A stretch of DNA of 32,415 nt from a virus. Positions 1-32,415 of the stretch are shown in pieces. Every line of letters starts with the position of its first letter. Position 1 is the stretch's first letter. The stretch lies in the IMG/VR virus record IMGVR_UViG_3300046723_000024, positions 1 to 32,415 of that record; one strand, given 5' to 3'. The position numbers were made by a program, and so were the translations under genes. The notes beneath the pieces were generated by a model. The model saw only the letters and a program-made list of their open reading frames with translations, was not told the origin of the DNA and ran no database searches.

Positions 1-593
1 TTACACCCTTCTCCCGCGATGAGTTCGAAGGGAGCTATCTTGGATCCGAGGATCCGGTAGAAGCTGCGCGGCAGTTCGTGGTCCGCTGCTTCCTGGGACA
101 CGGCACCTGCAGCATGGACCCAACGGACTCGAATGGATTCCGAAGCCGTGACATCCGGGCCGGGAAAAGCTACGCCCGCGAATGGGCTGGCGTCCCTGCA
201 GCGATCGCGGTTGCCGCGAATCGTCTCTCAGGCGTCACGATCGAAAACCTCGACTGGCGGAAGCTCATCCCGAAATTTGACGGCCCGGACACATTCTTCT
301 ATGTGGATCCGCCTTACCTCGCGGAAACGCGAAGCGCGGGCGGCAAGGGCTACGTCCATGAGATGACCACGGAATGCCATCGCCAGCTCGCTTGGATGCT
401 GCAGCAGGTGAAGGGCAAGGTTGCGATCAGTGGCTACCCGTCGAGCCTCTACGAAGGTCTCTACTCCGCGTGGAGATCGGACACGAAACACACCACCGCG
501 AACGGCCAGAAAGGCTCCGTTCCGCGCGTGGAGCGCATGTGGATGAATTACGAGAACGTCCAAGTGGTGGCAACCCCACCCGAACCACAATAA
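1..593 (+). CDS. N6-adenine DNA methylase, D12/Dam class, 5'-truncated
   Basis: The frame is open from base 3 without a stop, so the N-terminus lies left of the window. The visible 197 codons contain the catalytic motif IV DPPY (in FFYVDPPYL, codons starting near base 300), followed by the family's typical helix and a VAISGYPSSLY strand. This is the arrangement of D12-class adenine-N6 methyltransferases (Dam family), which transfer methyl from S-adenosylmethionine to adenine in DNA. The S-adenosylmethionine motif I (FxGxG type) is not in view. Phages use such orphan enzymes to resist host restriction or mark their DNA; no partner restriction enzyme is recognisable beside it. The C-terminal tail VVATPPEPQ recurs almost unchanged at the end of the DUF551 gene ending at 1592. 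The internal ATG-like starts are not real starts. The family assignment is confident; the target site is unknown. Confidence 0.85.
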   Translation, partial: TPFSRDEFEGSYLGSEDPVEAARQFVVRCFLGHGTCSMDPTDSNGFRSRDIRAGKSYAREWAGVPAAIAVAANRLSGVTIENLDWRKLIPKFDGPDTFFYVDPPYLAETRSAGGKGYVHEMTTECHRQLAWMLQQVKGKVAISGYPSSLYEGLYSAWRSDTKHTTANGQKGSVPRVERMWMNYENVQVVATPPEPQ

Positions 594-669
594 AACAATG
601 ATAGACCATCCTGCATCCGAATCACTGCAACCCGTAGCCGAAGAGAAAGACTTGGTGGGGGTTGCCACC
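566..669. repeat. Inverted repeat pair across a gene boundary, copy 1
   Basis: GGTGGCAACC at 566-575 (end of the methylase gene) is the exact reverse complement of GGTTGCCACC at 660-669 (start of the next gene). The same two blocks occur again at 1559-1568 and 1606-1615, so this is a dispersed repeat as well as an inverted one. In RNA it could close a stem around the methylase stop and the next start. Confidence 0.6.
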
Positions 670-957
670 CACGACTTGTTAGCCCTGCAACGCGTGGCCG
701 ACATCGCCGCGATGTGCTGCATCGACCTTGGGGCGAATCTCTCATCCGCTCACAAGGAATACATGGCCGGGGAAATCTCGAACGGCGCGTTCCAGCATGT
801 CCTGGCACGCCACACCCGGATGCACGCCGCACTCCGGGAAGCTGGCTACACCGCCGAGCACGCGATCTTCGGATGGCCAGTGAAGCCTGGGGGTCTTTTC
901 TCTGTGGCTAACGTAAAATGTGCTGCCACCGGTAGCGAAAGGAGCGCCCATGAGTGA
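598..957 (+). CDS. Small phage protein of unknown function
   Basis: A 119-residue protein that I do not recognise. It is mixed charged/alanine-rich and probably helical in the middle (LLALQRVADIAAMCCIDLG). It starts with ATG four bases after the methylase stop, with an A-rich leader (TAAAACA) and no Shine-Dalgarno sequence. Its residues 20-28 (LVGVATHDLL) come from a DNA block that recurs at 1601-1625 and, in a degraded form, near 2065-2085. Its end overlaps the next gene by 8 bases, which suggests translational coupling. It is probably an accessory gene of the early or middle region. The reading frame is supported by its tight fit between neighbours. Confidence 0.6.
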   Translation: MIDHPASESLQPVAEEKDLVGVATHDLLALQRVADIAAMCCIDLGANLSSAHKEYMAGEISNGAFQHVLARHTRMHAALREAGYTAEHAIFGWPVKPGGLFSVANVKCAATGSERSAHE

Positions 958-1249
958 AACTGAAACGAAATTGCCGGTTGGTCAGCCACGGCTTGTTGTG
1001 CCTCTTCCGGAGTATCGCTACCTTGGCGACTTCGCGGCCTGCGAAATGTGGGCGGCTCGCCACATGACTTGCGACACCTGCCGTGTCTCATGGACTGGAT
1101 GCTGGGACAACTTCCAGTGCCCTGAATGCGGCGCGGGCGAACTGCCTAGCTGCGAGCCATCGTCCGGTATGACGCTCGGCAAATTACTTCGGCACAACGA
1201 ACCAAGCCCATCCGTGGGCGCAAATGAAAAGCAAAACAATGGACTGTGA
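950..1249 (+). CDS. Small zinc-ribbon protein
   Basis: A 99-residue protein with two cysteine pairs, CDTC (near residues 42-45) and CPEC (near 59-62), the spacing of a zinc ribbon. It also has a CxxxxA pair near residue 31. This is one of the few genes here with a good Shine-Dalgarno sequence (AAAGGAG at 938-944), which decides for the ATG at 950 over upstream alternatives. Zinc ribbons of this size bind nucleic acid or protein; the actual role is unknown. Its last codons (PSVGANEKQNN) lie in a DNA block that recurs upstream of the gene at 1971, where it is non-coding. It overlaps the next gene by about 11 bases. Confidence 0.65.
   Translation: MSETETKLPVGQPRLVVPLPEYRYLGDFAACEMWAARHMTCDTCRVSWTGCWDNFQCPECGAGELPSCEPSSGMTLGKLLRHNEPSPSVGANEKQNNGL
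1212..1241 (+). repeat. Start-site repeat, copy 1
   Basis: CCGTGGGCGCAAATGAAAAG followed by CAAAACAATG leads into the DUF551 gene. A near-identical block (two substitutions and a three-base gap) lies at 1947-1973 and ends in the ATG at 1971. The shared A-rich stretch GAAAAGCAAAA directly before ATG looks like the translation-initiation leader of both genes and favours 1239 as the start here. Confidence 0.65.
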
Positions 1250-1592
1250 AACATGTGGAACCGTTGGAATTGAAGAAGGGGCCGACTGCCCTAGGTGCGG
1301 ATTGCGACTGAGAAGCTTATGCCCATCGGATGCGGCGGCTGGTTCTGTGTGGCGACCGATGGAAACGGCGCCGCACGACGGTGTGACATGGTTGATCTGC
1401 TACGAATCGGATACCGGCGAAACAGGAATACTTATCTTCGACTCAAACCCCGAGGACAAAGACCAAGAACTCCCTGACGAGTGGACGGATGGATTCCGTG
1501 TATGGCACCCGACTTATTGGATGCCACTACCAGAACCTCCTACACAGAACGCCTCTGTGGTGGCAACCGCGCCACCGACACCCGAAAGCTAA
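1239..1592 (+). CDS. DUF551 domain protein with N-terminal zinc ribbon
   Basis: A 117-residue protein. Residues 1-25 hold two CxxC knuckles (CETC, CPRC). Residues about 39-100 match the DUF551 pattern seen in many phages: a start WRPMETAPHDG, a central β strand, and the signature end WMPLPEPP. DUF551 has no established function. I chose the ATG at 1239 because the repeated A-rich leader (also before 1971) ends there; an in-frame ATG at 1224 would add MKSKT and cannot be excluded. The C-terminal tail SVVATAPPTPES resembles the tail of the methylase gene ending at 593, because the underlying DNA is repeated. Confidence 0.75.
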   Translation: MDCETCGTVGIEEGADCPRCGLRLRSLCPSDAAAGSVWRPMETAPHDGVTWLICYESDTGETGILIFDSNPEDKDQELPDEWTDGFRVWHPTYWMPLPEPPTQNASVVATAPPTPES

Positions 1593-1615
1593 CCGACGTC
1601 CTCGCGGTTGCCACC
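1559..1615. repeat. Inverted repeat pair across a gene boundary, copy 2
   Basis: GGTGGCAACC (1559-1568) at the end of the DUF551 gene and GGTTGCCACC (1606-1615) after its stop are exact reverse complements. They are the same two words found at 566-575 and 660-669. In both places the second arm continues as CAC, two variable bases, then CTTGTT. Confidence 0.6.
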
Positions 1616-1745
1616 CACTCCTTGTTCGAGGGCCTAACTACCAAAAATCTCCGATACAAAAACAACACAACGGCGGATGGCCGAAACCGTAAGGTTAGGC
1701 TCGGGCTTCGAAAACCGAACTACGCATCCGCCACCCTCTCCGAAA
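1593..1745 (+). other. Non-coding stretch with two interleaved inverted repeats
   Basis: There is no convincing gene here. GCCTAAC (1632-1638) pairs with GTTAGGC (1694-1700), and GGCGGATG (1672-1679) pairs with CATCCGCC (1725-1732). The arms alternate (A, B, A', B'), which is the layout of a pseudoknot rather than nested hairpins. A long frame crosses this region (1481-2122) but its arginine/threonine-rich translation looks like a shadow. Confidence 0.4.
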
Positions 1746-1940
1746 ATGAAACGACCCAAGAAAAATCCCGACCTAGTCGAAGCGCTCTCACATCTCCGGG
1801 ACTGGTCCGTAATCGAGCGGAAACTCACGGAAGATCCCGGCGAGCACAAAACGTGGCGTTACGTGGAAGACTGGGCAAAGGGGACGGCTCTGAAATACCG
1901 GGTCGAACTCGCCCCGCCCGTCAGCCCCTCGAACGCCTAA
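1746..1940 (+). CDS. Small hypothetical protein
   Basis: A 64-residue, charged protein starting MKRPKKNPDLVEALSHLRDW and containing KTWRYVEDWAKGTALKYRVEL. The frame extends upstream to 1677, but that part is low-complexity and crosses the inverted repeats, so the ATG at 1746 is preferred. The amino-acid balance (helical, tryptophans, alternating charge) looks genuine. I do not recognise the family. It is followed by the start-site repeat that leads into the next gene. Confidence 0.55.
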   Translation: MKRPKKNPDLVEALSHLRDWSVIERKLTEDPGEHKTWRYVEDWAKGTALKYRVELAPPVSPSNA

Positions 1941-1946
1941 ACGCTC

Positions 1947-1973
1947 CCGTGGGAGCAACTGAAAAGCAAAATG
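1947..1973 (+). repeat. Start-site repeat, copy 2
   Basis: CCGTGGGAGCAACTGAAAAG followed by CAAAATG closely matches 1212-1241 and ends on the start codon of the gene at 1971. Here the block is intergenic, whereas the first copy is the coding end of the zinc-ribbon gene. Confidence 0.65.
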
Positions 1974-2207
1974 ACACCGAACGAACTCGAAGCCTACGAC
2001 GCCATGATGAAATCCCGCGACCAATGGAGGGAGCGAGCCGAGCGATTGGAGAGCTTATTCCCATCGGGACCCACGCCTTGTTCACCCTCTTTGAATCACC
2101 AGAAACCAACGAAACACAATGAACGCCTACAAAATAAACGACTGCGAAATCTACGCCGCTCACACCGCCAAGGAAGCCATCGACATTTACGTCGCCGAAA
2201 CGGGTGA
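1971..2207 (+). CDS. Small helical protein, probably frameshifted near 2050-2075
   Basis: The first 27 residues (MTPNELEAYDAMMKSRDQ and on to AERLE) look like a genuine helical phage protein. Beyond about base 2050 the frame becomes proline- and then arginine-rich, and it runs 89 bases into the next gene, giving an RRSHRQGSHRHLRRRNG tail that is only an out-of-frame copy of that gene. The neighbouring frame instead reads IPIGTHALFTLFESPETNETQ and stops at 2120-2122, forming a perfect ATGA overlap with the next start. A single -1 change would therefore restore a protein of about 50 residues. I give the literal frame end; the biological end is probably 2122. Confidence 0.45.
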   Translation: MTPNELEAYDAMMKSRDQWRERAERLESLFPSGPTPCSPSLNHQKPTKHNERLQNKRLRNLRRSHRQGSHRHLRRRNG

Positions 2208-2352
2208 AGGTTGGAACACCGATGACGACTCCGTGGAAACGATGAGTCCCGAAGATCAATGGCGGGATGAAGAAACGCCCGATGTGGAAGAAACCATTGC
2301 CGACGTCCTGGCTCGCACCACCAAGCCGGGCTTCATCGGTGCTATTGGGTGA
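2119..2352 (+). CDS. Small acidic hypothetical protein
   Basis: A 77-residue, strongly acidic protein (MNAYKINDCEIYAAHTAKEA, then WNTDDDSVETMSPEDQW). The ATG follows an A-rich leader (GAAACACA), typical of this genome. The opening βαβ-like pattern, with alanine-rich 'AHTAKEAIDIY', is common among small phage proteins of unknown function. The acidic character could suit a DNA-mimic or inhibitor, but nothing here proves it. Confidence 0.65.
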   Translation: MNAYKINDCEIYAAHTAKEAIDIYVAETGEGWNTDDDSVETMSPEDQWRDEETPDVEETIADVLARTTKPGFIGAIG

Positions 2353-2410
2353 ACAGAGAATTATAGGAACCCCGGAGTGCCCATAACACCAAACTCGAAA
2401 GATCAATCCC

Positions 2411-2625
2411 ATGAAATTCAAAACACTTGAGCAAGTGCTTGCGGCTTTTGAGGCGGCGAGTTTGGCGGAGGGCACTCTCGGAACACCCGCGGCGGGTATC
2501 TCACGACTGTGCGGGATTTTACGTCCATGCTGATGGCTGGCAAGGGAACGCCGGATCCATTCACAAAGCTCGGAACGTCCGCGCCCGAAGGTCAGGTCGT
2601 CATCCCTTTCCGCAAACACGCATGA
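2411..2625 (+). pseudogene. Small gene split by an apparent -1 frameshift
   Basis: From the ATG at 2411 the frame reads MKFKTLEQVLAAFEAASLAE and stops at 2531-2533. A second frame, open from 2452 but without its own start, reads EFGGGHSRNTRGGYLTTVRD and then FTSMLMAGKGTPDPF, and ends at 2623-2625 in an ATGA overlap with the nuclease gene. Joining them with one added base near the GGCGGC tract at 2452-2458 gives a smooth protein of 71 residues. It may be a sequencing or assembly indel, a real mutation, or a programmed -1 shift; no classic X XXY YYZ slippery heptamer is obvious. Function is unknown. Confidence 0.5.
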
Positions 2626-3035
2626 CCTCTCCAAAAAAGAAACCCGGCCAAGCCAACAAGGACGAGATCCTTCTGATCCTGCGCGGCTTCGTGCCGGCCG
2701 ATATGATCGCCGTGGAGCATCGATTCCACCCGGTGCGGATGTGGCGATTCGACTACTGCCTGCCATCAAAGATGATTGCGGTCGAATACCACGGGCACGC
2801 CGGATTCGTCGGCAAGGGCGTTTCTGGCCACTCCACGATCAAAGGTCTGACGAATGACTGCGAGAAGCTCAACAGCGCTCAGGCGGCAGGCTGGACAGTG
2901 CTGGCGTTCACCGCGCTTCACTTCAAGCCCGCCGACCGGGCGAAGCACAAGCTGACGAGTCCTTACGAGACGATCAAAGCGGCCTTCGAGGCCGCGAAAA
3001 TCCGGCAAAGCGAATCCCAACCCACCCTCTTTTGA
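2622..3035 (+). CDS. PD-(D/E)XK-type endonuclease
   Basis: A 137-residue protein with the layout of small Vsr/DUF559-like nucleases: RFDYC (Asp44) on a first strand, MIAVEYHGH (Glu55) on a second, then a helix NDCEKLNSAQAAGW and strand TVLAFTA. The helix with D-x-x-K-x-N-x-A-x-x-x-GW is typical of this group. Phage members act as recombination or Holliday-junction-like endonucleases, or restrict competitor DNA. One oddity is that the usual E-x-(E/D/K) second acidic or basic residue is replaced by Glu-Tyr-His. The ATG at 2622 overlaps the preceding stop as ATGA. The frame upstream (from 2427) is only the shadow of the frameshifted gene. Confidence 0.7.
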   Translation: MTSPKKKPGQANKDEILLILRGFVPADMIAVEHRFHPVRMWRFDYCLPSKMIAVEYHGHAGFVGKGVSGHSTIKGLTNDCEKLNSAQAAGWTVLAFTALHFKPADRAKHKLTSPYETIKAAFEAAKIRQSESQPTLF

Positions 3036-3037
3036 CC

Positions 3038-3229
3038 ATGAACACACCCAAACTATCCAAGGCCGTGAAGGACGGCGAACTAAGCACCATCCAGCTTCTT
3101 GAAATCGCCGCCAGCGAAATCCCTCCAGGGAGCGATCTGCGCGATCTACTCCTCGGGACCGCCAACCTCCTCAGCAAGATGAAAATCCAGCTTGCCACGG
3201 CGGTCGCGGAAAAGATGGAAAACGATTGA
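3038..3229 (+). CDS. Small helical hypothetical protein
   Basis: A 63-residue protein (MNTPKLSKAVKDGELSTIQL onward), predicted almost entirely helical. It contains SEIPPGSDLRDLLLGTANLL, a leucine-rich amphipathic stretch. The ATG at 3038 lies two bases after the nuclease stop, so the two are probably co-translated. I do not recognise the family. It is the last gene before the strong hairpin terminator at 3321-3396. Confidence 0.65.
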   Translation: MNTPKLSKAVKDGELSTIQLLEIAASEIPPGSDLRDLLLGTANLLSKMKIQLATAVAEKMEND

Positions 3230-3320
3230 CGGTCGTTCGGACAGTCAATAGAACCTTCATGTCAGGAATCACGGATTGAAGCCCGCTTGACATTTTTGAG
3301 AATGACCACACCAATAAACA
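3230..3320 (+). other. Non-coding stretch with a possible -35 element
   Basis: TTGACA at 3287-3292 is a perfect -35 word. At the proper distance (17 bases) the only candidate -10 is ACCAAT, or AATAAA slightly further on, both poor. Any transcript from here would enter the terminator hairpin directly, so it might produce a short structured RNA. No ORF is supported. Confidence 0.3.
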
Positions 3321-3396
3321 ACCTCCGCGCTGCTTTCTACCCGCCCTGTTTCATTCCAGGGGCTTCAACGGGTAGCGAGCGGCGCGGGGGTTTTTT
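3321..3396 (+). terminator. Long intrinsic terminator with an internal second hairpin
   Basis: Arms 3321-3343 and 3369-3391 pair at 22 of 23 positions, three of them G·U pairs valid only in a + strand RNA. Inside lies a second small hairpin, CCCTG (3344-3348) with CAGGG (3357-3361). The structure is followed by six T residues (3391-3396). It should end the transcript of the left accessory genes, only 10 bases before the HNH gene start. Confidence 0.85.
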
Positions 3397-3405
3397 GTTT
3401 CAACA

Positions 3406-3861
3406 ATGAAGAAAACCACATACGCAGAGGACAGGCTGGACCCAAGATGGCAGAAGTTACGGCTCATCGTGATGGCAAGGGACGGATTCGAATGCCAAGA
3501 TTGCGGATCAAAAAAAACCACGCTGAACGTCCATCATGAATACTACGTCACCGGGCGAAAATGCTGGATGTATCCGACATGGTCACTATCCACACTGTGC
3601 ACAACGTGCCACAAATATCGTCACGATTCGATCAAAAATTGGGAAGATGACCATGAGGATGGGACCGAGTGGGGAGGGACGTCATGGGAGGACTCAATCG
3701 GATTTCTCGGGATAGGAAAAATGGAGGATTTTGAAAATTCGCTTTTCAACATCGGGGCGGAAATAGGGCTTCACGACAAAAATTCAGGGGCGCTGGATTG
3801 GTTGTTGAATGCGGTCGTTGAGCAGAAAAAGAGAGACGGTGAGAGAGCGAGCGTCCCATGA
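3406..3861 (+). CDS. HNH endonuclease
   Basis: A 151-residue protein. The ββα-metal motif is visible: structural CxxC (Cys30, Cys33), the catalytic/metal HH pair in LNVHHEYYV (His43-His44), and a second CxxC (Cys65, Cys68) followed by HKYRHD. Such enzymes cut DNA with one divalent metal; free-standing phage copies often act as homing endonucleases. The residues after about 80 form an acidic tail with no recognised domain. GC is about 49% in my hand count over 3421-3660, well below the phage average, which fits acquisition. It starts ten bases after the terminator T-run with leader TTTCAACA and overlaps the next gene by four bases. Confidence 0.85.
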   Translation: MKKTTYAEDRLDPRWQKLRLIVMARDGFECQDCGSKKTTLNVHHEYYVTGRKCWMYPTWSLSTLCTTCHKYRHDSIKNWEDDHEDGTEWGGTSWEDSIGFLGIGKMEDFENSLFNIGAEIGLHDKNSGALDWLLNAVVEQKKRDGERASVP

Positions 3862-4610
3862 GCTGGTTCGCGCTCCATCGATCGGACGAGCTTTTCGCCT
3901 TGTTGGAGGAAGACCCAAAGGGCTTCTGTCTCCTCACCTTGATTGCGGCGAGGGCGAGATTTCAGGAAGATCCATGTCCGGTGACCGGCCTTCGGTATGG
4001 CCAGGCGTTTGTGGGCGATTTCAGGAAGGCGGGAATCGCCAGCAGGCAGGCTTATAGGCTCTCCATCAGAAGACTAACTGCCCGCGGCTTCGTGACCATC
4101 CAAGGAACCAACAAGGGAACCATCGCAACCCTATTGCCACAAGCGATTTACACCATTTCCACGCCAACAAAAGAACCAACAAAAGAACCAACAAAGAACC
4201 ATCAAGGAACCAACCAAGAACCACTAACCAACAAGGGAACAAGGGAACAAGGGAACAACGATGATCCGTCACTGTTCGTTTTTGAAGAACCTTCGGAACC
4301 GAAGAAGAAAGCCCGGTTCAATCCGATGACGACCAGGATCAAGAACAAGACCCCCGAAATGGACATGATCGGGGCGTGCTTCGGGGCACCTGAGGAGATC
4401 GTGTGGACCACGCTTGAAAGCCAATTACTCAAGCGGCTGGAGCCAACCCACAGCGAAATCAAGCTCATCCGCGAGTTCTACGCCTACGAGATCGAGGACA
4501 ACAATGGATACCGGAACCGGAGCGTAAAGGGACTTCTCCAAAACTGGTCCGCGCAACTCATCGCCGCCCGCGATTTCTTCAACAAGAACCCCCACCTGCC
4601 AAGATCATGA
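3858..4610 (+). CDS. Replication initiator-like protein, winged-helix N-terminus
   Basis: A 250-residue protein. Residues 1-95 resemble a winged-helix DNA-binding domain (LLTLIAARARF, AGIASRQAYRLSIRRLTARGF), as in phage O-like replication proteins. Residues about 103-134 are a polar TKEP/TNKGT linker encoded by a tandem DNA repeat array. The C-terminal part (after about 180) is helical and could bind the helicase. It sits directly upstream of the DnaB-like helicase and overlaps it by ATGA, the usual pairing of initiator or loader with helicase. An origin inside the initiator gene is known from lambda O and relatives. It could alternatively be a helicase loader; no Walker motif is present, which argues against a DnaC-type ATPase. 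Confidence 0.7.
   Translation: MSWFALHRSDELFALLEEDPKGFCLLTLIAARARFQEDPCPVTGLRYGQAFVGDFRKAGIASRQAYRLSIRRLTARGFVTIQGTNKGTIATLLPQAIYTISTPTKEPTKEPTKNHQGTNQEPLTNKGTREQGNNDDPSLFVFEEPSEPKKKARFNPMTTRIKNKTPEMDMIGACFGAPEEIVWTTLESQLLKRLEPTHSEIKLIREFYAYEIEDNNGYRNRSVKGLLQNWSAQLIAARDFFNKNPHLPRS
4100..4258 (+). repeat. Iteron-like direct repeats inside the initiator gene (candidate origin)
   Basis: Tandem units start with CCAACAA or similar and end in GAA: 4164-4175 and 4176-4187 (identical, CCAACAAAAGAA), 4188-4198, 4199-4209, 4210-4220, a partial unit 4221-4227, 4228-4239 (CCAACAAGGGAA), then CAAGGGAA twice to 4255. An upstream copy of CCAACAAGGGAA lies at 4108-4119. The strand is almost free of T, giving strong strand asymmetry. 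The position within the probable initiator gene matches lambdoid origins. Confidence 0.6.
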
Positions 4611-5980
4611 GCACCGACATCATCCACATTCCCACCCACTACGCGATCCCGCACAGCGTCACGCACGAAAAAGACGTGGTCTCGTGCTTCCTGAACCACC
4701 CGAGGACATTCGACGATTTCCCCCACATCACCGAAGACCACTTCCACCTTCCAGACACGCGCACGGCATTCAAGTTTGCCCGCCACCTCTACGACCAGCG
4801 CGGATTCGACGTCACAGACGTGGCCACGCTGCTCGACGAGATTAACCGGGTCGTCGGAATCGACAAGGTTGGAGGGGTCAGCGGATTCGCGGACCTCATG
4901 AACCGGGCATCCTTCCAGCGCGATCTTCCGTTCCACGTCGAGCGACTCAACCAATACCTCGCCAAGCGGCTCGCCATTGCGGCCGGCAAGGAGCTTGTGA
5001 GGGCCGCGTTCGAGGATGACGTGTCCGATGTAGTGGAAGCCGCCAGCGGGCCGATTACGGCCATCCACGATGCCCTCTGCGCCGCGAGGCCGACACTTTC
5101 GACCAAGCAGACGATCATCGAGTCGTTCGCCGCCTATGAGGCGCGTGTGAGGGGCAATGAAAAGGCGATGGGAATCGAGACGATCCCGGAAATCGACGAA
5201 TACCTGCGCGGGCTACATCCGGGGCGGGTGATCATCATCGGGGCCTATTCGGGCGGCGGCAAATCGGTTCTCAGTTCGCAAATCATCACCACCCAGGCAT
5301 TGGATGGAATCCCGGTGGGTGAAATCAATTACGAGATGCGCGAGCGGGATTCAATGGACCGGAAAATCATCCAAGTCTCACGAATCCCTTCCCAAGCGTT
5401 CATGGACCCGCTCACATACGCCCGGGAAAACAACTGCCCGCCGGTCAACGAGGGGTTCATGCGAGCCGTCAACCGGGCGAACAGAGAGCTTTCCGCCGCT
5501 CCGATCCACATCCGCAAGCCCCACAATTCCCAGCTTCGCACGCTGCTGGCGATGATCCGGAAAATGGTCCGCGAGAACGGCGTGAAAGTCATCGCCATCG
5601 ACTACCTTCAAAAGATCCGGTGCAAGGCGGATAGCCGCGAGGCAGAGATCACCGAAATATCAGGCGCCATTTTCGAGATCGCCGGTGAACTCGGGATTTC
5701 GATCCTGCTGCTGTCACAGATCAACGAGAGGGGCGACACCAAGCACGGAGTGGTCGCTTTCGAGGACTGCGACGGCTATCTCGTGATCGAGCAAGAGCGG
5801 GACAAGCAGGCCGAAAACTTCGGGCAGCACTACCACATTTTGCTGGCGAAGGATCGCCACAACGGGAACACCGGGAAAAAAATCTGCCTCGTGTTCGACC
5901 CCGAGACCGTGCGATTCATGCACGGATTCGTTGACAGGAAAAAGAAATCCAGCGGTCCGCAGAAAAAGCCGGGATACTGA
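4607..5980 (+). CDS. dnaB: DnaB-like replicative helicase
   Basis: A 457-residue protein of normal length for this family. An N-terminal helical domain (about 15-150) precedes the RecA-like ATPase: Walker A GAYSGGGKS (residues 212-220), Walker B VIAIDYLQ (328-335), a sensor strand LLLSQINERG (367-376), and the C-terminal KDRHNGNTG near residue 418 that carries the arginine-finger region. It would form a hexamer unwinding the replication fork using ATP. It is translationally coupled to the initiator-like gene by ATGA. No primase domain is fused and no DNA polymerase lies in the window, so host replication proteins are probably recruited. Confidence 0.92.
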   Translation: MSTDIIHIPTHYAIPHSVTHEKDVVSCFLNHPRTFDDFPHITEDHFHLPDTRTAFKFARHLYDQRGFDVTDVATLLDEINRVVGIDKVGGVSGFADLMNRASFQRDLPFHVERLNQYLAKRLAIAAGKELVRAAFEDDVSDVVEAASGPITAIHDALCAARPTLSTKQTIIESFAAYEARVRGNEKAMGIETIPEIDEYLRGLHPGRVIIIGAYSGGGKSVLSSQIITTQALDGIPVGEINYEMRERDSMDRKIIQVSRIPSQAFMDPLTYARENNCPPVNEGFMRAVNRANRELSAAPIHIRKPHNSQLRTLLAMIRKMVRENGVKVIAIDYLQKIRCKADSREAEITEISGAIFEIAGELGISILLLSQINERGDTKHGVVAFEDCDGYLVIEQERDKQAENFGQHYHILLAKDRHNGNTGKKICLVFDPETVRFMHGFVDRKKKSSGPQKKPGY

Positions 5981-6012
5981 GCCGCGACAACCTCCAAGCC
6001 CAAATTCCAACG

Positions 6013-6246
6013 ATGAACACCAAAACCTGCCAATGGCGCGAAGATACCGAGGGACGATGGGACACCGAATGCGGACAATGCTTCGATTTCAACGATGGCG
6101 GACCGAAGGAAAACAAGGCGCTCTGGTGCCAATACTGCGGCGGCGAACTGATCCCTGTGCCGTTTTCTGAGAACTCCGCTGAAATTCCGATTTTGGAGCC
6201 AGTGATGACATCCCGCCCGTTCGGGCCGCCGAACGATCAGGCTTGA
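6013..6246 (+). CDS. Small zinc-ribbon protein
   Basis: A 77-residue protein with CGQC (residues about 20-23) and CQYCGGEL (about 39-46), a two-knuckle zinc ribbon. The second half is a short tail without clear structure. The pattern W-x-x-x-x-x-G-x-W-x-T-x-CGxxF is seen in many small phage proteins placed between replication and packaging genes, of unknown role. The ATG follows an A/C-rich leader (AAATTCCAACG) with no Shine-Dalgarno sequence. Confidence 0.7.
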   Translation: MNTKTCQWREDTEGRWDTECGQCFDFNDGGPKENKALWCQYCGGELIPVPFSENSAEIPILEPVMTSRPFGPPNDQA

Positions 6247-6272
6247 CCGCCATGTTATAGAATTTTCAGACC

Positions 6273-6710
6273 ATGCCTGCAAAACGACCATTGAGCAAAA
6301 AGACCGCTACTCCGAAGCGCAAGCGGGGGCGTCCTTCGAAGTTCACGCCGGAGCTTGCAGACGAGATCTGCGCGAGGCTGTCAAAGGGTGAGCCGCTCGC
6401 CGCAATCTGCCGGGATGAGCACATGCCGGGAGTGACTGCGGTTTGGGACTGGACTCAGAATAACCCAAAGTTTTCCGAATCCATCGCGCGCGCGAGGCGG
6501 GACGGTGGCCATGCGATCGCCAACAACGCGAGGGAAACCGCACGCGGGAGAGGTGACAGCACCGGCGATTACCTCCGGGACAAGCTCATCATCGATACCG
6601 ACTTGAAGCTGCTGTCGAAATGGTTCCCGAAGGACTACGGCGACAAGCTGGATGTTTCCGCTTCCATCCAAGCAAACGTCGTGGTAGAGATTGGTGGAGA
6701 CACCAAATGA
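6273..6710 (+). CDS. terS: Terminase small subunit
   Basis: A 145-residue protein. A basic N-terminus with an AT-hook-like KRGRPSKFT (residues about 16-24) precedes a helix-turn-helix, LAAICRDEHMPGVTAVWDWT, typical of small terminases that recognise the packaging site. The middle (IARARRDGGHAIANNARETA) fits the oligomerisation helices, and YLRDKLIIDTDLKLLSKWFPKDYG is the conserved C-terminal signature of this family. It acts with the large subunit encoded downstream. The start at 6273 follows TTTTCAGACC with no Shine-Dalgarno sequence. Confidence 0.88.
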   Translation: MPAKRPLSKKTATPKRKRGRPSKFTPELADEICARLSKGEPLAAICRDEHMPGVTAVWDWTQNNPKFSESIARARRDGGHAIANNARETARGRGDSTGDYLRDKLIIDTDLKLLSKWFPKDYGDKLDVSASIQANVVVEIGGDTK

Positions 6711-7183
6711 ACACATTCACCGACATTCTTTCATATTCGGCAGATACCGGAATTTTCACGTGGCTCGTGAACCGAGGAAAAGCTAAGGCCGGGAGCGTGG
6801 CGGGAACGCATCACAACGCCGGATACATTTCGATCCGAATCTGCGGAAAGGGGCATCTCGCGCATCGGCTCGCTTGGCTTTTCGAGAATGGAAGTTTCCC
6901 GGATGGAGAAATCGACCACAAGAACGGGATCAAGACGGACAACAGGATCGAGAATCTTCGGATTGCCAGCAGATCCCAGCAGCAGTGCAACCAGAAGACT
7001 CGCGCGGATAAACGTCTAGGGAAAAAAGGCATTGGTTGGCACAATCGGGACCGGCTATGGACTGCGAAGGTGACGATCAAAGGGAAGTCTCGCACGAAGT
7101 ATTTCAAAAACCTTGCCGACGCGGAAGCCGCCATTCACGAGATGAGAGCGCAGACCCATTCGGAATTTGCGCGCCATGAATGA
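6707..7183 (+). CDS. HNH endonuclease with AP2 DNA-binding domain
   Basis: A 158-residue protein. Residues about 50-90 carry the HNH_3-type core: AHRLAWLFENG, EIDHKNG and NRIENLRIASRS. Residues about 108-146 form an AP2/ERF-like domain (GIGWHNRDRLWTAKV, then YFKNLADAEAAI). This is the classic free-standing phage homing endonuclease. It lies exactly between the two terminase genes, overlapping both (ATGA at 6707-6710 and 8 bases at 7176-7183). HNH proteins beside terminases have been shown in some phages to help packaging, but the AP2 type is usually a mobile intron-less homing gene. The frame upstream of 6707 is terS shadow. Confidence 0.88.
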   Translation: MNTFTDILSYSADTGIFTWLVNRGKAKAGSVAGTHHNAGYISIRICGKGHLAHRLAWLFENGSFPDGEIDHKNGIKTDNRIENLRIASRSQQQCNQKTRADKRLGKKGIGWHNRDRLWTAKVTIKGKSRTKYFKNLADAEAAIHEMRAQTHSEFARHE

Positions 7184-8555
7184 GATCAAGCTGGTCATCC
7201 GGCCAAGGAACGCATTCAGGCCGTATCTTGAGCGAGATCATCGTTGGTCGTGCATTGTCGCCCATCGGCGGGCAGGGAAGACGATGGCTTGCGTTCAGGA
7301 CCTGATTTATCGGGCGATGACCAAAAAAAGGCCCGGCCCGCCGATGCGCTATGCCTATGTCGCCCCCACCCGAGAACAGGGCAAAGACATCTGCTGGCCT
7401 TACCTGAAGCGTTTCACCCACCAAATCCCAGGGATGCAAATCAACGAGGCGGAACTCAAGGTGACTCTGATCGACGGGGTGACGATCCGAATCTATTCCG
7501 GCGACTCATACGAGCGGATGCGGGGCATCTATTTTGATGGAGTGGTGATCGACGAGCCTGAGGACATCGACCCGAACGCATGGCCGTCCGTTATCCGTCC
7601 ATGCCTCTCCGATTATAAGGGATGGGCGACATGGATCGGCACGATCAAGGGCAAGAAAGGCCAGTGGAAGCGATACGTGAACGCGGCTCGCGATCCGGAT
7701 TGGTTCACTCTTCTCCTTAAGGCTTCAGACTCAGGGATCATCCCCGAATCCGAGCTTGCGGACCTGCGGAAAGGCATCGCCGATGACGTTTACCAACAGG
7801 AATTCGAGTGCAACCCGAACATTGGCAGGCCCGGTGCGATCTATGCCAAGGAGGTTTCTGAGGCCGAGTCGGAAGGGCGCGTTGTTGAGTTCAACCCCGA
7901 CAAGTCCGCGCTGGTTCACACGTGCTGGGATCTTGGATCGCCCGAGAACACGAGCGTCGTCTATTTCCAGCGCGTGGGGATTCGGCTTTACATCGTCGAT
8001 CATGACAAAGGGCTAAGGTTCACGACCGGCGAGCGCGTGGCGCACATGATGGCCAAAGGGTATTCGTATGGGAACCACTGCCTGCCGCATGACGCTGCAA
8101 GCAAGCTCCCGGGAGGCCTTTCATTCGTCGAGGAGTTGGCATCGGCAGGGCTTCAAAACGTGTGCGTAATTCCTCGGACCAACGACATCGAGCGCCGGAT
8201 CAACCGGATGTGGGGGATGTTCCCGAACATCCATTTCAGGCTGTCCACGACGGTCGAACTGCTGGTTTCGCTGGAGGCGTATCACCGCAAGACCGAGAAA
8301 ACGAGCGCCACGATCCGCAGCGAGATCAACCACGACTGGGCGTCTCACGATGCGGATGCGTTCGGATACATCGCGGAGGCGGAACAGGCAGGGATGATCC
8401 CCGACAATGCCTCACGAAGCCACAGCGGCCACAAGGTGACTATCACAAAACACGGCCCTCGCATGGTCGATGACGACTTCGACGACAATCCCACGGTCTC
8501 ACGCGGGGGCGCAATCAACTTCCGGAAGATCCGGGTAACAGGAATCAAACGATAG
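7176..8555 (+). CDS. terL: Terminase large subunit
   Basis: A 459-residue packaging motor. Its ATPase has Walker A HRRAGKT (residues 30-36) and Walker B VVIDEPED (123-130). A C-terminal RNaseH-like nuclease follows, with CWDLG near residue 252 as the first acidic strand, and HDWASHDADAFGY near 395 as the last. It translocates DNA into the prohead and cuts it at the end of packaging. I chose the ATG at 7176 over a TTG nine bases earlier. The start overlaps the HNH gene by 8 bases. The second Walker B acidic residue is followed by PED instead of the common A/Y, a small deviation. Confidence 0.95.
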   Translation: MNEIKLVIRPRNAFRPYLERDHRWSCIVAHRRAGKTMACVQDLIYRAMTKKRPGPPMRYAYVAPTREQGKDICWPYLKRFTHQIPGMQINEAELKVTLIDGVTIRIYSGDSYERMRGIYFDGVVIDEPEDIDPNAWPSVIRPCLSDYKGWATWIGTIKGKKGQWKRYVNAARDPDWFTLLLKASDSGIIPESELADLRKGIADDVYQQEFECNPNIGRPGAIYAKEVSEAESEGRVVEFNPDKSALVHTCWDLGSPENTSVVYFQRVGIRLYIVDHDKGLRFTTGERVAHMMAKGYSYGNHCLPHDAASKLPGGLSFVEELASAGLQNVCVIPRTNDIERRINRMWGMFPNIHFRLSTTVELLVSLEAYHRKTEKTSATIRSEINHDWASHDADAFGYIAEAEQAGMIPDNASRSHSGHKVTITKHGPRMVDDDFDDNPTVSRGGAINFRKIRVTGIKR

Positions 8556-8567
8556 GAAGATACGAAC

Positions 8568-8765
8568 ATGAGATCCGAACCGCTGGCAGTACCCGATGAC
8601 ACGCCTGTCATTATTCACATTGGCCCCAATCAAACCGACCGGCAGATGATGACGATCAGAGCTGGAACGAAGGTCTCGAAGATCGCATTCGACGCGTGCC
8701 TCCATCAGCCAATATGGGAGGTAATTGGCGGGGAGTTGGACGGCTTGAGATTTCACACCAAATGA
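8568..8765 (+). CDS. Small hypothetical protein
   Basis: A 65-residue β-rich protein (PVIIHIGPNQTDRQMMTIRA, IWEVIGGELDGLRF). It has one of the better Shine-Dalgarno-like leaders (AGGAAG at 8555-8560). It overlaps the next gene by ATGA. I do not recognise it. Position between terL and the portal suggests a minor virion or assembly role, without proof. Confidence 0.6.
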   Translation: MRSEPLAVPDDTPVIIHIGPNQTDRQMMTIRAGTKVSKIAFDACLHQPIWEVIGGELDGLRFHTK

Positions 8766-9037
8766 CACACACCATGCAACGCAATCCAGACATCGACATC
8801 TCCACCGAATCCGCTCCCGCCGGGTGCTACATCCATCTCGGAAGCAGGCTCATGCTTACCGCTCGTGCGGCCAAAATCCCCTTCGGATTTGCCAGCAACG
8901 GGAAGGACAGCCAATCCAAGCGGGTGATCGTCGGGCTAGTGATCCGCAACGAGCACCGGGCAATCATGGATCACGCGATCAAGCGGAAGCACGACCGGAA
9001 GGAACTCGGGAAACCACTGCCAGCGAGCTACAAATGA
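8762..9037 (+). CDS. Small basic hypothetical protein
   Basis: A 91-residue protein from the ATG at 8762; a second in-frame ATG at 8774 would shorten it by four residues. A β-like middle (GCYIHLGSRLMLTARAAKIP) is followed by a basic tail (AIKRKHDRKELGKPLP). No family is recognised. It is coupled to both neighbours through four-base overlaps. Confidence 0.6.
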   Translation: MTHTMQRNPDIDISTESAPAGCYIHLGSRLMLTARAAKIPFGFASNGKDSQSKRVIVGLVIRNEHRAIMDHAIKRKHDRKELGKPLPASYK

Positions 9038-9411
9038 ACCCCGCTGAACAAGCCGCCGCCGTCTATGAACGCGAGCCGTGCGCCCGCACCTTCCGCTCCG
9101 ATTTGGAGGCTCACTTGCTCCACGGAATCGTCATTTCCACGCCGACCGCGTTCATCATGGCGCGATACGTCGGCAGTAGTTGGCCGACGCAGGACATCGT
9201 CAATCCTTGGTGCAACGATCTCAACCCATCGCGCCGCGACTGCCTTCACATCTACCTTGCGGCGGGCGATCTCTCGGAATTCTTTACTTTCCCCCACAAA
9301 CCTGTCACATGGTGCTCGTTCGAACGACGCAACATCTTGCGATTCTATTCCTACCAATCACTCAAACGGCGATGCACGATTTCAACGGACCCCACTTCAC
9401 CCCCGATTTGA
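9034..9411 (+). CDS. Hypothetical protein between terminase and portal genes
   Basis: A 125-residue aromatic-rich protein (TPTAFIMARYVG, CLHIYLAAGDLSEFF, SFERRNILRFYSYQSLKRR). Four-residue repeats of Phe/Tyr/Trp suggest a compact globular fold. Genes of similar size and style occur at this place in podovirus-like genomes, but I know no function. It overlaps the upstream gene by ATGA and the next by 40 bases in another frame. The longer frame from 8824 is a shadow of the previous gene. Confidence 0.6.
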   Translation: MNPAEQAAAVYEREPCARTFRSDLEAHLLHGIVISTPTAFIMARYVGSSWPTQDIVNPWCNDLNPSRRDCLHIYLAAGDLSEFFTFPHKPVTWCSFERRNILRFYSYQSLKRRCTISTDPTSPPI

Positions 9412-9632
9412 TCGGGCCAAACGGCAAGCTCTCACGTCTCCACAAGGGCGGCGGACCACCGGCACCGGCACCACCCCCGCCGCCTGTGCGCGATTCGTCC
9501 CGGATGATCGCCAAGGAAGGTGAGAGCGCCCGCCGAGATGCCGCCAACCGCACCGGCTACGCTTCCACCGTGAAGCCGAAGTCACTTCTCGGCACCGCCG
9601 ACCAACCCGGAACCAAGTCCCTTTTGGGCTGA
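9372..9632 (+). CDS. Small proline-rich protein upstream of the portal
   Basis: An 86-residue protein with a proline run (PPAPAPPPPPV, residues 29-39), a charged helix (MIAKEGESARRDAANRTG) and a repeated C-terminal motif, KSLLG, occurring twice (near residues 70 and 82). Small proteins ending in a glycine-leucine motif after an R-x-G-x-(A/S)ST sequence are common just before podovirus portal genes; here the match is NRTGYASTVKPKSLLG. Function is unknown, perhaps a head-completion or virion-associated protein. The upstream extension to 9180 is a shadow. Confidence 0.65.
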   Translation: MHDFNGPHFTPDLIGPNGKLSRLHKGGGPPAPAPPPPPVRDSSRMIAKEGESARRDAANRTGYASTVKPKSLLGTADQPGTKSLLG

Positions 9633-9639
9633 TACCGCC

Positions 9640-11298
9640 ATGCCCGCCGACATAGAAGAATTAGTTCAAAGGAATGACGCGCTGAAAGCTGCTAGAAGCA
9701 CATGGGACAGCTGGGCGCAAGAATTGGGCGACGTGGTTTCCCCGCGAAAGGCCGAGATCACCACGAAGAACACCACGCCCAGCGGCGACAAGGAATCGAG
9801 GCTCTACAACACGACCGCCGTCGAGTGCAACATGACGTTGGCCGGCGGGACGATGAGCTACCTTTTTCCGGTCAATGAAAAGTGGTTCCAGGCCGAGCCG
9901 CCCGATGGTGGCGATGATTCCGCCTACCAGTGGTATTCGAAATGCTCCGAGATCATGCTTGCTGGGCTGGCGAACAGCAATTTCTACACCGAAGCGCACG
10001 AAGCGTGTCTTGATCGCTGCGGATTCGGCACCGGCCTGATCTATTGCGAGGAGTCGATGACATCACCGTCAGGCCTGATCTTCGACGCGGTCCCGTGCGG
10101 CACCTACTCGATCGCCGAGAACTCCGAGAAGATGGTGGACACCACTTTCCGCGAGCGCGAGATGACCGCCCAACAGCTCGCCCAAGAGTTCGGAGATGAC
10201 AGACTTCCCAAGAAGGTCGCTGACGCCCTGAAAGACCCGAAGAGGCGCTACGCCGAGAAGTTTGTGACCGTGCATGCGGTCTATCCGCGTGAGGATCGCG
10301 ACACGCTGAAGCTGGATTCGCTCAACATGGGCGTGGCCTCGTGCTGGTTCATTCCCGGTGAGAAGCACATGCTCCGGGAGAGCGGGTATGATTCGAATCC
10401 CTACCTCGCGAGCCGATACCTGAAGTGGGGCAGCGAGGTTTATGGATGGTGCCCAGGCTGGCAGGCACTACCGGCGGCGAAGCAACTCAACATGCTTGAA
10501 CGCCTGATGGACGGCATGGCCGAGATCGCGCTGTATCCTCGCATGCTGATCCCTTCCACGCTTGAAGGGAACGTCGGCATGGGACCGGGCGAAGTGACGA
10601 TCTACAACCCGTTCCAGAACGCGAAGCCCGAGACGTGGGGCGTGGGAACCTCGGACATGAACGCCGGTCTTGAGCGCCTTGCTCGACGGGAAAAGGAGAT
10701 CAAGGACGCGTATCACTACGACCTGTTCAAGATGTTCTCCCAGCTCGACAAGCAGATGACCCGGGCCGAAGTCTGGGAGCGGGCAAGCGAGAAGCTGATT
10801 CTGTTCTCCCCCACCACCACCCGCGTTCAGACCGAGTGGCAAACCCCGCTGCTTCAACGGGTCTTCCGCATCTACATGAAGCAAATGCGCTTCCCGGAGC
10901 CGCCGCCGTCTGTGGTCGCCATGGATCGCGAAGGGGCGCACGTGAGGCCACCTCGCATCATGTTCACTTCCCGCGTGGCTCTGGCTATCCGATCGCTTCA
11001 ATCGTCCGGATTCATGTCGCTTCTCGAATCGCTTCAGCCGATGCTCGCCATCGATCCGAGCGTTCGCCACGTCGTCAAGATCCAGAGCGCCGCAAAGGGC
11101 CTCGGCCGCAACTTCGGAGTGCCGGAAGAATGGATGGCATCCGAGGAGGAATACACGCAGGCCATGCAGGCCGAGCAAGAGGCGATGGCACAGCAGCAGC
11201 AGATGGAGATGGCTTCTCAGGGAGTCACCGCCGCATCGAAGCTCAAGCCCGAACAAATCAACGCCGTGGCATCCGCGATGGGAGGTAAAGCCGCATGA
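9640..11298 (+). CDS. Portal (head-to-tail connector) protein
   Basis: A 552-residue protein, close to the length of T7 gp8 (536). It opens with the typical RNDALKAARSTWDSWAQELGD and KESRLYNTTAVECNMTLAGG, and contains the conserved SRYLKWGSEVYGWCPGWQALP. Its C-terminal 40 residues are glutamine/alanine-rich (EQEAMAQQQQMEMASQG), usual for connectors. Twelve copies would form the DNA channel at the capsid vertex, docking the terminase and later the tail. It is followed by a four-base ATGA overlap into the Bbp19-like gene. Confidence 0.93.
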   Translation: MPADIEELVQRNDALKAARSTWDSWAQELGDVVSPRKAEITTKNTTPSGDKESRLYNTTAVECNMTLAGGTMSYLFPVNEKWFQAEPPDGGDDSAYQWYSKCSEIMLAGLANSNFYTEAHEACLDRCGFGTGLIYCEESMTSPSGLIFDAVPCGTYSIAENSEKMVDTTFREREMTAQQLAQEFGDDRLPKKVADALKDPKRRYAEKFVTVHAVYPREDRDTLKLDSLNMGVASCWFIPGEKHMLRESGYDSNPYLASRYLKWGSEVYGWCPGWQALPAAKQLNMLERLMDGMAEIALYPRMLIPSTLEGNVGMGPGEVTIYNPFQNAKPETWGVGTSDMNAGLERLARREKEIKDAYHYDLFKMFSQLDKQMTRAEVWERASEKLILFSPTTTRVQTEWQTPLLQRVFRIYMKQMRFPEPPPSVVAMDREGAHVRPPRIMFTSRVALAIRSLQSSGFMSLLESLQPMLAIDPSVRHVVKIQSAAKGLGRNFGVPEEWMASEEEYTQAMQAEQEAMAQQQQMEMASQGVTAASKLKPEQINAVASAMGGKAA

Positions 11299-11594
11299 TC
11301 GATCTGACCGACTCCGACGAAGACGATGACCTTCAGAAGAACCTGAAGCGCCAAGCCCGCATCGAGTGCCGGGCATTCACCCGCCTTTTCAAGACCGCTG
11401 ACGGCAAGCTGTTACTCGAAACCCTGAAGCGTGACATCGGATGGGATCAGGCAGGGCCGGTTGACCAGGACAAGGATCATCCAATCCACCACTGGCTTGG
11501 ACAGCGCTCCGTGATCTGGGGCATCCAACACAAGATTTCGATGGGCGAAAGGCTCATCGGAGAGAAAGAAGACACCAACCAAAAGACACCATGA
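11295..11594 (+). CDS. Bbp19-like phage protein
   Basis: A 99-residue protein with the hallmark FTRLFKTADGKLLLETLKRD (residues 29-48), characteristic of the Bbp19 family first named in Bordetella phage BPP-1. A cluster of histidine/tryptophan (HPIHHWLGQRSVIWG) follows. The family sits after the portal gene in many podoviruses; its role is not established. Both ends overlap neighbours by four bases. Confidence 0.75.
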   Translation: MIDLTDSDEDDDLQKNLKRQARIECRAFTRLFKTADGKLLLETLKRDIGWDQAGPVDQDKDHPIHHWLGQRSVIWGIQHKISMGERLIGEKEDTNQKTP

Positions 11595-12196
11595 ACAATA
11601 CCGATGAACCCTACATGATCGACGATTCCGGCAAGATCTTCCGCAAGGGAGAAGAGATCGGCACGCTCGAAGACTTCAAGCTCACCTTGAAACCGGAGGC
11701 CAAGAAATATCAGGCATCCGTCACCCGCTGGCTTCGCGAGAAGTCCGACGAACAGGAGGCCGAGGACACGAAGGGGGAAACCAAGGAGAAAGCTCCGCAG
11801 AAGAAGCTGACCCCTGCCGAACAGGAAGCCGCCGACAACAAGGGAATCGCCAAGGAGGCACAGGAGGAAGCCGCGAAAGCCCGCAAGGCCTATCAAGACG
11901 ACGTGGAATTCGCCCAGCAAACAGGCTGCGAGGAACCGCCGAAGAAGAACCCTCAGTTCGGTGACAAGACGCCAGCCTATGTCGAATGGCTCCGCAAGTT
12001 TCGCCCTGACAGGTTCGCCGTCGTGTTCGGCGTGAAGGGCAAGGGCAAGGTGCCAGTCATCAAGACCAACCCGACCAGCGGCATTGACGAAGTGGTGGGC
12101 TACCGTGACGCCGACATGGCCACCCGCAAAACCCACATGACCGAAAAGCTTGAGTCCAACCGTGGACTTGGCGAGGACATGGATTGGAACGCATAA
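11591..12196 (+). CDS. Charged linker-rich virion-associated protein
   Basis: A 201-residue protein. Residues about 1-45 form a small compact region (PYMIDDSGKIFRKGEEIGTL), residues 50-110 are highly charged and probably coiled coil (QEAEDTKGETKEKAPQKKL), and the C-terminus returns to a folded segment (TPAYVEWLRKFRPDRFAVVF). It lies between the Bbp19-like and scaffold-like genes, so a head-assembly role is likely. I do not recognise a family. Confidence 0.6.
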   Translation: MNNTDEPYMIDDSGKIFRKGEEIGTLEDFKLTLKPEAKKYQASVTRWLREKSDEQEAEDTKGETKEKAPQKKLTPAEQEAADNKGIAKEAQEEAAKARKAYQDDVEFAQQTGCEEPPKKNPQFGDKTPAYVEWLRKFRPDRFAVVFGVKGKGKVPVIKTNPTSGIDEVVGYRDADMATRKTHMTEKLESNRGLGEDMDWNA

Positions 12197-12208
12197 CCCA
12201 CCCCGCGC

Positions 12209-13189
12209 ATGATCAAACAATTCAATATTTTACGAAATGAAGGTGGAGACGATCTTGGCGGTGGCGGCGGTTCTCCCGCCGATTCTGGTGGTGGCGTATC
12301 TTTGCTTTCCTCCGCGCCCAATCCCCAAGCACCGGCGGCACCGGCGGCGCAAGGTTCGCAATCGCCAGCTCCGGGGGGTGGCGCGTTCGACTTCCGGACG
12401 CTGATCGGTGACGACGGCAAGTTCGTTGCAGGCTATCAGGACAAGCTTCCCGAGAACCTGAAGGAGCACGGCAAACACTTCTCGAAGTATGCCGACCCGT
12501 TGCAGGCGCTCCAGCACACGCTCAACCTTCAGCAGCTCCTCGGGCAAAAGGCGGATGCCGTCGTGATCCCGGGCGCTGATGCTCCCAAGGAAGCGTGGGC
12601 ACCGGTCCTGAAGCGCCTCGGCGTGCCAGACTCACCGGACGGATACGGCCTGAAAGTTCCCGAGAATCTGCCGGAAGGCGTGAAGGTCGATGAAGCCGAG
12701 TTGAAGGAGTTCGCCACGTTCGCCCATGGACTTGGCCTGACTCCCCAGCAGGTTGCCAAGCTCCAGGAGTTCGACCTTGGACGCGCTGCAAAGTCAGTCT
12801 CCGGGTCGGCAGAGCAAGCGCAGGCAATCGAGGCCCAGGAGTTCACGAAGCAGAAGGAGATTCTGACGAAGGAATGGGGCAATGGCCCCGAAGCCGTGAA
12901 GAAGAACGCCTTGGCCGAGCGGGCCGCGCTGACATTCGGGTTCTCGCCCGAAGAGGTGAAGAGCGATCCCCTGTTCAGGAATGCCCGATTCGTCATGACG
13001 CTGGCCCGTGCCGGTGCCGCGATGTCCGAAGATACGCTGGTGAAAGGTTCCGACCTGAACAGCACCGGAGGACTGAAGGCCCGCGCATCCGATGTCATCA
13101 ACAACCCTCAGAACCCGATGTATACGAAATACTGGGCGGGCGACGAGGACGTGAACAACCAAGTCCGCAACTGGATGCGGGCGGGTTGA
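12209..13189 (+). CDS. Capsid scaffold-like protein
   Basis: A 326-residue protein. The first 60 residues are glycine/alanine/proline-rich and disordered. The rest is helical, with YQDKLPENLKEHGKHFSKYA and DPLQALQHTLNLQQLLGQKA, followed by the pattern VPDSPDGYGLKVPENLPEGV that is common in phage scaffold or capsid assembly proteins. The C-terminus (YTKYWAGDEDVNNQVRNWMR) has the conserved ending found in these proteins, thought to contact capsid protein. Placement directly before the capsid gene supports this role. The start codon follows CCCGCGC, again without a Shine-Dalgarno sequence. Confidence 0.8.
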   Translation: MIKQFNILRNEGGDDLGGGGGSPADSGGGVSLLSSAPNPQAPAAPAAQGSQSPAPGGGAFDFRTLIGDDGKFVAGYQDKLPENLKEHGKHFSKYADPLQALQHTLNLQQLLGQKADAVVIPGADAPKEAWAPVLKRLGVPDSPDGYGLKVPENLPEGVKVDEAELKEFATFAHGLGLTPQQVAKLQEFDLGRAAKSVSGSAEQAQAIEAQEFTKQKEILTKEWGNGPEAVKKNALAERAALTFGFSPEEVKSDPLFRNARFVMTLARAGAAMSEDTLVKGSDLNSTGGLKARASDVINNPQNPMYTKYWAGDEDVNNQVRNWMRAG

Positions 13190-13190
13190 G

Positions 13191-13214
13191 TTGCGATTTA
13201 TCGCAGTATCGCAA
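13191..13214 (+). repeat. Overlapping inverted and direct repeats after the scaffold gene
   Basis: TTGCGAT (13191-13197) pairs with ATCGCAA (13208-13214), and inside it GCGAT-TT-ATCGC (13193-13204) forms an alternative hairpin. TATCGCA occurs twice, eight bases apart (13199, 13207). This could be an RNA switch between two hairpins or an operator for a dimeric protein. Confidence 0.5.
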
Positions 13215-13229
13215 TATCCCGATAATCCG

Positions 13230-13263
13230 CGCCCGTCTTCACCCTGTGGAGGCGGGCGTTTTT
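13230..13263 (+). terminator. Intrinsic terminator before the tRNA gene
   Basis: Arm 13230-13242 (CGCCCGTCTTCAC) pairs with 13246-13258 over 13 positions including G·U pairs, loop CCT, followed by TTTTT (13259-13263). It would stop the head-gene transcript after the scaffold gene. Confidence 0.85.
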
Positions 13264-13295
13264 GATTTGACGTGCTCCCGGTGATACGGCAATCG
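13264..13295 (+). promoter_or_regulatory. Promoter-like repeat, copy 1 (drives the tRNA)
   Basis: GATTTGACGTGC directly follows the terminator and contains a -35-like TTGACG (13267-13272). Exactly 17 bases later lies CAATCG (13290-13295). A start seven bases on would be at about 13302, the first base of the tRNA. The same word and spacing occur at 13465-13496. The -10 match to TATAAT is poor, so a phage-modified or alternative polymerase is possible. Confidence 0.45.
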
Positions 13296-13301
13296 TTTCT
13301 C

Positions 13302-13375
13302 ACCGCTGAAGACAAATGGCCAGTCATCGGTCTCATAAGCCGACCAACCCGGTTCAAATCCGGGCAGCGATACCA
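13302..13375 (+). tRNA. tRNA-Met (anticodon CAT)
   Basis: A 74-base gene with encoded CCA. Acceptor arms 13302-13308 and 13365-13371 pair at six of seven positions (C·A mismatch at the second pair). The D arm is GAC/GTC with loop AAATGGCCA containing the conserved A14 and GG. Anticodon stem TCGGT/GCCGA encloses loop CTCATAA, identical to the elongator tRNA-Met loop of E. coli. T arm is CCCGG-TTCAAAT-CCGGG; discriminator A. Departures are an A instead of the nearly universal U at position 8 and a short four-base variable loop. The anticodon stem lacks the three G:C pairs of initiator tRNA, so elongator Met is likely, or an Ile2 tRNA if the C34 is modified to lysidine. Confidence 0.85.
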
Positions 13376-13413
13376 CTTTCCACACCTACCCCAACCGGCC
13401 ACATCTGAGGGCC

Positions 13414-13446
13414 AACCCCGCCTGGAGAAATCCGGGCGGGGTTTTT
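13414..13446 (+). terminator. Intrinsic terminator after the tRNA gene
   Basis: Arms 13414-13426 and 13431-13443 pair at all 13 positions (one G·U), capped by a GAAA tetraloop (13427-13430) and followed by a T-run (13442-13446). It gives the tRNA gene its own short transcription unit. Confidence 0.9.
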
Positions 13447-13464
13447 GTTTCACCAATCCGAAAG

Positions 13465-13496
13465 GATTTGACGTGCGACTCTCATCGGTGCTATCG
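13465..13496 (+). promoter_or_regulatory. Promoter-like repeat, copy 2 (drives the capsid genes)
   Basis: GATTTGACGTGC again follows a terminator. TTGACG (13468-13473) and CTATCG (13491-13496) keep the same 17-base spacing as the copy at 13264. Transcription from here would produce a leader of about 140 bases before the major capsid gene. Confidence 0.45.
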
Positions 13497-13544
13497 CTCG
13501 TCCGTCCACGGACCACTTGAGCGAGGCCGGCCACCAGAGCCGAT
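13484..13544 (+). other. Multi-stem structured element upstream of the capsid gene
   Basis: Outer stem 13484-13492 with 13536-13544 (eight of nine pairs), second stem TCGCTC (13494-13499) with GAGCGA (13519-13524), and inner hairpin GTCCG-TCCA-CGGAC (13500-13513), plus the palindrome GGCCGGCC at 13525-13532. In readthrough RNA this could fold as one nested structure; as DNA it is an extended inverted repeat overlapping the promoter-like repeat. Confidence 0.45.
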
Positions 13545-13560
13545 CACCGCACAGCACAAG

Positions 13561-13586
13561 CCCGGAAGCCTAAACCGCTCTCCGGG
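13561..13586 (+). other. Hairpin in the capsid leader
   Basis: CCCGGAAGC (13561-13569) pairs with GCTCTCCGGG (13577-13586) with one bulged base. Only three T residues follow, so it is a weak terminator at best, more likely a leader hairpin that stabilises or regulates the capsid message. The remaining bases to 13645 show no further structure. Confidence 0.45.
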
Positions 13587-13645
13587 TTTCATCGTTTTGA
13601 GACCCAGCAAGGGGAGTGAATCCACCAAATTCACCACTCAAAACA

Positions 13646-14569
13646 ATGCCCGATCTCACCATCGACCAATTCTACACCGACCAGTTCGACGCGAACTGGC
13701 AGCATCTCGTCCAACAATCGGAGGGCCGTGTTTACAGCCTCGTCCGTCAGGAAACCGTCAAGGGCAAGCGCAAGCTGCTCAACTTCATCGGCAAGTCCAA
13801 AGCTCGCCTCATCACCACCCGCTCGGGGAAAACCATCCCGTCGAACACTCCGTATGCGAAGCGCAAGCTCTCGCTCCGGTCATACGATGAGGTTTACCAC
13901 GAAGACGAATGGGACGCCGAGCTTCTCGGTGATGTCACCTCCCCGCGCTCTGCGGTGGTGATCTCCCACGCCTACGCCTTCCAGCGCGCCTATGACGAAG
14001 CCGTCATCGAAGCAGCCACCGGCACCGCCTACATTGGCGAGGACGGCGACGAAGCGGTTGACCTGGGCAACGGCCAGAAGGTACCGGTCAACTACATCCA
14101 CGGTTCTACCGGTTCCAACTCGGGCCTGACTCTCGCCAAGATCATCAAGGCGAAGTCCATCCTCGGGAAGAACGAAGCCGCCGGCCAGAACAAGACCGGC
14201 GTCATGGGAGACAAGATGATCTTCCTCGTCACCCAGCAACAGCTCGATGACCTGCTCATCAACGTCGATCAGGTGTCCAACAGCCGCTATGCGGACGTGA
14301 AGGCACTCGTCAACGGCGAGGTGAACCAGTTCATGGGCTTCACGTTCATCCGCACGCAGTTGCTGGCGCTCGATCCCGCAACCGACATCCGCACTTGCAT
14401 CGCGTTTGTCTCGTCCGGCATCGCGTTCTCCAACAACGGCATGAGCACGAAGATCATCATCCGTGATGACCTCAACGAAACGCTCCAAATCCGCACCAAG
14501 GGACGCCACGGCGCAACCCGGACGGAAGAGGAAAAGGTCGTTGCCGTCTACGCGGACGAATCGCCCTAA
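13646..14569 (+). CDS. Major capsid protein
   Basis: A 307-residue protein following the scaffold gene. It opens MPDLTIDQFYTDQFDANWQH, and has a recognisable series of strands and helices such as KRKLSLRSYDEVYHEDEWDA, DVTSPRSAVVISHAYAFQRA and FMGFTFIRTQLLAL, as in capsid proteins of Bordetella BPP-1-like and related podoviruses with an HK97-type fold. The last 30 residues (TKIIIRDDLNETLQIRTKGR) are the usual C-terminal β segment. The frame extends upstream to 13616, but the ATG at 13646, after leader CTCAAAACA, is preferred. It probably has its own promoter and structured leader, consistent with high expression. Confidence 0.88.
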   Translation: MPDLTIDQFYTDQFDANWQHLVQQSEGRVYSLVRQETVKGKRKLLNFIGKSKARLITTRSGKTIPSNTPYAKRKLSLRSYDEVYHEDEWDAELLGDVTSPRSAVVISHAYAFQRAYDEAVIEAATGTAYIGEDGDEAVDLGNGQKVPVNYIHGSTGSNSGLTLAKIIKAKSILGKNEAAGQNKTGVMGDKMIFLVTQQQLDDLLINVDQVSNSRYADVKALVNGEVNQFMGFTFIRTQLLALDPATDIRTCIAFVSSGIAFSNNGMSTKIIIRDDLNETLQIRTKGRHGATRTEEEKVVAVYADESP

Positions 14570-14578
14570 CCAATCATA

Positions 14579-14605
14579 GGCGGGCTGGCATCACGCTGGC
14601 CCGCC
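14579..14605 (+). other. Hairpin after the major capsid gene
   Basis: GGCGGGCTGGC (14579-14589) pairs with GCTGGCCCGCC (14595-14605) over 11 positions with two G·U pairs, loop ATCAC. There is no T-run, so it is probably a processing or 3'-stabilising hairpin that separates the capsid message from downstream genes. Confidence 0.65.
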
Positions 14606-14635
14606 GCCCCCAACCACCAAAAAGAACAAATCATC

Positions 14636-15127
14636 ATGGCTATTCTCTACACCGACCGTTCCACCGAAGACCTCGCTGGAGTCGCCGCCAACACTTGGAG
14701 CCGCTCGCCCGGCATCAAGGTGACTGGCGATATCACCTACAAGGAGGCGATCTACACGCTGACCGCTGGAACCGACGAAGCAGCCGCCGACATCATCCGC
14801 ATCTGCAAGTTGCCAGCGAACGCCGTGTTGCTCCCGCACCTGTGCAAGATCATTGCCGAAGACCCCGGCACCGCGTTCAACATCTCCAAGATTGGTGATC
14901 TGTCCGTCGATGGCATCACCACTCCTGACGATGACGATCGCTATTCCGGCGGCGTGGACATCTCCGCTGGAGGTGCCTTCGACTTCCTGTATGCCGCACG
15001 GCCTGCCGGACTCGCTGGCTACACCACCACGAAGGAAATGTGGTTGATCGCAACCCTCGGCACCATCACCGCCCCCACGGCCGGTGCGAAGGTCCGCTTC
15101 GTGATCGCCTACTCGGTCCAAAGCTAA
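14636..15127 (+). CDS. Probable head decoration or capsid-associated protein
   Basis: A 163-residue β-rich protein (ADIIRICKLPANAVLLPHLC, AGAKVRFVIAYSVQS). Short β-rich proteins of this size directly after the capsid gene are commonly minor head or decoration proteins; the sequence itself I do not recognise. The fold could resemble a β-sandwich. It has A-rich leader AAAAAGAACAAATCATC. It is flanked by hairpins on both sides, which suggests that its message level is set separately. Confidence 0.7.
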   Translation: MAILYTDRSTEDLAGVAANTWSRSPGIKVTGDITYKEAIYTLTAGTDEAAADIIRICKLPANAVLLPHLCKIIAEDPGTAFNISKIGDLSVDGITTPDDDDRYSGGVDISAGGAFDFLYAARPAGLAGYTTTKEMWLIATLGTITAPTAGAKVRFVIAYSVQS

Positions 15128-15148
15128 CCGTTACTTCCTCAGTAACGG
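15128..15148 (+). other. Hairpin directly after the stop codon
   Basis: CCGTTAC (15128-15134) and GTAACGG (15142-15148) pair perfectly around TTCCTCA. It touches the TAA stop of the preceding gene and stands in front of a second, much stronger hairpin. Confidence 0.6.
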
Positions 15149-15155
15149 AAAACCC

Positions 15156-15197
15156 GAGGGGGGATTGGGTTGTGTCCCCGATCCCCCCTCAACTTTT
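15156..15197 (+). terminator. Strong GC-rich hairpin, possible terminator
   Basis: GAGGGGGGATTGGG (15156-15169) pairs with CCCGATCCCCCCTC (15177-15190) over 14 positions. After AAC comes only TTTT, so termination may be partial. It lies between the head module and the tail module and would be a sensible attenuation point. Confidence 0.7.
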
Positions 15198-15205
15198 AAA
15201 TCGCC

Positions 15206-15844
15206 ATGCCATCAGAAACCGACATCGCAAATCTCGCGCTCCAGCATCTTGGAGAATCCCGCATCAGCTCCATCGAGGACACCGGGGACAAGGTTTCCCG
15301 GACATGCGCGGTCAACTTCGCCCAAGCCCGCGACGAGGCCCTTCAATCCGCCCGCTGGAGCTGTGCCAAGAAGCAGGAGGCACTCTCGAAGCTGGCAGAC
15401 GCCCCGCTCTACAAGTGGCACGCGGCCTATCAACTCCCCGCCGACTTCCTACGGCTGATCGAAATCGAAGGAGCGAACGCATGGACTCCCCGCGAGTATT
15501 TCGATGTGCAAGGCAAGACGCTGCTGATCGGGCGCGGCCTCATCGATGACGAGATGCCGGAAACGATCATCATCGAATACATCCGCCGGGAGACCGACAC
15601 CACGGTGTTCGACCCTCTGCTGGTCGAGTCGATTGCCATGCTGCTGGCGATGAAATGCGCTCGATCCCTGACCGGCTCCGACTCGAAGCAGTCCGAACTA
15701 CGGCAGGAATACGAGCGAGTGGTCCTCCCCCGGGCGATGACGCTCAATGCCTCTCCGATCAACTCCAGCCTGAACCACCCGGTTCGCGAGCTGATGGCAA
15801 AATCCTTCATGAACCGCGCTCGCCGCACCGGCTCCTTCAGGTAA
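15206..15844 (+). CDS. Tail tubular protein A
   Basis: A 212-residue protein close to T7 gp11 (196). The family hallmarks are present: TDIANLALQHLGESRISSIED at the start, ALQSARWSCAKKQEALSKLA, YKWHAAYQLPADFLRLIEIE and the C-terminal E-x-Y-x-x-x-x-P-x-A-x-x-x-N-A pattern (YERVVLPRAMTLNASPINS). It forms the ring joining the portal to the nozzle. The last eight bases overlap the convergent minus-strand HNH gene. Confidence 0.92.
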   Translation: MPSETDIANLALQHLGESRISSIEDTGDKVSRTCAVNFAQARDEALQSARWSCAKKQEALSKLADAPLYKWHAAYQLPADFLRLIEIEGANAWTPREYFDVQGKTLLIGRGLIDDEMPETIIIEYIRRETDTTVFDPLLVESIAMLLAMKCARSLTGSDSKQSELRQEYERVVLPRAMTLNASPINSSLNHPVRELMAKSFMNRARRTGSFR

Positions 15845-16496
15845 GATGCCGATACTTTGAGTCAACCTCATGAAACAGCGCCTTTTCAATATCCCATCCA
15901 CGACGAAGCCTCGCGCTGATCGTATGCCTTCCGATATTAAGGCGCTCCGACCATTGGGAGACAGTCATGCTCATCCCTCTGCATTGGAGAATAATATTGT
16001 GCCGAGAATTATTCGCCTGCTCAACAGGGTGCGCCCATCGGCAGTTTTCTGGGCAGTAGTCTCCATCGTTGTTGATCCTGTCGATGCTGGAACCTTCTGG
16101 TCGTGCGCCCATGTCGCTGGCGAATACCGCGAAGCGATCTTGCCACCTTTTGCAGACCTTGATTCCTCTTCCTCCATAACATGGGAAAGCGGGATGCTTG
16201 GGATTGGATGTTCTGGCCTTCATCCCCTTCCAAGTGGCGTAAAGCGGGTGATCTTTGGATTTCAGACCATCAACCAGTTTTGTGCTCGCCTCGGAGCTTT
16301 TGGCATATCGATCACATCCGCAGGACATCGTTTTTCCGTGTCCGATGTTCCCGATGTAAACGGAATGAGCTTTTCCGCAGTCGCAGGCACACGCGAGGAA
16401 TGTCCTTGTGTTACCTGCGGCGTCTTTCCGTTTTTCAAAAGCCACAACAACAAGTCTTCCGAACCGGCTTCCTGTTTCAATGTCACTGATCTTCAT
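15837..16496 (-). CDS. HNH-type homing endonuclease gene, antisense to all neighbours
   Basis: A 219-residue protein. The order is the known family pattern: N-terminal RFGRLVVVAFEKR, two zinc-binding cysteine pairs (CDCGK, SCGCD), LYATWKGMKARTSNPKHPAF, CYGGRGIKVCKRWQDRFAVF, and the HNH-like SIDRINNDGDYCPENCRWA with its E-x-A-N-N-x-R end. A C-terminal helix-turn-helix-like part (MSMTVSQWSERLNIGRHTIS) follows. It is the only minus-strand gene here and separates tail tubular A from tail tubular B. GC is about 52% by my hand count (15901-16380), lower than its neighbours. These traits indicate a mobile gene inserted between conserved tail genes. How it is transcribed is unclear, since no promoter is evident. 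Confidence 0.85.
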   Translation of the reverse strand: MKISDIETGSRFGRLVVVAFEKRKDAAGNTRTFLACACDCGKAHSVYIGNIGHGKTMSCGCDRYAKSSEASTKLVDGLKSKDHPLYATWKGMKARTSNPKHPAFPCYGGRGIKVCKRWQDRFAVFASDMGARPEGSSIDRINNDGDYCPENCRWAHPVEQANNSRHNIILQCRGMSMTVSQWSERLNIGRHTISARLRRGWDIEKALFHEVDSKYRHLT

Positions 16497-16531
16497 CAGG
16501 GATATGGTCTCACCTAAAATCCCTTCCGTCT

Positions 16532-19500
16532 ATGTCAATCGTATCACTCATCCCATCATTCAACGCGGGCGAACTCTCCCCGCTGATCCACCTCCGGAGC
16601 GATCTTGAGAAATACCGCTCCGGCTGCCGGACGCTCCAGAACATGCTCATCACGCCGTATGGTGGCGTGCGCCGACGTGCTGGCCTGTCCTACACGGCGA
16701 CGGCTCCCGGGGTCTCCCGGTTGTTCCGGTTCCAAGCGTCCATCGCCAGCGGATACGTCCTCGAAATGAGCGCGGGTAAACTAAGGTTCTATTTCCGCGA
16801 CGGGCTGGTGATGGATGGGGCCGATCCCTACGAGGTGGAATCGCCGTATGCGATCGATCACCTGTGGGGCGTGCAGATGGCCCAGATCAACAATGTGGCA
16901 TATCTCGCACATCCTCTCTACCCGGTCCACAAGCTGGCCAGAATCAGCCACAACGAATGGGAGCTTCTGCCGGTCGATTTCTCGTATCCGGCGATGCTCG
17001 AGCAGAACCTGATTCGCTCGCAAAAGATGACCACGAGCGCGGCGGGCGAAGTGGGCGCGAACATCACTATCACCTCGTCATTCAGCTTCTTCACGGAAGG
17101 CCACCGCGGCGGGTATCTCGAACTGTCGCACGAGCGGGCGGCCAACCAGTTCGAGGTCTCACTTGCCGCGACATCGGGCAACAACGGCCACGTCTCTTCC
17201 ACCCTGATCGTTCAGGGCGCATGGAACATCACCACCCGGGGGACGTGGACGGGAACCTTCCAAATCCAGCGCAACAGCGGCAGCGGATGGGAAACGATCA
17301 GGAATTTCACCAGTTCGGCCGATGCCAACTATTCGGCCGGCGGCGAAGAGCCTGACCGCGTGCAGATGCGGCTCAAATGGAACCACGGCGCGGACGGATC
17401 GAGCAACCCGAAGGCGGTTCTTGAAGCGTCCGGCGCATTCATCACCGGCCTCGTGAAGCTGACGGACATCGCCTCGTCATCGGAAGCGCGGGCGGTGGTA
17501 GTGAATCCGGTGCAGTCGGGATCGACGAGCTATTGGCGCGAAGGCGCATGGAGCACTGAGCGCGGATTCCCCAGGACGGTTGCCGCGCACGAACAGCGGC
17601 TGGTGTTCGGTGGCAATGCATACCGGCCGCAAACCGTATGGGGATCGGCAGTCGATGATTACGAGAAATTTCAACCCGGCGTGGAGGATGCCGACTCGTG
17701 GTCGCACACGATCGTTTCCGGCCAACAGAACGACATTCAATGGCTGATCTCGCAGAAGTCGCTGCTCATCGGCACATCGGGGGACGAATGGGTGATTTCG
17801 TCGAACAAGCAGGAATCGACGATCACCCCGACGAACGTCCGCGCCCGCCGGCACTCGGGGAATGGCTCGGATTACCTGAAGCCTCAGCTCCTCGATTCAT
17901 CGGTGCTGTTCGTCCAGCGCGGCGGGAAGGTCTTGCGGGAGATGTCCTACAACTTCGAGGCCGATGGCTACGTGACATCCGATCTCACGTTGCTGGCAGA
18001 GCACATCACCGGTCAGGGAATCATCGATACCGCCTACCAGACGCAGCCTGAAAGCATCCTGTGGTGTGTGACCAAGGGCGGCGATCTGATCGCCCTAACC
18101 TACGACAAGGCGCAAAACATCTCGGGATGGCATCGCCACGTCACCGGCAATCCGGCATCGGATGGATTTGAGAGTGTGGCCGTCAAATCCGTGGAGGGCG
18201 AAGCCGATCAACTGTGGGCGGTGGTCCGCCGGACGATCAACGGGCAGGTCGTTCGCTACGTCGAGCGGTTCAAGCCGGATGGGTTCTTCCTGGATCAACC
18301 GTGGGATTTGCTTTTCCCCGACACCTTCGGCGTTGCCGTCTGGAGCTACCTTTACGTGTCCTACGCTGAGCTTGTGCCGGTAAAGAACTTCACGGATTGG
18401 GTCGTGGACGTGGATGATGTCGTCATTCCCTCCGAGCCATTCACGACTGACGCCAGCAGCCCCGACATGCTGGCATCGAGCTTCGTCTATCCACCTGACG
18501 GCGGGCTATTCGCCACGACTGTCTCGGCGTGGGAATTCGCCGCGACGAATGTCACATACGAGTATCATCCGGGGAATTGCGCGTATCGATCGAGCGGCAT
18601 CTACGTTTGCATTCTGGATCACGCCATCGGAGACGGCACGGTGACCGGTCCCGGAACCGGCACCAGTTGGACGGATTACTGGGAGCTTCTCGCGCCCATG
18701 GCATCGCCGATCTTGTATCGAGCGGCTGACACCTACGCTGAAGGCGACATCGTCTCACGGGAAGGCCGGACCTACACCGCGCTCGTGGATCACACGCCGG
18801 AAGCGAGCAACGTCCCCGGAGAGGGAATCTCGTGGGCGAGTTACTGGGATGGCCCGGCCCAAGGTGGCTATCACGTCAGCGATCTCGTCTCATCGAACGG
18901 CAAGAACTACATCTGCACGGCGGATCACGTTCCCACCGAAGCCACGCGGCCGGAATCGGGAGCTGATTGGGGGGACGTATGGGAGCCTCTGGCGACGGAT
19001 AACCTGATCTTTTTCGTCGATTCTGGCGTGACGCTGATCAACCCCGGCGAGATTTCCCAGATGACCGGCCTCGATCACCTTGAAGGCGAGACCGTGCAGG
19101 TGGTGGCAAATGGCGCGGTCCTTCCCTCGCGGGTGGTGGCCGGTGGCGCGATCCAGTTCGACCAGGAAGGCGACCCGACCGAGTTCACCAACGTTTGCGC
19201 CGGGCTTTCCTTTGAATCGATCCTTGAGCCGATGGCGCTCGAAGTGGGCATGCAGAACGGAACCAGCGTCTCACGCGAGAAGCGGATTCATGAACTCGTG
19301 ATCTACTTCAAGGACTCCTACGGCTGCAAGGTGTCGGATCGTCTGAACGGTCAATTCGACGCCATCCGGTTCTACGACACCGGCGACATCAACGCGCCGT
19401 CACTTTTCACCGGGCCGATGCTGCATAAACTCGACTCCCGCCACGAACTCGACGCATCTTTCGTCCTGAAACAAGACCTGCCGATGCCGTTCAAGGTTCT

Positions 19501-19543
19501 GGCGGTGGTTCCCAAGTTCAACGTTTTCGGCGATAACCAATGA
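16532..19543 (+). CDS. Tail tubular protein B / nozzle with three carbohydrate-binding-like modules
   Basis: A 1003-residue protein; T7 gp12 is about 794. The N-terminus has the family signature (SFNAGELSPLIHLRSDLEKY, then LQNMLITPYGGVRRRAG) and EWELLPVDF. The central β-propeller-like part contains ERGFPRTVAAHEQRLVFGG, QPGVEDADSWSHTI and LLIGTSGDEWVIS. The extra length is residues about 673-821, three tandem modules with the aromatic pattern of CBM5/12-like chitin-binding domains (for example GDIVSREGRTYTALVDHTPE then WASYWDG). The C-terminus closes the nozzle fold. It forms the tail tip that contacts the cell, so the modules may hold sugars on the host surface. Confidence 0.88.
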   Translation: MSIVSLIPSFNAGELSPLIHLRSDLEKYRSGCRTLQNMLITPYGGVRRRAGLSYTATAPGVSRLFRFQASIASGYVLEMSAGKLRFYFRDGLVMDGADPYEVESPYAIDHLWGVQMAQINNVAYLAHPLYPVHKLARISHNEWELLPVDFSYPAMLEQNLIRSQKMTTSAAGEVGANITITSSFSFFTEGHRGGYLELSHERAANQFEVSLAATSGNNGHVSSTLIVQGAWNITTRGTWTGTFQIQRNSGSGWETIRNFTSSADANYSAGGEEPDRVQMRLKWNHGADGSSNPKAVLEASGAFITGLVKLTDIASSSEARAVVVNPVQSGSTSYWREGAWSTERGFPRTVAAHEQRLVFGGNAYRPQTVWGSAVDDYEKFQPGVEDADSWSHTIVSGQQNDIQWLISQKSLLIGTSGDEWVISSNKQESTITPTNVRARRHSGNGSDYLKPQLLDSSVLFVQRGGKVLREMSYNFEADGYVTSDLTLLAEHITGQGIIDTAYQTQPESILWCVTKGGDLIALTYDKAQNISGWHRHVTGNPASDGFESVAVKSVEGEADQLWAVVRRTINGQVVRYVERFKPDGFFLDQPWDLLFPDTFGVAVWSYLYVSYAELVPVKNFTDWVVDVDDVVIPSEPFTTDASSPDMLASSFVYPPDGGLFATTVSAWEFAATNVTYEYHPGNCAYRSSGIYVCILDHAIGDGTVTGPGTGTSWTDYWELLAPMASPILYRAADTYAEGDIVSREGRTYTALVDHTPEASNVPGEGISWASYWDGPAQGGYHVSDLVSSNGKNYICTADHVPTEATRPESGADWGDVWEPLATDNLIFFVDSGVTLINPGEISQMTGLDHLEGETVQVVANGAVLPSRVVAGGAIQFDQEGDPTEFTNVCAGLSFESILEPMALEVGMQNGTSVSREKRIHELVIYFKDSYGCKVSDRLNGQFDAIRFYDTGDINAPSLFTGPMLHKLDSRHELDASFVLKQDLPMPFKVLAVVPKFNVFGDNQ

Positions 19544-19995
19544 GCCTCACGATCCGACATTACGAACCGTCCGATTATCCGCTTCTGGAAAGCTGGTGGC
19601 AGTCGCATGGGGGAGAGCCGTTGCCGGAGTCTATGATTCCGCCGTCATCGTGCCTCGTCATGCTGGACGGCGAGCCATCCGCCTTCGGTGCCGTGTTCTT
19701 GTGCAACTCGAATCATGTAGGATTCATGCACGGGATGTGCACGAGGCCAGGATTGTCCATGAGCGAGGCGAAGTCGGCTCTGCGTGCTCTTCAGGACGGA
19801 ATCGACATCATCATGCGATCCAGTGGCCATTGCCTGTTGCTCGGAACCGTCGGATCTCCCGCAATGATCAAAGGAGCGAAATGGATGGGATTTGAGGTTG
19901 GCACCAAGCAGTTTGTGCAAGTGAATCGATTGGTCCGCCCGTTGCCCACGGAAATCTTGGAAGCACGTAATTTAACAAAAATGAAAGGGATCTAA
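19540..19995 (+). CDS. GNAT-like acetyltransferase-fold protein
   Basis: A 151-residue protein starting LTIRHYEPSDYPLLESWWQS, the usual β1-α1 of GNAT N-acetyltransferases. Then comes CLVMLDGEPSAFGAVFLCNS (β3-β4) and a helix. The canonical acetyl-CoA motif (R/Q-x-x-G-x-G/A) is not convincing, so the enzyme may be degenerate. Proteins of this type occur between the nozzle and internal virion genes of many podoviruses, where their role is unknown. It overlaps the nozzle stop by ATGA. Confidence 0.7.
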   Translation: MSLTIRHYEPSDYPLLESWWQSHGGEPLPESMIPPSSCLVMLDGEPSAFGAVFLCNSNHVGFMHGMCTRPGLSMSEAKSALRALQDGIDIIMRSSGHCLLLGTVGSPAMIKGAKWMGFEVGTKQFVQVNRLVRPLPTEILEARNLTKMKGI

Positions 19996-19996
19996 T

Positions 19997-20488
19997 ATGG
20001 GCCTAGAAACAATCGCGATCGCGTCAGTAGCTGCCAGCTTGGTTGGTGCGGGCATCTCCGCATACTCGTCCTACCAGCAAGGTAAGGCACAGCAACAGAT
20101 GGGCGAATACAACGCCAAGGTCGCCGAACAACAGGCGACCGGCGAGGCCGACGTTGCTCAGGAAAACGCCAAGCGCCAGCGCGACATGAACCGCCGGCAG
20201 CTTTCCGCGATCCGGTCACAGATGGCAGGTTCCGGAATCAGCCAGTCGCAGGGATCGTCCCTCGATGCGCTGGGAGCCGCATCCTCCGAACTGGAGCTTC
20301 AGACGCTCGACATGTTCCGCGAGGGCCAAGCCAAGCAAGCCGCCTACGGGAATCAGGCGGGAATGGACCGCTGGCAGGGAAATCAAGCCGCCAAGGCCGG
20401 ACAGATCGGCGCGATTGGATCACTCATCAACGGCGCGTCATCCTCCATGCAAAGCGTCTCGTCGATGCGCTATCGCGGCACGATTTAA
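19997..20488 (+). CDS. Internal virion protein B-like
   Basis: A 163-residue protein. A hydrophobic N-terminal helix (TIAIASVAASLVGAGISAY) is followed by glutamine/alanine-rich helices (YQQGKAQQQMGEYNAKVAEQ) and RQRDMNRRQLSAIRSQMAGS. This is the composition and order of T7 gp14-like internal or ejection proteins, which leave the virion first and insert into the outer membrane to build the DNA channel. Position directly before a gp15-like gene supports it. Confidence 0.8.
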   Translation: MGLETIAIASVAASLVGAGISAYSSYQQGKAQQQMGEYNAKVAEQQATGEADVAQENAKRQRDMNRRQLSAIRSQMAGSGISQSQGSSLDALGAASSELELQTLDMFREGQAKQAAYGNQAGMDRWQGNQAAKAGQIGAIGSLINGASSSMQSVSSMRYRGTI

Positions 20489-20503
20489 CACCTCATCACC
20501 ATC

Positions 20504-22615
20504 ATGGAACTACCAGGCAAAGGACTCGTCAGAGCATTCAACGTCGGAGCCGAAGGAAGCCCGCAAGCCGCGGCCGCACCGTGGCAGGCGCTAGGAGGCG
20601 TGGGCGAGGCAATCGCCAACGCGGGCGAGAAGGGAATCGCGATTCTCAACAAGAACAAGGAGCTTCAGGTTCAGCGCGATGCCGCGAACATGGAGATTGA
20701 TTTCGCGCAACTCCATCAGGATTACCAGACGGAGATGCTCAAGAATCCGAACCTCACGCCCGAGCAAGCGGTGCAGGGGTGGAATGAGAAAGCCCAGGCA
20801 TTCCAAGCGAAATACCAGCGGGATGGGATGTCGCCGATGGAGCAATTGCACATCACCGACCGCGCCAAAGAGTTGACCTTGAAAGGCGGGTTCGACGTGG
20901 CGAGGACATCAACCATCGCCGGGATTCAGAATGCCAAGATCGCCGCCGGGAACCTGATCCAGATGGGCGAGACAACCGGCAACGAAGAGATGCGCCAACG
21001 GGGGATTTCCCAACTCAGAAACATCGTGCCGAGCGCGGAGGCTGACCGGGTGGAGATGGAATCGAACACGAACGCGGAAGTCGCCGGGATTCGTTCGCAG
21101 ATCACGGCGTCCCCGCTTCAATCGCAGAAGATGCTCGATGAGAAGAACGAGGACGGCACATGGAAGAACTTCAAGAACATCAACCCAGCCCAGCGCGAGA
21201 ACCTGAAGGATGCGGCGCGATCTGAATACAAGCGGTCGATGGCCGACGCGTGGGAGAACTCGCAGAACCTGATGGCCGATGGCAAGATCACCACTCCCGA
21301 GCAGATCGATCGCAACTACAAGGAGAAGGTTTCTCCCGCGGTGCTGGAGCGGATGAAGATCGATCTGGCAGAGCGGACCGACGACAAGCTGAAGACGATG
21401 CGGGCCCTTCCGGAATACCAGCAGAAGACCGTGGCCAAGGTGCAAACGATGCTCTCGCGCTACAACCCGCGAGCGAAGGGATTCGACGAGCAGTTCGTCG
21501 AGATGGATTCGCTGATCCGCACGCTTCCTCCCGGCGCTGCCAAGGAAGAGCTTTCGAAGCAGATCGATGCGGTTCGCAAGGACAAGACGGATTCCCTCAC
21601 CAGCAAGTTCGACATCGGCAAGAAGGCGATGCAAGCGGCGTTCGATCATGGGCGCTTCGGGGAGGTGAATCCCAAGGCGGACCCGATGCCAACCAAGTTC
21701 CTGATGAACGCCGGGTTCCTTGGTGACGAGGCCAAGCTCGAATCGCTTGGACTGTCAAAGGATGTCGCTCACATGGTGGCCAATGCTCCGTATCAGAAGG
21801 AAGCCAAGCCCGGCGACACCCGCACTAATGCCGAGCGGAAAGTTGCGGCCCAATTGGATGCCTTCCGGTCACTCGCTCCGGGTTGGAATCAGCGTGATTC
21901 AGCGAAAATCACAGCCAGTCAATTCGATCAGGCCGCGTCAGAGGCAATCATGCGCGGAAAAGACGACGTGGGATATGTTTCTCCAGAGACCCAGCGCGAT
22001 CTTGCTCAACGAGCAGTCGAATCGAATACCCGATACGGCAAGGCGCTGATGGACTACGACGAGTGGCACAAGGCAAATCCGGATGCCTCGCCCGACGAGA
22101 TCAACTCGAAGATCTTCAGCCTATCCGGCGAGCACGTGAGGGTTCAGGCATCCACGGGAAACATCGGAAGCAAGCCAACGCGGGCGACGACCGGCGTGAG
22201 GATCACGTCGTTCGGATACCCGGGCGACTCCACCCCCGACAACAACTCCAAGCATGGCATCGGCGCATGGGTCAGTGACTCCGAAGCTGCCGACATCCGC
22301 GCCGGTAAAGACACCCCGAACAAGATGAAGGAGGGCGACTTCGCCGCATCTCCCGATGAGGAGGCGCTACTGAGGCAGGCGGGAATCAGCCCCGGCGACA
22401 TGGTGACTCTGGACGTTGCGGGCGGCGGCACGATCAAAGGCCGATGGATGGACCGCACGGCCACCGAATACAATGGCAAGCCGCTGACCGGGCGCATCGA
22501 CGTGTATTCCCCCAAGGGAGTCCATTCGCTCGACGGACGCGCCATCAAAGGATGGCATGTCGATAAAACTTACAACCGGAACACCGGGGAATACGAAGCC
22601 TACAACGTCCGATGA
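20504..22615 (+). CDS. Internal virion protein C-like with a double-psi β-barrel C-terminus
   Basis: A 703-residue protein, similar in size to T7 gp15 (747). Residues 1-550 are almost wholly helical and charged, with few hydrophobic clusters, as expected for an ejection-channel protein. Residues about 565-690 differ: VRITSFGYPGDSTPDNNSKH, GIGAW, GISPGDMVTLDV and TGRIDVYSPKG give the pattern of a DPBB/3D-type domain found in MltA and RlpA-like cell-wall proteins. It may cut or bind peptidoglycan during DNA entry, a task done in T7 by the transglycosylase part of gp16. The start follows CACCTCATCACCATC. It overlaps the next gene by ATGA. Confidence 0.8.
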   Translation: MELPGKGLVRAFNVGAEGSPQAAAAPWQALGGVGEAIANAGEKGIAILNKNKELQVQRDAANMEIDFAQLHQDYQTEMLKNPNLTPEQAVQGWNEKAQAFQAKYQRDGMSPMEQLHITDRAKELTLKGGFDVARTSTIAGIQNAKIAAGNLIQMGETTGNEEMRQRGISQLRNIVPSAEADRVEMESNTNAEVAGIRSQITASPLQSQKMLDEKNEDGTWKNFKNINPAQRENLKDAARSEYKRSMADAWENSQNLMADGKITTPEQIDRNYKEKVSPAVLERMKIDLAERTDDKLKTMRALPEYQQKTVAKVQTMLSRYNPRAKGFDEQFVEMDSLIRTLPPGAAKEELSKQIDAVRKDKTDSLTSKFDIGKKAMQAAFDHGRFGEVNPKADPMPTKFLMNAGFLGDEAKLESLGLSKDVAHMVANAPYQKEAKPGDTRTNAERKVAAQLDAFRSLAPGWNQRDSAKITASQFDQAASEAIMRGKDDVGYVSPETQRDLAQRAVESNTRYGKALMDYDEWHKANPDASPDEINSKIFSLSGEHVRVQASTGNIGSKPTRATTGVRITSFGYPGDSTPDNNSKHGIGAWVSDSEAADIRAGKDTPNKMKEGDFAASPDEEALLRQAGISPGDMVTLDVAGGGTIKGRWMDRTATEYNGKPLTGRIDVYSPKGVHSLDGRAIKGWHVDKTYNRNTGEYEAYNVR

Positions 22616-25600
22616 CACCCACCGACACGCTCGACAACACGCTCGCCGAACCGACTCCGATCACCCCACCTGCGGGAACGATTCCGCCCGTCGATCCACT
22701 GGATCAGGAGGAGGCCAATTATCAAAAGTCGGTGACCGAGTGGCAGCAGAAGGCGTCCGACAGCATCGACAAGTCCGCTCTCGATCCTGACACCTTCTAC
22801 AAGGGCAAGGATCTGACATTCGCCCGCACGACCAAGGAAGGCCAGATGCTGGCGACGAATGACTCATTCCTTCAGCTCGCGAATGACGGCGAGCCAATTC
22901 CGCCCGGCCTGAACCGCGATCTATTCCGGCAGGAAGTCGCCTACAAGCTGTTCGAAGGCAAAGGCGCGGACAGCGAGGAAGCATTCCACGCTGAGATTGT
23001 GAAGTCTGCCACCGACCGCAAGAACACGAAGGAGCTTTTCAGCGGGATTGGCGAGGAAGCCGCGAAGTCGGTCACCACCGGCGCGATTGGCGAGCAGTCG
23101 GCGACGTTCCAATCATGGCGCGAGGAAGCGCAGAAGCATCCCGGCTACAAGGCCAACAATGATGCGGACTACCTCGAAGCGTGGAACGACACCCAGCGCG
23201 AGGCCAAGGCACGCATGGAGCCATTCAGGGACGAGCTTGCCGCCGTGTGGAAGGGTTGGAAGGACAGTGAGGGAGCCGGGAAGGTTGTCGGCGTCGCCAA
23301 GGGCCTTGCCTCTGACATCTTTACGGCGAATCCAGACGGCTTCACGGAAACGGCAAAGGAGATGGCGAAGAAGTCCACCCGCCAGACGGCATTCGAGATT
23401 TACGACAAGCTCCCTGCCGATCAGCGGGAAAACTTCATGGGCGCGCTGGCGTCGATGGCCGCGTCGATCCCCAAGGATGAGAAGCCCGCGTTCTTCGCGA
23501 ACATCGCCAAGAGCACCGGGCGCGACTGGGAGACGCTCGCTCAGCAGTCGAAAACGGGAGCGGTATCGCTTGGCCGAGGCAGCGAGGATTTCATGGGCGG
23601 CGGGGCATTCCTCGGAAAGAAGGAGCGAGAACAAATGGCAACCGAAAGGAAGGCGGCGGAAACGAAATACCGCAGCCAAGCCGACTTCGTCCAGAAGGTG
23701 CAGAACCTCCAAGAAGGCACCTATGACCCGGTGAAGAAGATTTCCAGCGGATGGTGGGGCAAGCTCGGGGAGACCGTCGCTTACGGCACACCGGGGGTGC
23801 TTGCGACTTCGTTTGCCGCATCCAACCCCTACACGGGCGCGGCGTTGTTCTCCAGCCTCACGGAAAACCACTATCAGAGCATGCTTCAAGCCCAGCAGGA
23901 AGCAGGAATCAGCTACGAGAAAGCATCGGAATTCGCCACTAGTGCGGCACCGGTGGGAGCGGCCCTTGAGACCGTCTCGGAAATGCTCGGGTCTCGCCTA
24001 CTTCGCGGAAAGATGCCGTTTCTCGACAAGGCGCTGACCGGGGCAATGGACAAGCTTGCCAATCCGCTGGCCCGTGGTGCCGCTCGCTTCGTGGCCGGTG
24101 GAATCGAGGAGGGTGGTCTGGAAGTCGCTCAGAACTACATCGATGCGGCGGTGTGGGAAGTTGGCAACGGCTTCAAAAAAGATACCGGAGTTGACCTGAT
24201 GCCAAGCATTCAGGAAAACATCGATACGTTCGTGCAAATCCTACCGCTGGCGCTCTTTGGAGTCGCCGGGGCCGGTGGTCATGATGCCCGCGTGAAGGCA
24301 TTTGCCGAGGCCAGCGATCTCCAATTGAAGTCGGTTGGCTACACCAGCGAATCGGTCGGCGCCATCCGCGAGGGAATCGCGAAAGGATTGAATTCCGGTG
24401 CCGAGGCCATCTCGGCGCAAGACGATTTGAGGGTTCCCGAGAGCGATGAAGCGAAAGCGGCGATCGCCGAACTGGATGCCCAAGTCGAAGCTCAGAAGAA
24501 AGATGCGCAGGCCGCGCAACTTTCCGGAGTTCTCCCATCGTTCACGCGCACGGCGGATGGCTGGTCAGTGCGAGACGGCGAGACCGGCAAGGAGATTGGC
24601 AGGGAAAAGGACATCGCCGGGGCGCTTCGCCTTGCTGCGGAGCATTCATCGGCCATCGACGAGAACAACGCCGATCAGACGGCATTCCTTGCGACGATGC
24701 TTCAGGCGGGCGAGATGACCACCCACCACGACAACGAGAACCGTAATACCGGGTTTGAGTTCACGCCTGGCCAGAAAGGCAAGTTCACGGCCAATGACGA
24801 GGAGGTAATCTCCGACATGGAACTCACTCCGAAGGACGAGGCGCGAATCCTCGCCCAATCGAAGGCGAAAGGCGGAATTTTCACCGGGTCGATCCTTGGC
24901 CAGTCAGTGACCGAGTTTAAGCAGAAGGTCCGCAACACGGTGAACAAGATCACCGGCAGCGGCAGCGTGCTGACCGTGTTCCATGAAGAGGCACATGGAT
25001 TTTTCGAGGAGGCCATCGCGTCCGGGCGACTCACGAAGGAAGGAACGATCGAAACGATCCGTGGCATCCAGTCCAGATTCTCCGATGAGAAACGCCACTT
25101 CATCCCGGCGACTGGCGAGGTTTCCAACGTCCAACTGCAAGAGGGGGTCTCCAAATTGATGGAGACGCTTGTCCTGAAGAATCGCAAGAAGACCGGATAC
25201 CCGACCGGGATGGTTTCAAAAAACCTCACCGCGATCGCCAAGCGGCACGCTGGGGCGAAGACATTCAAGGCGTTCGCCGATACCGTGCGGGATTTCTTCG
25301 GAATCACGCTTCATCGTGCGGTTGAGATGCGCCAAGCCATCAGGAGTGGACATCTGAAGGAAGCGGACATCGAAGCATTCACGTCGAAGCTCTTCGGCCT
25401 GGATCAGCAGGACGAGCACGATGCGGCGGCTGTGGAACATGCCGGGGAGATTCTGAACGGCGGGGCGTTTTCTATTGCCGCCCGACGCGGCGAAAACATT
25501 GAGGAAACTGATTCAGCAAACCCTCAACGGGTGGAACCGCGCAACAAAGTTGAAGCGCCCGATCAGGTGGAAGCAGTTGCAAAGATTTATGCTGAAAATG

Positions 25601-28600
25601 GGAAATGGGTAGGAAGGCCGCTACTGGCTATCGACGATGGGAATGGAGGGTATCAGGCGCTGACAGGAAGCCACCGGCTGGCGGCAGCGGTTGAGGCTGA
25701 ATTGGATTCCGTTCCAATCGTCTCAATCGACATCAACGCGCTGGGAGAATGGTGGCAGGAAAACCCGTCAAACATCGTGGTTGATGCTTATGGATTCGCG
25801 AACAACACCCGTGAAGAAGATCAGCTTTTGGCGCTGAAGGAGGCAAAACAAGACGGCTTCGAAGCTGACTGGCTGGACCGTTCGATTGAGCTTTTGGAGA
25901 TGGAAGACGATTCTAATTTATTGGATCGAGAAGATAGAGCATCTTTCTCCCTCGGCCCCGCCCGCATGTCCGATGCGCTGGCCGACGAGGCAATCTCACG
26001 CATCAAAGACCCTAAGCAGAAGCGGGCGATCATGGATAGGATCGCCGCCAATATGGCCCAGTTGTCTCGCGTCAAGGACGAGATTGGCGTGGCATTCGGC
26101 AAGAGCTTCACGCGCAAAGCCATCGAAGATCCACGGTCCAAGGCCTCGATCAACAAGGAGTCGGCATTTCGTGAAGCGGCCCGGCGCGCGGAACTGGATG
26201 ATCAGGTTCATGCGAAATATGGCGATCTCCTGAACGATGATGATCTCGTCAAGGTGAAGGCGCAGCGGGCGCACGAGCTGCTTTCCGTCACCCGCGCCGA
26301 TGGATCGGTTGACCCATTGCGCGGGCGGCTCATGTCATCCAGTCAGGCGGCATCACGCGGCGAGAATTTCTTCGATGCGAAGAAGCAAGGGGACTACGAT
26401 GGATCGGGGAATGTTTCGAGGACGGTGTTCGGCGGCAACCTGACACCTGACCAAGCGGCGCAAGAGATGTTCGACGCCGGCATCATCAAGGAGCCGACGC
26501 CAGATGCGATGTGGAAGGCATTGGAGCGCGAGCAGAACTCGGTTGCCCGGATGAAGGAGCATATGGTCAAGGCAAAGGAAGAACTCCAAGCCGCCCGCCA
26601 GCAAGCCAAGTCTGAGGCCGCGCAGTGGAAGGCCGCGAGACTCAAGGAAGAGAGTGCGAACTACTCGCCCAAGGCCAAGCTTCTGCGGGCGATGGCGATG
26701 CTTGACGGAATCATCTCCGCATTGCCGATTGCAGAGCGCGGAAGGATCGGCGGATACACCCAGCTCGCCACGCTCGGGACCGATGAGGCTCGACTGAAGT
26801 TCCTGACCGATCGCATCGCCAAGGCGGATCAAGTGGTCGAGAACTACCTGAAAAAGGAATACGGCAAGATGCTGGATTCGCTCATGGATCGGGCGGAAGC
26901 GGTTCGCGAATCCGGAAAGAAGCCAAGGGGCAAGCTGGGCGCGGAAGGCCACCGGTATTTCGACAAGGTGAAGGAAGTCGTCGGCATGAGTGACAAGGAA
27001 GTGGAGTCCGCGCAGGACGCGCTCGACAAGGAGATTGCCTCCACGGATCAAGATGACATCGACGAGCTTGTCAGGCTTGGCGAGGACTACCAGATTCTCT
27101 CGACGTTCGGAAACTTCAAGGACAAGTCCGCCGCCGAAATGGCCGCGGCGATGAGCGCCGGGCAGGCGGTTTTCGACACCCACCGGAACAAGTGGCGGAT
27201 CACGGAGGAATCGCGGCTTCGCGGTGTCCGCGATCTCACGAATTCAGGGATTGATAATCTCGGCAATCCTGACGGCGGGGATCTTCTGGACGCCCGCGAG
27301 CGAGCGAAGACGATGGGCGGCAAGGTCTATGCCAATTACCTTCGCGGCCTGTCATTCCCTCAGCTATTGGCGGAAACATTCGGCAAGGGCAGCAAGATCG
27401 CGGAGCGGTGGAGCAAGATGACCCGCGACGGATTCCGCCAAGCGACTTCGGGGCGTATCGCCGCCGAGCGGAGATGGCAGGCGGCGGGGGAGGCGGCAAC
27501 CGGACTGAAAGGGCGCAAGGCTCGTTACCGGGTTTCCGAGATGTCCACCGAGCGCAACATCAAGGCGACGGTAGCGCCGATGCAGACGGAGAAAATCAAG
27601 GTGCCGATTGATACCTTTTTCGATTCGGAGAAACGATCTTCGCTTGGACTGAGCGACGAGGAAGTGGCGAAGCTCACCGAGCAATTCGACAATCTCCCGG
27701 AAATCGAAAAGAAGGACGGGACCAAGACATTCCAAGGGCGGGAGTTCCTCACACTCGAAAGAGACAAACCCGGAAAGTCTCATTCACTCTCTCTGACGGA
27801 AGCGGAAGGCATCTTCCTGAGCATGACATGGGCGCAGGAGGAATATCAGCCAGGGATGCGGCTTCACGGGATGGGCGAGGACTTCCAAGCGGAACTTGAA
27901 GCGGGACTGTCGGATGCCGCGAAGTCACTTCGGGGATTCCTCGCCAGCGAATACGCGGGCAACTTCGAACCGCTCAGATCACTCGTGGCGCGGATGTATG
28001 GCGTCGATCTGACCCAGACGAAGAACTACTCGCGCGGCGTGTTCTTCAATCGCGGCACCGAGTCCGGCATGACGCCGGATGGCGGCAAGGTGATGGAGGG
28101 CGGCATGAAGCAAAAATTCCTGAAGCAGCGGACGAAGCACACGGCGGAAACCAAGGTTCAGGACGCCTTCGACATCTACTTCGACACCATCGCGCAAACC
28201 GAGCACTGGAAAGGACTGGCCGAAGTCTGCCGCGAAATGAGCGCGGTCATCGGCGATCCCAAGATGAAGAAGGCGCTTGAAGCTAGATCACCTGATTTGG
28301 CGCGGGAGCTTTCCCAGTTCCTGAAAGCCATCGAAGGCAACGGGCTTTCGGTGGCAGGAAGCGGCAGCTTCGTCCGGGCGGTGTCGAAGGCTGTCACTTA
28401 CCAAGCGCTGGCGTTTAAGCTGTCCGCCACGGTAAAGAACCTGTTCGGCGCTCTCGTGAATCCGTTCTACGCGATGGACGCGAAGGATGTTCTCGTGGGG
28501 TATTCGCGGCTCGCAGGCGGGAAGATCGACTATCAGGCTATTTTCAAAAGCGACATCATCCAGAACCGAATCAACGAAGGTTCATCGCCGGAACTCCGGG

Positions 28601-29424
28601 CGATTCTCACCGGCGCAACCAAGCCGGGACTGAGGGACGACTTCCTGAAATTCGGGATGAAGGGCATGGGCTACGCGGATGCCATTGGAACATCGGCGGC
28701 GGCGGCGGTCATCTTTGATCATCATTTCCGAGTCGCCAAGCGCACGATGACCAGCGAGGCGGCGGCAGCATCCGCCATCGACAAGACCGCGGAAATCATT
28801 TCCCGCATCACACAGCCAGTGGAAGTCGCGGACAAGTCGCTCATGGAAATGAGCATGAATCCGCTCACCAAGCTCGCGACGTTCGCATTCCGGTCTGAGG
28901 CTCGGCAAAAGTCGATGCTCACCATCGAGGCATGGAAAAACACGTTCACCGGCAAGGCGACCCGCGACGACGTGCGCGTCCTGGTCGCCAGCCATTTGAT
29001 CATGTCGCCGCTCATGTGGGCGATCTCGGCCGCAATTTCAGACATTCGAGACCCCGACGATGACAAGTGGTTCGACTCGAAACACTGGAATCTGCTCGAT
29101 CTCGGGGCATCGATCACGGTCGGACCGATGCTCTCGGGGATTTTCCTCGGGTCTGAAATCATGGATGAGGTGATGTCCGTGACTACCGGAAAATTCTACA
29201 CCACGAACAGCCTGATTTCCTCGCCGTATCAGGGATTCAAGGCGCTCAAGGATTTGTTTTCCGATAAGCACGCGCACAAGGATGCCGCGTGGTATGAATC
29301 CCGGATCACGAAAGTCATCCAAGGCACGATGATTCCCGTGGCCGGTGCTGGCGCGAGCATCATCGATCAGCTCTGGGACTACGGCAGGTCCGCGAAGGAC
29401 ACTATCCACGACATCACCCACTGA
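22612..29424 (+). CDS. Giant internal virion / polyvalent protein with metallopeptidase motif and ParB-like module
   Basis: A 2270-residue protein, far larger than T7 gp16 (1318). Residues 1-330 are helical. Residues about 380-560 contain glycine/alanine-rich, possibly membrane-active stretches (TVAYGTPGVLATSFAASNPY). Residues 780-850 hold VFHEEAHGFFEEAI, an HExxH zinc-peptidase motif (His791, Glu792, His795) with a plausible third ligand Glu844. Residues about 978-1103 carry a ParB-like module (WVGRPLLA, GYQALTGSHRLAAAVEAEL) of lower GC. A long coiled-coil region follows, and the C-terminus (about 2110-2200) has hydrophobic segments (SHLIMSPLMWAISAAIS). As the last internal protein it should be ejected into the cell. 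It resembles the large 'polyvalent' phage proteins that combine effector domains. I see no lytic transglycosylase motif. Confidence 0.8.
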   Translation: MTPTDTLDNTLAEPTPITPPAGTIPPVDPLDQEEANYQKSVTEWQQKASDSIDKSALDPDTFYKGKDLTFARTTKEGQMLATNDSFLQLANDGEPIPPGLNRDLFRQEVAYKLFEGKGADSEEAFHAEIVKSATDRKNTKELFSGIGEEAAKSVTTGAIGEQSATFQSWREEAQKHPGYKANNDADYLEAWNDTQREAKARMEPFRDELAAVWKGWKDSEGAGKVVGVAKGLASDIFTANPDGFTETAKEMAKKSTRQTAFEIYDKLPADQRENFMGALASMAASIPKDEKPAFFANIAKSTGRDWETLAQQSKTGAVSLGRGSEDFMGGGAFLGKKEREQMATERKAAETKYRSQADFVQKVQNLQEGTYDPVKKISSGWWGKLGETVAYGTPGVLATSFAASNPYTGAALFSSLTENHYQSMLQAQQEAGISYEKASEFATSAAPVGAALETVSEMLGSRLLRGKMPFLDKALTGAMDKLANPLARGAARFVAGGIEEGGLEVAQNYIDAAVWEVGNGFKKDTGVDLMPSIQENIDTFVQILPLALFGVAGAGGHDARVKAFAEASDLQLKSVGYTSESVGAIREGIAKGLNSGAEAISAQDDLRVPESDEAKAAIAELDAQVEAQKKDAQAAQLSGVLPSFTRTADGWSVRDGETGKEIGREKDIAGALRLAAEHSSAIDENNADQTAFLATMLQAGEMTTHHDNENRNTGFEFTPGQKGKFTANDEEVISDMELTPKDEARILAQSKAKGGIFTGSILGQSVTEFKQKVRNTVNKITGSGSVLTVFHEEAHGFFEEAIASGRLTKEGTIETIRGIQSRFSDEKRHFIPATGEVSNVQLQEGVSKLMETLVLKNRKKTGYPTGMVSKNLTAIAKRHAGAKTFKAFADTVRDFFGITLHRAVEMRQAIRSGHLKEADIEAFTSKLFGLDQQDEHDAAAVEHAGEILNGGAFSIAARRGENIEETDSANPQRVEPRNKVEAPDQVEAVAKIYAENGKWVGRPLLAIDDGNGGYQALTGSHRLAAAVEAELDSVPIVSIDINALGEWWQENPSNIVVDAYGFANNTREEDQLLALKEAKQDGFEADWLDRSIELLEMEDDSNLLDREDRASFSLGPARMSDALADEAISRIKDPKQKRAIMDRIAANMAQLSRVKDEIGVAFGKSFTRKAIEDPRSKASINKESAFREAARRAELDDQVHAKYGDLLNDDDLVKVKAQRAHELLSVTRADGSVDPLRGRLMSSSQAASRGENFFDAKKQGDYDGSGNVSRTVFGGNLTPDQAAQEMFDAGIIKEPTPDAMWKALEREQNSVARMKEHMVKAKEELQAARQQAKSEAAQWKAARLKEESANYSPKAKLLRAMAMLDGIISALPIAERGRIGGYTQLATLGTDEARLKFLTDRIAKADQVVENYLKKEYGKMLDSLMDRAEAVRESGKKPRGKLGAEGHRYFDKVKEVVGMSDKEVESAQDALDKEIASTDQDDIDELVRLGEDYQILSTFGNFKDKSAAEMAAAMSAGQAVFDTHRNKWRITEESRLRGVRDLTNSGIDNLGNPDGGDLLDARERAKTMGGKVYANYLRGLSFPQLLAETFGKGSKIAERWSKMTRDGFRQATSGRIAAERRWQAAGEAATGLKGRKARYRVSEMSTERNIKATVAPMQTEKIKVPIDTFFDSEKRSSLGLSDEEVAKLTEQFDNLPEIEKKDGTKTFQGREFLTLERDKPGKSHSLSLTEAEGIFLSMTWAQEEYQPGMRLHGMGEDFQAELEAGLSDAAKSLRGFLASEYAGNFEPLRSLVARMYGVDLTQTKNYSRGVFFNRGTESGMTPDGGKVMEGGMKQKFLKQRTKHTAETKVQDAFDIYFDTIAQTEHWKGLAEVCREMSAVIGDPKMKKALEARSPDLARELSQFLKAIEGNGLSVAGSGSFVRAVSKAVTYQALAFKLSATVKNLFGALVNPFYAMDAKDVLVGYSRLAGGKIDYQAIFKSDIIQNRINEGSSPELRAILTGATKPGLRDDFLKFGMKGMGYADAIGTSAAAAVIFDHHFRVAKRTMTSEAAAASAIDKTAEIISRITQPVEVADKSLMEMSMNPLTKLATFAFRSEARQKSMLTIEAWKNTFTGKATRDDVRVLVASHLIMSPLMWAISAAISDIRDPDDDKWFDSKHWNLLDLGASITVGPMLSGIFLGSEIMDEVMSVTTGKFYTTNSLISSPYQGFKALKDLFSDKHAHKDAAWYESRITKVIQGTMIPVAGAGASIIDQLWDYGRSAKDTIHDITH

Positions 29425-29491
29425 AGGGCGCACGCCAAATCAAAAACGCCTCGCCAAACCATCCATCAACCGTTACTAGAAACCCGAATCC

Positions 29492-30718
29492 ATGGCCGTC
29501 ACATCAGAAATCTCATCCGTCTCCTACGCTGGCAACAACTCATCGGTGATCGCCTATGCGGTGCCTTTCCTGTTCTACAAGCAGGAGCACGTCGAGGCTC
29601 TCGTCATCGATGCGGACGGCGTTGAAACCGAACTCAACCTGACATCCGACTTCACGGTCACCGGGGAGGGCGACGAGGACGGCGGCACGCTGACGACAAC
29701 CGCCGCATGGGACAGCTCCCACACGATCACGATCCGGCGCTCGGCACCCATCCTGCAGCCGTTCGTTTTCGAGGAAGGCCAGCGACTCGGAATGAAGACT
29801 CTGGAGAAGGCCCTCGATTGGATCACGATGCACGTTCAGAAGGCCATCCGGATCGCCAGCGATGTCGCCGCCGGACTATTGGGAAAGGCAAACATCGACG
29901 GCGGGAACGAATTCACCGGTGACCAAAGCATCACCGGCAACCTCGTCGTTTCCGGGACTCTGACATGCAGCAACGTTTCCGGCAGCAACACCGGGGATCA
30001 AACCAGCATCGTTGGCATCACCGGGACCAAGGCGCAGTTCCAGGCCGCCATGACGGATGATGATTTCATGACGAGGAATGGCGCGCAGACGCTCACTTAC
30101 GGTAGCTCAACAGGTGATGTGTTCAACATCCTCGCCACCGATTCATCCTATGTTGGGTCTCTATTTTCAGTCACCCGATTGGTTGACTCCATCACTCTGT
30201 TCATTTTCGGAGTCTCGGAGAACAAGGTGGAAGTCGGCGTTCCATTCTGGGCGGTCGATACCAATCTCGACGGGGTTCAGAACTACACGACCAATGCGGA
30301 CTTCAGCTACGCCTCGCCGACGGTAGTGGATCGTCACAAGACGGCGCTTGGATTGGAGAACGTGGACAACACGAGCGATGCGAACAAGCCGGTCAGCACC
30401 GCCACTCAGACCGCTCTCGACACCAAGGCGAATCTCGCTGGAGGAAATAACTTTGGAGGAGACCAGATATTTACCGGCCAGGTTATAGTAAACTCCTACC
30501 TTTCGAGCGACGGGATGGTCGGAGCAGGTTTCGGATTTCTGTATTCGTTGCCACGGACTGTTTCTGGCATTGGTCCGGCCAGCGATTACCAATGGGTTGA
30601 GGCGCTCGTCACCGATGCCAACGCTCCCGCTGTCGGATCGCCAGTGTCCGGTGGCGGCTCCGCGAAGTGCAAAGTCATGTCCAACGGAGTCAACTGGATC
30701 GTCACCGCCATCCTCTAA
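29492..30718 (+). CDS. Tail fibre protein with T7 gp17-type N-terminus
   Basis: A 408-residue protein. Residues 1-125 match the tail-attachment domain of T7 gp17 (SSVSYAGNNSSVIAYAVPFL, FYKQEHVEALVIDADGVETEL, APILQPFVFEEGQRLGMKTL, EKALDWITMHVQKAI). The shaft has an internal repeat, KANIDGGNEFTGDQ (from Lys132) and KANLAGGNNFGGDQ (from Lys312), and a common fibre motif VDNTSDANKPVSTATQTALD. The tip is glycine-rich. The 67-base gap upstream is A/C-rich and has no obvious terminator. The fibre is much shorter than T7 gp17 (553), so the adjoining genes may complete the receptor-binding apparatus. Confidence 0.88.
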   Translation: MAVTSEISSVSYAGNNSSVIAYAVPFLFYKQEHVEALVIDADGVETELNLTSDFTVTGEGDEDGGTLTTTAAWDSSHTITIRRSAPILQPFVFEEGQRLGMKTLEKALDWITMHVQKAIRIASDVAAGLLGKANIDGGNEFTGDQSITGNLVVSGTLTCSNVSGSNTGDQTSIVGITGTKAQFQAAMTDDDFMTRNGAQTLTYGSSTGDVFNILATDSSYVGSLFSVTRLVDSITLFIFGVSENKVEVGVPFWAVDTNLDGVQNYTTNADFSYASPTVVDRHKTALGLENVDNTSDANKPVSTATQTALDTKANLAGGNNFGGDQIFTGQVIVNSYLSSDGMVGAGFGFLYSLPRTVSGIGPASDYQWVEALVTDANAPAVGSPVSGGGSAKCKVMSNGVNWIVTAIL

Positions 30719-30747
30719 TTTCAAATCCACCAACCACAACCACACCA

Positions 30748-31053
30748 ATGACAGCGATCAACTACACAACCGGCATCACCGCCGATGGCGTTTATGTTTT
30801 CCAAAAGTTCCAAGAGGGAAAGAAATACGTGTTCAGGGTATCAGGAACATTCGGCGGCGGAACCGTCACCCCGGGATTCGATGACGGAGCCGGAAACTTC
30901 CTGCCATTCCGGGACGCCAACGGCGATGCCATGACGGCCACTTCCGGCGATGCATGGGAAGTTAGGCTTCCCGATTCTGGCAAGCCCGCCCTCACCGTCA
31001 CCGGCTCGACAACTCCGGCGCTCGTCATCGGCATCACCCCTTGCGTCAACTGA
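30748..31053 (+). CDS. Small β-rich fibre-associated protein
   Basis: A 101-residue protein (INYTTGITADGVYVFQKFQE, YVFRVSGTFGGGTVTPGFDD) with alternating β-strand pattern and no charged helices. It follows the fibre gene and precedes the receptor-binding gene, so a part of the fibre tip or a chaperone is likely. The frame runs upstream to 30667, inside the fibre gene, but the ATG at 30748 with the leader ACAACCACACCA fits this genome. Confidence 0.65.
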   Translation: MTAINYTTGITADGVYVFQKFQEGKKYVFRVSGTFGGGTVTPGFDDGAGNFLPFRDANGDAMTATSGDAWEVRLPDSGKPALTVTGSTTPALVIGITPCVN

Positions 31054-31054
31054 G

Positions 31055-32197
31055 ATGATCGCGAATCCGCTCATTCGTCCGCTCATCCAGCCTTCCGCTC
31101 TGCTGCTGGGCAGCGGCGCGCTGGGAGGCTCCGGCGTGCGCCCCACCTTCCTCTGGGAACCCGTCAACGGATCGTTCGCGTCCACGCGCGGCCCGACCCC
31201 CGCAGTTTCGCGGGCCAGCGCGGGAACCTACGTCGATTCGTCAGGCGACATCCAAACTGCCGCGATCAATGCCCCCCGCATCACCTACGATCCCGTCACG
31301 CACGAGTGCCTCGGGTATCTTGCGGAGGAACAGAGGACGAATTATGCCTATCCCAGCACCGGCATACCTGAGCCGACCGCCCCTTTGGCTCCTGACGGAA
31401 TCACAAGAATGGCGAGGACCGTTGGATTCGGGGCGGGGCGTAACGTATTGGTCGGCGGAACAGCATCAAAGACTTTTACTTTTTCGGTATGGGCAACAGG
31501 CTCCGGGACCATGAAACTGAAAAACACGCATGGCGGTGTTATGGATAATTTTTCACCGGAAATAGTTCTAACTTCGACTCCAACCAGATATTCGTTCACT
31601 GTCACCAATTCCTCTAATGCTGGAAATGGTTTGCAAATAATCGACATTTTATGCAACGGCGGCGAGGGAACAACGGCTGCCTTTGTGGACTACTGGGGAC
31701 TCCAACTAGAAGATGGCTTCCTATCCTCCATCATCCCCACCGGCGACGCCCCTGTCACCCGCAGCGCGGACGTGTGCAGCATCTCCGGCGCGGACTTCGC
31801 GGGCTTTTACAATCAGAGCGAGGGGTCATGGGTTATCGAGTGCGCTTCGGAGAATATCCTAAATTCGCCACGCATCTTCCTTGGCCCGGGAGTGGGGCCT
31901 CAATCCATCGGCAAATACAACGGGCAGACGTCTTGGTATGATGGATCAAACAATCTAGTGGGCGGGTCTGTTGGAGTCTCGTGCGTTTTGGCAGCGGCCT
32001 ACAATGGTGCTGGCAGGGCGATTTGCGTCAATGGGGGATCAGTTTCGACGGATGCAATCCCACTTATCGAGCAATCCCAAATTGCAATCGGGGCGAGAGG
32101 GGATTTTGCGCAACACCTCAACGGCACCATCGCCCGCATCGCCTACTACCCCGTGCGTTTGACGGATGAAAAGCTCATCGAACTCACACAGCCATGA
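31055..32197 (+). CDS. Receptor-binding / head-spike-like protein with LamG-like end
   Basis: A 380-residue protein. An N-terminal segment (PRITYDPVTHECLGYLAEEQ, then RTNYAYPSTGIPEPTAPLAP) and the central β domain ending VDYWGLQLEDGFLSSIIPTG resemble the repeat-like carbohydrate-binding parts of phage spikes. The C-terminal 110 residues end HLNGTIARIAYYPVRLTDEK, the concanavalin/LamG-like pattern. It probably contacts the host receptor. GC drops to about 45% in 31441-31680 (hand count), which suggests recent exchange of a binding domain. The start at 31055 lies one base after the previous stop; the upstream extension to 30950 is a shadow. Confidence 0.75.
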   Translation: MIANPLIRPLIQPSALLLGSGALGGSGVRPTFLWEPVNGSFASTRGPTPAVSRASAGTYVDSSGDIQTAAINAPRITYDPVTHECLGYLAEEQRTNYAYPSTGIPEPTAPLAPDGITRMARTVGFGAGRNVLVGGTASKTFTFSVWATGSGTMKLKNTHGGVMDNFSPEIVLTSTPTRYSFTVTNSSNAGNGLQIIDILCNGGEGTTAAFVDYWGLQLEDGFLSSIIPTGDAPVTRSADVCSISGADFAGFYNQSEGSWVIECASENILNSPRIFLGPGVGPQSIGKYNGQTSWYDGSNNLVGGSVGVSCVLAAAYNGAGRAICVNGGSVSTDAIPLIEQSQIAIGARGDFAQHLNGTIARIAYYPVRLTDEKLIELTQP

Positions 32198-32415
32198 CCG
32201 ACTACCTCCTGAGATTCCCCGACAAACCAAGCGCCGAGCAATTTGCCCTGGCGATGGGCTACGCAACCGCCGACCCGGAAACCGGCATCATCACCCCGAC
32301 GCTTGCAACCATGCAGTTCGGCCTCGCGGTCATTGGCGAGCACTACATTCCGACAGGTAACACAATCGAAACGCCCCTTGGACCAGTCCCCGAGATGCTC
32401 GGTGACGGCTACTTG
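32194..32415 (+). CDS. Small fibre-associated protein, 3'-truncated
   Basis: The 74 visible codons start at the ATG overlapping the previous stop by ATGA. The sequence MTDYLLRFPDKPSAEQFALA is the opening of short phage proteins commonly found after tail-fibre or spike genes, of unknown or chaperone-like role. The gene continues beyond the right end of the window. Confidence 0.6.
   Translation, partial: MTDYLLRFPDKPSAEQFALAMGYATADPETGIITPTLATMQFGLAVIGEHYIPTGNTIETPLGPVPEMLGDGYL

Follow-up and report, generated by a model that had tools for sequence, protein, structure and literature searches.

Gene junctions at the head of a podovirus-like contig

The stretch of DNA analysed here in its entirety (32,415 nt, hereafter the window) is for the most part an ordinary podovirus-like genome of 32 kb, coding for an HNH endonuclease, O-like and DnaB-like replication proteins, a terminase, a head-tail adaptor, and the major head and tail proteins. 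Upstream of these replication, packaging and head genes lies a series of small genes punctuated by imperfect inverted repeats, which are numbered attC1 to attC5 according to the reading developed below, attC being the recombination site by which bacterial integrons swap small gene cassettes. The series starts with a D12-class DNA adenine methylase (3..593, +; phrog_56, E 1e-31; Pfam MethyltransfD12, E 2.5e-4, slightly short of the cut-off), whose 5' end is lost at the contig end, and whose last ~13 codons fall within attC1. It continues on the same strand with ORF2 (598..957, +; 119 aa), that starts in the attC1 loop and stops inside attC2, and ORF3 (950..1249, +; 99 aa, with C-x2-C pairs), that starts in the attC2 loop and stops inside attC3. 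ORF4 (1224..1592, +) combines a putative attC-encoded leader (CxxC...CPxC...CPSDAAA), a DUF551 body (Pfam, E 1.3e-5, residues 50-107) and an attC4-encoded tail, VVATAPPTPES, the boundary between leader and body being located at the R' box of the repeat. ORF5 (1746..1940, +; 64 aa) stops inside attC5, and ORF7 (2119..2352, +; 77 aa) lies behind this last repeat, with a 5' leader (2072-2121) common to a cassette of another virus contig, G018; no attC was found after ORF7.

Elsewhere in the window, an 87-nt near-perfect palindrome with an inner hairpin and a T-run (3313-3399) resembles a strong terminator and directly follows the early region, short imperfect repeats resembling CCAACAAAAGAACCA are arrayed inside the predicted O-like replication gene (4096-4250), and a 25-nt inverted pair, 92% complementary, occurs 16 kb apart (13255-13279 and 29426-29450), each copy near a gene end.

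The initial annotation had singled out the word GGTGGCAACC, present on the plus strand at 566 and 1559, and its reverse complement GGTTGCCACC, at 660 and 1606. These positions were recovered, together with the common continuation of both right arms, each of which runs on as GGTTGCCACCCACnnCTTGTT, and no further copy of the exact word or its complement exists in the window. Also recovered were the near-identical tails described for two unrelated proteins, ENVQVVATPPEPQ on the methylase and QNASVVATAPPTPES on the DUF551 protein. Both tails extend beyond the conserved domains, as the DUF551 match extends only to residue 107 of 122, and the closest methylase relative (64% identical) ends in ...WLNY, without a tail. 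As a matter of words alone, the coincidence is just slightly out of the ordinary (a 10-mer formed a nearby inverted pair twice in 11 of 200 Markov-resampled windows), and further evidence was therefore required; the strong evidence is that of a covariance model and of the comparison with other genomes, rather than that of the words themselves.

Structure and lineage of the putative attC sites

The left arm GTGGTGGCAACC, whose translation reads ...VVAT..., and the right arm GGTTGCCACCCACnnCTTGTT found at each gene end correspond to the two halves of an attC site. In attC1 (551..684, +), the outer boxes are R'' at 551-557 (CGAGAAC) and R' at 678-684 (GTTAGCC), and the arms (566-575 and 660-669) rank first in the window by duplex energy among all AACG...GTT pairs (-35.3 kcal/mol), attC4 ranking third. 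The latter (1544..1630, +; R'' ACAGAAC, R' GTTCGAG) has a 13-bp stem at 1559-1615. Self-comparison of the window revealed more diverged repeats at 1212/1947, 1304/2042 and 2070, and three copies absent from the initial annotation could be delimited: attC2 (906..1001, +; R'' GGCTAAC, R' GTTGTGC), and two copies with a long loop, attC3 (about 1192..1348, +; left arm CCCATCCGTGGGCGC, right arm GCCCATCGGATGCGGCGGCTGGTTC, R' GTTCTGT at 1342-1348) and attC5 (about 1928..2086, +; R'' CTCGAAC at 1928-1934, R' GTTCACC at 2080-2086). The repeats display the structural features of attC sites, namely an imperfect inverted repeat with outer R''...R' boxes and an inner stem, in which structure is conserved over sequence. 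When a cluster is taken as at least two close sites in the same orientation, each behind a small ORF, the window has five such sites on the plus strand within 1.6 kb, three of them significant and two supported, and at least four cassette junctions are present in this phage contig.

These designations derive from a covariance model, R1, built only from 13 attC sites of Luteolibacter pohnpeiensis, whose consensus comprises 17 pairs, 13 of them with compensatory change. R1 matches attC4 (39.3 bits, E 6e-9), attC1 (35.2 bits, E 9e-8) and attC2 (E 2e-6), all on the plus strand and with E-values that are rough because calibration was short; beyond the first 2.1 kb of the window, its best match has an E-value of 0.15. 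The match to attC3 is weak and partial (1272-1348, E 0.049) and that to attC5 is not significant (E 0.75); along with the site of a related virus contig, L014, these sites are missed because long loops are penalised by the model. As candidate sites, attC3 and attC5 are supported by alignment to virus copies rather than by the model: the right half of attC3 aligns to attC copies in the contigs G017 and G018, L014 has a similar unit (40-203), and two pieces of attC5 (1932-1974, 88%; 2041-2113, 74%) align to a single attC of G018. When bottom-strand DNA folds were compared with shuffles, attC4 (z -3.1) and attC1 (z -1.9) were stronger, and the energies of attC2 and attC3 were not below shuffles; folding energy alone is a poor test for such sites.

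The R' boxes of the five sites depart from the canonical consensus (R' G|TTRRRY, R'' RYYYAAC), which, taken strictly, lowers the claim of these putative sites to canonical attC membership. Most R' boxes of the Luteolibacter arrays also deviate from GTTRRRY, and the non-canonical R' therefore looks like a lineage variant.

A scan for the right-arm motif CGGATGCGGCGNCTTGTTC retrieved matches in other virus contigs, in a Luteolibacter pohnpeiensis contig and in a Verrucomicrobiaceae metagenome-assembled genome (MAG). The Luteolibacter genome contains 33 near matches (against one with a reversed control pattern), several per contig and on one strand, with attC-like sites every ~0.3-1.2 kb. The Luteolibacter arrays were located with this motif from related virus copies, so that R1 is not fully independent of the viral sequences. 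At E 1e-4 or better, R1 finds sites in 58 of 113 genomes of the order of Luteolibacter and in none of 29 genomes of other groups; at E 0.01, it matches 8 of 45 virus records (including the window, G014, G018, G016, G015 and G017), and the match to G032 is weak. Three Verrucomicrobia genomes were tested for the integron integrase (TIGR02249), and each had a match above the curated cut-off; 14 controls had none. In G012 and G017, the integrase is encoded about 1.1-1.2 kb from such attC sites. As an observation on gene order, both integrase genes (G017:C1:6356-7288, minus strand, L090; G012:C277:4386-5385, minus strand) share the strand of the attC sites nearby, a layout that is inverted relative to classical integrons. 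Verrucomicrobiota are already listed as an integron-bearing phylum (PMC8618304).

The host of the phage is probably a member of the Verrucomicrobiota, as suggested by the type of attC and by a CRISPR array of the Verrucomicrobiaceae MAG H1_MAG_00045 (L098, reverse strand, about 4537-6020; 25 repeats with a 61-nt period), one spacer of which, GTTGCGCCCATCGGATGCGGCGGCTTGTTCTG, equals an attC right arm. Such a CRISPR host may target cassette recombination sites, at the risk of targeting its own integron.

Cassettes shared among viruses, and alternative origins of the repeats

In the initial annotation, the repeats were suggested to be a boundary element, and two readings were offered, a site of recombination or gene insertion and an RNA signal that is translated in part. 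The insertion-site reading is the one borne out, the repeats being interpreted as integron attC sites; as for the RNA signal, partial translation does apply, and the element itself is better read as an insertion site. Whether the exact words would mark junctions in related viruses was also considered, and here the expectation failed: in IMG/VR, GTTGCCACCCACNNCTTGTT has no match and GTGGTGGCAACCNNNCCACC has five chance matches inside genes. The words are not conserved because the arms co-vary through compensatory mutation, conservation being limited to the hairpin plan and the R''/R' ends. A contig related by its large terminase (L014, IMG/VR; TerL 71% identical) carries a similar unit in its first 205 bases, about 5.4 kb upstream of the terminase gene, with left arm GAGAACGCCGAGCCCATCCGTGGGAGC and right arm GCCCATCGGATGCGGCGGCTTGTTCTCC; within each unit the arms pair, in spite of their divergence from one unit to another, which suggests that a hairpin is conserved. 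When 34 sites were aligned, both partners had changed in 14 of 17 pairs, and covariation amounted to 0.569 versus 0.145 when shuffled (0/500) and at most 0.137 in slid controls, figures that lean towards the model to which these sites (32 from virus contigs, the window included, and two from G017) were fitted. A DNA search of annotated phages gave no match, and related-locus searches using the helicase and the DUF551 protein as queries returned no relatives.

Gene content between sites differs from virus to virus, as had been predicted, and the homology shared with two otherwise unrelated contigs, G014 and G018, begins and ends at attC boundaries. G014 is a 166-kb phage contig with its own TerL and 17 sites in two clusters; G018 has six sites, a tyrosine integrase and an invertase, and only a weak terminase match. 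The window is 76% identical to G014 over ~240 nt (906-1146), starting exactly at the attC2 R'' and running through the ORF3 cassette, and an ORF3 homologue is encoded behind the matching attC (67% over 69 aa, E 7e-29). With G018, identity (78%, 910-997) extends exactly from R'' to R' and no further, and the leader from the attC5 R' to the next ATG (2072-2121) also aligns. Breakpoints at the predicted recombination boxes agree with what cassette recombination predicts. G017 encodes an integron integrase (TIGR02249, E 3.5e-105) and may therefore represent a piece of a bacterial integron and not a phage.

Could these repeats have another origin? RNA hairpins with no relation to integrons, serving termination or the coupling of translation where phage genes meet, would fit the overlap of genes at the hairpins, as well as the RNA folding suggested by the initial annotation, which yielded strong transcript hairpins at attC4 (z -3.7) and attC1. 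The stems, however, lack the U-run of an intrinsic terminator (CCCACnnCTTGTT), the conserved R''/R' ends at which homology breaks are explained only by recombination sites, and like structures are arrayed in bacterial genomes that carry an integron integrase, so that this origin is very unlikely; an effect of the hairpins on expression may exist alongside a role in recombination. A dispersed palindromic or MITE-like element inserted at gene ends, comparable to REP or Rickettsia palindromic elements, would likewise be short, palindromic, repeated, and overlap coding ends. It is extremely unlikely, given that the copies have little primary sequence in common, yet their arms stay paired, that the exact words are found nowhere else, that a single orientation is kept throughout between successive small genes, that no transposon ends or target duplications were seen, and that the covariance model matches arrays in genomes carrying an integron integrase. 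Plain gene duplication as a source of the repeats was rejected.

The contig being a single metagenomic assembly, with the array at its very end and repeated attC sites promoting misassembly, a bacterial chromosomal integron fragment may also have been joined artificially to a phage genome. Such a chimera at the head of the contig is nevertheless unlikely, considering the similar unit located upstream of the terminase in the related phage L014, the two site clusters and the ORF3 cassette of G014, and the common direction of all genes into the replication genes of the window.

The reading retained, and held with high confidence from the sequence comparisons, is that the repeats are attC sites of Verrucomicrobiota-type integron cassettes, and that the window from 1 to about 2086 represents a one-strand cassette array (methylase, ORF2, ORF3, DUF551 protein, ORF5) upstream of the phage genes, without an integrase on the contig. 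The window record, which may be a fragment, has no match to the integron integrase model TIGR02249, and the array therefore fits a cluster of attC sites lacking an integron integrase (CALIN). The bottom strand of each site, when single-stranded, would fold into a hairpin, and a host integron integrase would cut at the R' box (G|TT), so that cassettes could be inserted, removed or reshuffled, and the array would serve as the slot of the phage for small accessory genes, including a DNA methylase. IntI1 recombines the folded bottom strands of other phage attC sites (PMC9892861).

Translation through the sites and comparison with known systems

The tails shared by unrelated proteins can be explained by the position of the stop codons: as the upstream ORF stops inside the site, the VVAT tail is the translated attC left arm. 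The left arm AACGnnnnnGTGGTGGCA is read as N-x-x-V-V-A, and a similar tail terminates a DUF551-like protein of G018 (NVKVVAPPPQDPDS). On the other side, the next gene often starts in the attC loop, so that the right arm becomes an N-terminal leader. An ATG inside the site, with the next ORF running through R', was found for 13 of 32 sites in virus contigs, compared with bacterial arrays, where this was so at 8 of 97 (Fisher p 8e-5, sites within one contig being related and hence not independent events); these counts come from a broader sampling of hosts and a more stringent ORF definition than an earlier set (14/36 versus 0/40). Ribosomes are impeded by attC stems, an effect that is relieved when the site itself is translated (PMC8876359). 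Genes overlapping both arms would bring such relief, and the passage of ribosomes from either side would prevent the mRNA hairpin from closing.

When divided at R', the proteins yield leaders such as ...SLCPSDAAA|GS (DUF551 protein of the window), ...GDCPSDAAA|CS (L014) and MKLESLCPSDAAS|CS (N6/N4 methylase of G017). The leader MSETE...PVG... precedes ORF3 in the window and G014, or a Lar-like body in G018, and DUF551-like bodies occur behind three different leaders, the window copy being the only one to pass the Pfam threshold. We tentatively propose, with chances a little short of even, that attC constitutes a protein-domain junction in these viruses: the following protein would owe its start codon and its leader to the loop and right arm, in frame with the R' cut, each recombination event thus joining a standard leader (for example ...SLCPSDAA[AS][CG]S or MSETEx...PVG) to a new body, the bodies seen so far being DUF551, Lar-like, N6/N4-methylase and ORF3. 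For the DUF551 cassette of the window, the N-terminal peptide predicted under this leader model is MKSKTMDCETCG...CPSDAAAGS. A separate observation concerns a protein of another contig (L015:8287-8721, MSTNQAGKGDSPRP...), whose internal linker PPDAATCSGW resembles an attC right arm and is possibly a relic of an attC-mediated fusion; as an attC site, this right-arm relic (8486, PPDAATCSG linker) was rejected, without a convincing left arm.

CALINs are known in virulent phages (Qi et al. 2023, PMC9892861), with which the window has in common attC sites and cassettes mostly in one orientation, phage genomes without integrase, and a methyltransferase cargo. In contrast, the attC sites described here are of the Verrucomicrobiota type and off the GTTRRRY consensus, the next gene often starts in the loop, and the contigs are metagenomic. 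The sedentary chromosomal integrons of Verrucomicrobiota (PMC8618304) show the same hairpin plan, arm sequences, single orientation and short spacing, but here the sites are carried by a phage contig in which neither integrase nor attI was found, and a start codon in the loop is frequent in phage sites and rare in bacterial arrays. In class 1 integrons, short ORFs in attI1/attC and fused cassettes (PMC8876359) provide another case in which translation across a site influences the next cassette; these are short coupling ORFs, or fusions following attC loss, whereas apparently complete sites here encode in-frame downstream leaders. On this evidence, the putative array is of a known kind, the phage CALIN, and represents a new lineage in which the reading frames are arranged in an unusual way. 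What is new in these viruses is the frequent start of the following gene within the predicted attC loop, which gives that gene an attC-encoded N-terminus, and no earlier description of attC-encoded leaders was found in the openly licensed literature.

The attC-encoded leaders suggest a route to chimeric proteins through site-specific recombination and, if the domain-junction proposal is true, a site-specific system would shuffle the leaders and bodies of small phage proteins. At a broader scale, three virus contigs, among them this 32-kb podovirus-like phage and one phage of 166 kb, have cassettes of a bacterial integron lineage in common, the breakpoints coinciding with the recombination boxes, and phages may therefore collect and spread cassettes in Verrucomicrobiota.

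Follow-up and report, generated by a model that had tools for sequence, protein, structure and literature searches.

The gap between the capsid assembly gene and the major capsid gene in a 32.4-kb virus record (the window, that is, the whole stretch of DNA that was analysed) probably controls the capsid gene of an HTVC010P-like podophage; in it, a terminator that would stop transcription from upstream (T1), a promoter and a structured leader are accompanied by a tRNA gene carried as a passenger. The gap extends from 13190 to 13645. Upstream of it lies a capsid assembly or scaffold-protease-like gene (12209..13189, +; phrog_3742, E 1.5e-30; phrog_458 protease, E 1.6e-11), the counterparts of which in relatives are annotated as capsid assembly protein or (putative) protease. 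Downstream lies the gene for a major capsid protein (MCP) of the HTVC010P type (13646..14569, +; phrog_3437 major head protein, E 2e-44), with 36% identity to the MCP of Pelagibacter phage HTVC010P and 79-95% to those of the relatives L004-L014. By sequence similarity, the structural genes place the window among the HTVC010P-like podophages. Phages of this type rank with the most abundant viruses of the sea and, to our knowledge, encode no RNA polymerase. Read along the sequence, the gap contains a short repeat, T1, a 12-mer, a tRNA-Met gene, a second terminator, the 12-mer again, a multi-stem leader, a terminator-like hairpin (T2), a further hairpin and the ATG; all parts listed between the scaffold and capsid genes in the preliminary description (repeat, terminators, promoter-like repeats, tRNA, multi-stem element and hairpins) could be located. 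The short repeat (13191..13218; TATCGCA twice, GCGAT/ATCGC inverted) is weak, has no counterpart in L004-L014 and is probably incidental.

Strong terminators flank the tRNA on both sides. T1, a putative insulator (13229..13263, +), has a hairpin of 14 pairs at 13229-13259 followed by a T-run, and the second terminator (13414..13450, +), between the tRNA and the capsid promoter, has a hairpin of 13 pairs at 13414-13443 with a T-rich tail. Both show the GC-rich stem and subsequent U-run of a predicted intrinsic terminator and are by far the best two of the 12 kb scanned, where the raw count of terminator-like sites is not above that in shuffled sequence (14 vs 11.3). Among the close relatives (11 contigs with MCP 79-95% identical, 7 of them distinct with the region upstream of MCP and 6 reaching the assembly gene), a counterpart of T1 precedes the capsid promoter. 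In L004, with an MCP 93% identical, the order is assembly gene, terminator, GATTTGACGTGT, -10, leader and MCP. Of the island, whose conservation in related phages had been proposed as a check, terminator, promoter and leader are kept and the tRNA is not. Where the window has its tRNA, L007, L008/L009 and L014 carry a short RNA region with a terminator and a further TTGACA-promoter-like site, which suggests that small RNA units tend to settle in this slot. The units of L007, L008 and L014 are found about 160-400 nt 5' of MCP with an RNA region of 80-150 nt; ACGCAATT is common to L007 and L008, and no common fold of the three was established.

A terminator before the capsid gene is also characteristic of the wider family. 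A scan for sense-strand intrinsic terminators covered 172 distinct MCP loci, many of which came from one pattern search and are thus related rather than independent. It gave 77 terminators within 250 nt upstream of the MCP start in 167 loci of HTVC010P-like phages, at most 0.02 per locus in each remaining bin from -2000 to +1000, and a reappearance at +1000 to +1750, past the capsid gene and its neighbour. With a second scoring, a strong terminator was found at -300 to -25 in 69/164 loci vs 4/266 control zones, and 46 loci of greater diversity, scanned earlier, had shown an excess of about sixfold; under strict criteria, a terminator is present in no more than about 42% of loci. Near the leader, promoter scores are only slightly higher than in shuffled sequence (average 8.0 vs 7.1). 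The conserved core, as far as sequence comparison goes, is terminator, sigma70-type promoter, structured leader and MCP, and the capsid gene looks walled off as a unit of its own. The claim that the island insulates the capsid message is thus supported by the terminator before the capsid promoter, both in close relatives and, as a class, family-wide. T1 would stop transcripts arriving from the connector and scaffold genes, and the sigma70-type promoter right behind it would start the capsid mRNA using host RNA polymerase. Intrinsic terminators against upstream transcription are known from Tn916, where one blocks entry into a mobile-element module (PMC11658703); that insulator has neither a promoter nested in the terminator nor a conserved leader RNA. 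The published annotation of Skadi, a related HTVC010P-type phage, reported no terminators, tRNAs or riboswitches (PMC10504331).

The two promoter-like repeats are exact copies of the 12-bp sequence GATTTGACGTGC at 13264-13275 and 13465-13476, with no third exact copy in the record; by simple arithmetic about 0.006 such pairs would be expected by chance in 456 bp. Copy 1 (13264..13275, +) has the same -35 as copy 2 (TTGACG at 13267-13272) and no good -10 (CAATCG at 13290-13295 with spacing 17, AATCGT with 18), and it matches the -35 region of L004, which directly follows T1. Copy 2 belongs to the putative capsid promoter (13465..13497, +), with -35 TTGACG at 13468-13473, a spacer of 18 and -10 TATCGC at 13492-13497; it scores 8/12 against sigma70 and predicts a start at about 13503. 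A sigma70 scan at a threshold of 9/12 detected neither copy. In 8 relatives from the window clade, TTGAC and a -10 starting with TA lie at a near-constant distance from leader hairpin 1, and copy 2 is plausible as a promoter. The window corresponds to the L004 arrangement plus 201 bp between the two -35 copies, the copy 1 side retaining T1 and -35 and the copy 2 side retaining -35, -10 and leader. Because of this layout and the lack of a good -10 at copy 1, the tRNA and the second terminator can be taken for an inserted cassette, and the most plausible reading of the repeats is that the -35 of the capsid promoter was duplicated, one copy on each side of it; the tRNA-Met would have been inserted, with its own terminator, between the two copies of the -35 region. 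That the repeats are promoters of a phage polymerase was rejected, as the genome has only two exact copies and the promoter seen in the relatives is of the host type. A hairpin, AATCC-GAAA-GGATT (13454-13467), reaches into the -35 of copy 2 and is absent from L004.

The tRNA itself is a credible gene. The tRNA scan that had been suggested confirmed a tRNA-Met (CAT) at 13302..13375 (+) by ARAGORN, with encoded CCA, and RF00005 recognises it with 46.6 bits vs a threshold of 29 (cloverleaf, anticodon and CCA end). It has a C-A mismatch at 2:71 and an A at position 8. Its candidate identities are elongator Met, initiator Met and Ile(k2C), the initiator on account of an anticodon arm that matches that of tRNA-fMet; anticodon arm and T-loop are initiator-like, yet the tRNA carries A1:U72 and C2.A71. 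It is near to the tRNA-Met of Sinorhizobium phage phiM5, another podophage, in which a tRNA-Met lies directly 3' of the capsid gene. ARAGORN found no tRNA in the 11 contigs L004-L014, and the slot is without tRNA in all 7 distinct close relatives with sequence upstream of MCP. Credible slot tRNAs occur in three lineages among more than 170 MCP loci, namely the window (Met), L041/L045 (Gln) and L164 (Thr-Met-Ala). A tRNA in this place is unusual but not unique. It is improbable that the tRNA-Met forms its own regulated operon, a deliberate separate transcription unit needed by the phage. The terminators on both sides, the -35-like repeat and the fact that two other lineages also have tRNAs in this slot would fit such an operon, but the -10 is poor, the tRNA has degenerate features, L004-L014 do without it, and the slot tRNAs of L041 and L164 have no terminator/promoter brackets like those of the window. 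The earlier idea of the tRNA as its own transcription unit and the reason for the island is not supported as the main point, given that close relatives have no such tRNA and that its private promoter lacks a good -10; on the comparative evidence, the tRNA-Met is an optional passenger of the capsid control region. Single tRNA genes are likewise found within other phage genomes (PMC10264068 and others), whereas here the gene stands between the scaffold and capsid units and is optional. A pattern built from the anticodon and T arms of the window tRNA had no bacterial match when scanned over genome contigs, so no host was assigned; capsid relatives in genome bins (one Akkermansiaceae bin) are too distant for that purpose. 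ARAGORN also called a tRNA-Arg in L235 (4247-4339, -).

Behind the promoter, the capsid mRNA would open with a structured leader of two hairpins sharing one asymmetric internal loop, and this leader turned out to be widespread. In its full form, each hairpin has a 4x1 internal loop (GUAG/U or ACAA/C). The loop was noticed when reading leaders by eye and then sought with a descriptor blind to loop identity, which in 49 leaders returned ACAA/C 13 times and GUAG/U 7 times, with 8 and 6 in reverse orientation; in 20 sets of shuffled leaders, no loop identity rose above 3. The paired descriptor matched 20/49 leaders; elsewhere in the 338 kb, with both strands searched, it matched only 5 times. The motif is present in the isolates HTVC010P, HTVC035P, Baldr, Alteromonas phage ZP6 and two Manatee Spring phages, and absent from two Vibrio phages and MEP301. 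In a protein-independent test, a 22-base RNA pattern searched over IMG/VR gave at least 120 contigs, plus 8 of the ACAA type (at least 128), and MCP lies 14-71 nt (median 47) 3' of the RNA in 123/123 contigs with enough downstream sequence; the leader of the window, too, is directly 5' of an HTVC010P-type MCP. Stem positions outside the pattern (outer pairs 1-4 of hairpin 1) are 75-94% paired vs 41-53% in shuffles, and stem covariation scores 0.462 vs 0.178, with slid controls at or below 0.142. The first RNA pattern tried had matched just a terminase gene and was discarded. Rfam 15 recognised only the tRNA above threshold, both at the gathering threshold in the window and 20 relatives and in E-value mode in the island and four twin-leader loci. 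Neither the leader nor a nested gate of the kind set out below was found in the open-access literature searched. The tRNA and the single signals are ordinary, and what appears to be new is that a leader runs through the family, that it is linked to a single capsid type and that terminator and promoter are nested. In L103 (Alteromonas phage ZP6) and L099 (Baldr), both motif hairpins have the same orientation and are not mirrored, and L164 (1626-1735) has a third motif hairpin (GGTCCGAAAGGGTAGC) 5' of the twin pair, right behind three tRNA genes.

The most plausible role of the twin loops is that of a pair of sites recognised by a protein or by RNA polymerase, which would set the amount or the translation of capsid mRNA. 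Another possibility, to be taken seriously if not the probable one, is that promoter and 5' stem-loops only boost capsid expression by stabilising the mRNA and aiding ribosomes, as before T7 gene 10, with no specific ligand. In favour of such a booster, hairpin 1 coincides with the start of the transcript in about ten loci, 6-7 nt past the predicted -10, and leaves the ribosome site, about 47 nt further on, unobstructed; however, loop identity (GUAG/U, ACAA/C) is kept while the stems change, and plain stabilising stems need no such loop. In T7, the phi10 promoter and a structured leader precede the major capsid gene and a terminator follows it, so that dedicated promoter, structured leader and terminators past the capsid gene (here at +1000 to +1750) are common to both; T7 differs by its own polymerase, by RNase III processing and by lacking both conserved internal loops and a terminator that immediately precedes or encloses the promoter. 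Recognition by the capsid protein or another phage protein, which would bind the twin hairpins as an autoregulatory operator and match capsid supply to assembly, is rather unlikely. The tight link to the MCP gene alone (123/123) and the presence of the loop twice, in either orientation, would suit a multimeric binder, whereas the hairpins leave the ribosome site uncovered, and we know of no RNA-binding role of the HTVC010P-type capsid fold. The MS2-type operator, a bulged hairpin over the replicase ribosome site bound by a coat-protein dimer, likewise has a bulged hairpin controlling a virion gene, but it belongs to an RNA phage and is a single hairpin covering the replicase ribosome site, while binding is only a proposal here. 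CsrA-type binding was rejected because the GUAG-type leaders are without GGA sites.

In the window, the multi-stem element (13509-13548) is indeed present, as the preliminary description had it, but its probable membership in a widespread structured capsid leader had been missed. The leader has a folding z-score of -3.1. Hairpin 2, GG-[C]-CGGC..GCCG-[AUCA]-CC (13525..13548, +), is kept in all eight members of the clade with a shuffle frequency of at most 0.003; each member has a 1x4 loop C/A[UCA][AC]A with outer GG/CC, and the stems differ yet remain complementary. Hairpin 1, CGG-[ACCA]-CUU..AG-G-CCG (13509..13529, +), is identified mainly by position and motif with no model match, and when judged as a separate 4x1-loop hairpin with its own outer stem it is weak and shares bases with hairpin 2. 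R1, a covariance model built for the twin leader, had no match in the leaders of the window or L004-L014, and a looser pattern for the window-type leader gave mostly chance matches and no new clade member. With moderate confidence, the window leader can be considered a condensed form of the twin-hairpin leader, with hairpin 2 clear and hairpin 1 weak; its homology to the marine form is suggested by position, promoter and internal-loop motif.

T2 (13559..13598, +), a terminator-like hairpin with a U-rich tail, follows in the interval between leader and capsid gene and is present in 7/8 clade members. Its hairpin (13559-13588) has a shuffle frequency of 0.003; T2 is strongest in L008, L009 and L014, L011 has a U8 tail and L007 has no U-tail. 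Further downstream (13609..13639, +) are an SD-like AAGGGGA and the hairpin GAGUGAAU..AUUCACCACUC (13614-13639), which ends 6 nt before the ATG. The SD-like GGGGAGUG can alternatively pair with the T2 loop/arm CGCUCUCC, and all 7 loci in which T2 was called (7/7) preserve this pairing, with compensatory change. An antiterminator role of the pairing was dismissed because the GGGGAGUG strand is made after T2. T2 stands in the path from the promoter to the gene and leaves no space for a second promoter, so it has to leak or be overridden; on this ground put-like antitermination is the leading candidate mechanism: in the window clade, read-through past T2 would be allowed or regulated, most likely by put-like or protein-assisted antitermination. 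The put RNA of phage HK022 is roughly 70 nt long, has two hairpins with internal bulges, can sit just 3' of a promoter and antiterminates as RNA alone via the beta' zinc-binding domain; it acts in early operons, with a triplex fold and a bulge in stem I (PMC9378689). The leader resembles it as a phage-encoded two-hairpin RNA with internal bulges near a promoter for host RNA polymerase and differs from put, as described, by one shared 4x1 loop that is often mirrored and by its tie to the capsid gene; for the leader, antitermination is a proposed function. A metabolite riboswitch with tandem aptamers would account for the twin conserved internal loops and, in the window clade, for T2 with the alternative pairing near the ribosome site, yet it is very improbable, as the RNA precedes a capsid gene only, has no Rfam match and in most clades is without a terminator 3' of the leader.

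In one other clade of the family, terminator and promoter are nested. In 51/79 distinct GUAG-type leaders (0.2 expected), the terminator hairpin ends inside hairpin 1, and the 5' arm of this nested terminator contains the -10 of a TTGACA-16/17-TATYCN promoter; the predicted start lies at most 2 nt from the start of the terminator 3' arm in 46/49. One example is TTGACA-N17-TATCCC with AGGCTATCCCA/TGGGGTAGCCT and a T-run. A transcript that begins at the nested promoter is without the 5' arm, therefore it cannot form the terminator and can form hairpin 1, while RNA reading through from upstream can form the terminator. Predicted fold energies average -18.2 kcal/mol for the terminator in RNA entering from upstream and -8.0 for hairpin 1 in promoter-started RNA, so the switch between the two folds is a prediction. 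We tentatively propose, as a possibility rather than the expected outcome, a widespread, undescribed capsid-leader RNA family combined with a one-way gate for transcription, in which the promoter nested in the terminator would stop upstream RNA, whereas RNA started internally would refold the 3' arm into a hairpin recognised by protein or RNA polymerase, licensing capsid transcription. The window would then be a variant in which nothing is nested, the terminators being adjacent and a second one following the leader: in its clade, the terminator abuts the -35, and for copy 2 of the window it ends 24 nt before the -35. A module of terminator, promoter and leader linked to the capsid gene would offer a concrete, testable control point for the timing and boosting of capsid expression, and the nested promoter-in-terminator layout, if true, would be a compact natural insulator. 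Two minor features of the window lie downstream of the island, namely a GGCGGGC..GCCCGCC hairpin with no T-run just 3' of the capsid gene (14580-14607) and a 219-aa ORF on the opposite strand within the tail gene cluster (15837-16496, -).
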